Part shown: positions 1-64,000 of the stretch, piece by piece
Position numbering within the stretch: position 1 is the first letter of the stretch
How the letters are laid out: the number at the start of each line of letters is the position of its first letter
Assembly (NCBI RefSeq): GCF_965363235.1
Contig: NC_134843.1
Coordinates: 62,845,865 to 62,909,864 of the forward strand
Origin: Mytilus galloprovincialis
Taxonomy: Eukaryota; Mollusca; Bivalvia; Mytilida; Mytilidae
Direction of reading: 5' to 3'
DNA: 64,000 bases
The notes under the pieces: generated by a model
Seen by the model: the letters and a program-made list of their open reading frames with translations, nothing else
Told to the model about the DNA's origin: nothing
Databases searched by the model: none
Program-made: the position numbers and the translations under genes

Positions 1-360
1 CGCCATATCTCATAAACAATTTATGACTATTGCTTAAAACTTGACCCACTTCTTAATTATATTTATGTAAAGATCTGTATACTTTTTGGTTATGATTCAA
101 AATTTTATTTTGGAGTTATTGATTATTATTATTTTTTTATAAGAGGGTTTTCACATGTTGCATCGTATCTTAAAAACCATTCATTACTATTGCTTAAAAC
201 TACACATTTCTTAATTATATCAATCTAAAGATCTGTATAGTTTTTGGTGACGATTAATAATTTTATTTTAGAGTTATTGAGTTTTTTGTAAAAAATAAGG
301 GGTTTTTTTCTCATGTCGCGCCGTATCGCAGAAACTATTTATGATTATTGCATTAAACTT
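1..360. repeat. Tandem repeat, about 160-bp unit
   Basis: Two full units and part of a third lie head to tail. The words GCTTAAAACT (34 and 194) and AAGATCTGTATA (70 and 228) recur about 160 bases apart, and a third unit begins near 310 with CGCCGTATCGCAG. The units are visibly diverged, so the array is old. It continues off the left edge, so its total size is unknown. Confidence 0.7.
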
Positions 361-818
361 CTCACACAAGACGAAGGGCGTATCATGCGCTCATGGCGCA
401 GCTGTTTATTTTCGATCGACTGACCTAAAAAATGTAAGAGAAAGGATTGGTTTTTTTTCGGTGACTGTTTGTTTTATCGAAGATTTATTTCCTGATAAAA
501 TATATACTTGCCAACAAATAAAAATAGATTTGAATTCCTGAAAACTCTTTAAAACTAGGTCGTTATATATATCAAAATCCGTTTTAAGTACATATTATGT
601 TTTCTCATTGTTTATATAATGTGACTCGTGCAAAAGATTGTTTTATCATTCTTCAACACTATATGTATCAGTGTTTTGTATTTATAATCGATTTTGTGTC
701 TCTCCTTTTCCGACAAAAATCTGCAAATTGCATACAAATGCTATGAATATATTGCAGACAAGTGAGATAGCTTTGTTTCTTGTCCTCTATCAACCTTAAA
801 TTTTCTATGAATACCATA
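361..818. other. Intergenic, nothing recognised
   Basis: AT-rich sequence with no reading frame of convincing length, no inverted ends and no repeat that I recognise. The 66-codon frame crossing its left end is low-complexity and starts inside the tandem repeat. Confidence 0.5.
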
Positions 819-822
819 TTAA

Positions 823-1061
823 GGTGGTACCCAACACTTTTGTAAAAATTAATTTGGCTCGTTTAATTTTCATAAAATTTTGACAAAGTATTTACTTTGA
901 CCCTTTAACAAAAATATAAAAATTTCAAAAGTTTTGAACCAACCATTTTATCAAAAACAATTCACTGGTTATATAGCAGCTAGTATGACATACACCAATT
1001 TTGATCACTGAGAAGCTTCATGTTCTTTTTACTATATCTCCCTATAGTGTTAGGTACCACC
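823..1061. mobile_element. MITE with TTAA target duplication
   Basis: The 239-bp element is bounded by TTAA (819-822 and 1062-1065). Its ends are the inverted repeat GGTGGTACC / GGTACCACC. It has no coding capacity. TTAA duplications are made by piggyBac- and Kolobok-type transposases, so this is probably a non-autonomous member of one of those groups. The superfamily is inference. Confidence 0.75.
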
Positions 1062-1065
1062 TTAA

Positions 1066-2199
1066 CGTGTTCTGTGGATTTGTTAATTATTATTGTAAAA
1101 TATATTTAAAGAACAGATCACTTCTATTCATATTTATTTAAAATATTTTATCATTTGTTTGAAAGATTCTATAATTAAGGTTGCAATACGCAGTAAGGGA
1201 AAACACACCTATAATTTTTAATTTCCCTCTTTCTCTTGCTTTCTCACATATTGAGGCTTTGTGTTTGTGTCATATATGTGCATATACAAGGAAACAGCAT
1301 CTTCAATAGATTTCATTTCCAATAGTTATAATAGTAAAAATAATCTCTCTTTTTTTAGTGTAACCATGGCAACAATCTGCATTTATTTGATAGAAAATAT
1401 TATAAAAAGGGGGGATGAATATGTCACAAATGTTTAAATAGGTTGGTCCAAAGTACAATTAGAATCCAAAAGAGTAATACCTTACTTTAAACCATAGACA
1501 TTTATTTGTCAAGAGGTCCATAAAAAGCATCTGAATTTCAGACCATTTTTCCATTGCATTGAATTGAAGGGTTCGATGGTCAAATCTCTGTTGAAAAACA
1601 CTGCTATAGTTTATGAGTGGTACGGATGTGAAAATACGGACTGTAGAACAGAAAATGGCCAATAAAACATGCTAAAAAAATCTTGATGTTCATATAAACC
1701 CACTTCTTGCACTTGGAGGGCTATATTTTTCTTCAGCTATCCAAAAATCAATTCTATTGTACAAAAACTTCCATATTTAAAAGATTCACCATGGCCAAAA
1801 TTACCTCTGCCAGAATGCGATACAGAACTAGGTAAATGTCCGGGAAATGGAGAAAATATTAAAAACAGACAACAAATACAGTTTGGGTATTCAAGATCAG
1901 ATCCGACCATCGGTCAATAAGCAATCTGGTCTGTAATGCTTTACCTTGGTTTACAATGTTGCATCAAATAAGTGAATAAAAGGAGGGACTAAAATGATAA
2001 AGTTCGTAAGTGTTCATCTGACTATGTGTGCATATACACCAACACTAGAATGATTATAAATGCAAATGATCTTCACGAATTTTGTCAGCATACATCTATA
2101 TCTTATGAAACCAAATGAATAGTGGATTAAAAATAAAACCGGAAACATTTTGTACGCCTACACCAGATGGTACTCCCGAATTTGTCCTTTGAATTTTTG
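1066..2199. other. Intergenic, nothing recognised
   Basis: No gene, paired inverted ends or clear repeat seen. Short frames here carry no recognisable motif. Confidence 0.45.
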
Positions 2200-3120
2200 T
2201 GACAATGATATAAAATTAAGGAGTCATCTGATAAAAAGTAAGTAAAAGGATTGTGAAGGAATAAATGCAGGGGTATCTCCCAATTGATACGATATTCCCG
2301 GGATCGTATTTCCTATCATGGTTTCTTTAATAGAGAGTTGCTGCTCACAAGGAAGCTGTTATACCAAGAGTTCCAAAAGGTGAAGTTGAAATCCTCCCTT
2401 TGTAAATTTTACGGACGCCATCATGAGTTGGTTGATAGTTATCAAAGGTACCAGGATTATAATGTAATACACCAGACGCGCGTAAGACTCATCAGTGACG
2501 CTCAGATCAAAAAAGTTATAAAGCCAAACAAGTACAAACCGGAAGAGCATTAATGACCCAAATTCCGAAAAACTGTGCCATATACGGCTAAGGTAATCTT
2601 TTCCTGGGATAAAAAAATCCTTAGTCTTTCAAAAAATTCAAAGCTTTGTAACAGGAAATTTATAAAAATGACCATATAATTGATATTCATGTCAACACCG
2701 AGATGTCTTAATAATCAAGGTGGTTAACCGTTTTGGAATATCCGTTTCACAGATGATATCGGATATGTTCCTAATGTTGTAACTATAATCCCGTTCCCTT
2801 TTCACGAATGTAACCTACGGAACTAGACTATTTAACGGGTTTGTAATAACATAAGCATCACGACAGGTATCACATATGGAACAGGATCTGCTTACCCTTC
2901 CGGACCACCTCAGATCACCCCTAGTTTTTGTTGGGGTTCGTGTTTCATTAGTCTTTAGTTTTCTATGTTGTTTCTTGTGTACAAATATTTGTTTTTCTTA
3001 TTCTTTTTTAGTCATGGTGTTGCTAGCTAATTTTTGATCTATGAGTTTGAATGTCCCCCGGGTATCTTTCGCCCCTCTTTTATTGAGTCGAAAAGACTAA
3101 GACAGGCTTATAATACCGCG
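2200..3120 (+). mobile_element. Dispersed retroelement remnant, RT tail plus 3' sequence
   Basis: At 2284-2440 a plus-strand frame reads like the C-terminal end of reverse transcriptases common in bivalve genomes (LLTRKLLYQ, then KLKSSLCKFYGRHHELVD). I recognise the family from memory; whether it is Penelope-like or another non-LTR class is uncertain. The following sequence to about 3120 (TCAGTGACGCTCAGAT, then TTTCGCCCCTCTTTTA) belongs to a very abundant mussel dispersed repeat, and pieces of it recur at 61370, 63385 (inverted) and 57935. The copy is old and not functional. Confidence 0.5.
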
Positions 3121-3855
3121 CTTATAGGTCTCTGTAAAAATGAAATAAATAACACATGTCACTTAAATAACAACATCTTAGTTATAAGTATGATACAGCG
3201 ACGCACTTAGAAGCTTTTAAGATAACTAAAACGTATTTGATTTAAATTTAAAATTGTCTACCATGTACATGACATGATGTACTAGTTTAGGTAAAAATGG
3301 AATTAGTGATAACGGGTTAACCATATAGTGACTAAATCACTGGGAAAATAGTAAATGTTAGATGACAACAAAAAAATTGTTTTGTGAATAAACTGTCTCT
3401 GACTTAACTTCGAAAAGTGTTCGTTTATGTATATAGAAATAATTAGAAACTAAGGTTTCAACTCTCTCATGCAAAATGGATAATGGATATGTCTACTGGC
3501 TAGTTTTTTAGTTTTATATAGCGCTACAAATGTTTATGTTCTAATACATGTACATCCTTAGCTTTTAAAAAAAATAGCTTTAAGTGTTCCTAATGAAGAT
3601 AAATCCATAGTTTAAAAGCGTTTCAGATGCATACAATTTATTGCGTGTTGTTTTCATCTTTAGCAATGTTTTTCACTATTATTATTAACTTAATATATTG
3701 TATATAACATACCATAACAGGGAAATTGTTTGTATTCATACTTTAAGTCATTGTTGACATGTGAATTTACATACACGTTTCTTATATTCATATCACATAC
3801 TTTACCAAACTTTTTTTTTAAATTCTGTATCAATTTAATTCTTGAGAGTTATAAA
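3121..3855. other. 3' flank of the GPCR gene
   Basis: No further gene is seen. A minus-strand AATAAA (plus-strand TTTATT near 3637) lies about 220 bases past the GPCR stop and could be its polyadenylation signal. Otherwise this is AT-rich unique-looking sequence. Confidence 0.4.
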
Positions 3856-5004
3856 TTACATACATTGTATCTTGCTAAATGCACGTTTTAAAAACGTTTT
3901 TGTCTCATCGCGAAACTTCTTGTCCATGAAAGCATAGATGTAAGGGTTTGCAATGTTATTTACAATGAATATGTGGTTAACAAACATGGCACCAGATCTT
4001 GTGCTGGTTGGTAACGTTTCCCAAAAGTCTTTGTATATCCCTTCGATAATCATTAGTATTATTTTCGGTATATAACTGAGTATAAATACTACAGTAATAA
4101 CGAAAAACATGAATGTCAGTTTATATGAAATCCGACGATTATTTATTGTTCTTTTTTGAGATCCAGAAATCGGCATAGCAGGACTTTTAACATAGCATTG
4201 CTCCTCACTATTCTGCTTAACTTCTAGAATTTGTTCGTCAGCGGTGGTTTCCATTGTGTTTTCCTCCTTGCTGTTACCATCTTGTTTTTCTTGTTCTGTG
4301 TCCTCGTTCTGACTTCTAGTACTAGTTTGTTTATTAGTTTTGAAAATTCGGAACACAACGTATCCAATTCTAGAATACAACACGATAAGTGTTGTTACTA
4401 TAACAATCGCAAAAATGCCAAGTACAGCGGCGTATACAATTCTTATTAGAACACGCCCCTTCTTAATCCTTCCACATCGCATTCCTGTGATTGTCTTGTC
4501 TGTACTCTTGAAAGGAATCACGCCGTATACAAAAGGCAATGGTAACGCAAACAATATAGAAAGCAATATTGCAAATGACAATAAAGCTTTTTTCATCGAA
4601 AGTGTCATTGCTTGTTTCAGAGGCATACATATTTTGACATACCGTTGAAATGCAATAATAATCAAAATTATGATTGGCATGAAAGTATTTAGTCCTACAA
4701 AGTATTGTGCTGCCTTACATATTATATCGTTTGAAAAGTTAACTTGGTGTAAACACTGAAATACATCATATGATCCGATATAGAATGTTGCTATTAGGTC
4801 AAATACAGCTAAAATAGGAATGAAATATCTTTCATCTGATCGCTTCTTAATCTGAAATGTATAGACCAACAAAACAAGGATGTTTCCACATATCCCAAGA
4901 ACCAAATAAACAAAAGTTATGATAATGTTTGGTATTAAGCTTGTTACTATTTCATCGTTCCATTCTGACACTGTGATGTTATGTGTGGTATCGGTAATGT
5001 TCAT
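3856..5004 (-). CDS. Orphan rhodopsin-class (class A) G protein-coupled receptor
   Basis: A 382-residue intronless reading frame with seven hydrophobic segments, at about residues 24-50, 60-83, 97-122, 139-163, 186-211, 294-321 and 338-361. Class A landmarks are visible: GN at 40-41 in TM1, D69 in the LAVFD of TM2, C96 before TM3 and C177 in loop 2 as the usual disulphide pair, YIP (311-313) in TM6, and NPYIY (353-357) in TM7 followed by a basic helix 8. The TM3 motif is QRY (120-122) in place of D/ERY, and TM6 lacks the CW of CWxP. Two NIT glycosylation sites lie in the short N-terminus (residues 2 and 9). Loop 3 is long (about 80 residues), acidic and Gln/Glu-rich. The receptor should sit in the plasma membrane and probably binds a peptide, but the ligand cannot be read from sequence. 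The start is the first ATG of the frame. Single-exon orphan receptors are common in molluscs. Confidence 0.9.
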   Translation of the reverse strand: MNITDTTHNITVSEWNDEIVTSLIPNIIITFVYLVLGICGNILVLLVYTFQIKKRSDERYFIPILAVFDLIATFYIGSYDVFQCLHQVNFSNDIICKAAQYFVGLNTFMPIIILIIIAFQRYVKICMPLKQAMTLSMKKALLSFAILLSILFALPLPFVYGVIPFKSTDKTITGMRCGRIKKGRVLIRIVYAAVLGIFAIVIVTTLIVLYSRIGYVVFRIFKTNKQTSTRSQNEDTEQEKQDGNSKEENTMETTADEQILEVKQNSEEQCYVKSPAMPISGSQKRTINNRRISYKLTFMFFVITVVFILSYIPKIILMIIEGIYKDFWETLPTSTRSGAMFVNHIFIVNNIANPYIYAFMDKKFRDETKTFLKRAFSKIQCM

Positions 5005-6221
5005 ATTAAGTCCTTAAGTGTTAGCACAAAATGTATTCACAGTCTTCAAAAATAAACAGAAAGGTGTTCCTATTCATAAATAAATGTATCTTTAATAAAA
5101 TATTTCCTTATTAAAAGTGGATTTATTAAAATAAATGTAAAAGTCGGTTTGTAAATATATACACATTTTCCTGGAAATAATCATCTATTTAAATTAAGAA
5201 GTCATTCAGTTTTAACCAGGGATTTTCCAGGAAAATGCATTGGATTGTTGGTCATCAAATGATTTATATTTTTCATTTGGGCTGTAGAAAGGGAATCATA
5301 TACACTTCTGTAGTAAAGAAAGATAAGTAATATGTCTGGTGGTAGTAGATAAAATAGTTGTAACCCTCCCCCCGCCATTTTTTCCTGGAATTTCCCTAAA
5401 AGGAAATACTCCTGTTATTTATTTTCCATCTTATTGTTTATTTTATAGACAACAAGGACTCTCGTTTATGTTTACCAGACAGGCGCCTTAAGCTTTATTA
5501 AATTAACAAAGAAAGTTGTGACACTATTCACTATTAATGAAATGAGATCATAAAGCCAGATATGTTCGTGTTAATTAAAAGATATATAGTAAAAAAAAAA
5601 TGTATTAAAAAGTCTATAATGTTAAATTTAAACGAATTCACTTTGTGGTGTTTCTCATTTTATTTCTCTGGCTATTGTAGCGTTTGGACTGCTAAGGTGG
5701 ATTTAGTGGGTGGACGCCCAATGCTTTTTAAAAATCTGTAATATATAGATGGTAATGCAAAGATATTTCACAAGTCCCACACTGGCCTAACGTTGCCTTA
5801 GTGACACCTCTAAAGGTACATGTTTTGTCAACTTTGACAAAAAATGTCAAATACCCCTTCTAAGAGTTGTTGACTTTAAATGACAATTTTTTTACACTTT
5901 TCTCATCTTTGCCTATTATCTTAAAATATTATAGATAAAGAAAAGATTTAAACAGAAAAAGGGTGGTCGGTAAGAAAAGATCTTTTAGTAAGTCAAATGA
6001 CCTAAATTGTCAGTTATCTTCTAATACGAGTGTTTCCCCTTGAATGATAATGTTTTACCCATTTTCTTTTTTATATTTTTTTTTGGCAAAAAAACTATTA
6101 TAATAGTAAATATAGAGAAAGTGTTAACATAAAAATGATGAACAAAACAAAATTAATAACAAGGAATTTAAGTCTTGAATCATATTCTATTCTACAATAT
6201 TGGCGAGTGGCAAAGAACATA
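5005..6221. other. 5' flank of the GPCR, nothing else recognised
   Basis: This is the region upstream of the receptor start. I see no clear promoter element, gene or element ends. AT-rich with scattered A-runs. Confidence 0.4.
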
Positions 6222-6223
6222 TA

Positions 6224-7565
6224 TGGGCGTTTTTCAATAAAAACGTATTTTCTTGTCCTATCCACTTTAAAAAAAATGTGTTTTATCTTTGCAAGTAATT
6301 TTTTGAGCAGTCAGTATATTGAATTAGATTTAACATTTTTAAGCAAAGAAACAGTTTATTTTTGGAGGGATTGATAAGATATTGACTCCTGAATGGTCCA
6401 AAACAACCAAAATGGCATGTCCCTGGACCGCCTGTTTAACATTCATACTCTAAAATATCGTAAAAAAATGAAGAAATAAATGTTGTTTTTACTTTACATA
6501 AGTTCTTTAATAATTCAAAAGTATGTTCAGAGCCAACATATTCTAATAAACACATTTCAATATAGGTTTTTTAATTTCAGAAGGTGTGTCCCTCACAAAA
6601 TGTCCACTACGAAACGTAGTCATTAAAATTTGCCAATAAACAGTTTTATAAAATCAATTTTTTGTTTGCAAGAGATATATACATTAGGGTCTTACAAAAG
6701 AAGTGATGCTTTTATAACGGCAATTAAATTGTTGGTAAGAAAAATTGAGCACATCAAATGGACCAGAGTGATACCGTATTTTTGATAATGTCCCCTACGA
6801 AACGGGTCAAATCTCCTTCAGTATCTGGTTTTAAAATTATGAAAAAAATATCAGTGTACAGCTTGATAAATGCTTTGATGAATACAATCAGTCTTGTTAC
6901 TATTGCAATATAGGTATTGTGGGGAAAAAATAAAACATGCGAATACGTCCCTTACGAAACGGTCCCCTACGAAACAAGTATGGGAGAAAAACGTTTCGTA
7001 GTGGACACTACCACTACCATGGAGTCTTTTTTTAATCTTTTTTCAATTATATTCGTGCAAAACAAATAACAAGGGCTAGTTTCATGTAATTTTTATTATG
7101 TTTTTATTAACATATAATAGGGTTGATGTCAACTACGAAACTTTTTGTCCACTACGAAACGGTTTTGTCCACTACGAAACGCACCAAAATGTCCACTACG
7201 TAACATGAGTTGAACCTTCATATGTGAAGTACTGTCTAATCTTTATCGATAAACATGGTTTTCCAATTCAGAAAAATGATATTTTCCTAGTATTTAAAGT
7301 AAACAAACTGGAATGTCTATAGGAAACATTTAAAATTGCAAAAAATATGTGTGTTTAGAAGAAATTTCGTAGGGGACTTTTACGAAACAGTACACAAATT
7401 ATGAAAATAATATCATTTTAAAGAATATTTAAGATTGCACTTTTTGTTTACAAACAGGTCTATTATAGAGGTATTCAAAATAACTCTTGAAATTAAATTT
7501 TAGACAAGTTGATTTTCCATTTTTTTTATAGGTCTGAAAGTTACGCTTTTATTGAAAAACGCCCA
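6224..7565. mobile_element. TA-flanked element A with a GTCCACTACGAAAC motif array
   Basis: The 1342-bp element has inverted ends TGGGCGTTTTTCAATAAAA and TA on both sides (6222-6223, 7566-7567). A 14-base word, GTCCACTACGAAAC, occurs about ten times with small changes: plus strand at 6602, 6790, 6947, 6962, 7128, 7147, 7167 and 7191; minus strand at 6993 and 7363. No transposase is encoded, so it is non-autonomous. The TA duplication fits Tc1/mariner or ISL2EU-type elements. It is one of three related elements in this window (with 10451-11959 and 13288-15646). Confidence 0.75.
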
Positions 7566-7567
7566 TA

Positions 7568-8049
7568 TACATAGAATAATATTGTTAACCCTTTCATCAT
7601 CGCTTTATTATGGACAAGAAATTTCGTATGCTTTTATGCTACATATTTTTTGCATGTGTATTCGGCAAACGTGATCCGATGTGTATTTCCACGGCCGTGG
7701 AAGGCTAAATTAGGAATGTTCACATCCTACTAGTTAATTTACTCAGTCTGATCTTTAAGTTATACAAATCCATAATTTCTGGTTGATATCAGTCACACAC
7801 TTTGCAGGTTCTCTTTTAGTATTTCCATTCGCTTGTTTTGTTTTGTTTGGTTCTTTAGTTTTTATTTTGTTTGGGTTTTTTTTTGTTGGCTATTTTTTTG
7901 TTGTAATTTTGATTTTAGTTTCAGTTTAGTTTATATAAAAAAAGAAGATGTGGTATGATTGCCAATGTTGTTGGTTTGTTTTTTTTTTTGGGGGGGGGAG
8001 GGTTGTAAATACAAAATATTAATCTTTTTGCTTGATTTGGTGTGCTAAT
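7568..8049. other. Intergenic with a mussel-repeat fragment and a G-run
   Basis: A fragment of the common AAGATGTGGTATGATTGCC repeat lies at about 7943-7965, followed by T-rich sequence and a G-run near 7991-7999. No gene is seen. Confidence 0.5.
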
Positions 8050-8216
8050 ATGATTAAACGTTTGCATTTTTTCAATCTAATTAAAAACCGATCTCTCATC
8101 GCTCCTGTTTCTGATATGTCGCGCCCACGCGACATATCAGAAACAGGAGCGATGAGAGATCGGGTTTTAATTAGATTGGCATTTTTTATACTATAAAAAT
8201 GCAAACGTTTAATCAT
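8050..8216. repeat. Near-perfect 167-bp hairpin (foldback MITE)
   Basis: The outer arms (ATGATTAAACGTTTGCAT and its complement) and a long inner stem around GCGCCCACGCG at about 8114-8125 make almost the whole interval self-complementary. The only large mismatch is about ten extra bases (near 8187-8197) in the right arm. The minus-strand frame covering it is an artefact of the palindrome. The arms are nearly identical, so the insertion looks recent. Confidence 0.85.
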
Positions 8217-9904
8217 GTATATAGCTGATTTGTTTAGAATTGCATTTTATAATATAGCTATCCTGAACTTGTTATAAAAATAAGAGCATTTGGTATGATT
8301 AGATATTGCCATTGGGTCAACTATCCATCAGAAAACATAGGACGTTGGTGGAAGCAACTAAAGGTTACCATGCATACGCGGCCTTCAATACTGAATAAAA
8401 ATCCATGCCGGTCATTTAGATAAAGAATGTGGTAGTGGTTAATATGTTTGTAAGAGCATTAATCCATCGTGCACACATTAAACAGAGGCGTATAAATGAA
8501 GGCAGGAAAGGCATGACTCTTCGGATCGACACAAATCACACAAACGTGACAACTATAACAACAGGACAAAAAGACAAAAGATACAAAGTATTATCTAAGT
8601 GATATGCTAGTCTAAAGTCAATGACAACCACTAAACAAATAATGTTGTTTTCAACACTTAAATATCATTCAGAACACATTCAACTGATTTTAGTATAAAG
8701 ATGTCTACGAAAAGTTAGAACTTGTAAAAACACGATGCCAAAATTAACATAAGTATGATCAAGTATCGACAGTGTGTATGACCATACTCGGGGCCGATTT
8801 TACCAGAGTTCCTTGTCGTTTTTTTCTCTATTAAACTTTATGGGATTGATTTTTTTTAAATCACACTTTGTCACAGTGATAACATGATTTCAATAACTAG
8901 TAGATGTTCTAACTGAGAAGATATACAAATAAGAAGAAGTGGTATGTTTATCACTGCGACAACATGCGTAAGGCCTTCAACAATGCGTAAACCCCATACC
9001 GTTTCAACCAAATTGTTATTTTTTATTGTTATTTTTAATTTTACTATAAATTTTATTATTTTTTTTGTTTTAACTTGAAAAATAAAATATCTATCCGCTG
9101 GAACATGCGTTAGATGTCGAAGACGATGTCGTTGTAATAAACCTCTTTTGTTGGATTTACACACTTTTGACAGTTTTACTCTGAGAGATCGGACTACACA
9201 AATCCTTTTCTCCATTCATTAGTTTAATTCATAGCAAAGTGATATCCCGGTTTGTTTCATGGATTTGTCCGATTATATGTGGCTGAACGGTTAATTCTGG
9301 CTATTCCTACATTTTGAATTTTATAGGTAAAATAGTAAAATTTTATGTAGGAGTTCCCAGAATTTGTATGTAAACAATGGGAATATGTAGGATTTGTTGT
9401 AACAACATTAAACCAAGGATTTGTATATACAAATCCTTGATTAAACTAATAAACCAAGTTTAATTTAATCTACCCAGGTAAATCTTGTTGAAAATAAAGA
9501 AAACGAATAATTTCAATTTAAAAAGCAAAATTAATATTCAAAAATACGAAATGAATTTATAGGCATTGAAATTATTTAGGTGAAAAAAAAACACATTAAT
9601 ATATATATATACAAGTAAATGATATCAATTGACATATAAATATATTGTGGTAATTTTTCTTTGAAACAAAGCACTAAATTTTGAGTTACACTACATTTTC
9701 ATTGAAATAAAGCACCAAAGTACATTAAACTGGCATTAATTCAGAACACTTTTACAGTAATAGATTTCACTTAATTAAACACACAAGAGTGAATACAAAC
9801 TGAAAGCCTGAATCAATGTTAGGTAGATGAGAAGCAACATCTACATACTAGATTGGCACAAGTTCATCATTCTGTGACCTTGTTTTCAGTGTTTAAATAC
9901 AAAA
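8217..9904. other. Intergenic with diverged dispersed repeats
   Basis: Diverged copies of mussel repeats are visible at about 8280-8410 (a TTTGGTATGATTAG start and a CGGCCTTCAATACTG core) and at 8930-9005 (AGTGGTATG and AAGGCCTTCAACAATG). A perfect 26-bp palindrome lies at 9414-9439. No credible gene is seen: the 114-codon minus frame at 8871-9215 overlaps repeat sequence and shows no domain. Confidence 0.5.
9414..9439. repeat. Perfect 26-bp palindrome
   Basis: CAAGGATTTGTATA is followed directly by its reverse complement with no loop. It could be the junction of a small foldback element or a cruciform-prone site. Function unknown. Confidence 0.8.
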
Positions 9905-10060
9905 ATAAGAAAATGTGGTATGTTTTCATATGCGACTACTCTCCACAAGAGACCAAAATTACACAGAAATTAACAACTATAGGTCACCGGATGGCCTTCA
10001 ACTATAAACAAATTCCATACCGTATAGTCAGCTTAAAAAGGCCCTGAAATGCAGTTACTG
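9905..10060 (+). repeat. Mussel dispersed repeat, AAGATGTGGTATGATTGCC family
   Basis: A recognisable diverged copy: AAAATGTGGTATG, CTCTCCACAAGAGACC, TAGGTCACCGGATGGCCTTC and CATACCGTATAGTCAGCT appear in the family order. It directly precedes a Mutator-like transposase remnant. Confidence 0.8.
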
Positions 10061-10136
10061 TCGGCTAGTTCAAAGCCAATAACAACTTATAAAAAATGTC
10101 GTGCTTCTCAGACTAAAATATCAAGCTGTACATATC

Positions 10137-10372
10137 CAACATCCTTAGAAAAAAGACGTCACAAACTCTGTTATCTATTTCCCTGTATAATTTCTCTTTC
10201 TCGAACCATGTTTACCACCAGTTCTGTATTACTACGTGTGAGAGCACGGAAGGCTTTTTCTTGTCTCAACAACTTCATCATGCTGAAGATGTTTGGGTGT
10301 GGTGCATTGACTAACTTCTTTAGTTACTATGTCAACCTTCTAAATGATTTGTTGTGGACCTTGTGTTGTTAT
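10137..10372 (-). pseudogene. MULE transposase C-terminal remnant
   Basis: On the minus strand, reading 10372 to 10137, one frame gives NNTRSTTNHLEG and, after a frame change, a second gives VNAPHPNIFSMMKLLRQEKA followed by about 30 charged residues. Mutator-like (MULE) transposases end with an R-TN-NHLEGWH motif followed by a HP-xx-F segment, and both are present in order and at the right spacing. A TGA replaces the tryptophan codon after EG, and a frameshift separates the two halves, so this copy cannot encode a transposase. The 162-codon plus-strand frame across the same interval is a shadow. Confidence 0.6.
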
Positions 10373-10450
10373 TTAAAAAACTCATTATTTATTCAAGTAA
10401 TGAAATCAATTAAATCTTTGAAGCTCAAGTTGAAATTGTTGGGTACTATA

Positions 10451-11959
10451 TGGGTCATTTTTAAAAAATGTCGAATTTTCAGTACACCTATGCTAAATTT
10501 TTTATTTCTAATGGAAATTTCAGTTGTAATGGTTTAAATGAAAGCTTGTCGGATTTGTGATTCAGAACATTAATAATAAACACACCTATAACATCTATTT
10601 TGATAAGATTAAACTACATTTAAGTCCGATTTTTGGGGTATTTGTGTGCGTACATTGTCAGAAAAACACATTTCAAATGATTTTTTTTCCGATTTTCTGA
10701 TCGCCTTGATATCTGCAAAAGGGACTTTTTAAGAACGTTAATTATAATTCTAACGAACAATCGTAGCTTCTTAATCATTGTATGTAACAGATTATCTACA
10801 AACTAAATTCAATCAGCGTACAGGAGGTTCATGTCTTTCCTGTTACCGCTACTTAAATCAGTCGTTAAATTATTCTCCCTATGAATATTGAATCAGACTA
10901 GTCAGTGTTGATTTCAAAAATGAAAAGTAATCTTTACATTTAAAACGGCTCGTTTCTTGAACGACAGTGTAGAGAAAAGAAATTTCAAGATATTTAGTGA
11001 AAAAAATAGAGCGTACTTTTTTTCATGTCTATGCTGTTACCAACCATTTTGATTAATTACACTAACAGTATGGTTGTAAAAAGTGCAATAACGTGTTGGA
11101 AACCAAATTCACAATAGAAAACCATAATCACTTCACCAAAGGGAGTATAGTTACTTCACAACAGCAATCAAAAACGAAGAAATCAGTTGTCTATCCTGTT
11201 ACTATGGTTGCTATGGTTACAGTAACAGGATAGACAATTATAGACAAAAACGTCGTTAAATTTTTTTATCTTAACATGTAGGTGGAAAACGAATGAAATA
11301 TTTCATTGTTTGAACTCATCTTAAGGTTATAACGTCTTAATCTTCCCAATTAAGCATTTGCAGGTACAATATTGATATCAGTAACAGGATAGACAAAAAG
11401 GTAACAGGATAGACTTTTATATATATAGTGATATATATCAGAAACGTACGTTCCTGTTACCAACGAAATAAAGAGAAAAGTAGATTAACTTATGAGGGAT
11501 TTACTTGTTGGGTTTATTTGAAAGGGTGAAAAAAGGCCGAACAATATAAATTGCTATCTTAGACTTGCATTACTGGTGGTAATTTTTACAACCTTTGAAA
11601 ACCAATTTTTAGAGCCATTTTTCAGTACAACCTAGAAAATTGGCAAATAATCTATTATTTTACAGAATGAATATATACATAAGTTTATTCTCTTGAAAAC
11701 CATCTAATTGGTAACGTAAAACAAGCTTAACATTTTATCTAAACCTTTTCTCAATAACCCAAAATTTCTTTTGAAAATGGTAACAGGATAGACAAAATAT
11801 TGTACCACCGATCAAAAAATGTTTCAAGATTTGCATCTTTTAATATGTTGTTCTTACAGTACTGTTTGTTTTGATTTGCTTATGTAGAGGGTTGTTTTGA
11901 TAAGTAACTTTTAATAAATTTTTCAATTCCAAAATTCGACATTTTTTGAAAATGACCCA
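10451..11959. mobile_element. TA-flanked element B with a GTCTATCCTGTTAC motif array
   Basis: The 1509-bp element has about 30-bp inverted ends (TGGGTCATTTT, then AAAAAATGTCGAATTTT) and flanking TA (10449-10450, 11960-11961). Its 14-base word GTCTATCCTGTTAC occurs at 10833, 11027 and 11189 in this orientation and as GTAACAGGATAGAC at 11222, 11381, 11401 and 11780; a weaker copy ends at 11460. No transposase frame is present. The architecture is the same as elements A and C but with a different word. Confidence 0.78.
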
Positions 11960-11999
11960 TATATTAAATGCTTAAACTCGGTTTCCTTTTAAACAGTTT

Positions 12000-12064
12000 G
12001 TTCTAGACTTTTAAATTGTTATTTGGATGGAGAGCTATCTCATTGGTACTCACACCACATCTTC
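12000..12064 (-). repeat. Fragment of a mussel dispersed repeat
   Basis: GGATGGAGAGCTATCTCATT and CACACCACATCTTCTTATAT match the end of the common dispersed repeat, minus orientation. Confidence 0.7.
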
Positions 12065-12316
12065 TTATATCTATTTTAAATGCCTTTTAATAATCAAGTT
12101 ATTCTTAAAAAAAAAAAATCAAGAATACTGGGTTTTTTTACAATCTGTTCCTTTAAAATGATTTTTTTTCCTAGAAATTCTTTATTCGGAACACTTAATT
12201 ATAATACTTAATACGTGTTTTCCAACTATATAAACAAAATTATTCTTAATCAAATTTCATATAAATAATTATTTTTCTTTAATTTCCACAGGTAATTTAC
12301 CTGGTACATTGTACCT

Positions 12317-12423
12317 AGTCCAAATAATTATGACGTCTGGCAAGGCTATTTTAATTTTTTCGTAGGAAGGCGTCCCAGAAAAAAAATCAAATAGCCTTAC
12401 CAGACGTCATAATTATTTGGACT
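12317..12423. mobile_element. 107-bp foldback MITE with an 11-bp target duplication
   Basis: The inverted ends start AGTCCAAATAATTATGACGT and run about 35 bp, leaving a short loop. The flanks are the exact direct repeat ACATTGTACCT (12306-12316 and 12424-12434). Duplications of 8-11 bp suggest a Mutator-like mobiliser. The exact flank match implies a fairly recent insertion, about 370 bp upstream of the candidate first exon of MRPS18A. Confidence 0.85.
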
Positions 12424-12791
12424 ACATTGTACCTAAGTAGAGATTAATGAATAAAACAACATATGTTGCAATAACAACATCTTTGTGTATACTTTTTTGA
12501 AAGAAAAAGTGTATTCGATTCAATTCTATTCATTTCTTTTTTTATAATATCTTTTATTGTACATTGATATATTATTAAATGTAAACGTTTATCAAAAATC
12601 GAGTTTTACTGCTGGGTAAATACGGAATCTGGACGAACACGAACCGAAGATTGTAGTTGTATTAGAAATTGGTATCGAGTCAGTTAAATGTTTAGAACAA
12701 CGAAGTTAACAGGTCACATTTTATGTTGCATTGAGATCACGACAAGAAATATTGAAAAGTGATTTTGTCTTGTTGTTGTCCTCAAATGACA

Positions 12792-12913
12792 ATGAATGTC
12801 ATTCAACAAATATACAGCATTTCTAGACCAGTTCAGCAATTGTTAAGATATACATGCATCTCCTCTTACAGACATTTTACAACGTCAACAACTAAACACA
12901 GAAGAGAAAGCAA
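12792..12913 (+). CDS. Candidate first coding exon of MRPS18A (mitochondrial presequence)
   Basis: An ATG opens a 40-codon frame, MNVIQQIYSISRPVQQLLRY followed by TCISSYRHFTTSTTKHRRES. It is rich in Arg, Ser and Gln, has no acidic residue until its end, and carries a RHFTTS motif typical of bivalve mitochondrial presequences. It lies upstream of the certain MRPS18A exons on the same strand. A GTGAAC donor follows at 12914, just before an in-frame stop. The phase does not fit: this donor leaves two bases, whereas the exon at 19008 needs one. Either a small intervening exon was missed, another donor is used, or this is not the exon. Confidence 0.4.
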
Positions 12914-12979
12914 GTGAACTTGTACAAATATTTGTAGGGCTACTGAGAGTCTGAGAACTGTCTGCTCATTTTGTATTTG

Positions 12980-15900
12980 CGGTCTCACTAATTAGCGACA
13001 ACAAGAATTTTAGCGACAACAAGCGTCAACAAGCGACAAGAAGCGACAACAAGAATTATTTTAGCGACAACAAGCGACAAGAAACTATTTAGCGACAAGA
13101 AAACATTTTTTTTAATTAAAATTAATTATTGCAATAAATATTAAAAGAATATGCAAAAGAATTTAATTTTAGCGACAAGAAAGTTAAAATTGATAGAAAA
13201 AAATGAAACATTATTTACATAATAATTTATCATCTATTATGAATAACAGCCAGTATTACGTTTAATTATTGTATTTTTTATAAATTATGGGCTATTTCAA
13301 AAAAAATGATGCCAAAGTGTGACAAACATGGTAAAAAATTAAGTCATTGGTAATCTTTTTTCTATCATTTTTCTTTAATCCAGAGACATTCAAGTTTACA
13401 AAACTACCAAGGGTTAATGCAAAATAATAAAAACAAAAATTTTAACAACATTTTACTCATAAGAATTCATCCACTTTTCAAAGGAAACAACAAAATTATA
13501 ATATCAACTGACAAACATAAATAAGAATATAAATATCAATGTATTTTTTTTTGTTTGTTGCAATAAAGGTACTAAATGATTTTCCTGCAATTTTTTTTTA
13601 CTTATAAACATTTTTTTTTTCAAATATGTAAATTTCACCAATTTTTAGTGTATTCTTTAATATCTTATTTCAAAAGTTTTTATATCTCTTTGCAAAAGCT
13701 TTAATTTTATATAAAAAGTATAAGGAAGCAAACATATATGATCTAATTACATCCTCTGAAAATTTCACAACAATTGCTTCAGTCAATTCTAAGTTTTCTT
13801 CATTTAAAAAATACAAACAGGTGTTTTTTATCCTTTTGTTACACTCCTGACATATTTTTTCAGTAACTGTAAGACTGTTTTTTAATGGAATGTTAGAAAA
13901 TCAGTAATGATATCTATTTTAAATTTACAATCTCACAAATAAATAAATTTATTAGATATTTGATTACATATTTTTTTAATTTCTGAGCAAAGAGCAAACT
14001 TTTAACATGTTTAATGAGAATTACACTTTAATTTTTAAGAATCTTTGGTGAATAGTGTGCAGAAAAATTTCTTTTACAAGACAGATTGGCTTTCTCATTA
14101 CATTGTAAAGATGTTACAATTATTTTAATAGAATTTTGTTATAGATAAGCTACATCAGAAACTTGTCAGGAGTGTAACAAATGTTACACTCCTGACCATA
14201 ATTTATTGCTACCATATTTTAACCTGAGACTGACCTGAAATCATGTAGAGTCTTTATATTTCACATATTATTTTAGTGCAAATTAAGAACAGGTTAAAAA
14301 AAATTATATACTTCTTACATATTTACAAATTTTGCTAATTGTCTATTTAAAAAAAAAGATGGCTTTCCTTTAAACCTTGTTCAGTCTCTTGTTTGATACT
14401 ATATATATTCTGTTTTTATGTCAGATAATGTATTATGATAAGTTTGTTCATACTACCAAAGATGGTAGCAGTATGTGCTCTGTATATTAAAAATTGTCCA
14501 AAAATGTACCCAAAAATGTCAGGAGTGTAACGATTTAAAATGTTTAAGTGTAACATTCATATTATTTTTTATAGAAACAATGTTGTTATTATTGGTTTTC
14601 TTTTCTGGAATTTGAGTGTGAACACCATCTGTTGCGTATTTTCAGTAACAAACATGCCATTATTATGGCCTTTATTGCTTGTTTATGCTCAATACTTGTA
14701 TGTCAGGACTGTAACACATTTAAACAAGCTAGTTCAATTGCAATTTTAGTTCAAAAATTTCAAAAGTAATGATGTAGACTTGTATTCTGTGTTAAGCTGA
14801 GGTGTAGAAATGTCATTTTATAATAATTGTCAGCTTGTTTTTCTTCCAATAACTTACCTTTGTTAATAAGATTGAAATAAGGCATTTTTTTGTGTTACAC
14901 TCCTGACATTGAAGTATTGAGCATACAAAAGCAATGAAGGCCATAATAATGGCATGTTTGTTACTGATAAACTGTAACAGGTAATGTTCACTGAAATTCA
15001 AGAAAAAACAACAACTATAACAACATTGTTTCTAAAAAAAAACAACATCTTAACCCAGTTGTTACACTCCTGACAGACCTGGGTAGTCCTCTTATTGTAA
15101 CCATAATATTCCAGTAGTAGAACTTCAGGGTCAACTGGATGCACCTGTGCCAAGCTATGATACTAAACAAAAAAAATAAACCGTGCAAGATGTACAGAAA
15201 CATGTTATTTCACCTACAAAGACATTTTCTGGCAGCATATTGACTTTTACTAACATTTTTTTTTTTTACACAAACTTATTTGACTTACCTTATGAGGCTC
15301 ATAAAAATGTAAATATATGGAAGAATTGAACAAGAAATCATAGTCAAGATATAATAGTTGGATGAAAGATATTGTTTGGTATTGTATCTGCCCTTATTTA
15401 TTCTATATCATCAATGAATGCACATGCTTTCTTCTAAATGTCACACTAAAAGCGTTACACTCCTGACATTTTGAGGTACAATTTTGGACAATATTTTTTA
15501 AACAGAGCACATACTGCTATTATCTTTGGTAGTTAGGACCAACTAATCATAATACATTATCTGACCTAAAAACATTACAGATATAGTATCATACAAGAGA
15601 CTGACAAAGGTTTAAAGGAAAGGCATCATTTTTTTGAAATAGCCCATATGAGATTACTTTTCTTTGTGTTTTAGAGCATATTATTTATCTTATAATTTGT
15701 TTTTTAAAACTCTTTTCGTGCAATATATATTAAGCTCTCAAAATGAATTATTTGTGCATCATTGTCCTGAAAATATTGACACAAATTGTGAAATACAAAG
15801 AACTGAAATCAAACAGGAGGAAAAGAAAATTGAAATGTGAATGTTCACAATCTCTTTCTTCCTCACAAATGTTTCATTTCTTCGTCTATCTATATATATA

Positions 15901-16105
15901 ATAAAACATTTTAATTAGACATATCTGCTCGTATATTTAAAAAAAACCATTAAATACAAATTTCTTTATATCTAATAAAAAAAAAATGTTTTCTTGTCGC
16001 TAAATAGTCTTGTTGTCGCTAAAATAATTCTTGTTGTCGCTTCTTGACGCTTGTTGACGCTTGTTGTCGCTTGTTGACGCTTGTTGTCGCTAATTAGTGA
16101 GACCC
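12980..16105. mobile_element. Foldback element with AGCGACAA arrays (outer element)
   Basis: The ends GGTCTCACTAATTAGCGAC and CGCTAATTAGTGAGACC are inverted repeats continuing for about 130 bp as arrays of AGCGACAA/AGCGTCAA words. Flanks are the exact 8-bp repeat TGTATTTG (12972-12979, 16106-16113). Without the inserted element C the outer element is about 765 bp. An 8-bp duplication fits hAT or Mutator-like elements; long terminal repeats made of short arrays are more usual in Mutator/foldback types. Under the candidate exon call it begins about 65 bp into MRPS18A intron 1. Confidence 0.85.
13288..15646. mobile_element. TA-flanked element C with a GTCAGGAGTGTAAC motif array, palindromic
   Basis: The 2359-bp element has inverted ends TGGGCTATTTCAAAAAAA and flanking TA (13286-13287, 15647-15648). 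The word GTCAGGAGTGTAAC occurs at 14165, 14518 and 14702 (plus) and 13838, 14183, 14894, 15061 and 15454 (minus). Much of the two halves is inverted: 14355-14535 matches the complement of 15453-15635, and 14590-14715 matches the complement of 14893-14975, with the centre near 14810. It has no coding frame and is inserted within the outer foldback element 12980-16105. Confidence 0.78.
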
Positions 16106-16692
16106 TGTATTTGACATTAATACCTTTTAAACTATGGAGCCTACCTATTCGTCTTTGATTTTTTTCCCTCTATGATACACCATAAATATGATAATTAAAA
16201 TAAATGTAAACAAATTGTTCATGATGGTTCAGGGAAGGTGTAGACTGCTTCTGGAGGGACACATGTTTCCACACTGTACGAGAGGGACACGTATCCATGT
16301 TTTAATTTATGCAAATTTCTTATCATTTCTGTATCTCTTTCGAATAAAATAGTGAATGTTAAACAGTGAAATATTTTTCTTTAAAGGCTCCTACTGTCCT
16401 AAATGTAACGTCATTAGGCATGATGACATACAAATGTACATGTATATATCGAACAAGGGTCCGGGAACAGTCATATTTGTCAGTCATGTCCTAAAACTGA
16501 AAGTGTTTGTCCTAAACGTGGAATTGGGATTTAGGACAAATTTTATTTTTCAACAGAAATAATTTCGGTCATTTCATTGAGATTGAGTTTCTAAATCGCC
16601 ATTTTGAATTTGTTTTTGTTTTGTTATCCCTTTCCTGTTATAAAACTGCCACTCCAGTAAAGTGTTATAATCCTGAGGGCCCTTCTAATAAC

Positions 16693-17488
16693 GGGAAAAA
16701 TCCGTTTGCACCAAAAATGCGTCCTTTTGCGCCACAACTTTTTTTCTCCAATGCTACTTTTGCGCCACCTGTTTTAAAATTACATGGTATCATTTGCGCA
16801 AAAAATTAAACATACGATTGCGCCAATCAGAAGAAAAATGACTTCCCTGCTCCTTTTTTCGGACTTGGAACTGACAGTTTACATGGCAAATGTTTCCTTT
16901 TCTGAAACATATCTTCTTACTGCTGCTGCATGGGTACTTTAATGTAGATAGTAGCTTGTAACTTCACTTTATTGTCCAAAAACACAAACATTGAAGGATG
17001 AAATGCATAAAACAGTTCATTATAATGCCCATGGAATGCTTCTGCCCCTTTACTGGTACGTCTTGCGGTAGAGAGTTTTAGCCCATACAAATGGTGGAAA
17101 CAAAGCACTGTGTCATCAACCTGTGTGACTAAAACATAATCAGCAAATGCTTCTATTTGCTTCTCCTTTGACATATCTTTTATTAAATAACCAGCAAAGT
17201 AACAGTTTTTCTTCCCTCTCAATACATAGACTGTCAATTCATTTTAAGTCATTTCTAGCCGGATGCTCATCTTCATGGTGAAATATCTCTGAACATAAGT
17301 TATGATACTTTTAAAGCCAAAAATAAGAATAAATATATACTAATCATTAATACTTATGATAGATATGTGTACAGGTAAATTGGCGCAAATGAGTTCCGAA
17401 TATTGGCGCAATTGATATATTTGGAAACCAAAATTTGGGGCAAATGATACCTCTGAAAAACAATAATTTGCGCAAAAGGACTGCTGCC
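16693..17488 (-). mobile_element. Mutator-like (MULE) element nested in the hAT copy
   Basis: The 796-bp insert is flanked by the exact 8-bp repeat CTAATAAC (16685-16692, 17489-17496). The terminal inverted repeats are imperfect, GGGAAAAATCCGTTTGCACC against GGCAGCAGTCCTTTTGCGCA, about 20 bp. The homologous hAT copy near 27625 has the uninterrupted site, so the boundaries are confirmed by an empty allele within the same window. It carries a piece of MULE transposase on the minus strand. Confidence 0.85.
16917..17237 (-). pseudogene. MULE transposase C-terminal part
   Basis: A 106-residue frame containing ARRTSKGAEAFHGHYNELFY and then AFHPSMFVFLDNKVKLQ. In Mutator-like transposases the C-terminal part has an R-TN-x2-E-x-(F/W)H-x2-(F/L)N motif followed by HP-x3-F, and both are present. 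The catalytic DDE core and zinc finger are absent, so the element is internally deleted and depends on another copy. The preceding residues (about 1-50) are continuous with the motif and probably belong to the same protein. Confidence 0.6.
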
Positions 17489-18507
17489 CTAATAACTATA
17501 TTAATGCCTCTGGGAAGTATTGGCTAATGATGGCTAATCTCTTTACCTGTGATTTTAATTCACACCTGGCTATTGATCACAAGCTCAGACATGTCAGAAC
17601 TAATATTATTTAGAAATTAAAATTCCATAACAACTGTCTACCTTATTCATGTTATTAGATTACTTTTAAGCTAAGACAATTGTCAATTCTGATTTAAAAT
17701 TAAATTAAAACTTGATTTAATTTACGTAGAAAAAAGTATTTTGTCACTACTAACACACATGCTTTGTTACTATGGTATACACATGTCGAAATCCTCTTTT
17801 ACAGATTAGACACTAAATCGTAAATTTAAAATAATTTCATGCTATTTAAAAGCAAGTGCAAGTATTATCATTCATATTCAAACACTATCAAAGGTAAAAA
17901 ATTAAAAAGCCAATGATTTCTTGCGATTTTGATAAACAAGACTTAACTCGGAAATGAGTCCAGAATTGCTTGTTTTAGAATTTCCCAAAACATCAGGTTT
18001 CAATTTTGTCTTCTAAATCGAAAGAAATGTAAGCCTTGTCTGAGAAATTTATCGTTTTGAGTCATTAAAATCATTTCATTTTTAAAACTTGTTCATAATT
18101 TTGTCAAAATCGTAGCTACTATCCCTTTTAATAAATGTGATTCAAGCAACAGCAAGTTCGTTGAGGCTATGAGTATGAGCATACTCAGTAATGTGATTTT
18201 GACAATTTTTTTTTGAAAGGGCACCAACTTTTAAATGTTTTAAGTTATCTCAAAATGACCGAAATTAGGTATGAGGCGTATCATACATGTATCTGCCTTT
18301 GTCATGTTTGTAGGCTATGCATATCTACATCAGATTTTATAATTTAAAATCATTGAATCTGGAAGAAATTGTGAATTAAATGAGAAAATTCTCCCAATTA
18401 GTACAAAAAGTATGAACCGTGTTGTAAACTTTAAATTAAATGATAATCAAATTAAAAAGCATTGCAATGTACATGATGTACAAACAAGTGAGAAAAAAAC
18501 AAAGAAT

Positions 18508-18666
18508 CAGAGGCGGATTTAGGGGGGCCCAGGGATCCTGGGTCCCCCCTTTTTGAGAAAAAAATTGGTTGCTTATATCGCCAATCACTAAAGCGTGACT
18601 GGAGCGGTCCCCCTCTTAGGTCAGTCAGTGGGCCCCCACTTATGAAAATTTCTGGATCCGCCACTG
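18508..18666. mobile_element. Short hAT-like MITE, 5-bp flank repeat
   Basis: The 159-bp element has ends CAGAGGCGGATTTAGG and, inverted, CAGTGGCGGATCCAGA, an end sequence widespread among animal hAT elements. The G-rich and C-rich sequence just inside is also typical. Both flanks read AGAAT (18503-18507, 18667-18671). It lies about 340 bp upstream of an MRPS18A exon. Confidence 0.8.
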
Positions 18667-19007
18667 AGAATTATGTATAAACATCATAAAGTTTGTAAAC
18701 TACTAAAACAGTGAATTGTAATTTTTCATATCTGATTCTTTAGATTAAATGTTTATGAATATATGGCAATCATACCATGTCTCCTCATTTGATGAACATG
18801 TAAATAAGAGTTCTGAAAAAGAAGGACAGGTACAGTAACATTATACTAAAAGGTTGACAATATGGCTGATGAATTTTATTTTTTTGAACTGATTACATAC
18901 AGGAGTGGTCTATCTTCCGTATTACTTTGTTCTGGATTAGAATCTATTTATCTTTTTAATTTTAATTTTTAGCATGGTTAGTAAAAATATATTTTTTCAT
19001 ATTACAG

Positions 19008-22000
19008 TTATAGAGAAAACAGAGGGCAATACCACTGTTGTAAGTATGATTTAATAGAATTCCTTTTGGGAATGTACAATAAATAAATGCACAAATGATT
19101 AAAATGGTCATAGAAGTCAGTGTTCTCTCCAGATATTTCATTTAGCATCCTGCTTAACAGGAAATTTGAGATACCATCTTGTTTCTAAAAATTATAGCAT
19201 CACATCAATAACACAATCTATAAGAAAACCAATTCAGATAGTATCACTTTCAAGAAATATAGCATTGCATTACCATGATGCTAAAAGGCCTTGGGGATGA
19301 AAAATGAAAGAGTGCAATGTATCCCTCATAGCCTATAGCTATCATGTGGCTTATAAAAGTTCTACAATGGTTAATCATGTTAATGGAACATGTAAAACCA
19401 TGTTGAAAAATTGTTTAATATAAAAAGAAGATGTGGTATGATTGCAAATGAGACAACTCTCCACAAGAGACCAAAATGACACAGAAGTTAACAACTACAC
19501 ATGAACTATAGGTCACCGTACAGCCTTCAACAATGAAGAAAGCTCATACCACATTCTTTACAGATTTAATAAATAGAACAAATCTAATTAATTTATAAAT
19601 GGTTTATTCTTTCAGTGTAAATGTAAAAATGATTTATCTGGAAATTATGAGAAATTGACACAGAAAACACAACAAGAACAATCTACAAGGCATATGTTCC
19701 ATATATTGAAGGTTTAGAACATTTTTGTGGGAAACATATTGAGGATTAGAAATGAATCAATACTGTGGATTCATTATTATACATTTATAGATAACAATTT
19801 TCTGGATTTCATGGGACGGTACAGTTGATCCAAGAATTCAGATATTTAAGAATTGGAAATTTTCTATAGATATATATGCCTTCTTTGGCAAAACCATGAA
19901 ATAAAATATCCATGAATCTACAGTCATGACAGTATAATAGATAAAGCATATAAATTGATCCATGAATTAAAAAAAAATTGAACTCTTTTCACAGATTGAA
20001 GGAAACATAATTCCAGTAGATCACAGTAAACTCCTGAAACCACAAACTGTAGAAGGAAATGCAGTAGCCTGTCCCTTATGTAGATTAGATTTACATCCTA
20101 AACTCAAATATACAGTAAGTACTGTATAACTTCAATAAATGTTTGAACAAATAGGGAGAATTCTGTTTAGTTAGTTACAATGGTTACCAGGAAATAAGAC
20201 TCATAGTTCTGACTAGGGGTCCAACCTACCACAATATGAAAATGTATGTACTAGCTACCGGTAAAGCCCTATGGGCATTTTGAATTTTTCATAAAAGTTT
20301 TATGGGCCCAACCCAATGTTCAGTAGCATTGGCTTCTAGGCCCCTGCTAAACTTTTCCCCTGGTTCATACACAATAGGTTGCAGTTGCATGCATGTCAAA
20401 GTAATAACATAGAAAAACTTTCCTTGGAAGTTACTAGCCTTTTAAATAAAGAAGATGTAAACCTTTCAACTTATTCATTTATCTTGAATAATTTCAAATC
20501 AAATAATAAAGATGCAATTTTTCAGTGTGAGTAGATTTTGCCCTCATACATTGTATAATTAAAAAATTAGTTTATAAAGTCTATTATCCTCCTATGACAG
20601 TGAATAGGAACACTTCCATAGTTTTCAGTCTGTTTAGCAGCCATGTTGTTACTGGATCTTTAATCAATTAAACTTAGGTAAAAAATTGGCACATAGCTTT
20701 AAATCCAAATCTAGGAGTGAGGTATTGTAATTCATTCACCTTGTTTGTGCATTCAACCAACACATATTTCCATTGCACTTTTCTCAACTAGTGTAACAGA
20801 ATTACTTCATATCTGGTTAAGCTTGGCAGTGATCAGCTGTAATGTGTCAGACATCTGCTGTGAAGTTTTCAATACAATGAAATTTGAAAAATTTTAGTCA
20901 CACATTTCTCCATTAAAGTCATAAGAAACCTCAAATCAAAAAAAAAAGGATGCATACGTTTTTTTATAACTCAATGGATAGTTTTCATTATAAAACTTAT
21001 GTACATATACTTTTTTCTGAAGAAAATTCTTTAATTTATTCATATTTAGAAGAAGTTTACTTTATTTTAATTCCAGGAAGCAATTCTCCCGACATATTTT
21101 CCGTATGCAAAGTGACCTCAGTGTGACCCATCTCGTTAAAATCCGGTGATCACAATACACATGGATGTCCTTAAAATAAACTATTATCTGAATTTACATA
21201 TTAAACATGTGCTCAATTTCCATGCTTTTTTGTTTATTTTTTGTCGATTGTTGACAAACAAGTGACAATCGTTAAACTTCAGCTTCAAAACACGAACTTT
21301 AATTACCTGCCATATTTTCAAAACAACACTGATCGATTGAAAAAAAAAATTTAACGGTTATACAAAATTTACACAAAAAAAATGATAAATTCGTGCACAG
21401 AAGACTAAGTTTATGATGTTTGTATGCATTGGTTCAAGAATTGGAAGAACTTTATTTTTCACCGGTCACTCGTTTCTTATGACTTTAATACCATGAATGA
21501 CTTTGTGTTTGGTCAGCAGCTTGACAGTCATAACAGTGACAGCAAAGTTCTCTTTGATTTGTTAAACTTCTTTTCCAATATTTGAATTTGTGGGGGTATT
21601 CTAAGGACAATAATGGTTGCATTCTTATTTAATCCAGAAATTAAGGCACACAGTCATATATATTATAAACACTACTAAGTTATCAAAATCATCTACAGAT
21701 AACTTGAACTAATAAAATTAACTTAATTAAATATTTTTTTCTTTTGTTAAACAATTAAAGGTTGTGATAGGGAGAACAACCATTGAATGAATCGATTTCC
21801 TGGGAGGAGCCAGACGAATTTTTGGGGATTGATTTTCTTGCTGGTTGTAGTACATTGTACATGACATAAAAAGAACTGAAACAAATTATCTTGCCAAAGA
21901 AAGGATGAAAGTTCCTGTCAAAAATAAATATAAAGCTGGCCCAGCAACAGATGAAACCTGCCCCCCTCCCCTAAATAATCATCCTGTAATTTTTTGGAAT

Positions 22001-24001
22001 TATTTAAACCACATACAGACATGTTTGTAAAATTATAGTTTTGATACTATTAATAATTCTGTCTTTACAATTTAGGATGTGTTAATACTAAGACAGTTCC
22101 TGACCCCAGAGGGAGAACAGTTACCAAAGAAAATATCTGGACTATGTTATAAACAGCATAGAGAAGTTAAAAACTTAGTACGACAAGCTTATAGAGCAGG
22201 TACATATATATTATTAGATAAACAAAGAAGATTGGGTATGATTGCCAACAAAACAACTCTCCACAAGAGACCAAATAACACAGAAATTAACAGCTAGTAT
22301 AGGTCACTGTCTGGCCTTTAACAATGAACAAAGCCCAAACTTCATAGTCAGCTATATAAGGTCCAAAATCACAAATGTAAAACAATTCAAAGGAATAACT
22401 AATAGCCTAATAAATATTTGTTCACCTGAAATGACCTATGCTTGGCAGAAGCAGCAGACACCAATTGTAAAGTTTTTGGTCTTTCCTACATGTAGCTGGA
22501 GATCAAACCTCTGATGACCTATTAGGCCTATAAAAAAATTATGGTATGGACAGTGTAGTCCATGTCTACACAATGCATTTTGGACAAACTTATCAGCTAT
22601 TGCAGACATATTTAGAAATAATTATCTTATGAAATTATGAGGTGGTAAAAATTTTACTCAAAATCTTCAGACATAGATCTTGTTGAAATAGTGCTGATAT
22701 GCTAGATATTCATATTACCTACTAATCCACATTTACATTTCAAATATACTTATATGATAGAATTACATTTGTGTCTGTATTTTCTATTTGGTATGATGAA
22801 TTACATTCTCTGTTTAGAATTTTCTAATGAATAATAATTAATCCACAGTTTCAGTCATAGCTTTCCAAATTGAGACATTTGATAGCAGGAAGCTTACATA
22901 AGAATTATATTTATGGTACACTGTAAATTTCTTGTTATGACAATAAAGGATATATATGGTTTAGGGGTGGGGATCTTAACTGTTAAAAGGATATTAAGGT
23001 TTATGACCCCTTCTGTAGCCATTTTTGTACGCACTTTTCAAACTTCAATTGTATCAAAGCTACAGATATAATGATAAAAGAGATAGGCCATTTTGTACAT
23101 ATACCAAGGGAAAACTTGTGACGAAAAGCATTATTATTTACTGTTTCATTGCATTTAATAGAAAAAGAGTACTTTGTGGCAAATAAACCAAGATTTTTGT
23201 TATAAAATTTGAAACATAGATTACTCACTTGCTTTTCTATGATGTGCTAGTTTCATTATCACTGAACTAGTATATATTTGTTTAGGGGCCAGTTGAAGAA
23301 CGCCTCCGGGTGCGGGAATTTCTCGCTACATTGAAGACCTGTTGGTGACCTTCTGCTTTTGTTTTTTTCTATGGTCGGGTTGTTGTCTCTTTGGCACATT
23401 CCCCATTTCCATTCTCAATTTTAGTGTTTATATTTTACAAAAAGCTCTAACCAACCTGTAAATTCCAAAATACCTCGTGTTGAGTCACTAAAGGCGAGTG
23501 CACCCTAAAAGGTGTACTTGATTTGGTCCATATTTTTATTTGTTTTAACCAATAACTACATGACCTACATTAATAAACTTGTTTCAAGGAAATCAATGCT
23601 AGCACTGCATGCAATAATCCTATATTTATCAGTCATCTAATTGCCAAATATGAGAGTACAAGGGTAAAGGCTGTGAATTTTCTATAAAATTTCCATATGT
23701 TTAGCATTGAATCAACACAAGGGTACATAATCCTTAACAATAAATGAAATGAAAGGGGTATGGCCTGATCCATAGACAAATCCTGTGGTGCATACGTAAA
23801 ATTTGTTTTAATATAATAAGATATACAACAATTTAAAAATTGCTTTATAAACATAGGAAAATAAATCTTTTTGTTCATTTTATAGGTTTGTTATCAGAAT
23901 ATCAGTTTCCAGAGGGCCATCCTAGGAGAAGTCAAAGATCAACTTGGAAGTGGAAGAAATACAATGTTTACTTTGAAGAGGAGGACAAATTTAGATTTTA
24001 A
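19008..24001 (+). CDS. MRPS18A: Mitochondrial small-subunit ribosomal protein S18A (bS18 family)
   Basis: Four exons join in frame: 19008-19039, 19995-20114, 22076-22199 and 23886-24001, with GT-AG introns. They encode IEKTEGNTTV, IEGNIIPVDHSKLLKPQ..., the CPLCR zinc-ribbon-like motif, the core DVLILRQFLTPEGEQLPKKI then SGLCYKQHREVKNLVRQAYR, and a lysine/tryptophan-rich tail ending EEEDKFRF. This matches vertebrate MRPS18A in order (EGxTTxIEG, CPICRW, DVLLLSQFIRPxGGxLPRKI, GLC..EH..) as I remember it. The protein is a structural subunit of the mitochondrial ribosome. The first coding exon is upstream; the candidate at 12792-12913 does not fit in phase. The introns hold a TA-flanked MITE, a TTAA MITE and mussel repeats. 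AATAAA overlaps the stop codon. Confidence 0.9.
19420..19558 (+). repeat. Mussel dispersed repeat, AAGATGTGGTATGATTGCC family
   Basis: A good copy in MRPS18A intron: AGAAGATGTGGTATGATTGC, CTCTCCACAAGAGACC, AGGTCACCGTACAGCCTTC, ending with CATACCACATTCTT. Confidence 0.85.
19763..19923. mobile_element. TA-flanked MITE, CTGTGGATTCAT ends
   Basis: Its ends CTGTGGATTCAT and ATGAATCTACAG are inverted. It belongs to the same family as 29559-29744. The interior is diverged and non-coding. It lies in the MRPS18A intron before exon 19995. Confidence 0.65.
20917..21484. mobile_element. 568-bp MITE with TTAA target duplication
   Basis: The inverted ends AGTCATAAGAAAC are exact, and TTAA flanks both (20913-20916, 21485-21488). 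There is no coding frame. A Kolobok- or piggyBac-type mobiliser is likely from the TTAA. It is inserted in an MRPS18A intron. Confidence 0.85.
22208..22420 (+). repeat. Mussel dispersed repeat right after an MRPS18A donor site
   Basis: A copy of the AAGATGTGGTATGATTGCC family starting within about 20 bases of the donor at 22200. TTGGGTATGATTGCC, CTCTCCACAAGAGACC, and AAATGTAAAACAATTCAAAG follow in family order. Two frames here are artefacts. Confidence 0.85.
23284..23430 (+). repeat. Mussel dispersed repeat fragment (CGCCTCCGGGTGCGGG)
   Basis: ACGCCTCCGGGTGCGGGAAT, then CTACATTGAAGACCTG, and CATTCCCCATTTCCATTCTC are recognisable as the 3' end of a common mussel repeat. Lies in the last MRPS18A intron. 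Confidence 0.75.
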
Positions 24002-24005
24002 TAAA
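24000..24005 (+). terminator. AATAAA polyadenylation signal of MRPS18A
   Basis: AATAAA begins within the TAA stop codon and is repeated (AATAAATAAATAAAT). If it is used, the 3' UTR is very short. Confidence 0.5.
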
Positions 24006-24231
24006 TAAATAAATAATACTTTATGTACTTTCCACTATGTATTGACCTGGACAAAACTTGTATCATCATTTGACCTGTGAATCATAAGAAAAAATATATT
24101 CATAAGTTTTTAATGTATATCATACAATAGAAAAACAAAGGATATGAAGTATTCATCCATGACACAAAATCAGTTAATACACAAACAAAAAATTCACCCA
24201 AAAAGCAATGGAACAGCGCTTTTATTGTTAC

Positions 24232-24742
24232 AGGTTGCATTTCTGTTAATATCTACAATGCAATTTCCCATTTGAACTCCTTTTACGGCTTAAACTGTAC
24301 CACTGTTACTATGAGGTTTTGAAAAAATTATATCCTAGAATGGATAGTTTATATATGCGCTACTATTTTTTTCAAAGGTCAAAATATAGGGCTGTGCGGC
24401 ATATTCCGGGAAGTTTTACACTCCTACCTAGGAGTCTACTCCCGTATTCGGAAGAAGAAGATATATTCAACATTTACATGCCCCAAACTTCTAAGAGTTT
24501 AAACTTACACTAAAATTCTTTACAACCCCAACCTTGACTTAAGGATTCCCTTAGATTTCAATTAGATTAAAATGCATATGCTTATTTACTGGTAACATTC
24601 CTTAGTTATGTTTCTACGAAATGAAACATAGAGATCATATCTGGGAACCAGTATGTAAACAGAATTAATTATCTATGAATATTATATATCACTCCTAAAG
24701 AGGCGTGGTTTGAGAAACAGCTGTTTTTATAAAGTGCAACCT
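24232..24742. mobile_element. AGGTTGCA-ended repeat, copy 1
   Basis: About 511 bp ending AGGTTGCATTTCTG / AAAGTGCAACCT. It aligns end to end with the complement of 47632-48090, sharing GGCTGTGCGGCATATT, GGCGTGGTTTGAGAAACAGC and CTGGGAACCAGTATGT. No coding frame. It begins 230 bp past the MRPS18A stop. Confidence 0.7.
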
Positions 24743-26818
24743 TAAGCGTAGTGCATTACAATGCATAGTTCTCTACCAGTTAAAAATTCATTGTACTAGA
24801 ACACCATGCTAACCTATCTTTAATTTTTTATTGTATAAACTTTTAAATTCAGTATCAAGTCAACATCTTGGCAATCATACCACATCTTCTTTTTTATATC
24901 TTCAAAGCATGACAGAAAAAATTTGGAAAACTGGTTATTTAAAACTGATTATTTAATTAAATTTTTTAAAGTCCAAGGACCATGACTGCACAAAATCATC
25001 AGACCAGAACAAAATTCAAAATTTGATCTGTAATGTCCTGATAAAACAATACACGAAATATCAAATCTATATACTCAAGCACAAAGAAAAAAATTTGGAA
25101 AACTGATTTGCTGTAATGACAGATGAACAGACAGAGGGACAAGTTTCTTTTAAGACAAACCGTGAGACTGTGTACAAATCTAAAGTCCACTTCCGCTTAG
25201 TCGGTAGGAGACTTATAAGAAGATGTGGTATGAGTGCCAATAAGACATTCCCAGACAACTTTCCATCCAAGTCGATGTGTTTAAGGTTAACAATTATATA
25301 TCAAAGCATGGTTTTCTTTTTCAAATATTTCCCTCTCAACCAGTATCCAGTTGAAATCTTGTTTAGTCACAGTTATCTGATCTTATTTATGAATTAATGT
25401 TGAGATATAATTTAATTATGATGTCAGAGGAGTGTTAAGTATGACAACTGAAGCAAAGTGAAAGGCAATAAATCACACTTCCATGATACCTGATTTCTCA
25501 ATTTAAAATGTCGGAGGTCATTATTGCTCATTATTCAGCTATTGAGTTGTACTTTGTAATGTTCAGTTGTCTAGAAGTCTTCCCATTTTCACCTCACCTG
25601 TGACAAAAATTGCGAAATTTTCATACTGAACAGCAAGGCTAAGGTTGTGCTTTTCCAGCAGTGCTTTTTTTTAATTATTACTCCTATGCCTAATTCAATG
25701 TACTAGGAATTCCTTGTGATGCATGTAAATCAACGTCATTTTGTATAAAGTCACATTAGTATCAGTACATATCAGTTTGATTACTATTTGTAGGCCCTAC
25801 CTCATAGGTGATAGTCCAGTGACTGAATTTCAATGCAAGATTTCTGCTTGGGTTAGTTTGAAATGAATTACTTGTGATAGATCAATGATATTTTCTTTAA
25901 AGTTGCATGACTTTTAGTACATGTCAGTTTGAAGATTATTTTGTTGCCCTGCCCCCAATGTCAAACTTGGAATAAATGGGCAGTGTTTTGTACTCCTACA
26001 GATTATCTTTTTATTTTATTTTCTGCAGACAAGTGAAGTATATCTCAGTGTCAGTAGTGTTCTTTACCTGAAAAATCCTTGGTTAAAAGTTCCATATTGA
26101 TTCTTGATATCTATAAACCCCATTTGTAAAATAAGTTGATGAATTTTGCATCATTGATTTTAAAGCCAAGGATCTCATAATGGATCTCAGAACATTTTTT
26201 TTCCAACTAGCCAGGACTCGGCACAATTAAGAAATTATTATATGTAATATTTATTGCCTTTCTTATGGTTTTTGTGCAGATCTGAAGATTATTATTAAGG
26301 TAATATTTTGTTGAAAGGTTACCGTCTACTAGACTGATCTTGATTCCAATAACGCAAAAGAGCACATGGTGTCTATTTTTTTTTTAGAAGAAAAGTGCAT
26401 GGCTTCCAAAAAACAGGCATGGCTTCAGGAAACAAGAGAAAAATTGCTTCAGATAAAACACTACCGTACCTAGTTGACTTGTACTCCAGATTTATTTCTC
26501 ATTACTCAAAATTCACCAAATGCTAAAACATTTAGATCAATGAAGCCTATTTTACAAAGAAAGTCATATAAAGATGAAGTGGGAATAAAGTATAAAAAAA
26601 TTTCGCAATTATTTTTGCTGGTGCAACCACATGAAAAGTATTACAATGTACCAACATTCTCAATTTTTTTGTTGGCATGGTACAAAACACACAGTTAGGT
26701 TTTAACTTTTATTCAAAACGTTTTTTTAGAACATCATTAATTTTTTGTCAACAAACATTTTAAAGAACATAGTTATCAATATTCAAACTAGATTGTTAGT
26801 AACGACAAATAAATTAAT
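24743..26818. other. Intergenic with two repeat fragments
   Basis: Fragments of the AAGATGTGGTATGATTGCC family lie at 24868-24902 (minus) and 25205-25275 (plus). No gene is seen; the short frames here have no motif. Confidence 0.5.
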
Positions 26819-26826
26819 GTTACAAT

Positions 26827-27853
26827 CAAGGATCCGGAAATTTTTTCACCTAATTTCGGTCATTTTCATATAACTTAAAAGTTGGTGCCCCTTTTCAAAA
26901 ACAGATTGTCAAAATCTCATTACTGCATGAGTATACTCCTACTCGTAGCATCAACGAACTTGTTTAACTGTTGCATCGCGTTTACTTCATGATTTATCCT
27001 ACCATTTTCCTAAAATCGATCAAGAGCAATTAAGGGAAGGCAACAGTTTAAGAATAAAATGATTTTAATGACTCAAAATCGTAATTTTCTCAGTCATCGC
27101 TTACGTTTCTTTCGATTCTGAAGTCGAAATTCAAACCGGATGTAATGCGACAATACTAAAACGAACAATTCCGGACTTATTCCCGGGATTAGTTTTGTTT
27201 ATCAAATTCACAGGAAAACATCGTTTTTTTTTAAATATTTTACCTTTAATAGTGTAAGAATATTAATGAAAATAGTTGCACTTGCTTTATTTAGCAAGAA
27301 ATCATTTTAAATTTACGATTTAGTGTCAAATCAGCGGAAGAGAATTTTAGGCATGCGTATTATAGTAAACAAAGCACGTGTGTTAGTAGTGAAAAAAATC
27401 TTTTTTCTACGTAAATTAAATCAAGTTTTAATTTAATTTTAAATCATAATTGACAATTGTCTTAGCTGAAAAGTAATTAAATAATGAAGACAGTTGGTAT
27501 TGAATTTTAATTTCTTAATAATATTAGTTCGGAGCTTGTGATTAATAGCCAGGTGTGAATTAAAAACACAGGTAAAGAGATTAGCGATCATTAGCCAATA
27601 GTTCCCCGAGGCAGTAATATAGCTATTAGGAGAGCCCTCAGGATTATAACACTTTACTGGAGTGGCAGTACATAAAATCGATAACAAAACAAAAATATGT
27701 TTAAAATGGCGATTTGAAACTCAATCTCAACGAAATGACCGAAATTATTTCTGTTGAAAAATAAAATTTGACCTAAATCTCAATAAATGATTTAGGACTT
27801 TTGAGTTTCCAAATCGGTCATGTCTGGCATATATGACCGTTTCCGGACCCTTG
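26827..27853. mobile_element. Non-autonomous hAT element, intact copy 2
   Basis: The 1027-bp element has inverted ends CAAGGATCCGGAAAT and CAAGGGTCCGGAAAC and an exact 8-bp target duplication GTTACAAT (26819-26826, 27854-27861), diagnostic of hAT. The word CGGTCAT lies inside both ends. It is inverted relative to copy 1 at 16454-18270, and the pair brackets MRPS18A. No transposase is encoded. Confidence 0.92.
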
Positions 27854-27861
27854 GTTACAAT

Positions 27862-28440
27862 GCCTTAGTTTCCTGAAACGACTCTATTTTTAGAATCTTT
27901 GCTCAACATATTTTTGGTTAAAACAAATGGGTCTCCAGTAGAGTACCCCTTTTAGCCAAAAGGTTACATTTAAAAATTGCCTTCAGATACTATCAAGCAA
28001 TCCACACAACAAAAAAAACCTCTCTAAATGTTTAATGCTTGCATGTCCTCTTAAATAAAACATAAGGTAGTGAGGCAGGTTGCCATCCCCCCACCCCAAA
28101 AAAATTAAACCTGATGGCCGATAAGAGATTTTATATTCAACACACAATTAAAAAAAATATACCCTTACACAAATGTTCTTCTCTTCAGTAAAAAATCATA
28201 GAACATTTTCATTTCCATAAAAAGCCTGAATTCAACCTATCACAAAAGTGCCTAAAGGATAGGATTCTTGAAATTTCTAAATACTTAAAATATAAAAAGG
28301 GGGGGCTAATCATAAATTAATCATATTCTTATGAAAATTGATTATGAAAAATGGCTCAAGATATTCTAATCTTCTCTCTTGTCAAAATGATTTAATAGAG
28401 AAATATTTTGACTTTTGGCCCTCTACTCCACACTTTGGTA
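27862..28440. other. Intergenic, nothing recognised
   Basis: AT-rich sequence between the hAT copy and the ZPR1 3' flank. No gene or element ends seen. Confidence 0.5.
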
Positions 28441-28590
28441 ATAAATTCCTCAATCTGCATATGTAATAAATTCCTAAATCTGTATATGAAATAAATTCCT
28501 AAATCTGCACATGTAATAAATTCCTAAATCTGCACATGTAATAAATTCCTAAATCTGCACATGTAATAAATTCCTAAATCTGCATATATC
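28441..28590. repeat. Minisatellite, 25-bp unit, six copies
   Basis: ATAAATTCCTAAATCTGCAC plus ATGTA repeats six times; three central copies are identical. Starts about 220 bp past the ZPR1 stop. Length is likely variable between individuals. Confidence 0.95.
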
Positions 28591-28808
28591 TAATACACAA
28601 AGTTAAAATACAAGAATAGTTACTGACATCTACCCCAAATGTTTTCTGAAAATTTATTAGCATTATTATCTTCTAGACTTTAACCTATTCTTAAATTTCA
28701 TAAAAAAATAAATAATCAAAATAATAATGTACAATTTTTTTTAAATAAACCAACCCTTCAGAAAAATTAATTGTATTTTGAACAGTTTAATCATAGGCTC
28801 TGTTCTTG

Positions 28809-31402
28809 TCATGAGCTCTCATAATTTTCTGTTTTCATATCATTAAGTCCTAATTCTTCATTCTGATCAAAGGTTCTGTCATAACTTTCTATTTCCATTT
28901 CTGGATCATCATCTGGGGCATAAACATTCTGAAAAAAAAAAATCAAAATTTCAAAATAAATATAGTTTGAGGATTTTTAGCTTTCAAAAAACAATTTTTA
29001 GACATATCTTCATAAGTGACACCAATTTGATAGAGAACTTGATCTGTGTTTTGTTGAAAGGCCAAATAAAACAATATCTATGGTTCCAGCTAGGGTAGGT
29101 AGGAAGAAATTGTTTTTTTTATTTAAATTTATGAATCCTCAGTTTATCAAACTGATTGTGTTATAGAATTATCTCCCCTGACTTTGTCTAGTTTTCTTAT
29201 TTCAACAACACAGATTTAAAATATACAATTATTTATATACAGCATTTAAAATAAATATAAATGAACAGTATTTGACTCCAATTCAATTCATTTACTGGAA
29301 ATGGATTTAGTACTAGATTAAAATTTGTAATGGATTCATGTCATTCATACCTTGAATTTTATATTCATCAAATTATGGTATACATTTTGAAACTCTAAAC
29401 TTAGTTAATCTTCTTTTTTGAAACTACTGATTTTTAATCTCTGTAACTACAAAAATGTAGTTAACTGCAATCTTCAACTCAAATGCAAATATTTAAAACA
29501 CCCCAATCTCCATCACTTACTTTTTTACTGAGCCCACCAAATTTGTCAATATCACTTACCGTGGATTCATTTATATTATTTTTTGGATACCAATTTTCAT
29601 GGACATCCTGGGAACAGGGGAACCATGAAATACAAATTTGTTAAGGAATATATGCAGACATTGCCAAAACCACGAAATTTATTACAACAAAAGTTTTCCT
29701 TTATCCACGAAAATTGGTACGCACGAAAATAAATGAATCCACAGTATTTAATGTATTCTCAATGTTATTGAATCTAATGCAATTCGGGATTATTACTATG
29801 GACGAAGTTATTAATCACCCTTCCCTGTTTATCTTTTGAAATTTTTTCAAACCAAAATTTTTTTCAAAAACAAATATATTTTTATAAAGACAGAAATGGC
29901 AACTCTGATGAAGAAAATTAAGACTTTTTTATTATTATTTTTTGATGACTAACAATTTTAGTTCAGTTTCAGATTTCCTTTCCTTATATATTTTTTAAAG
30001 TACAAATTTGAGGGGATACACTTCTTCATTAACTATACTGAAAACATATTTTAAATCTTGTTATGTCATAATTAAACTTTGTTGAAAGTTCTAAACCTTC
30101 AAAATGTAGCTGTTCTTTCAAAAATTTAAAGTTTTGAAGAGAAGCATTGTAATATATTTTTTAGGCACATCTGTGAAAAGGTATTTATATAAGACTAATA
30201 TGCCTTTTCGGGAAATAGCAAGTCTTATTATGGTGTAGTTATTCAAATCTAACACAACTGAAGTATAAAAAAAAAATCCCAATCAACTTATTTTTAACAT
30301 AAAGTCAATTTCATCATTTCTAGAATTGATTCTTTTACCTGACAAAAACTTTATACTGGTCCATTAATAAGGGTGTGGATAGGTTAATTACAGAATAAAT
30401 ATTAATGGGCAAAAAATATTAAGTATAGATAAAAATGGACCAATAAATGAAACATAGAGAAAATGAAATGCTTAAATATAGAGAATAGAGAATTAAGGAA
30501 AAAAAAGTATAAAGACTATAGAATTATGGCCTTAAAAATTAAGGAGTACAGAAATGAAGGACCCCTTATCCCAACAACCTTTAAAATGCAAAAAGATCCA
30601 TGTTCAGTAAGGAAAATTCTAAATTTAGACATTGAAATATTTTGGAACTCCTATGCCTTTACTCACAAATTCTTTGTTTTATTTTTTGAAAGGCCTTAAC
30701 AGATATAATTTGTAGTTACAAAGCAAAAAATTTGCAATCCAATGGCATGTTGGTATAATTTTTAACTTTCTTTTGCTCTTCATCGAGTCATGATATTTCA
30801 AAACTCTCTTTTAATACTGCAAGGGTCTAAAAAGGTCCACACAAAAATTTCTTTACAGCCTATACCTGAAGATAACTGTTCCCTGTTGCATCATCTAAAA
30901 CAAAGTGAACTCCCATTCTTTTCCCTTCAATGATCTGAAAGATAAAATATGTCTTACATACCAACAATAATAATAATACACAAAAATAAAGAATAAATTG
31001 GTGACTGTGATTGTCATTGACTATTTCTCTTAATCTTCCTAATTGACACTGACTGTGATTGCCTAGTCCGTGATTACTCTGACGTCCTACGGCTGTTTTG
31101 CCAGACAAACTGGGACCTTAAGACTTCAGAGCTTGTCCCATATCAAAAAGTGGATATTTGGTCATCCAAAATAGATGCTCTGCTTCGTCGCTTTTGGTGA
31201 AGATTAACAGCCTTTGAATTATATAAATCAGGCATCAATCTGTTCTTTTTTCATTTATCTCTTCATTTAAGTAAGTTTCACCTACCTGTCACCCTTTATT
31301 TTCTCATATTTTAACTGTTTTCACAGTGACCCATCGATTCTTATGCATTTTAACTTCATCTATATCAATTAAGCCATTTAGGGACAACTGTGCTAACAAG
31401 GC

Positions 31403-31433
<31 letters not shown>

Positions 31434-33713
31434 AGTACGTCTGAGTCAGTGACAACCCTACAACAGATGTATCCATCGGATCGCCATCAATGATGGTGAT
31501 ACATGGCTGTGTACATAATGTATATACAACTCGTCTAAACATCAACCCAACAATGTTAGATCTGTAAATTTGCTTTCGCAAATTTTTTGTTCTTCCCTCG
31601 CCGGGATTCGAACCCATGCTACTGTGATATCGTGACACCAAATCGCCTGCACTGCAGCCGTCCCGCTAGACCACACGACCACCTGGGCTCTCAAAAAAGA
31701 GCTTTCGGTGGGCATGTGTTACCTTTCCACGTCAGTTTTAATCTAGCGGCGTACTACAGTACATGATATATAAGGCATGAAGATGTATGCTTATATATCA
31801 TGTACTGTAGTACGCCGCTAGATTAAAACTGACGTGGAAAGGTAACACATGCCCACCGAAAGCTCTTTTTTGAGAGCCCAGGTGGTCGTGTGGTCTAGCG
31901 GGACGGCTGCAGTGCAGGCGATTTGGTGTCACGATATCACAGTAGCATGGGTTCGAATCCCGGCGAGGGAAGAACAAAAAATTTGCGAAAGCAAATTTAC
32001 AGATCTAACATTGTTGGGTTGATATATATATACAACTCGCCCAACAATGTTAGATCTGTAAATTTGCTTTCGCAAATTTTTTGTTCTTCCCTCGCCGGGA
32101 TTCGAACCCATGCTACTGTGATATCGTGACACCAAATCGCCTGCACTGCAGCTGTACTGCTAGACCACACAACCACCTGGGCTCTCTATTAAAAAGAGCT
32201 TTCGCTGGCCGTATGTTATCTTTCCTCGTCAGTTTTAATCTAGCGGCGTACTACAGTACATGATATATAAGGCATGAAGATGTTACAGATCAGCTAAATT
32301 ATCTATAGTAAAGGATCCTACACATTAATGTAATATACAGTCACAGAAAATAATTATATTTATAAGTATGTCTGAGTCAGTGACAACTCTACAACAGATG
32401 TATCCATCGGATCGCCATCAATGATGGTGATACATGGCTGTGTACATAATGTATATACAACTCGTCTAAACATCAACCCAACAATGTTAGATCTGTTAAT
32501 TTGCTTTCGCAAATTTTTGGTTCTTCCCTCGCCGGGATTCGAACCCATGCTACTATATATAGTCAAACAGACAAGACTGACTGAATAACAGGATGGTTCC
32601 TATATATCTCCCCCTCTATTGTTTGGGGTGTGGGGCATAATAAAATAAAAGTACCTCATCAATTTTATCACAGAATTGTCCTATCTTCCCTTTCAAGTTT
32701 TCCTCAGAGCTGTCTCCACGAAAGAATGGATTGGAATCCTTTAACTGCAATAAAACATGCATCATTGACAAGAAAAATATTTATAATATGACTTTATAAA
32801 ATGTTTGTTCTGACTAATTATACTATAAGCCTACTAATTTCATGCAAAACCTTGTTTACACAATTTTTTGCAAGTAGAAAAATAATGACAGTATGTCTAA
32901 CTTGAATTTTATATAAACAGGCTAACAAATAAAAAAAATCTTCTAAATCACATATTTTTTTTCTGACATAAATTTAGAGGGCAATTTTGTCTGGCTGATT
33001 TCTCATTTTTAGGAATTTAAAAGTTTATCCTTTGATTATATTATTTTGGATGTATTAAAACATCTTCTGAAAGGCCTAATTTTTTTTGTCTATCAGCTCA
33101 TAGACATAATTTTATTATGTGATCATGACAAATCAACATTTTTCATGATTTACTCCTTAAAATGGAATTCAGAGACTTTAGAAAAACTCGCTACATCCCA
33201 TGCACCAGGTTATTCAGTGTGCACAATATTTTTTTAAGTTATTTCTTCATAGACAGAAACCAGATGCTCCGCAGGGTGCAGCTTTATACCACCACAGAGG
33301 TCAAACCCTGAACAGTTGGGGCAAGTATGGACACAACATTTTAGCTTGATACAGCTCTGAATTTGGATTGTGATTAAATAGTTGACACAACATAGGTTTC
33401 TGACACAGAATGAATGTGGTCTAAGAACTTAAACTTAAAAACTCCCAAAATCAATCCAAACATTTCTTTTGTGGTCATAAACCTTGTGTTTAAATTTCAT
33501 AGATTTCTATTTACTTAAACTAACGTTATGGTGCGAAAACCAAGAAAAATGCTTATTTGGGCCCCTTTTTGGCCCCTAATTCCTAAAATGTTGGGACCAA
33601 AACTCCCAAAATCAATACCAACCTTCCTTTTGTGGTCATAAACCTTGTGTTAAAATTTCATAGATTTCCATTCACTTTTACTAAAGTTAGAGTGCGAAAA
33701 CTAAAAGTATTTG

Positions 33714-33748
<35 letters not shown>

Positions 33749-36700
33749 CAACGTGATAGCAATATACGACGAAAATTTTTTCAAATTTTGCGGTCTTATA
33801 AAAACCAAGAAAAAAGCTTATTTGGGACCTTTTTTTGGCCCCTAATTCCTAAACTGTTGGGACTAAAACTCCCAAAATCAATCCCAACCTTCCTTTTGTG
33901 GTCATAGACCTTATTTTATAATTTCATAGATTTGTGTTTACTTGTACTAAAGTTATTGTGCGAAAACCAAGAAAAATGCTTATTTGGACCCTTTTTGGCC
34001 CCTAATTCCTAAACTGTTAGGACCAAAACACCCAAAATCAATCCCAACCTTCCTTTTATGGTCATAAACCTTGTGTTTAAATTTCACAGATTTCTATTTA
34101 CTTTTACTAAAGACGGATAATCCCTTATTTATTCCATGATTACCAAATATCATATATGACTTTATAGATTTGTAAAAGAGTGTTCACAACCTCAATCACC
34201 AACAATCACCCTGTGACCCTCCATTCAGTGAATACTAAGTAAATAAACTTATTCTAAAAGGTTAACAATTCAACCCTGTAATTAGATTTTTGAATATTGT
34301 TTTTACTGGTATCTATATGGATTTAGTTTTTCTTGTTTGAATTGTTTGACATTTGTCATTTCGAACTCTTTTAAAGCTGACTATGCAGTATGGGCTTTGA
34401 TCATTGTTGAAGACCGTAATGTGACCTATAGTTGCTAATTTCTGTGTCATTTGGTCTCTTGTGAAGAGTTGTCTCATTGGCAATCACACCATATCTTCTT
34501 TTTTATCTAGAAGAATATTTCATAATCGAATTAGCTTGTGTCTTTAGTACCTGATCCTTGATTGCCAAAAGGATCCCTTCAACAGTTGTAAACTTTCCAC
34601 CTAATGTTCCCATGCCTGTAGAAAAGTCTAGTTCAGGAATGGATAGAGAAGCAGTCTCACTCTGAAAAATAAGTGATGTCGGCATTACATTTTTTACCAA
34701 CATTAGGATGTATCAAACAAAACATTGCATTTAAATAAAGCTATTTAGCAAGTGGTAATTTCCTACTACTGTTATACACTGGTAAATGGTTAATTTGTGC
34801 GTCAAATAAGATTGCACAGTTCTTTGACAAAAAATAATTACAAAATAGAAATTTGATAACTGAATTCAGATTAACAACTTAATGTAAATCAATGAAATGC
34901 ATATATGTGTATTATAGGCTGGTTTGGCCTTCTTTTTTTATTATTAAAAACTGTTAAAATCCCCTGAACAAATTCTTGCAGAGAATAAAATGAGCCAAAA
35001 TGAAAGGAGAACGGACTGCCAGATAAAAATTGCACTGTGAATGATGTATATCATCTACTCAGTGTGGAGAGATAACTTTCAAAGAGGAGAGGTGGACTTT
35101 AATAAATAATACAAATTATGAAACCTTATATTTAGATGCAAATGTACCAGCTAAGGGCCGATTTTGGCCTCAAATTTCAGGTTCATCTAACGAAAGTTTT
35201 GGAAACTTTTTAAACATTGAGTGTTTATTGCAATTGATTCGATAAGTTTATGTGAAAGATTTTAACTGATTTAGTCATTAAAAACGCTTTGATTGAAGCT
35301 TGAATATGAAAAATCTATAAAATATGCCAAAAACATCTCTTTTCAGATGGTTTTGTCAAAAATGAAAGTGGCTGCATCCGTGTTCATCCTCACCCTTTAT
35401 ATATGTTATGTATTATCATCAAATACAACTTACATTTCAATATTATGAATGACCACAAATGTAGTCACTTTCATTTAAGACTGAAACCGTCTAAAATTTA
35501 ATTAAAATTCTAAAATTGTGCAGATTTCAGTACTTTAGCATGACTTAATGATGTTAGTACCCGATATATGTGCATTGTATTGTCAAAAACAGCCCATATT
35601 TATGTAGAAGAAGCATTCTACTTTCAAATAAATAGCCGAAAGATTACATTTTCACAATTTTGTAAAACTGCTATATTTTGGGGCCAAAAAGGGGTCTTAC
35701 TGAACCTACTCCTTTGTAATAAAAGGGAATGCATGGGTGGATATAAGGGGTCCTGTCCAGGGCTTCCAAAACGGTCATTATTCCGGTCATTTGTATAATG
35801 TCCGGTAAAAGTCCGGCTGGGCAAAGCATGAAACGGTCATATACTTTTTAGTATTCAAGGCTTTTTCGGTCATTTTTACATAATTCACGATCTTTTTGAC
35901 CCAACCTTTTGCCTTTAACATCAACACATTTCCGGTCATAAATGTGACAAGATGATTAATTATTATCAAAACAACACCTACTTCAATACTTTCTAAATTT
36001 AATCAAGGCTAATTAGTAGTTGGACAGCTGAAATCTACCTGTTCAGGTGACAGGTGAACTATGTTCAGTAAAATTGATTGGTTTATTCACAATTATTTTC
36101 TTACATTTCAGAGGTTTTTATCTAATTGATTTAGTCCAAAAGATTAAAATTATTAGAAATTAGTATATTAATATGATTTGATGAAAAATTTAAAAAGGTT
36201 TTAAATAAAAAAAATCGTCAGAACTACATCGTATGAACTAGAACACATGTGCGCATGTGCACAGGTGGGAAATTAAATAATGCATCCTACATTTCTTTAA
36301 AAATGCTGAAATTATCAATGAGACCTGTATCTAACGTTCAAATCAAGTATTTTGTTGAAGAAATAACGTGGAAAGAGCTTCTTCTCTCAGTCGTGCTTTG
36401 TAAAACGTACACGGATTTTACGTATCCGTTTATGGTCCATGTTTTACCATTGTCAAGTCAACTTCCGGTTGAAAACGAAAGTAAAGTTTTTGACAATGTC
36501 ATTTTGCACAAATAAAAAGTCTACGGCAGATATGAGCACGCTGATGTGCACACTTTGAATGATGCACTGCCAATTTAACAGTAACATCCTAACATCAAAT
36601 TCATATCATATCAAAGTAAAGTTTAAGATCGTTTTTTTTTTTAATGTAATGTCAATCATTGGAATGGCCATCTGATTACCATAACTGCCATTTGTGATTA

Positions 36701-39700
36701 CGTCTTAAGGAATTAAAATTGGGATCAGATATGAAATGTCCGGCTGGCTCAAATATTTTTTGGAAGCCTTGGTCCTGTCCTGTAGTATAAACCATAATGT
36801 ATTCTTAGCTTATCATTTAGAAGTGTTTGATATAATTTATGATACCTTCAGAACATCTCTGTTCATATCAGAAACATCATTGATCTTCAGGGTGATTTTC
36901 TTTCCTTTTGGTTCAATCCCTGAGCCACCTTTGACCTCATTGTCACGATGTCCACATTTATCACAGTTTGTAGCCATAATGATTACTTCTTTAAAATGAG
37001 GAATGTCTACAGTTTGTTAAGAAAATATAATGAATTTTAAACAATATCATTGCTTGATTATACAAGATAAAAAATAAATATTGATGCCACTGCTGGTGGA
37101 TGTTTTGTCCCCGAGGGTATCACCAGCCCAGTAGTCAGCACGTCCATGTTGACATGAATACATGGAATACCAGTATCAATTATTTGGTCACTTTTATAAA
37201 TTAACTGTTTGAAAAGTATGAATGATTTGAAATATAAAAAGGATTTTCTTATCCCAGGCATAGATTACCTTAGCCATATTTGGAAACAAATGTTTGGAAT
37301 TTTGGGTCCTCTATGCTCTCCCAATTTTATACTTGTTTGGCTTTCTATTTAGATCTGAGTGTCTCTGATTAGTCTTTAAATACATGTATGAAGGCAAAAC
37401 ACGCATCTGGTGTATCAAATTATAAGCCTGGTACCTTTGATAACTATATATATATAATAATGTTGCAGTCGATGCATTTAAAGATAAGAAACTATTCTGA
37501 CATGCAACTATGACCTATGAAGTTTAGCTTCTGAAACTTTTGTTGAACAATATGTTTAATTTATTTCAAATTATGAATTTTCAAATACTGTAGAGAATAA
37601 TTCTATGATCAAGGATACCAACTACTTTCATGTTAGTTGAACAGATGTCATTACAATTCGGACAATTGGTCTCGAAAGTAGCAACCTGAAAATAAAAGTA
37701 TACATATTATTGATTCGTCTTAATACCTAATAATCACACAAGTCTTCATTCCATTGGGAAAATTAAGTAACTAGCTTTTTGAATTGACAATCTTAAATTA
37801 AATGCACATTAGCATATTAAAAATATTTTTAATTTTCCAACAATGCATCTACAAGAATTGAAAAATACAAACAGAAGATATGACCACCAACCGGTACTCT
37901 GTGAACTAAATAGCTTACAAATTTTGTGAAGTGAACTCCAGAAAACACCCCTATTGGGGTGTTTAAAATACTTTACTACCCATGAGGGTGCACTGCAGGT
38001 ATACTATAAACTAACCATGAGATGTCAAGGTTGTTAAGCACATGTAAAACACGAGGGGCCTGATGGGATGTCTCATCATGATTCACAAGTTGATTTTTTT
38101 GTCAATCAAGATTCACATAAAAATTAATTTCCTTGATCACGGATCACGAAAGTATAAAAAATAAAAAAATCTGTAGAAAAACGGATCAGGATAGTGAAAA
38201 TGCGTAAATCACAAAGAACAATAATAACCCATCAGGCCCCTCAAACATGTATGTGTTAACCAATGTTGTTGCAGGTTGTTATTTCTATTTAATTTTATCA
38301 GCAGTTATGTTTTTTAAATTGTTTCAACAAAATTTGGAAATGCTTTTTAAAAGTAGTTCACCCACTTTGAACTGTTTCTTAATAAGTTGTGCTTCATTTT
38401 GTCATTTTTAAGGTACATTTCATTAGGTCCTTTACAAATAATAAAAACAGTACACATCAATAATCATACCTCTTCCTTGGCATCAAATTGTTCATTGTCT
38501 TTCATCTCTTGTTCAGAGTCCTAAAATATTATTATTGCATATTATTCTTTTATTTCATTTTTTGTGGGTGAAATTACATGACAATAGTTATATCAACATT
38601 TCTATACAATATGATCACCTGGAATGTCTTAAAAACATTGTATTGTTTACATATAATAATTTCAAAATGACTGTAAATATCAGAAAACACAAACTCACAC
38701 TAGTTAACCAAATTTTATCTTTCGAATGTTTGCTCCTCTGTTCCAAAATAACAAGCTCTTTAAAAGACTGTTATAAAATGATAGAATATGAATAAGGGAA
38801 CCTAAAATTAGAAAAACAATGACAGTTCCCTGTTCTAGTTTTGAGGTATAATCAATTGAAAATTTGGAGGCTTTGTCTCTAGATTTTTCATACATAAAAC
38901 ATTGACACCTTTTTTTTCAAAAGCTATTGGAAAAAAAACGAGGATTTTATATAATTTTCAAAAATGAATTTTAAAGGGGCACTAGCCATGCTAGCTGTCA
39001 AATTCATGGTCACCGATTTGACTCAAATTCTCATATTTGATTTATAACAATGTAAAACATTTATCCAAACTATCAAAAGTCTAAAATCACTTTCATTATT
39101 GATTGAACAGAAAAAAATCAAACTTTATATTTTTTATATATCTCGTAGCTAGTGCCCCTTTAAAACTATAGGCAATAACATTAAGAACGAAAGGAAGGCA
39201 TGGAAGGGTCAGTGGGCAATTTTGTTAATGGCACTAAATGGATAAAACTATCGAATTCCAAATTGAAAAAAAGTCAGAAGAAGTAGCAAACATCCTTAAC
39301 ATCAAATTTGAAGTGAACAGCTTTTTAAAGACTGAACAATCAATTAGAAAGTCATTTTCAATTTTAGTCAATTTTCTGACTTATCCACTATGCTTACCTG
39401 TGATAGTCCTAAAATTTCATTATCTGCTTTAGATCTGTTGTAACGTGAAATTTTAATTTGAGGATCAGTCTGAGGTGCATATGTACCATTGTTAAGAAAA
39501 ATTCAATACATTTCATATCAAACATGTTAACATACAATGACATATATATATATATATGTAAATAGTTTTATTGTTGGATTGCTGTTTGGTTGATGCATAC
39601 CCTGAAGTTCCTAATCTGTATAAGATTACCAAAATTTGTATATTTCAGTTTGAATTGTAAGTTTTCGTTTAATATAATATAATAACGTAAATTTACAAAG

Positions 39701-42700
39701 AAAACAATGTGAAGGAATTCAACTTTTATATACTCATTAACTAGATTGAAAAGTAAAATAACAAAACTGAAGGATATAAATTTTCAATATAACTGTTTCC
39801 GCTTGGATCTGTAAGAACCTGTAAATGAAATAAAATGAATTTAAACAGTATTAACCTCCCTGAAACTAAATACAAAGAAATTGTTTTAAAAAAATCCTTT
39901 TTGTTGTGGGCATGTTTAAGTACCTTGCCACGTCCACTATGTGTTTTGAACAATGTCTTTCTGCTTTGTATTGATCTAATGCGTAAAGCTTTTTTCAACT
40001 GACTTTTATAGTTTGTCCTTATGTAGTATTGTTACACCACTGTACCAGGTTAGAGGATGGTTTGATAGCCTTCAAACTAGTTAACCCTGCAACGTTCTGT
40101 ATGTGCCTGTCCCAAGTCAGGAGCCTGTAATTCAGTGGTTCATTCTTTTGCATATATATCAGACCATTAGTTTTCTTGTTTGAATAGTTTTACATTTGTC
40201 GTTTTGTGACCTTTTAAAGCTGACCCTGAGAACTGATGTTTACTCACAGTGACAGGCCATACAATGATCTATAGTTGATAATTTCTGTGTCATTTAATTT
40301 GGTCTCTAATGCAAAGTTGTCTCATTGGCAACCATACCACGTCTTCTTTTTATTATAAATAAACAGATGCCCATTGCAGATTGTATTATACCTCACACTC
40401 CCAGAGTAGGATATAATAAACGTTTTTCATGTTTTTGCAAAACTCTTCATATTTATAGTATTTATAAAATTAGCACTTTGTTGAACATTAAATTTGTGGT
40501 ACCCACAAAAACCCACAAAAAAACATGAAAATAGGTATCCCACAAATAAGAATGTATTCAAATTATTGACAAATTTTTGTTGTAGATGTCTTAATATCAT
40601 AATTACCAGATCAAACGGTTCTTTCAGTAGTAGAAGTTCATTAAGCTTAACAATGAATTCATCAATTTGAGCTGCTACTTCTGGGTGTTGTATCTATCAA
40701 ACAAAATCAGAACAATAAAATAAATTTATTTATCAGAGTTGTAAAGCTATGGTTAAATGATTTTTATAAAAACTCTAGATTTACTTTTTCATAGCTATCA
40801 ATTTTGTTGTTTAAGAAGAAAATTGTATTTTTGGGGGATTTAAAACACACAACAAAAATTCAATATGATTAATGGAAAACAATGTAGTAATGAATCAAGT
40901 AGATAGATATAGGAAGATGTGGTGTGAGTGCCAATGAGACAACTCTCCATCCAAATAACAATTTATAAAAGTAAACCATTATAGGTCAATGTTCGACCTT
41001 CAACAAGTCTTTATTTCTGTAGAAGAAAACCAATATCATTATTTCTATCATTTTGCACACCTTAACTTGTTTGTCAACCTGGAAATGTATGTCTGTACCT
41101 TTTAGTCATTTTTGTAGGTGTCTTTGGTAAGATTGCTTAAAGGAGTATATGACATACGAATGACTATATTTTACCTTTCTTAATGGTTGGTCTTGTGACA
41201 ACCCTTCTACAGCTCTCTGTACAATACCTTCAACTGTGGTCAAAACTATAAAAAAAATATAGATATTGAACATGTAAATTTCTGTATCATTGTTTATATT
41301 ACTTGTGTAAATGGAAAATTGCAAATTCAGATATTATAGTGCTTTTTTTTCAATGGGAAAATCAGTATCAGATCATTTGAATTAAAAGTACAGTATGGCC
41401 TCTCATCAATAAAGCACTTTCGAAATTATGATTTAAATTAAGTTCAATCAGACTTTGTATATGTCATGGTTAATAAGTGTTTCTTGTTTTCTTATCAGGG
41501 GTGTGGAAATGCTATGCCCGACTCGCCCGACTCGTACATTTGAACAACCGGACAAGTAATTATTTTTGTCTTGGTTGCCCGTGGACGAGTAAAAAAATAT
41601 ACAAGACAAAGTTCAAATCCAACAAAAACATAAAATTAATTTCAAAACGTATAAAGATGTTTAATTTATGTAAAAGAAACCAATGTTCAGCAAGTAAAAA
41701 CATCAATGTTCATGACGATAAATTTACATTATAAAAAGGTGGGCAAGCAAGACAAAAAGAGTCATGAGTCGAGTAGAAAACCTTAAATGCAAATGGAGGA
41801 CACAGCTAGAGTATTTAAAAAAAAGAAAGCGAGAATTTCAGACATCGTGGATATCAGATTGCCCCTGGCTATCTATGGAAATTCGGAAAATAAATTAAGT
41901 TTTTGTCCTACTTATAGATGAAATGTCAACATTATTTGTTAAATAAAAGGGACGCATTAATTGCCCATCAGGACAATGATAAATAATCAAGAAAACAAGT
42001 GTGTCAGTTGAGAGAAACACCACAAAATCATGCAATAGTTATTATTTAGTTTACATTTCTTCAATCACTGTCCTCACATTTAGTATATGTACGTATACCT
42101 ACTGGCTACAATTTTTATTCAAAAACTGCTGCAAAATTGTCCTTTACATGTCATTTCATTGGTTGGTTTGACGTTAGGTTTCTGTCCCATTGATGTCAAC
42201 CCATTTCCTACTTTCCTAATGTTTTACACATATAAACAAATATATTTCATTTATGATGCACAACAGTGCTAAGTAAGAATCATATATTAGCTAACAAGAA
42301 ATACTTCAATATTTATTGGGATCATCAGGGCAAGTAAATTTTTTTCCGGACAAGTAAAATTTTAGGTTTCACTTGCCCGGGGACAAGTGCTCACAACAAA
42401 TATTTCCACACCCCTGCTTATATAGATTAGACAGTTGGTTTTCCTGTTTGGATTGTTTTACACTAGTAATTTTTGGGGCTATTCATAGCTTGCTGTATGG
42501 TATGAGCCAAGGCTCCTTGTCGAAGGCTGTACTCTGACCTATTATTGTTTACTTTAACACATTGTGACTTGGACGGAGAGTTGTCTCATTGGCACTCATA
42601 CAACATCTTCTCATTTCTATACATACCTCCTTTGTTAGGTGGATTTTCAAACTCTAATTTAGGAATGGCTATTGTTGCTGTATTGGTCTGTACAACTTGC

Positions 42701-45700
42701 CTGTTTAAATCCTTAAAGTAAAGACAGTTCATAATAAGTAAAGTATGAACATGTCAAATATGATACTAAAATTACCATAAACAATAAAAAAAAATAACAT
42801 TTGTGATTAATTGCTACTTTCCTTTGATGTTCTTTATTTGAAAAAGACCTGATTTAATGGAGTTGATGGTGTTAGAAATAGTTAAATACATATATATTCA
42901 TGTAATAAATAAGTTGTGAACCAAAAATCAAGTATCTAAGGCCAACCTTAAAAATATGTTTGTTTGCAGTTTTCCGACTGTACCTTCAGACTGAAGGATC
43001 GTTAGGTAGGGAAAATATTTTATTTTATCAGCCAAAATACAGTTTAAACAAGCAATTACAATAAACCAATTTTCTTGTGAAGAAAAAAAAACATTTTAAA
43101 ACAACAAACACTGGACATGCTGAAAACCAACATCAAATGAACAGGCATTTTCAGATAAAAAACTTTTTAACCAAAACTGAAACTTTAACATAGTGTCATT
43201 ATCCAATTTATGACATAAAATATGGTATAATTATTAAATACTGGAACACTTATAAACAAGGAATGTCATTATGACTAGAACTGTTTTAAAGAAATATATT
43301 CAGACATGTATGCTTTTTGACTAGAATGTTTTCATGAGTAGAGTATTTTCATCAGAAAAATATAGATATTAAAGATTTATAAGACAATGTATTAAAGAGT
43401 GTATTTTTAATAAAAAAAAATAACCATTGAATCTTCCTCAATTGAAAAAAAGGCAACTTGAAAAAAAGTATTAAGACATTCGACTGTTTTCATATTTAAT
43501 TATATGTGATAAGGTTATATTTTTGCCAGGCTTTAATGAAAACCAAAGAAATCTAAAGTTTGGGGTGAAATCCATAGCACCCCATTAAAAGTAAATGGTC
43601 TGTACTAAAATGTTTTTAATGCATAAAAAAATTTGGCAGCATAGCTCCTAAGGACATGTTTTAATTGAATTCACACAGGCCACCCAGTTTGGGTATATTT
43701 AATATTGTAAGAAAGAGAATAATTGCAATGAGTGGGGCAGCTTAGGATGAGGGGGGAGTGGGGCAGCCCCCCTTATCCTAAAGGAGCATACTCATTGCAA
43801 TCGAAGATAGATTTAATATAGAGAGAGTATATTTATTTTTCAAGCTAACCATTCATTTTCCCTACATCTTTGTGTAGTTAGGGTTGTTTCTTATTGATTT
43901 GGCATGATCTATATCCATTAACATTTCAAATGAGCCCTTCCTCCGTACAGGCGTGTTTACAGATATCCATGAAGATTTAAGTCATGAAGGAGTGGTTTCA
44001 TCTTTGTCGTCTTCACAACGATTTGTAGAAAATATGCCATACTTCAAGCTGCTGTCGAATTATTTAACCACTGAAATTGGTTCCATAAAGTCAGGCTCCA
44101 CAGATTCTGTACCCGATTTGTTTGAGACAGAAGCTTTAGAAGTTCCAAAGATATTAGTTATAATACACTCATTTTTCATTTCCGCGTTTTCCATTTCCGC
44201 GTTTTAGACCCTCCCAGACAGAATGGTTATCGTGTCAGTTATGAATATCCGCTGCATCATCGTCAATGATATCATCACACATCATTACATGTGCCTGAAT
44301 CTGTATAAACAGTTTACTAATAAACTTTTTTGTTTGATATTTGTCTTAAAATTGACACGAGACGACACCGTGACTTCATGGATACTTGTTAACGTGTGCT
44401 TTATCATTAAATGGTCACATGATCGCTTGACGGGAAGCTAAGAAAAACCGAACTTGAAATACGTAATTGACCCAGACTTTAAATCATTTCCGGAAAGGAC
44501 CCAAAGTTCCGGATCGCGTCAATAGAAGAATTAAAAAAAAAATCTTCAAATTTAAAGCAATAAAATTTTCACAGTCCGGAGGATTTTCAAGGGTCGGTCG
44601 ATAAACTGCAAACAAACAATATTTTAATTTGAGCCTAAATGCATGTAGTAGGTGGATTAAGGAACAAATTTTGTCGTCACCAATCATTTTGTCAAAATTA
44701 TACCATTTGTATCTCTGTCAATGTACAAAGTCATGATGTTTATAAATTCTGTAATATGTGTTAGCAAGTGTTTCAATTTGTTCAATGTTTGTATGAGGTT
44801 TCAGATTTTAAAAATTTTCTAGCCTCAAGCATCACTGTAGAGACTTTTATTGTCAAAATACGTATCTGGTGAACATAAAATTAGTACCATGGATGTTTTT
44901 GATAGAATAACATATATATATTATATACAATATTAGGTCAATGGCAGGAAAATATAAACTTTTTTGTATGAGGCTGAGAAAATGGGGAAGGGAGAGGTTC
45001 TACCGAGCCCTGCTCCAGTTTTGGGAAGAGTACAAAAAATTTTATATTTTTATGACATTGACCTAATATTGTTGTTATATTGCAACTTAAATTAAACATT
45101 GATAGGTTTTTAAATCATAACACAAATGTCTAACTTATTTTCATCCTTTAATGGACCCCTGATTGTGGAGAGAGTGTTCCATGATGAAATTGACATTATA
45201 CAAAAATAGCTGTGTTACTATATTTAGGAAATAACACAGCTAGTTGCAGTATAAATGTATATATATATATAGCATTTATATTACAACAACTGATATGTTG
45301 TTGTAAATGTTATGGTGAAGATGGTCTAATTTAAATGTTCATTGAACTAATAGAAGTGTCTTCACCTTTCAGAAACACTAGCTCTAAACACAAATTTTTT
45401 TGCTTGACCTTATACCTTTAGGTTTTGAATGTTGACTGTATATTTGACTCCCTTGTCCTGGATCCTTCCACCAGGTTGTAGCTCTGTGTTGTGATAACCA
45501 CAATTATCACATGTAAATGAACTGACGATCACATCTTTGAAGAAAGGAATTCTGGTTAAAAATAAGCGTGTTAAACCCTGAAAATATAACAATTTAAATT
45601 AGAATCATGCATTATATTATTATATTTAACAGTTCCTATTATGTGGAGAATGTTTTGTTCTGTGTAATGTTAGAAATATGAAGTATGAACTTTAATAAAT

Positions 45701-46492
45701 AAGTAAGAGGGAAAAAGGATGTTTTTGACAGCTACACAATGTACAAATGTAGCCTGTACATTTATTCTCATTCTTCAAATAGCATAAACTGAAAGAATCA
45801 CTATTATTTCTTCATACATGCATGACATGTATATATACATGATAAAAGATTATGTAAACCATAAAATATTTCCACTGAAATTTTCCAGTGAGAGAGCCTT
45901 AATATACATGATATACGTAAGTCCTAGAATATTCTCTTTTTTTTCAAAATCTTTCCTACATACATTTGTAACATTCATTGACCATGTTGACATCAATAGA
46001 ATGGAAAATGGAAACAGGGAATGTGTCAAAGAGACAACAACCCAACCAAAGAACAGAAAGCAGTTTGGTTAGGAAACCACAATAAAAAACATGTTAAACA
46101 CATATCTTTTAATATTTGTCAAACAGTTGTAGTTGAAAGCAAACTATTTTTTTTTAGATACTTTATTTTGCTTTTAGCCCTTTCTAGCCCACATCATAGT
46201 GATTGAATTTTGTCATTTTCAAATTTATTTGATCATGTTGATGTATTTAAAAAAGGTAAGATAAAAAATACACAGTATATTCCAGTAATTTATTAAAATT
46301 AATAGCTAGCAAAAAATTAGTAGTTTTACCATACTTTTTACCATACTTGATCCTTAGAAAACATACATTATTTTCACATTTGAAGCAAAGACTTTCAATC
46401 TCCATGACCTCTGGTGTTTCATCATCAGCATTGATATCACGGAAAAGTGATTTAGAAGTATCTGCCTTCAGCTTTTCATCTGTTTCAGCCAT
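28809..46492 (-). CDS. ZPR1: Zinc finger protein ZPR1, complete 14-exon gene
   Basis: Minus-strand exons: 46367-46492, 45416-45577, 42627-42711, 41175-41245, 40607-40693, 39778-39818, 39398-39482, 38470-38520, 37619-37685, 36846-37006, 34551-34661, 32655-32744, 30866-30934 and 28809-28928. They join without a frame break into 441 residues (human ZPR1 is about 459). ZPR1 has two homologous modules, each a C4 zinc finger plus a ZPR1 domain. Finger 1 uses C36, C39, C65 and C68; finger 2 uses C244, C247, C273 and C276. Both copies of the DPSGNS/DDATGNS signature are present, and the end reads [17 protein letters not shown]. In other animals ZPR1 binds eEF1A and shuttles to the nucleus. The introns after exons 6 and 9 carry U12-type signals. 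An AG just before the start ATG may mark an upstream non-coding exon. A candidate AATAAA lies at 28653-28658. Confidence 0.96.
28929..30865 (-). other. ZPR1 intron 13
   Basis: The intron between the last two coding exons. It contains the MITE at 29559-29744 and otherwise AT-rich sequence without recognisable genes. Confidence 0.8.
29559..29744. mobile_element. TA-flanked MITE with CCGTGGATTCAT ends
   Basis: The 186-bp element has ends CCGTGGATTCAT and ATGAATCCACAG inverted, with TA on each side. The subterminal ACCAATTTTC(A/G)TGG/CCACGAAAATTGGT is also inverted. I recognise this as a common bivalve MITE; the TA fits Tc1/mariner-type mobilisation. Related to 19763-19923. Confidence 0.8.
31404..31430. 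repeat. (AT)n microsatellite
   Basis: About 13 AT units immediately beside the SINE cluster. Confidence 0.9.
31434..32560. mobile_element. Cluster of four tRNA-like SINE copies in inverted arrangement
   Basis: Copies run minus (about 31434-31779), plus (31793-32020), minus (32036-32285) and minus, truncated (32365-32557). Each has a pol III B box GGGTTCGAATCCC (31602-31614, 31949-31962, 32098-32110, 32533-32545) and, in the first three, an A-box-like TGGTCTAGCGGGA or close variant. The extra length between the boxes resembles a tRNA with a long variable arm (Leu/Ser type). No acceptor-stem pairing is visible, so these are not tRNA genes. Copies 1 and 2 are almost identical over about 210 bp and face each other; copies 2 and 3 meet tail to tail. 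The cluster lies in a ZPR1 intron. Confidence 0.85.
33250..34115. repeat. Mussel composite repeat with 160-bp tandem units and (GAC)n
   Basis: It starts CCAGATGCTCCGCAGGGTGC, then CCCAAAATCAATCC-type units begin at 33444, 33604, 33871 and 34031, about 160 bp apart except where a (GAC)n tract (about 33712-33747) and its surroundings are inserted. A second copy lies at 51028-51990. The arginine-rich frame over the tract is a triplet-repeat artefact. Confidence 0.85.
34290..34505 (-). repeat. Mussel dispersed repeat, AAGATGTGGTATGATTGCC family
   Basis: Minus-strand copy ending ATTGGCAATCACACCATATC, 45 bp from ZPR1 exon 11. Core ACCGTAATGTGACCTATAGT present. Confidence 0.85.
35758..36771. mobile_element. 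Non-autonomous hAT element in a ZPR1 intron
   Basis: The 1014-bp element has ends CAGGGCTTCCAAAA and, inverted, CAAGGCTTCCAAAA, with an exact 8-bp target duplication GTCCTGTC (35750-35757, 36772-36779). CGGTCAT words repeat inside the left end (about five), as in the hAT copies at 16454 and 26827. No transposase is seen. It ends 66 bp before the donor of ZPR1 exon 10. Confidence 0.92.
37007..37618 (-). other. U12-type GT-AG intron of ZPR1 (intron 9)
   Basis: Donor GTATCCTT (complement of 37611-37618) is a perfect minor-spliceosome 5' site. The branch motif TTCTTAAC (complement of 37016-37023) lies about 10 bases before the 3' AG, with no polypyrimidine tract. Splicing gives [12 protein letters not shown] across zinc finger 2, matching ZPR1. 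Confidence 0.88.
38053..38242. mobile_element. MITE with GAGGGGCCTGATGGG ends
   Basis: 190 bp with 15-bp exact inverted ends in ZPR1 intron 8. The target duplication is unclear (AAAACAC against AAACATG), so the superfamily is not assigned. Confidence 0.7.
38975..39159. mobile_element. MITE with TTAA duplication, AGGGGCACTAGC ends
   Basis: 185 bp with inverted ends AGGGGCACTAGC and TTAA flanks (38971-38974, 39160-39163). In ZPR1 intron 7. I recognise the end sequence as a common bivalve MITE. Confidence 0.85.
39483..39777 (-). other. U12-type AT-AC intron of ZPR1 (intron 6)
   Basis: The donor is ATATCCTT (complement of 39770-39777), the intron ends GGTAC, and the branch motif TTCTTAAC sits about 9 bases before that end. 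No GT-AG choice restores the frame here. With AT-AC, exon 6 ends in TT and exon 7 begins with A, giving [15 protein letters not shown], which lines up with GNSFVENPHAPQ of vertebrate ZPR1. Length 295 bp. Confidence 0.9.
40100..40355 (-). repeat. Mussel dispersed repeat, AAGATGTGGTATGATTGCC family
   Basis: Minus-strand copy with GGAGCCTGTAATTCAGTGGT at one end and TTGGCAACCATACCACGTCT at the other. In ZPR1 intron 5. Confidence 0.85.
40912..41015 (+). repeat. Mussel dispersed repeat fragment
   Basis: AGGAAGATGTGGTGTGAGTG, CTCTCCATCC and TAGGTCAATGTTCGACCTTC; in ZPR1 intron 4. Confidence 0.85.
41496..42416. mobile_element. Non-autonomous hAT element, 5-bp duplication
   Basis: 921 bp with ends CAGGGGTGTGGAAA and TTTCCACACCCCTG, flanked by CTTAT (41491-41495, 42417-42421). 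The words GACAAGT and GGCAAGT repeat inside the right end, and related CGGACAAGT lies inside the left. The TIR is hAT-like and a 5-bp duplication fits the hAT5 group. In ZPR1 intron 3; no transposase. Confidence 0.85.
42430..42617 (-). repeat. Mussel dispersed repeat fragment
   Basis: Minus-strand copy ending GGACGGAGAGTTGTCTCATT and CATACAACATCTTCTCAT, 10 bp from ZPR1 exon 3. Confidence 0.75.
43722..43801. repeat. 80-bp foldback with G/C-rich core
   Basis: ATTGCAATGAGT at the left is inverted as ACTCATTGCAAT at the right, with an inner AGGATGAGGGGGG / CCCCCCTTATCCT stem. Probably a small MITE. Confidence 0.7.
44060..44194 (-). other. Unexplained 44-codon frame in ZPR1 intron 2
   Basis: Minus-strand ATG frame starting [20 protein letters not shown] and ending [12 protein letters not shown] before a stop. 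Upstream, to about 44520, are CpG-containing sequence, CACATGATCG and TTCCGGAAAG (ETS-like). I do not recognise the peptide. It may be the first exon of a relic gene or transposon, or chance. The 84-codon plus-strand frame on the other strand is no more convincing. Confidence 0.2.
44928..45071. mobile_element. 144-bp MITE, CAATATTAGGTCAATG ends
   Basis: Exact 16-bp inverted ends CAATATTAGGTCAATG in ZPR1 intron 2. Target duplication not clear. Confidence 0.75.
45995..46075 (+). repeat. Mussel dispersed repeat fragment
   Basis: AATGGAAAATGGAAACAGGG and GTGTCAAAGAGACAACAACC, the complement of the family end seen at 23380-23430. In ZPR1 intron 1. Confidence 0.65.
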
Positions 46493-47631
46493 CTGTTTCA
46501 ATAAACAATATATTGATAATTATGATAATTGCACATTGATATTTATTAGTCTTCAACAATTCTTGTTGACATTTTAATAATGTGGAATTCAGTTCTTTCT
46601 AACATTTTTCCTTAAATATCTTTAACTTGTTATCCTACTGCAACCTACAATGACCTAATCTGCTAATGCACATGATGCATGCAGGTTTTAATTGTGAAAT
46701 GAAAAATTTCTGTAAACATCACATTAGATTTCGCAAAAATAATTAAGCCACATAATACAAATATATCTATAAGTATCTATGACTACAGATATTTTCAGCT
46801 TCCAAGAAGTAAGTAAATTATCTTTGTTAATCATTGTTAATACAACATACATGTATTCGTGATATTCCCCACTGTCTTCCTCTTCACCATTGTTCACGGT
46901 AATCTAACTATAATTCACTAAACCATGAATTTGAATTTCTAACTTAACAAGCAGAATATAATGAGTATAGATAAAACAAAATATTAATTAAATAGTATGT
47001 GCACAATTACCATTTTGTAATATATTTTTCGTTTAGTTACCCCTCGAGTCCTTGTCAGCTTTTACAACCGTATAATTTAAGACTGTAACGAAACCTATAT
47101 ATTCCTGATTTATAAATCCATCAAGTCTGTGCAAACAATGAGAAATATTGAAATAGTGATGCAATAGTCTTGTAATCTAAAGAAAAACATGTGCAATCAT
47201 CAACAAAAAATACACCCGGATATTCTACTAAGATGATAATGTACCGACATACACGGACTGAATATAATCTCTTTTCCGGAAATGTAAACTTTTTAAGATA
47301 AAATATATTTTATTTGTTTACGAATGACGTGTTACACTTTAAAAAGTTTTTACATAAGATTATTGGAATTTCGAACAAAGTTTTCGAATATAAAAATTTT
47401 TAATTTTTCAGTTTAAAACTTTTGAAAAAGAGAACTACAAAAATGAAAATCGAAAAAAAAATGTGCATTTATCTTTTTTATCATCTGAAATATTACAAAT
47501 TGATTTCTTTCCATATGGATTTATATTATAAAAATGGGCGAAAAACCTAAATGTGTCATACAAGACCCTTGAGAATGATGTTGAACGAAAATTCATGTAT
47601 ATTCAACTTATGGGTTGTATATTCAACTTAT
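46493..47631 (-). promoter_or_regulatory. ZPR1 upstream region
   Basis: The 5' UTR and promoter of ZPR1 must lie here or beyond. A likely 3' splice site abuts the start codon, so transcription may start further up, possibly around 47.0-47.3 kb where CCGGATATTC and TTTTCCGGAAATG (ETS-like core) occur. No TATA box is evident. This placement is inference. Confidence 0.3.
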
Positions 47632-48090
47632 AGGTTGCACTTTGTAAATACAGCTGTTTCCCAAACCACGCCTTTTTTGGGGAGATTTAGAATACTCATA
47701 GAAAATTAATTTTGTTTACATACTGGTTCCCAGTTATGCTCTCTGTGTTCCATCTCACAGAGACATAACTTGGGAATGTTGCCAGTAAATAAACATGTGC
47801 ATATTGTTTTACATTGAAATCTGTGGTAACCTTTCATTCGAGGTAGGGGTAGTTAAGAAAATTAGTGTTAGTTTAAACTTTGAAAAGGTATGGGCATATA
47901 AAAAACGTTGAAAATATGCCGCACAGCCCTACATTTTGACCTTTGAAAAAAATTGAGGTACATATGAACTTTCAATTCTAGGATAAGATTTTTTTCAAAA
48001 CTTCGAGTCATAGTAAAAGTGGTACAGTTTTAGCCGTAAAAGGAGTTCCTATGGGAAATTGCATTGTCAATATTTACAGAAATGCAACCT
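47632..48090. mobile_element. AGGTTGCA-ended repeat, copy 2 (inverted)
   Basis: 459 bp ending AGGTTGCACTTTG / AAATGCAACCT, the complement of copy 1 at 24232-24742. TATA precedes GGTTGC and follows GCAACC, a possible 4-bp duplication overlapping the end. It lies 1.1 kb upstream of the ZPR1 start. Confidence 0.75.
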
Positions 48091-48548
48091 ATAGTGTTTT
48101 GTTTTAGAAAATCTATGGAGTAGAACTCAGAGGTTTTATGATTTTAAGACATTTTTTTTCGCCGATTTTATGTGCTTTCTATAGATACAAAGGAGTAAGA
48201 TCAAAATTATGATTAGTACTACATTGTAGTAGTTTGGATTCAGGATAAGGTAGAACTGATCCCTCCAAACTCTGCATGCTAATCTTGTAGCTGCTGAATT
48301 CATTCATAGTTATATAAACATATATTAAGTTGTACTCATAAACATTATTTCCAGCCTGCACATTTTTTTGTTACAGTTGCAACTGTACATTTAGCGTCCA
48401 TCTATTCATGTGTAGATGTAGGCATTTTAATTTGAAAACGTTACATAATGATGGGGGTTGTTTAAAAAAAAAAAGTTACACCTTTTCAACACAGTCAAAT
48501 GAATGACATCAGTGATGATAGGTTCAATATTCCTGTTTGCGCCATATG

Positions 48549-48632
48549 ACCTTAATTTTCAATAACTATAATCCAGACCTCAATTCTCAATAACTATAAT
48601 CCAGACCTTAATTTTCAATAACTATAATCCAA
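48549..48632. repeat. 28-bp tandem repeat, three copies
   Basis: ACCTTAATTTTCAATAACTA plus TAATCCAG repeated three times with one or two changes. Confidence 0.95.
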
Positions 48633-49410
48633 ATAATTTTGTATGTAAGTACAATATTATAGTTGTTTCATTAGATATGACCAAAAACTAATAGGGAGAC
48701 AGATTGGATATACTTTCTTAGCACATTATGTCACTACACTCTGAATAATTTTCGTTTCAAAATTTACATTTCGTATTTTGTGACCTGTTATATGTCTTTT
48801 TGTGCTTTGCCACATACTTTATTTGAGGTTGCGTCCTGGAATCGTTTCCCTTTTTTTAACAAAGGAAAAGATAACCATTTTGTGTGTAACTATATGATTT
48901 GCAGAAATGTGGGAATCCTCTTATCTCTACGTCTTTCTGCTTTATTCCTTCCATCTATATGTGAATGCTATTCTCTCTTGGTGTGGGCTTGTAAATGCTT
49001 AGCCTAATGTACCTTTCAATTTAACATATTTTGAATTTAAAATAGAACAATTATGCTTCAATAAAATCGTTATTCTAATATGACGTCCTTATTACGCTTT
49101 GTAAACAAAGCCGTGTTCTAATGAGCACAAAATATGTTTGACACATGCGCACAAAATTATTGTTTATATTAAATATATTTCCATCGTTATCCTATAAAAT
49201 ATATACATTCAAGTAGCTAAACTTTTATTATATATGTTATATCGAACAACATATATTTACCCTGCTCGTATTTTTTAAACTTATCAAATATGAAATGTAA
49301 TGTACAGACTCCTCGGGGAGGAAACGGGAACAGCTATACATTTTTACGGTATTTTCGTACGCTTCGACCTATGAAAATACTGTATTTGTCCTATTAGAAT
49401 CGAAATATTT

Positions 49411-49554
49411 CCTTCATGTCATGCTCTATGCTCATTTTAACATGGGTAGGCATTATATTTGACCACATTTTACACCTCCCTAACGCTCTGTGTAAAATAT
49501 CGACAAATATAATGCCTACCCATGTTAAAATGAGCATAGAGCATGACATGAAGG
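49411..49554. repeat. Long hairpin with 50-bp identical arms
   Basis: 49411-49460 is the exact reverse complement of 49505-49554. The stem continues imperfectly inward (ATTTTACAC / GTGTAAAAT) to a loop near CTCCCTAACG. Smaller stem just to the left, ACGGTATTTTC / GAAAATACTGT. Probably a young foldback MITE; a hairpin RNA precursor is possible if transcribed. Confidence 0.9.
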
Positions 49555-50389
49555 AATTATTTTTAATTTGAAATGATTTTCAAAGTTCATATCACGTTAC
49601 CGATAAACAAATGAGTTATTGGAAGGGACCAATCTAAATGGAAATTATGCACAATTTCCATGAAATGCACTCACAATTCAGCCTTTTACATTTGGCAAGG
49701 GATTTACTTCCGGTCGGAACAGGACAATAGTGACAATATTTCTTAAATTGCTGATTCCTAAATAGATTATCCTTTAGATTGATCACTTCAACTAACTCAT
49801 GTGTTTATCGTTGATATGAACTTTTAAACATTATTTAAAATTACGATTTTAAAATGCCGACTATAATGATTTATACATGGATAGATGGGCGCTTCATGTA
49901 CAGTAGCAACTACTTACATAAATGTGCAGGCTGAAAATTATTTTTATGTTATGTTTATATTTTATGAATGTATGCAGCTTTTACAAGACCAGTACGCTGA
50001 GTTGGGGGATAAATTAAAACAGGAAAATTTATAACAGGAGACGAATAAACTATCCTTTTATAGATTCATCATTGCATTTTGTTTGAATAATCGAGCTATA
50101 TGATGAGAGTGATGAACCAATGAAAACATAAACAAGTCAATAGACGAAACAGTAAAAGTGACAGGCTAAACAATTGATGAAAACCATCCTCAATCATATA
50201 AGGCACATATAAATTTACAAACTTTATCCCATATTTTGTAGTATTAACAAGTGTGGACACAGATGAGTGTGGATAGTATGTATGGATGTTTGACAGTGTC
50301 TTATGACAAAATGAGTTCTATGTTTTTTCTATATGGTGTTATTAACTATGTTGCACGATGACAACCAATCTGAGCATTATGAGTGTTAT
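49555..50389. other. Intergenic, nothing firm
   Basis: No gene is recognised. A short ATG frame at about 49853 (MPTIMIYTWIDGRFMYS) has no recognisable motif. Confidence 0.4.
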
Positions 50390-50770
50390 TTATTAAATTT
50401 TTTATGCCCCCACCTACAATAGTAGATAGGCATTATGTTTTCTGGTCTGTGGGTCCGTTCGTTCGTTTGTCCCGCTTTAGGATAAAGTTTTTGGTCAAGG
50501 TAGTTTTTGATGAAGCTGAAGTCCAATCAACTCGAAACTTAGTACACATGTTCATTATGATATGATCTTTCTAATTTTAAAGCCAAATTAGACTTTTGAC
50601 CCCAATTTTACGGTCCATTGAACATAGAAAATGGAAGTGGGAGTTTCAGGTTAAAGTTTTTGGTCAAAGTAGTTTTTGATGAAGCTGAATTCCAATCAAC
50701 TTGAAACGTACTACACTTGTTGCATATGATATGATCTTTCTAATTTCAAAACTCATAACTGCTCCAAAAG
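50390..50770 (+). repeat. Bivalve dispersed repeat with an internal direct repeat
   Basis: It begins TATGCCCCCACCTACAATAG and GTGGGTCCGTTCGTTCG. A unit starting AAAGTTTTTGGTCAA and running through CTTTCTAATTT occurs twice, about 178 bp apart. A fragment of the start recurs at 57094-57175. Recognised from memory as common in mussels. Confidence 0.8.
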
Positions 50771-51027
50771 TAATCTGATAGAATTTCAAGCATTTTAAGC
50801 CAATATTATCAACATCTACTAATGAGTCTTAATATGTCTACATATCTAAAAAGTCATAGTATTCAAAAGGTAATGCAAAATTATTCCTTTTCATTTTTTT
50901 TGTTATATGGATACACATTTGAGTGATACATGTACCAATACAATATATGTTGTGGTATGAAAGTGCAGTAATTAGCATTTACTGTAACTATGTTAATTCA
51001 CACAAATTGAAAAATAAACAAATGAAT

Positions 51028-51990
51028 GGACCAGATGCTCCACAGAGCCCAGCTTTATACGACTGCAGAGGTCGAAGCCTGAACAGTTGGGGCTAGTATT
51101 GACACAACATTCAAGCTGGAAACAGCTCTGAGTTTGAATTGTGATTAAATAGATGACACAGCTTAGGTTTCTGACACAGAATGAATGTGGTCTAATGAAC
51201 TTAAATATTTGTTTTGCTTTTGTGTTAGGAGCAATTCACTATGCTGCTGAATATTAATCCTTTCAAACAAAAATATCTAAAGAAATTTCCTTTTTAATTT
51301 CTGAAATGAGAAACATTTAGAGGAGACAAACTTCAGTTAAGAGATCAGAAACTAAAAAAATGTATAATTTTTCCATTTGTAAAAGGGCATACCCTAGAAA
51401 GTGCTTGCAATCACTGAATGGTTATTAATGACTGCTTTAATTTATCAGTTGGTTATAAAGTGAATATTGCATTGTATATTGTATAATTGATTTAAGTTGA
51501 CTGAACAAAGAAAGATAACTCCAATTTTCAAAGAAGATTTCATAAAGCATTGGTATTAGGTAATTCAAGAACCATTCTGGACAAACTCCAATTAAGGGTC
51601 TTGAATTTACAAAAATGTTTGTTTTTGGTCCGTAATTATTAGACTGTTTGTCCCATAACCCACACAATATATCCGAACCTTCTACTTATGGTATTAAACA
51701 TTGTGGTACAATTTCAGAACAATTGAAATACTTATACACAACTTTTTAAACCGACACTAGATTAAAGCTTGTTTTGGGCACCTTTGTACCCCTTATTCCT
51801 AAACCTTAGGGACCATAACCCCCAAAATCAATCCCAAGCTTCCTTTTGTGGTTATAAACATTGTGTTATAATTTTGTTGATTTCTGTTGACTTATAATAA
51901 AGTTATTATCCAGAAACCATCTTTCGGACAGGATACCAATTTACGACCCCAAATTTTTTGTGGTTGTATAAAAATGTTGAACATGTGCAA
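51028..51990 (+). repeat. Second copy of the CCAGATGCTCC composite repeat
   Basis: 51028-51215 matches 33260-33430, and 51780-51930 matches the CCCAAAATCAATCCC unit. The middle (about 51220-51770) is diverged or inserted sequence without genes. Confidence 0.75.
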
Positions 51991-52016
51991 TGAAGTATAG
52001 TTTTAGAAATCGATTA

Positions 52017-52272
52017 GGGAGCTACCATTTGATTTTTATGGGGGGGGGGGGGGGGGGCTAGGATGAAAAATTTTGTCCTGCCTTTTTTTTTAGTTGTAAT
52101 CTCTGTCCTGCCTTTTTATTTTTCAGTCTATTCGGTCCTGCCTCTTTTTTTCTTAGCTTATCCTGACTTTTTTTACAACAATTGTCATCCTGCCTTTTAC
52201 TCAAAATCCTGTCCTGCCTTTTTTTTCAAATTTCATCCTAGCTCCCCCCATAAAAATCAAATGGTAGCTCCC
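52017..52272. mobile_element. PIF/Harbinger-like MITE, TTA duplication
   Basis: 256 bp with about 24-bp exact inverted ends GGGAGCTACCATTTGATTTT and TTA flanks (52014-52016, 52273-52275), the 3-bp duplication typical of PIF/Harbinger. Inside are an 18-G run (52040-52057) and repeats of GTCCTGCCTTTTT, which generate a spurious hydrophobic frame. Confidence 0.88.
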
Positions 52273-52275
52273 TTA

Positions 52276-54150
52276 GACTGGATAGGCCTTATAATTTTTT
52301 TCCCTCCTAATTGAAGGACCGTTTACACTCAGGGCCGAGTCATCAGCAGGCAATACAGATGTATTAAAACAACCTAGCATCATATTGCTAGTAGTGGGAG
52401 TAGCATTGTCCGGTAAATTTGTTCCCACTTTTTTTTATAAAATGTATGGTTCAAATCAAAATAGAATGCTTTTATCTCCTGAATACTTACATTGTACATA
52501 GAGATGATACTACTTTGACAAATCCTTGTCCATTAGAGTTGTCTGTCAAATCTTAATTTCACAAAGAATGAATTGCATAACAATGAACTGAGCTCAAAGC
52601 AAAGTACTTTAATAATACACTTAGACAAAGAGCTAAATCCAGTGATATACTTTGTACTACAGGTCCTTCATGACCATCCATCCACCCAAACCATATCTCA
52701 ATAACATTCCATACTACATGATTGGATTCAGAAGTCCTGAAAAAGACATGACTTTTTTTATCTTGTTTTAAGTATATATGCACAGGTTAAACCTTTATTG
52801 TGGATATAATCATTCAGTATCTAGCAACTATCAATTTGCTTCATGCACATATTGATATAGGTTGATTGCTCCTCTGTTGGAAATTAGAACACACCTCCAT
52901 CTAATTTTAGTCAACTGCAATGACGAAGAAAAATTCAAAACTATATAAAATGTTATCTAAGACTTGTCAGTGTCTATTTCCTTTGCCACTGAATAAGATT
53001 CCATATTTACAACCAATGAAAATCAAATATCCCTCTAATAGACTTAGCATTGAAATCGTTTTCTAAAATGGTAGTTATGTGGAACCTAGAACTAAAAAAA
53101 TTGAAACAATATATCTTAAATATTTCAAATGCATGTACATTTAATAATTCTCCAAAATTCACTTTATTTTTCCTTTTTTGGTTTTCTGTTGGAGACTGTA
53201 TATTGACCTCTATGTAGCCTTTTCAACTTATAAAAGGGGGGATACATTTCCTTAGAATTAAACTTTTCTGAAAGAATTGATTCCATTTATTTTCAATAAA
53301 CAATAAATATTGAAGTCTATAACAGGCATCTAGGAACAGGCTCAACATTATTTCTAAACATGTATTAATATATACCAAAATGTGGACATTAACCTACATT
53401 AAATATTCTACTTCAACGACTTTAATTAGTGGAGTAGATCAAATTAAAAAGTCACAATGGTTAAAAACTCCAATGGCAGTCTTTCCTGCTAAAATCTTGA
53501 TGTGTAGAATGTGATATACCATTTTTGGGTCTATATACTGTCCTTTAAATTTAGGTCATTTTGACACGGCAAAATATGAAAAAAAATGTAAACTATGGTC
53601 TGTGGAAAGCACACAGTTTGTGATATTTTAAGGTATCTTTACTAAGAAAACCTGCAAATCTCAGTGGCAGATCCAGAACTTTTCAAAAAGGTGTGGGGGC
53701 TCTGATGGACCAGAGGGTTGCCCACTCCCATCAAGCTTCAATGATTTCTTACATATATGTCATAAGCTAAATTTCCCCCACCCCCTTGGTCTGTCTATGC
53801 ATCTGTTTATCGTTCTGCGAAATAGTACAAATACTAATTTTTCCCCTCCCTTACCTGGCCCTAGACAGTTGCTTACCTTTGTAAACATTTTATAATTATA
53901 GTCAGGTATATATTGATTGAGAGTAACTTACATAGTAGTTAATGGGACTCTTTTTCACACGGTTCTGTGAAATATAATACGGCAAATATATACCCGTACA
54001 TACTATCCGCATAACACAGAAATCTGATAGATTTTCACTCCTCTGGGAAAAATCAACCTGTGAAATGAAATACCATGCCTGGAAAAAAATTACCGGGACA
54101 AATTATCCTCAGGATAAAATATCACAGAGGACGAAATAAACCGTTACATT
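52276..54150. other. Intergenic with one orphan hAT end
   Basis: CAGTGGCAGATCCAGAACTT at about 53662 looks like one terminus of the hAT type seen at 18508-18666, but I could not find its partner. No genes are seen. Confidence 0.5.
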
Positions 54151-54151
54151 A

Positions 54152-55468
54152 CATGAGAAGCCGGTTTGGTTACAAATAATTATGTCACGTGAAGGCGCAC
54201 TGACGTCACAATTTGCATTAATTTTGCAATACACTACAGTTCACTCATACAGAACCCATTATCATGCAAACATGCAACGTGAATGTCATTGGTTATCAAA
54301 TAATACAGAATTTATGCACGTACAGTTAATATAGAAGAAATTAGTTCATCAAATGTGAGTTCGTGATCTTGTGTTTAAGACCGATGGCTACAGTGCTGAA
54401 AGTCCTGAGTTAGATTCTCACTTGGGGTGCTAAAAATATCAGTACATCAGAAGGGTAATTTTCACCCTCTCACACACATCTTTGTTAATGTTCCGGGATT
54501 GTTGAAAACTTGCATATTCATCAATATTTGATTTTGTGGTTTTAACAATCCAGACAGACAAATAGCAATAAGGTGTTTAGGAAAACATGACCTAAAACCT
54601 CCTTCATATATGACAAAAATACATGGGAACTCATATTGAATGGTCAAATGTGTTCAATATGAAAATTGAAATTAAGATGGTAAAATCAAATATTAGCCGT
54701 TACTGTAAATGGACTTAAAGTATGACTTTTCAGCAAATTTAAAGGGAAATGACACGGAAGGGGCCAAATAGTGTTCAAGGGGAGCAAATGCTATTTAAAT
54801 TAGTATGCAGGTTTTAAATATAGGGTGAAGTTAAATACTGACTAGTGTGTGGTTCTCATTGGGTCTAAGCGTGACCAATATTGACAATTTTTCGCAAGCG
54901 TGAAACATGAAAGTCAAATTATTGTGTCATGAAAACGGGAAATGAGGTCTGTCGTGAAAACGGGAAATGGGGTTCTGCAGGACCCCGGAAATGACAAAAA
55001 AATGAAAATTGCTCATGTACATAGTGTAAGCGGGATATGGGAATCTGACAAAACAGTAAGTGGGATCTGGGATCAGAACACCACCCCCCCCCCCCCCCCC
55101 CCCAATGAGACCCCCTTATGTAGATTTACCTTCTAATTCTATATAAAAAAAAACACAACTAAGAACTACGTTTAATTCACTTTGACTACTGATATGTAAA
55201 CCTAGAAATATTTCATAAAATAGTGATTGAAAGATTCATAACATTTTGAAAGGATAATTCAGACACGTGTTACGCGGGGAGCATGTTTTAAATTTGTTTA
55301 CAAATAATAATGTCACGTGATCGCGCACTGACCTCAAGTTGCATCGCCCTTACAATTCACTAATACATGACCATTTTCATGCAAACATGCAACGTGAATG
55401 TGATTGGTTATCATATAATACAGAAATAATGCATGCACAGTTTAAGAAGAAATTAGTTCAATAAATTG
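54152..55468. repeat. Direct duplication with CRE/E-box-like sites
   Basis: 54152-54350 and 55266-55468 align over about 200 bp (TTACAAATAAT, TGTCACGTGA, GCGCACTGAC, CATGCAAACATGCAACGTGA, ATTGGTTATCA). The left copy has TGACGTCA and both have CACGTG. They may be remnants of a duplicated regulatory region or of a repeat end; no adjacent gene is recognised. Confidence 0.6.
54851..55112. mobile_element. MITE with poly-C end between the duplicated blocks
   Basis: Ends GGTTCTCATTGGG and CCCAATGAGACC are inverted, with a C-run of about 25 (55084-55103) next to the right end and repeated CGGGAAATG words inside. Non-coding. Confidence 0.65.
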
Positions 55469-55789
55469 ATGCGATTTTCACTTTTGACACGAATAGGTCG
55501 GGTTGACATTACTGTCATCGGAGATAATATTGAGATAAATGGGATAAAACGGACCGTCAAAAAGGTCTAGAGGAGCACATCAGTAGAACCTTAACATTAA
55601 TAAGTAATACTAACCAAAATTTCTCTAATTAAAGAACTATATAACTGAAATTTCACAAAGATAACGGTAAACATTTTGTTGATGGTGATGATGCTATTAT
55701 CGATCCGTTGAATTCAGGGTCAACGGAATTTTTTGCGTTGCGTTTAAATCATTGAGGCCATCTATTTTTATTGCGGGTTCCACATATAT

Positions 55790-56173
55790 AAATCGGAATT
55801 AAAGAAAAAATGGAATGTTGTTAGCAGAATCAAAACAGAAATGATGAACATTGCAACATTTTCAGCAAAATATAAATAGGATGGAGGATCTGTGTATTCA
55901 CATTATTTGTAAAACTCTCCTTTTTCATGTGAAGCGTGTGCTTTACATCGAGGCTTGCTATGCTTATCATTGACGCCACAGTACTTCAACCAATCAGACA
56001 ATGTTTATTTTGGGCATTTGACTTTTTTTAACTCAGATTTTGGAATATTTTAATCGAAATTATAGAAAAATGGAATGTTGTTAGTACATATAAAATAGAA
56101 AATGATGAATACTTTTAGCTAAAGATAATTTGGATGGGGGTTCTGTGTATTCACATTATTTGCACAACTCTCC
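55790..56173. repeat. Direct repeat pair, about 256 bp apart
   Basis: TGGAATGTTGTTAG and CTGTGTATTCACATTATTTG occur in both 55800-55920 and 56065-56170. Non-coding, moderately diverged. Confidence 0.7.
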
Positions 56174-56439
56174 TTACTGATGCCATATTTTGGAATTTCC
56201 GTGACCTAAATGGTTCGCGAAAATTAATATTTTTATATACAGTATAGTAATGAGTGTGTTGAGCAAAATCAGATGTGCATGTCAATGAATGGATTGCAGG
56301 CGCGTAGCAACCCGTACGCAAAAACGCAGTTGCGTACACATTGAAAATTTCACACAAATAAAAATATGGTAAATCTAGTAAGAACAAAACTAAAGTGATG
56401 AAGTTAATAAAAAAAATATACAAATATGTTAATGATCAC

Positions 56440-56686
56440 TTTGTAGCTATATTCCGTTCCGAAAACTAGTCTTCCCTTTTCATTTACGAAACCAGCATCG
56501 TAATTATGTTGCTGATGCAAACAATTTAATGGCTGGGTACTCCGGGTGTCAAAACACAAGTGTTACGTCTTCTATGCCTCCTTACCCTGACATCTTTTCT
56601 GAAGATTCCAAAATAACTGATGAAATAAAATATGACATTCTTAAGAGATCATGGACATCAATTCATTCTTATGAATTTCCTGTGAG
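56440..56686 (+). pseudogene. hAT transposase N-terminal fragment
   Basis: An open frame reads QHRNYVADANNLMAGYSGCQ, then SMPPYPDIFSEDSKITDEIK and YDILKRSWTSIHSYEFPVR, followed by a GTATGT donor. The ILK-x-W-x8-FP pattern resembles the start of the TTF-type zinc finger that opens ZMYM1-like hAT transposases, but the zinc ligands are not in this exon. The rest of the transposase was not found downstream. Assignment rests on this weak motif and on its place between hAT ends. Confidence 0.4.
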
Positions 56687-57541
56687 GTATGTATAAGTCT
56701 TAAACAGTCTAGTCCAACTTAAGTTTAACGGGAGTGGTAAAGGGTAATTTTCGTGGAACTGTATTCACCTTTTTTTCATTTGACGTTCAACTTTTTTTCC
56801 CATTTTTTTTTTTAAATTTTAGTGCAAGACGGGTGCCTCTTTCGTTCAACAAGTTACATGTTCCCAAATTTAAATAAAAGTGCGTATACGTATTTTCCAT
56901 GCTTTCAGTTTGAAAGTTTTTGTTTTCCGTAATCCTAATTTGAATAAAAAAAAAAAAAAATCGCGAAGTACTGATCCACCATCCCAACCCCACCCCCTTT
57001 ACTACCATTTTTAACCTATACTAACTAGCAAATTTTTAGAATTTTATCTTAAATTTTATTTAATATAGTTGAAGAAAAAAAATGATTTGATTTTGTTATG
57101 CTCTACCTACGATAATAGATTGGCATTGTGCTTTCTGGTCTGTTGGTCCGTCTGTCTGTTGGTCCGTCCGTCGTATGCCGGTCTCGATGGCAACGACAGA
57201 ACGTTCGATTAGTACCATGAGAAGAGTGAAGACCTACTTGAGAAATACAATGAAAACGAATCGTTAACTGGACTCGGTCTTTTGAACATACACCGAGAAA
57301 AAAAATTAAAGCAGACACGGTTTTGGACATCTTTAGTAGAAAAAAGAAAGGAAATGGGCATTCATTTTTCAGAATTAACTTTGAGAGAAAAAAAAAAGCT
57401 GAAAAACACTGCTTGTTCACTCATAAATTAAAACATAAATATATATGTGATTCGAATTTTTATTTAGTATTTTCTCAATAAAAAAATACCATTGAAGTTG
57501 CACAGTATTGGCTTAGAAATTAGTTTGTTTTTTTAATGTAA

Positions 57542-57603
57542 AGTGGGTTCAGCATGATTAGGTAACAAATAAAATATACCTAATCAAGCCATTTTAACCC
57601 ACT
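57542..57603. repeat. Small hairpin inside the hAT element
   Basis: AGTGGGTT / AACCCACT and GATTAGGTA / TACCTAATC are nested inverted repeats. Confidence 0.75.
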
Positions 57604-57877
57604 ACACAATAAGGAAAAAGAAACTATTTGTTCAGCCAACAGTACGGGTTTCTTTGTTTTTCTCTGATTATTTATTTCCAAAGTTGACTTGTTTCTTCTA
57701 AAAGTAAGATTTCTGTCAGGTCATTTTAAGTCCTCGGAAATTGCGAGAATGCAGGATTTTGCACCATTTTCCCCAGAGTTTCTAGGGGCCTTGAGTGGCC
57801 CCCAGACCCCCTGTCGTATGACTTCCTTCTCCGGCATTGCGTACATATCAAAATTGCCTAGCTACGCCCCTGGATTG

Positions 57878-59080
57878 GTTGATAAACGTCCAGTGGCAGA
57901 TGTTACATACACATTTAGTGAGTTTGACTTTCCCTCTTATATCTTTCGCCCCTCTTTTAGTAGCAAATCGAATAAACATTAATTAACTTAAAGACAACGA
58001 ATTATTGTTCGACACAAATTGACTGATAATTTCTTGCTAATGAAAAAATGCTATTATTTCATGCATATTCAGGATGCAAAACTATTAAATATATATATAT
58101 TTCAGGTAGATTCTACAAGATTGGACAACAGGAAGGCTGAGAGAGATATTTTTATGACTTCCACGGGAAAACAATAATAAGCTGGAGAGAGCAGACACTT
58201 TATCTAATAACAGGCCTCCAACAGACTCCATCAAAGAGTTGTTCCAAGGAGTCTGCAATTAACGCGAAGAGAACGTGAAACCTACGCTATACGTGATGGC
58301 GGAAGTGGCTACTTATATACACCACACTAGCCAAACGATAATCTAACTTGAATAGGATTTAATGTCGAATGTGAGAGATAGAGGAATGGCAGTATCTCTG
58401 TACCATTATATATAAATTAACCTCTAGATCTATGGTTGAAAAAAGGAGATATCATGATGTATATTTTGATTCGACAAAGAAAACTCAGACATCCAGATTC
58501 ATCATACATTCTTTTATAACTGGTAAATGGGTAAATGCATAAACAAGGTATGAACCGACCTATTTTATATATAAAAAAATGCTCAAACAACTTGTACAAA
58601 TTATTTGTGACTCTTTTGTCCTATCAAATTTGTGACTCTGTCCGTTTACCATATTATTAACCAACAAAGATATGATAACAGGCGCAATAACATTTTGTCC
58701 CGGGTAATGAGGTGCTAGCAAACATGTTAACCTGGCAACCTTTACAACATTTTAACAAATGGAAGTTTTTATCGACCTTGACTGGCTATACAGAATTTGC
58801 ACGGTCGGCATCAACATTTCATAAGTGCTAGTCCCAAGGCAGGGGCCTGTAATTCAGTGGTTGTTGTCATTCATTTTTTGTCCCTGTTTTGTTATAAATT
58901 AAACTGTCAGTTTTCTAAATTGAATTGTTTCGAAACCGTGTACAGCCGACTATACGGCACTGTTTTTTTCTACCTGCAGAGGGCCGTACGGTTGTGTATG
59001 GTAACTTACAACTACGCCGTAAAATTTTGTTGGATATTTATCTCATTGCAATTATATACCTCATCTCCTTATTTCTATAT
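57878..59080. other. Intergenic with diverged mussel repeats
   Basis: CCTCTTATATCTTTCGCCCC (57931) is a fragment of the retroelement 3' repeat seen at 3060. About 58830-59080 is a strongly diverged minus-strand AAGATGTGGTATGATTGCC-family copy (GGGGCCTGTAATTCAGTGGT). No host exon is recognised. Confidence 0.5.
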
Positions 59081-59513
59081 AGTATGAAATTCAAAACAGT
59101 GTAGCTGTGGCCATTGATTGACCCATTAAAATCATCCATTGACTGGGACAATTTACGTGAACGTTTGTCTGTAACAACCACTGTTCATGACGTACCTACG
59201 ATAGACATTTAAACTGTGGGGTCAACACAGGTTTCTTAACGCCTTTAATTATAAAATAATTCGAAAAATTAATCAGGAATAACCTTTGTGTTTTGATTTA
59301 TATAATTGATATAAATCAAAATATCGTGTTATTTCTGATTAATTTTTCGAATTACTTTATTTAGGTGTTGAGAACCTTTGGTGACGTGTCTTTAAAAAGT
59401 ACATAGTGAGTATTGGTCTTTACATACAAACGTTCACCTAAATTGTCCCAGTCAATGAATGATTTTAATGTGTCAATCAATGGCCACAGCTACACTGTTT
59501 TGAATTTCATACT
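59081..59513. mobile_element. 433-bp foldback element
   Basis: AGTATGAAATTCAAAACAGT onward is inverted at the other end, and much of the arms (about 200 bp each) pairs, including a central AATTCGAAAAATTAATCAG / CTGATTAATTTTTCGAATT stem. Non-coding. A TA or TAT flank is possible. Confidence 0.85.
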
Positions 59514-60248
59514 ATGTACAAACAGAACAACAATGAGATATTATGATTTCATAGAAATTTCGATGTTACAACTTCATAAATCTATGTTGACAGTGCATGT
59601 ATAGTTAAATAGGGTCTTGTCTAATGCATAGAACAATGTACTGTGGTATTTTCATTTGCATTACACGAAAATTATGAAAACTACTGCTGTTTTTGTAGGT
59701 TTTTTTAATAGTAGAAAAACAAAGGATTCGTGATATTCATCAATGGCACAAAATCAGTACATGCACACCAACTGAAAATACACAAAAAACAAAGGAATAG
59801 CATATATTTTTATTCTACACACACATAATCTAATTGTATATATACGATTATATCAATTATAAAATTAAGAACGAAAAGAGAGATTATTTTTGTAAGGGAT
59901 TTTTAATTACGACATTTATATCGAATGAGGAATGAGGAAATTAAAGCTTTTTGTTTCATGTACATGATAGTGCAAATTTGTATCTAAATTTAAGAATAAT
60001 GATCAATGATTGTCAAATAATCTCTATGAACATTTTGAGCAAGCCACTCATACCTACATTCATATCAATTGATCCTGGAAATCTTACATCTTTTTAATAA
60101 AAATCAGATGCACAAAATCAGATGTATATATAAAAAAAGATATAAAAAAAATCATTTGCACTTGAAAAAGAGCAAGTGTCATCACTTTGTATTTGCATGT
60201 CGCGTAGCGTGGCGTAGTCAAAGTAAATGAACATTCAAAACTTTTTAC
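59514..60248. other. Region with a dispersed short repeat
   Basis: 59715-59800 (AAAACAAAGGATTCGTGATA, CACAAAATCAGTACATGCAC) resembles 24125-24215 and 60585-60660. No genes seen. Confidence 0.45.
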
Positions 60249-61369
60249 CTGAAAGTTCTGAAGAATTTATCTACTGGATCTGTTTGATTGAAAGCTGTGT
60301 AAAAACAAATTCTTGTAAGAAATTTGCATTTTGTTTTTTTAAAAAGATATTGTTCACATTAAATTTTGAGTAAGAAAGTTCAAATAAAGAAGCAATAAAC
60401 AGTTATTTATAAAATGAAGATTCTCGTATTGTGAAACCTATTAATTAATCACTTGTAATTTGCATTATGATTCTAAACAGTATTTTATATTACTACAAGG
60501 ATATTTTTATTCTTCGTCAAAGAAAGTTAATTGATAATATATAATGGATAAGAATTGTGTTGACCTACATAAATAGAAGAAAAAGACCAACGGAATTGGG
60601 TGTACATTCATAACACAAAATCATTACATGCACAGCAAACGTAATTAAAGGAAAGAAGTTTATATCATGAGTGTAGGCATTCATGTTTCTGTCGTATTGC
60701 CAGGAAATTTGCTCCTGAAAATATAAAACATTTTCAAAATTGATTAAATGTGTCACTGATCTTTAACACAGATCTAAATGCGTAGTACTAGTAATTATGA
60801 AAGTAGACAGTATTCCAACAGTGCTTTTTTGGAAAGATTAGAACTAAAATTGATCAAAAGGCACTCTACAACTTTTAATCTTCAATGTCATATAACCTCT
60901 GTTTCAAATTACAAAATGCCCCAAAACAATTTTTTTTGTTGATACTAAAGTTCTTAGCTGTTGGTCTAGATTGTATATCTTACAAGGGTAGTTGGTAACA
61001 TTTACTAGAAGAATTTTTAATTTGCAATTTTTTGTTTACCCATATTATTTAATTTGAGCTCATTTTATCCTCATGTATACATGAAAAGCATGTTTCCTTC
61101 CAAAGATCTGCTGTTAACGCAATTTTCAGCAATAGTGCATTTTTTCCCACCATACCTCAATATGAAATAATTCAAACTTCTCTTTTAATCTTTCCATGGG
61201 TGATTTCAATCACTTTGATTAAAGACAAGTGCAACAAAAGCCGTAGGATATTTATCGGAACAGAGTGTCACCGTCATGCCCACATGAGACATCTTTCCAA
61301 AATAAACCTAGTTACGGCATGCATATAAGACGTAACTATACCGGTGTACATGCAAGATATCTTATCATC

Positions 61370-61560
61370 TAAAAGCACCTGATATCACCCTTAATTTTTG
61401 ACGGAGTTCTTTTTGCTCAGTCTTAAGGTTCTATGCATGTTGTGTTTTGTGTACTGTTGTTTGTCCGTTGGTCTTTTTTGTTTTAGCCATGGCGTTGTCA
61501 CTTTATTTCAGACTTATGATAAAAATAAAATTGAGAATGGAAATGGGGTATAGAGAATTT
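61370..61560 (+). repeat. Fragment of the retroelement 3' dispersed repeat
   Basis: CACCTGATATCACCCTTAAT, TTTTAGCCATGGCGTTGTCA and AAATTGAGAATGGAAATGGG match the family at 2930-3050 and 23400. Confidence 0.7.
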
Positions 61561-61712
61561 TTCAAAGAAACAACAAATGGACCAAATAGAATGAAACAGA
61601 TTAAATAATAATTTACTATATATATATATATAATAATACAGACATGTCGGAAAGTGAAACGTAAGGTTATAAGTTCATATTATAAATGTACTAAAGATAA
61701 TATATAAATTAC

Positions 61713-63904
61713 TAACTGTAGACCATAATTATTATCACCACACCATTTCTCAAATGCCTCACTGGCTATCTGCATTTCCCCCGTGTCTTCTTTTTTATAA
61801 TACAATCTTATGATGTACTCAGCAAAAACTCTAGGAAACATTAGAGATACCTAATAAATCAAAAAAGAACTGTGAGGGAAGCATGTGAAAACCATAAAAA
61901 GATATCTCCGTCCCGCAAATTCGATTATCCTCCCTTTAGTATGCAAAACTCGCAAAGTTCCACCGAAAGAAACAACTGATAACACAAACACAATTCTACA
62001 TTTACAAGCCAATCATCAATTGTACAGTTATAAAAGCTAGCGTTGAGAGGTAGCTACAAAAGTAATTTGTAATTAAGTTTACTAAAATGTAGTAAGATAA
62101 GGCTTGTTGGAACATGATCGATATTGTAATACAAAGAAAAACATGATGTTGATGCCAATGAAATAACTCTCCTGTAGAGTCCAAATGAGGCAGAAACATA
62201 AAAAACAATTAACTAAAAATTAATATGCTTTTCAAAAACAAACATGATGTTCAAAATCTCTCAGCCGAAGATAGTCTAAAATGATTTTAGCTGTTTTAGT
62301 GTCCTTTTTTGCTCCTACAGGTCCTTATTAATTCAACTAGTTTTGCATTTTTCTGTGTATTCTTTTTTTTTAGGTTTCTGCGTTCCTGATGATGTATATA
62401 GCGCATCGGACGCAACACATTTTTAAAGTGTTTATTTGAGTAGCATTGCATAAATATACACATGCAGCTTCCTTTTTGTTTTAGATCGGGTAGGAGTCAA
62501 ACAAATATCTTGGATTTACAAATTTCATAATCGATTTTACAGAGTTATATTACATATAACGTATTTTTTTTAATAGTAAATAGAATAAAAAAAAAATTCA
62601 GAAATAAATGAAAAAAAATCCTGTAAATGTTCATGTTTATAGAAACTACGAACTCCTCGTTACAAAAAATAGTTATCTTAACGGAAATTGCGAAATTCTG
62701 CTAGTTGCCTCTTGCTACTTTGTTTGAGACATATTATATGCGATGTAAGACATATAAATTGTACAAAGCTCATTTTTCCAATATCGGGTCTACGGAATGA
62801 TAATTAGCAAAATCTCTGAATGGCAAGACAGCACTTACATTTTCCATATTTAAACACTTTGCTGTGTTTTGTTTAGTCTTTGTATAAAAACGAACGTTTT
62901 CGATTGGGTTTTTCGTTTTGCTTCCGTAGTCCAGTAATACTACCTGTAAAATAGCATGCTAGTACGAATTATTATATAATTTACATCATATTTGTCACGT
63001 CCACAAACCCAATACCTAAACATTAAAATGGAATAGTCGTAATCTTTTAATCTTTAAATATGTCTTTTTCATTATTGTAACTGATTACAATGTGACATTC
63101 GAGTGATCTTTTTCTATTAACATGATTAATTGAATATTATTGCTGGATCTATAAAGATTTTCTAAACTATAACAAGGCGATGTGGTATGATTGCACACGA
63201 GACAACTCTTCTCCAGAGACACATACATTTGCTATAATAGGTCACCGTATGTCCTGCAACAATAAGCAAAGTCCATACCGCATAACCAGCTATAAAAGAC
63301 CCCGAAATGAAAAATGAAAAACAATTAAAATGAGAACAAGAAAGGTCTTAATAAATAAATAAAGAACAAACAACACGAACCCAACCAAAAAAACTAGGGG
63401 TGATCTCAGGTGCTCCGGAAGGGTAAGCAGATCCTGCTCCACATGTGTCACCCGTCGTGTTGCTTCCAACCCTCCCCTAACCTGGGACAGTGGTGTAACA
63501 GTACAACATAAGTAAAGTTGAAAAGGCTCGACTCATTACCCGCAATTACTGACAGCTAGTAAAGCAAATAACAACTTATAAAAGAAATCATGCATCTAAA
63601 CCTAAATAAATTTCGTCTCTTGTGGACAGTAACTGTTGTCTCATTGGCAATCATACCACATCTTCTTTTTTTTATATGTCCAAAGGATTTCAGATTCAAT
63701 TCTTAGACAAAAGTCTAAATAGCCAGTCTTGTTTTTGACACTAAATAGCAGGGTAAATGGTATTATTTATAGTGACGCGTTATTGCTTCAAATGTTTTAA
63801 GTTCAAGTACGCACATCGACATACAGGTCTGTTTTCTCTAACTTTGATTCACCAAGAACGTATGTAATTATTTTGTCTTTTAAATCTTCGACGAATTTTT
63901 TTAC
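61713..63904 (-). CDS. Tudor-like domain protein, partial (three exons)
   Basis: Minus-strand exons 63815-63904, 62839-62943 and 61713-61850 join in phase 0 with GT-AG introns. They give VKKFVEDLKDKIITYVLGES..., TDLYVDVVLLDYGSKTKNPI ENVRFYTK, and MFPRVFAEYIIRLYYKKEDT ...FEKWCGDNNYGLQ. The V-x-LLDYG-x6-(I/V)-x-N-(V/I)R pattern is that of a Tudor domain (usually V-x-F-I-D-Y-G-N-x-E...LR), which binds methylated arginine or lysine; Tudor proteins often act in germ-line piRNA pathways. Similarity to the TDRD12 N-terminal Tudor region is only suggestive. The gene begins beyond the right edge. A possible next exon at 60249-60294 (FNQTDPVDKFFRTF) has splice sites but does not match phase, so the 3' end is unresolved. 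Confidence 0.4.
62138..62200 (+). repeat. Mussel dispersed repeat fragment
   Basis: AACATGATGTTGATGCCAATG and ACTCTCCTGTAGAGTCC are a diverged start of the AAGATGTGGTATGATTGCC family, in an intron of the Tudor-like gene. Confidence 0.6.
63178..63672. mobile_element. Mussel repeat with both inverted termini
   Basis: Begins GATGTGGTATGATTGCACAC and ends GGCAATCATACCACATCTTC, so the family's own start sequence is found inverted at its end. Interior has TAGGTCACCGTATGTCCTGC and, inverted, the retroelement 3' repeat (GGTGATCTCAGGTGCTCCGG, 63400 on). It suggests either that the family has long inverted termini or that two copies face each other. In the intron before exon 62943. Confidence 0.7.
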
Positions 63905-64000
63905 CTGCAAAAAAATAAATATGTATGAATAGAAATACATACTTTTTCAAATGATTTGCATTTTGATTATGAAAAACAGATGAGTGATTAATGTATACTG

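What the first reader, a model, noticed from the sequence alone, without database searches (positions are those of the whole stretch)
6224..15646. Three elements share an architecture and a 14-base word frame GTCnnnnnnGnnAC with element-specific cores
Elements at 6224-7565, 10451-11959 and 13288-15646 are each flanked by TA, have inverted ends starting TGGGC or TGGGT followed by A/T runs, encode nothing, and carry 7-10 copies of one 14-base word in both orientations. The words GTCCACTACGAAAC, GTCTATCCTGTTAC and GTCAGGAGTGTAAC have equal length and share GTC at 1-3, G at 10 and AC at 13-14, while the other positions differ and are fairly constant within an element. That pattern suggests a family in which a repeated binding site and its binding protein diversify together, perhaps as transposase sites that keep element lineages from cross-mobilising. 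The counts are seen; the binding-site idea is inference.
Basis: partly seen in the sequence, partly recalled or inferred. Interest (0 to 1): 0.9.

Follow-up and report, generated by a model that had tools for sequence, protein, structure and literature searches.

The report
Mussel transposons with lineage-specific address words
Three stretches of what is likely mussel DNA, each bounded by TA and matching inverted ends and with no reading frame longer than 76 amino acids inside, each hold 7 to 10 copies of their own 14-letter word cut to one shared pattern; they are likely jumping elements that lost their genes, and the words likely work as docking sites for a protein made by each element's own lineage.

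Summary
Elements A (6224-7565), B (10451-11959) and C (13288-15646) are TA-flanked, have matching inverted ends starting TGGGC/TGGGT, hold no ORF above 76 aa inside, and carry 10, 7 and 8 copies of one 14-mer each, in both orientations. No copy within 2 mismatches lies outside its own element in the 64 kb. Sequence around the copies is no more alike than background, so spread by duplication is unlikely; selection on a 14-15 bp site is the best reading. The shared frame GTC-N6-G-N2-AC is modestly significant (P about 0.0004; 0.005 with shifts) and rests on three words. New: words keep at least 166 bp from every end; each element has one close convergent pair; C is composite and nested in another inverted structure; CpG content differs sharply (A 0.94, B 0.86, C 0.09). 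I read the words as sites for a transposon-encoded accessory DNA-binding protein, like TnpA sites of CACTA elements or VANC sites of plant VANDALs. No partner protein, autonomous copy or second DNA copy was found; the genome search did not complete. Lineage recognition is inference.

The parts
6224..7565 (.). Element A, 1,342 bp, TA-flanked, TIR TGGGCGTTTTTCAATAAAA
   Evidence: (42-nt arms incl. flanking bases, 83%)
10451..11959 (.). Element B, 1,509 bp, TA-flanked, TIR TGGGTCATTTTyAAAAAATGTCGAATTTT
   Evidence: (36-nt arms incl. flanking bases, 94%)
13288..15646 (.). Element C, 2,359 bp, TA-flanked, TIR TGGGCTATTTCAAAAAAA
   Evidence: (20-nt arms incl. TA, 100%)
6602..7377 (.). Word A GTCCACTACGAAAC: 6602+, 6790+, 6947+, 6962+, 6993-, 7128+, 7147+, 7167+, 7191+, 7364-
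10833..11793 (.). Word B GTCTATCCTGTTAC: 10833+, 11027+, 11189+, 11222-, 11381-, 11401-, 11780-
13838..15467 (.). Word C GTCAGGAGTGTAAC: 13838-, 14165+, 14183-, 14518+, 14702+, 14894-, 15061-, 15454-
6962..7006 (.). Close convergent word pair of A, 17 nt between words; the best DNA fold pairs the minus word with the neighbouring 6947 copy instead
   Evidence: z -2.5
11187..11237 (.). Close convergent word pair of B, 17-nt arms 100% complementary, 19 nt between words
   Evidence: z -6.5
14165..14196 (.). Close convergent word pair of C, 4 nt between words
   Evidence: z -6.8
14338..15647 (.). Inverted-arm part of C (199-nt arms 86%, plus inner arms 121 nt 81% and 48 nt 79%); its inner end resembles a decayed TIR
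13288..14337 (.). Left part of C: no CpG (14.9 expected); its conceptual peptide 13673-13900 minus has two relatives, 99% and 97% identical, on other contigs
12981..16104 (.). Outer inverted arrays of GCGACAACAAG/GCGACAAGAA units (12981-13113 and 15979-16104) around C, probably an older element that C landed in

Best explanation
Elements A, B and C each carry many copies of a private 14-bp word, in both orientations and with unrelated surroundings, and are likely gene-less DNA transposons whose words are predicted to be docking sites for an accessory DNA-binding protein supplied in trans by each element's own autonomous lineage. Shown: TA-flanked inverted ends, no long ORF inside, 7-10 words per element, sharp word borders, words kept 166 bp or more from every end, a shared frame GTC-N6-G-N2-AC. 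Inferred: that a protein binds the words; that it is encoded by full-length relatives rather than by the host; that it acts beside the transposase, which would bind the terminal repeats; and that the constant frame is the part of the contact common to all lineages while the 6-bp core gives lineage specificity. The job of the bound protein would be to pair the ends or to strip silencing marks from the element, as TnpA and VANC do in plants; the interior spread of the sites leans towards the second.
For: Word copies are 0.90-0.98 pairwise identical while the 25 bp on either side are at 0.28-0.35 against 0.29-0.30 background; duplication would carry flanks along. No copy within 2 mismatches elsewhere. 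20 of 25 copies are preceded by T (listing), so the site is 14-15 bp. 10 of 11 within-element deviations fall outside the six frame positions (P 0.02; 7 of 8 and P 0.08 if each element-position counts once). No word within 378 bp of a left end or 166 bp of a right end in the three elements (2.5e-5 under random placement; the cut-offs were taken from the data). 10 of 10 A words keep their CpG (listing) although CpG outside the words is at 0.54 of expectation (12 of 22.2). Precedents: CACTA subterminal motifs vary by subfamily with a proposed matching protein (PMC2613891, passages); VANC21 and VANC6 recognise different short motifs in non-coding parts of VANDALs and remove methylation (PMC5735166, passages).
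Against: No protein, autonomous element or second DNA copy was found. Three words are few for a frame claim; with shifts allowed P is 0.0046. End type and word type are each seen once. Precedent arrays are subterminal (CACTA) or often tandem (VANC), these are interior and mostly dispersed. In A, 5 of 9 successive spacings are 15-31 bp, so part of its array could have grown by local duplication. A host factor would leave the same trace.
Confidence: 0.5

Rival explanations
1. The words are sites of the transposase itself (main or secondary binding sites), many copies being selected for stronger capture of a shared enzyme.
For: Herves transposase binds a short motif repeated at both ends (PMC3143072, passages); multiple binding sites are called a convergent trait of transposons in the Galileo paper (PMC3573991, passages).
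Against: In Herves the motif was mapped in the terminal 100 bp examined; here the nearest word is 166 bp from any end. No match to the word with 4 mismatches or fewer lies in the terminal repeats.
Confidence: 0.2
2. The words are sites of a host factor: a repressor that silences the elements or an activator whose sites they acquired.
For: Same sequence trace as a transposon-encoded factor; CpG content differs between elements (C 0.09, A 0.94, B 0.86), so host methylation may have treated them differently.
Against: Three different cores in one frame would need three host proteins or a loose one; no copies of the words within 2 mismatches elsewhere in 64 kb, which is a small sample of the genome.
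Confidence: 0.17
3. The words spread by a mutational process (short-unit duplication, template switching or gene conversion between hairpins) with no bound protein.
For: Some copies are near-tandem: A spacings 15, 19, 20 and 24 bp, B 20 bp (Tandem Repeats Finder calls 6947-6975 and 7127-7181); C has duplicated arms that account for two symmetric pairs.
Against: 14 of 22 successive spacings are 135-393 bp, in both orientations and without shared flanks; three otherwise unrelated elements show the same word length and frame.
Confidence: 0.1
4. The common frame is chance: real transposons and real repeats, but no shared recognition. (This can hold together with any of the readings above.)
For: P of the frame rises to 0.0046 with shifts; only three words; element-position count of deviations gives P 0.08.
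Against: Equal word length, T before the word in 20 of 25 copies, TGGG ends and TA flanks in three of three.
Confidence: 0.1

Closest known systems
CACTA (En/Spm, Tgm) subterminal TnpA-type repeats in plants
   Same: One short motif per family, many copies, recognised in En/Spm by a transposon-encoded accessory protein; motif differs between soybean subfamilies with a partly common pattern (PMC2613891, passages)
   Different: CACTA termini; motifs subterminal; the elements described there carry the genes
VANC target motifs of Arabidopsis VANDAL elements
   Same: Short motifs in non-coding DNA, different for VANC21 and VANC6, proposed to have co-evolved with the protein (PMC5735166, passages; PMC10398659, abstract)
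   Different: Plant MULE elements (recalled); 8-9 bp motifs, often in tandem arrays
ISL2EU (PHIS superfamily)
   Same: AT duplication and GG-starting ends if the ends are read as AT+GGG; animal elements with a THAP transposase and a second protein (PMC4482050, passages)
   Different: Target there is A|AT|T; all three here have T|AT|A; no coding part here
Tc1/mariner-type non-autonomous elements
   Same: TA duplication (rule in PMC10045372, passage)
   Different: Ends TGGGC/T are not the usual start for that group (recalled); no transposase trace
Coral CMITEs
   Same: Non-coding animal elements whose interior is better conserved across families than the ends (PMC2872659, abstract and passages)
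   Different: About 100 bp, TTAA flanks, one contiguous conserved block, no repeated word mentioned in what I saw

Membership tests
Non-autonomous terminal-inverted-repeat DNA transposon | Terminal inverted repeats | tested here: met
   three of three elements
Non-autonomous terminal-inverted-repeat DNA transposon | Short target-site duplication | tested here: met
   TA on both sides, three of three; too short to be proof. For A alone a 4-bp ACAT repeat outside a longer end is also readable, not for B or C
Non-autonomous terminal-inverted-repeat DNA transposon | No coding capacity | tested here: met
   for 6 of 57 pieces
Non-autonomous terminal-inverted-repeat DNA transposon | Several copies and empty sites in the genome | tested here: inconclusive
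   own-genome search unanswered (19 tries); two peptide variants of C's left part on other contigs, which may be the same locus in other animals; none for an A peptide
Tc1/mariner | TA duplication | tested here: met
   but AT + GGG fits equally
Tc1/mariner | DDE/D transposase in autonomous partner | not testable with these tools
   genome search unanswered
ISL2EU | AT duplication, ends starting GG | tested here: met
   alternative parse, three of three (rule from PMC4482050)
ISL2EU | A before and T after the duplicated AT | tested here: not met
   T before and A after in three of three
ISL2EU | THAP transposase and YqaJ gene in autonomous partner | not testable with these tools
   genome search unanswered
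CACTA | Ends starting CACTA | tested here: not met
   ends are TGGGC/TGGGT
CACTA | Family-specific repeated motif near the ends | tested here: inconclusive
   motif present, but starting 166-550 bp inside
VANDAL/VANC | Family-specific short motif repeated in non-coding DNA | tested here: met
VANDAL/VANC | MULE-type insertion and a VANC gene in the element | tested here: not met
   2-bp flanks in three of three, against 4-10 bp for MuDR-type elements (PMC10045372, passage); no gene inside. A VANC-like gene in an autonomous partner was not testable

The most novel reading that the evidence does not exclude
A mussel superfamily of TA-inserting transposons in which every lineage carries its own address word on a common GTC-N6-G-N2-AC chassis, read by a co-evolving lineage protein that lifts silencing or licenses mobilisation: an animal counterpart of the VANC/VANDAL address system, with the word as a barcode that keeps lineages apart.
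Probability: 0.22. Interest if true: 0.88.

Novelty: new variant of a known kind. Interest (0 to 1): 0.62.

Why it matters
If each lineage has its own word and matching protein, comparing full-length copies in mussel genomes would give a ready-made set of protein-site pairs showing how a DNA-binding domain and its site change together, and would test whether animals have transposon-encoded address systems like those of plant VANDAL and CACTA elements. It could also help sort the large 'unknown' repeat fraction of bivalve genomes, 20.07% in Mytilus coruscus (PMC10294476, passages).

Tried and rejected
Own genome: the genome search gave no answer in 19 identical tries, the last two after waits of about 5 minutes. 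So copy number, empty sites and autonomous partners remain unknown.

DNA elsewhere: exact patterns of paired A words and of the A, B and C ends in viral contigs, and of the B and C convergent pairs in genome contigs, gave nothing. These are prokaryote and virus collections, so the negative says little. P0041 in viral contigs: 8 stretches matched a pattern, none confirmed.

Coding remnant in C: the 76-aa piece 13673-13900 minus looked protein-like and has relatives 99% and 97% identical (P0041, P0042), but the longer P0041 reads through stops and a frame difference of the window copy, and Pfam gives nothing above cut-off. Near-identical copies of a repeat, or the same locus in another animal, give the same result, so I do not call it a gene. 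The strongest sub-cut-off Pfam match in an element piece (Rer1, E 0.0036, 17.6 against 23.9 bits, in C) was set aside.

RNA gene or tRNA origin: no Rfam match at the gathering thresholds, no tRNA.

More family members in the window: TATGGGC-like matches tried at 2661, 20270, 35583, 40830, 47889 and 60909 have no inverted partner better than 14 of 20 within 5 kb.

Superfamily: ISL2EU was tempting (AT + GGG) but the flanking bases disagree; not filed.

One search's line 'base before word' is wrong for minus-strand copies and was not used; the count of 20 of 25 is from the listing.
Full report
WHERE IT IS. The window is AT-rich (68%, from the counts). A receptor gene at 3856-5013 minus matches Mytilus proteins, best 89% to a cholecystokinin receptor-like protein of M. 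trossulus, so the host is a Mytilus-like mussel (inference from one gene).

THE ELEMENTS. A (1,342 bp), B (1,509 bp) and C (2,359 bp) start and end with matching inverted repeats and are flanked by TA on both sides, three of three. The ends are TGGGCGTTTTTCAATAAAA, TGGGTCATTTTyAAAAAATGTCGAATTTT and TGGGCTATTTCAAAAAAA. The same letters can be read as an AT duplication with ends starting GGG; three insertions cannot tell. The longest open pieces inside are 65, 60 and 76 aa, and the 6 of 57 pieces scanned have no Pfam match above cut-off; two longer stop-to-stop frames run in from the left flanks of A and B. Apart from ends and words I found no relation between the three: the best 30-nt ungapped matches are 22 of 30 (no shuffle control was run).

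THE WORDS. A has 10 copies of GTCCACTACGAAAC, B 7 of GTCTATCCTGTTAC, C 8 of GTCAGGAGTGTAAC with 3 mismatches or fewer; none with 2 or fewer lies outside its own element, 12 with 3 do. Shuffled elements reach 4, 4 and 5 copies of any 14-mer, against 10, 8 and 8. Copy number alone is not unique: of 27 control windows one reaches 7 and four reach 6, and those five overlap tandem arrays or a long repeat. Nor are both orientations alone: exact 11-mers with 4 copies in both orientations also occur in a long repeat at 31546-32544 and at 33468-35449 (the latter not followed up). What sets A, B and C apart is both orientations together with unrelated surroundings: words 0.90-0.98 pairwise identical, 25-bp flanks 0.28-0.35 against 0.29-0.30 background. 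In 20 of 25 copies the base before GTC is T.

THE FRAME. The three words share GTC, G10 and AC. Letter shuffles reach six shared columns in 0.00039 of trials (any orientation) and 0.0046 if shifts up to three are allowed. Within elements, 11 deviations from the word are seen, one at a frame position (7364, position 14) and ten elsewhere (P 0.02); position 5 alone takes five of them, and counted once per element and position the result is 1 of 8 (P 0.08). So within-element constraint points the same way as the between-element frame, weakly.

GEOMETRY. First word to left end: 378, 382, 550 bp; last word to right end: 188, 166, 179 bp, and the last word is on the minus strand in all three, its GTC facing the end. 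Random placement gives right-end distances within 22 bp of each other in 1.2%, left distances of A and B within 4 bp in 2.7%, and such empty margins in all three in 2.5e-5; these cut-offs were read off the data, so the figures are descriptive. Each element has one close convergent pair (17, 19 and 4 nt between words). The B and C pairs fold far better than shuffles (z -6.5, -6.8; 0 of 200); the A stretch less (z -2.5; 4 of 200), and its best fold uses the neighbouring 6947 copy.

C IS COMPOSITE. Its right part, 14338-15647, is an imperfect palindrome (arms 199 nt at 86%, 121 nt at 81%, 48 nt at 79%) whose inner end resembles a decayed terminal repeat. The left part, 13288-14337, is different sequence with an intact end. 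Two symmetric word pairs (14518/15454 and 14702/14894) are thus likely copies by arm duplication and should not be counted as independent. C lies between inverted arrays of GCGACAACAAG units (12981-13113 and 15979-16104), probably an older element it landed in.

METHYLATION HISTORY. CpG observed/expected is 0.94 in A, 0.86 in B and 0.09 in C (29 of 30.7, 29 of 33.5, 4 of 44.6), the window 0.59; the left part of C has none where 14.9 are expected. With words and the one or two bases beside them masked, A falls to 0.54 (12 of 22.2) while 10 of 10 A words keep their CpG; B stays at 0.96; in C two of the four CpGs touch the edge of a word, both in the duplicated arm pair. CpG loss usually marks germline methylation (established knowledge), so C has likely been methylated for long, A perhaps partly, B little. 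Other stretches of this DNA are also CpG-poor, down to 0.04 in 1-kb bins, so this is not unique to C.

COPIES ELSEWHERE. A conceptual peptide from C's left part has two relatives, 99% and 97% identical, on other contigs (P0041 with 9 member sequences, P0042 with 1); P0041 differs from the window copy by a frame difference and lacks its stops. They may be other copies or the same locus in other animals. A word-bearing peptide of A has none. No DNA copies in the collections at hand. The words are not in the text of 5.39 million open papers.

HOW IT LIKELY WORKS. The anatomy suggests terminal repeats for a transposase, and a separate set of interior sites for something else. In plants two systems look like this. 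CACTA elements carry family-specific subterminal motifs; in En/Spm an accessory protein binds them, and the motif differs between soybean subfamilies (PMC2613891, passages). VANDAL elements carry short motifs in non-coding DNA bound by VANC proteins that remove silencing marks; VANC21 and VANC6 recognise different motifs and are proposed to have co-evolved with them (PMC5735166, passages; PMC10398659, abstract). I take the mussel words to be sites of the same kind for a protein encoded by full-length relatives. Steps shown: sites, their borders, their number, their placement. Steps inferred: binding, encoder, function, and lineage recognition.

WHAT IT IS NOT SHOWN TO BE. Membership in Tc1/mariner or ISL2EU is open; the flank bases disagree with ISL2EU (PMC4482050, passages). 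It is neither CACTA nor VANDAL by its ends. My searches on mussel or bivalve elements (20 of 179 papers listed, 14 of 14, 3 of 3) and on cross-mobilisation (16 of 16) listed no paper whose title or abstract start describes such words in molluscs. The nearest mollusc entry in the listing is an oyster paper on tandem repeats carried by Helentrons (PMC7492417, listing only). Subscription papers are not covered.

On a second pass I mended counts and wording (frame hit 10952, three 4-mismatch matches, control windows, spacings, fold of A, extent of paper listings).

Noticed in passing
window 13288-15646: Element C has 4 CpG where 44.6 are expected, while the 1-kb bins on either side (12001 and 16001) are at 0.87 and 0.82; its left part has none.
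   Followed up: partly
window 12981-13113 and 15979-16104: Inverted arrays of GCGACAACAAG/GCGACAAGAA units, longest arms 95-100% complementary, about 3 kb apart with element C between them: a foldback-like element with tandem-repeat ends.
   Followed up: partly
window 8057-8209: Short hairpin element with near-perfect inverted arms (AACGTTTGCATTTTTT ends; seen).
   Followed up: no
window 12319-12422: Another near-perfect hairpin (GTCCAAATAATTATGACGTCTGG... and its complement), seen by eye.
   Followed up: no
window 31546-32550: Repeat present in up to four copies in both orientations, containing GGTTCGAATCCCGG, which resembles a tRNA T arm (recalled); ARAGORN finds no tRNA.
   Followed up: partly
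window 33468-35449: ATGACCACAAA occurs four times in both orientations within 2 kb; part lies near a 160-bp tandem array.
   Followed up: no
window 28438-28584: 25-bp tandem array, 5.9 copies, 95% matches.
   Followed up: no
window 3856-5013 minus: Intact-looking receptor gene, 89% to a Mytilus trossulus cholecystokinin receptor-like protein while the next Mytilus hits are near 50%.
   Followed up: no
window 6224-15646: The three word-bearing elements lie within 9.4 kb; the scans for TA-flanked inverted ends and for word clusters showed no further TGGG-ended, word-bearing element in the rest of the 64 kb.
   Followed up: partly
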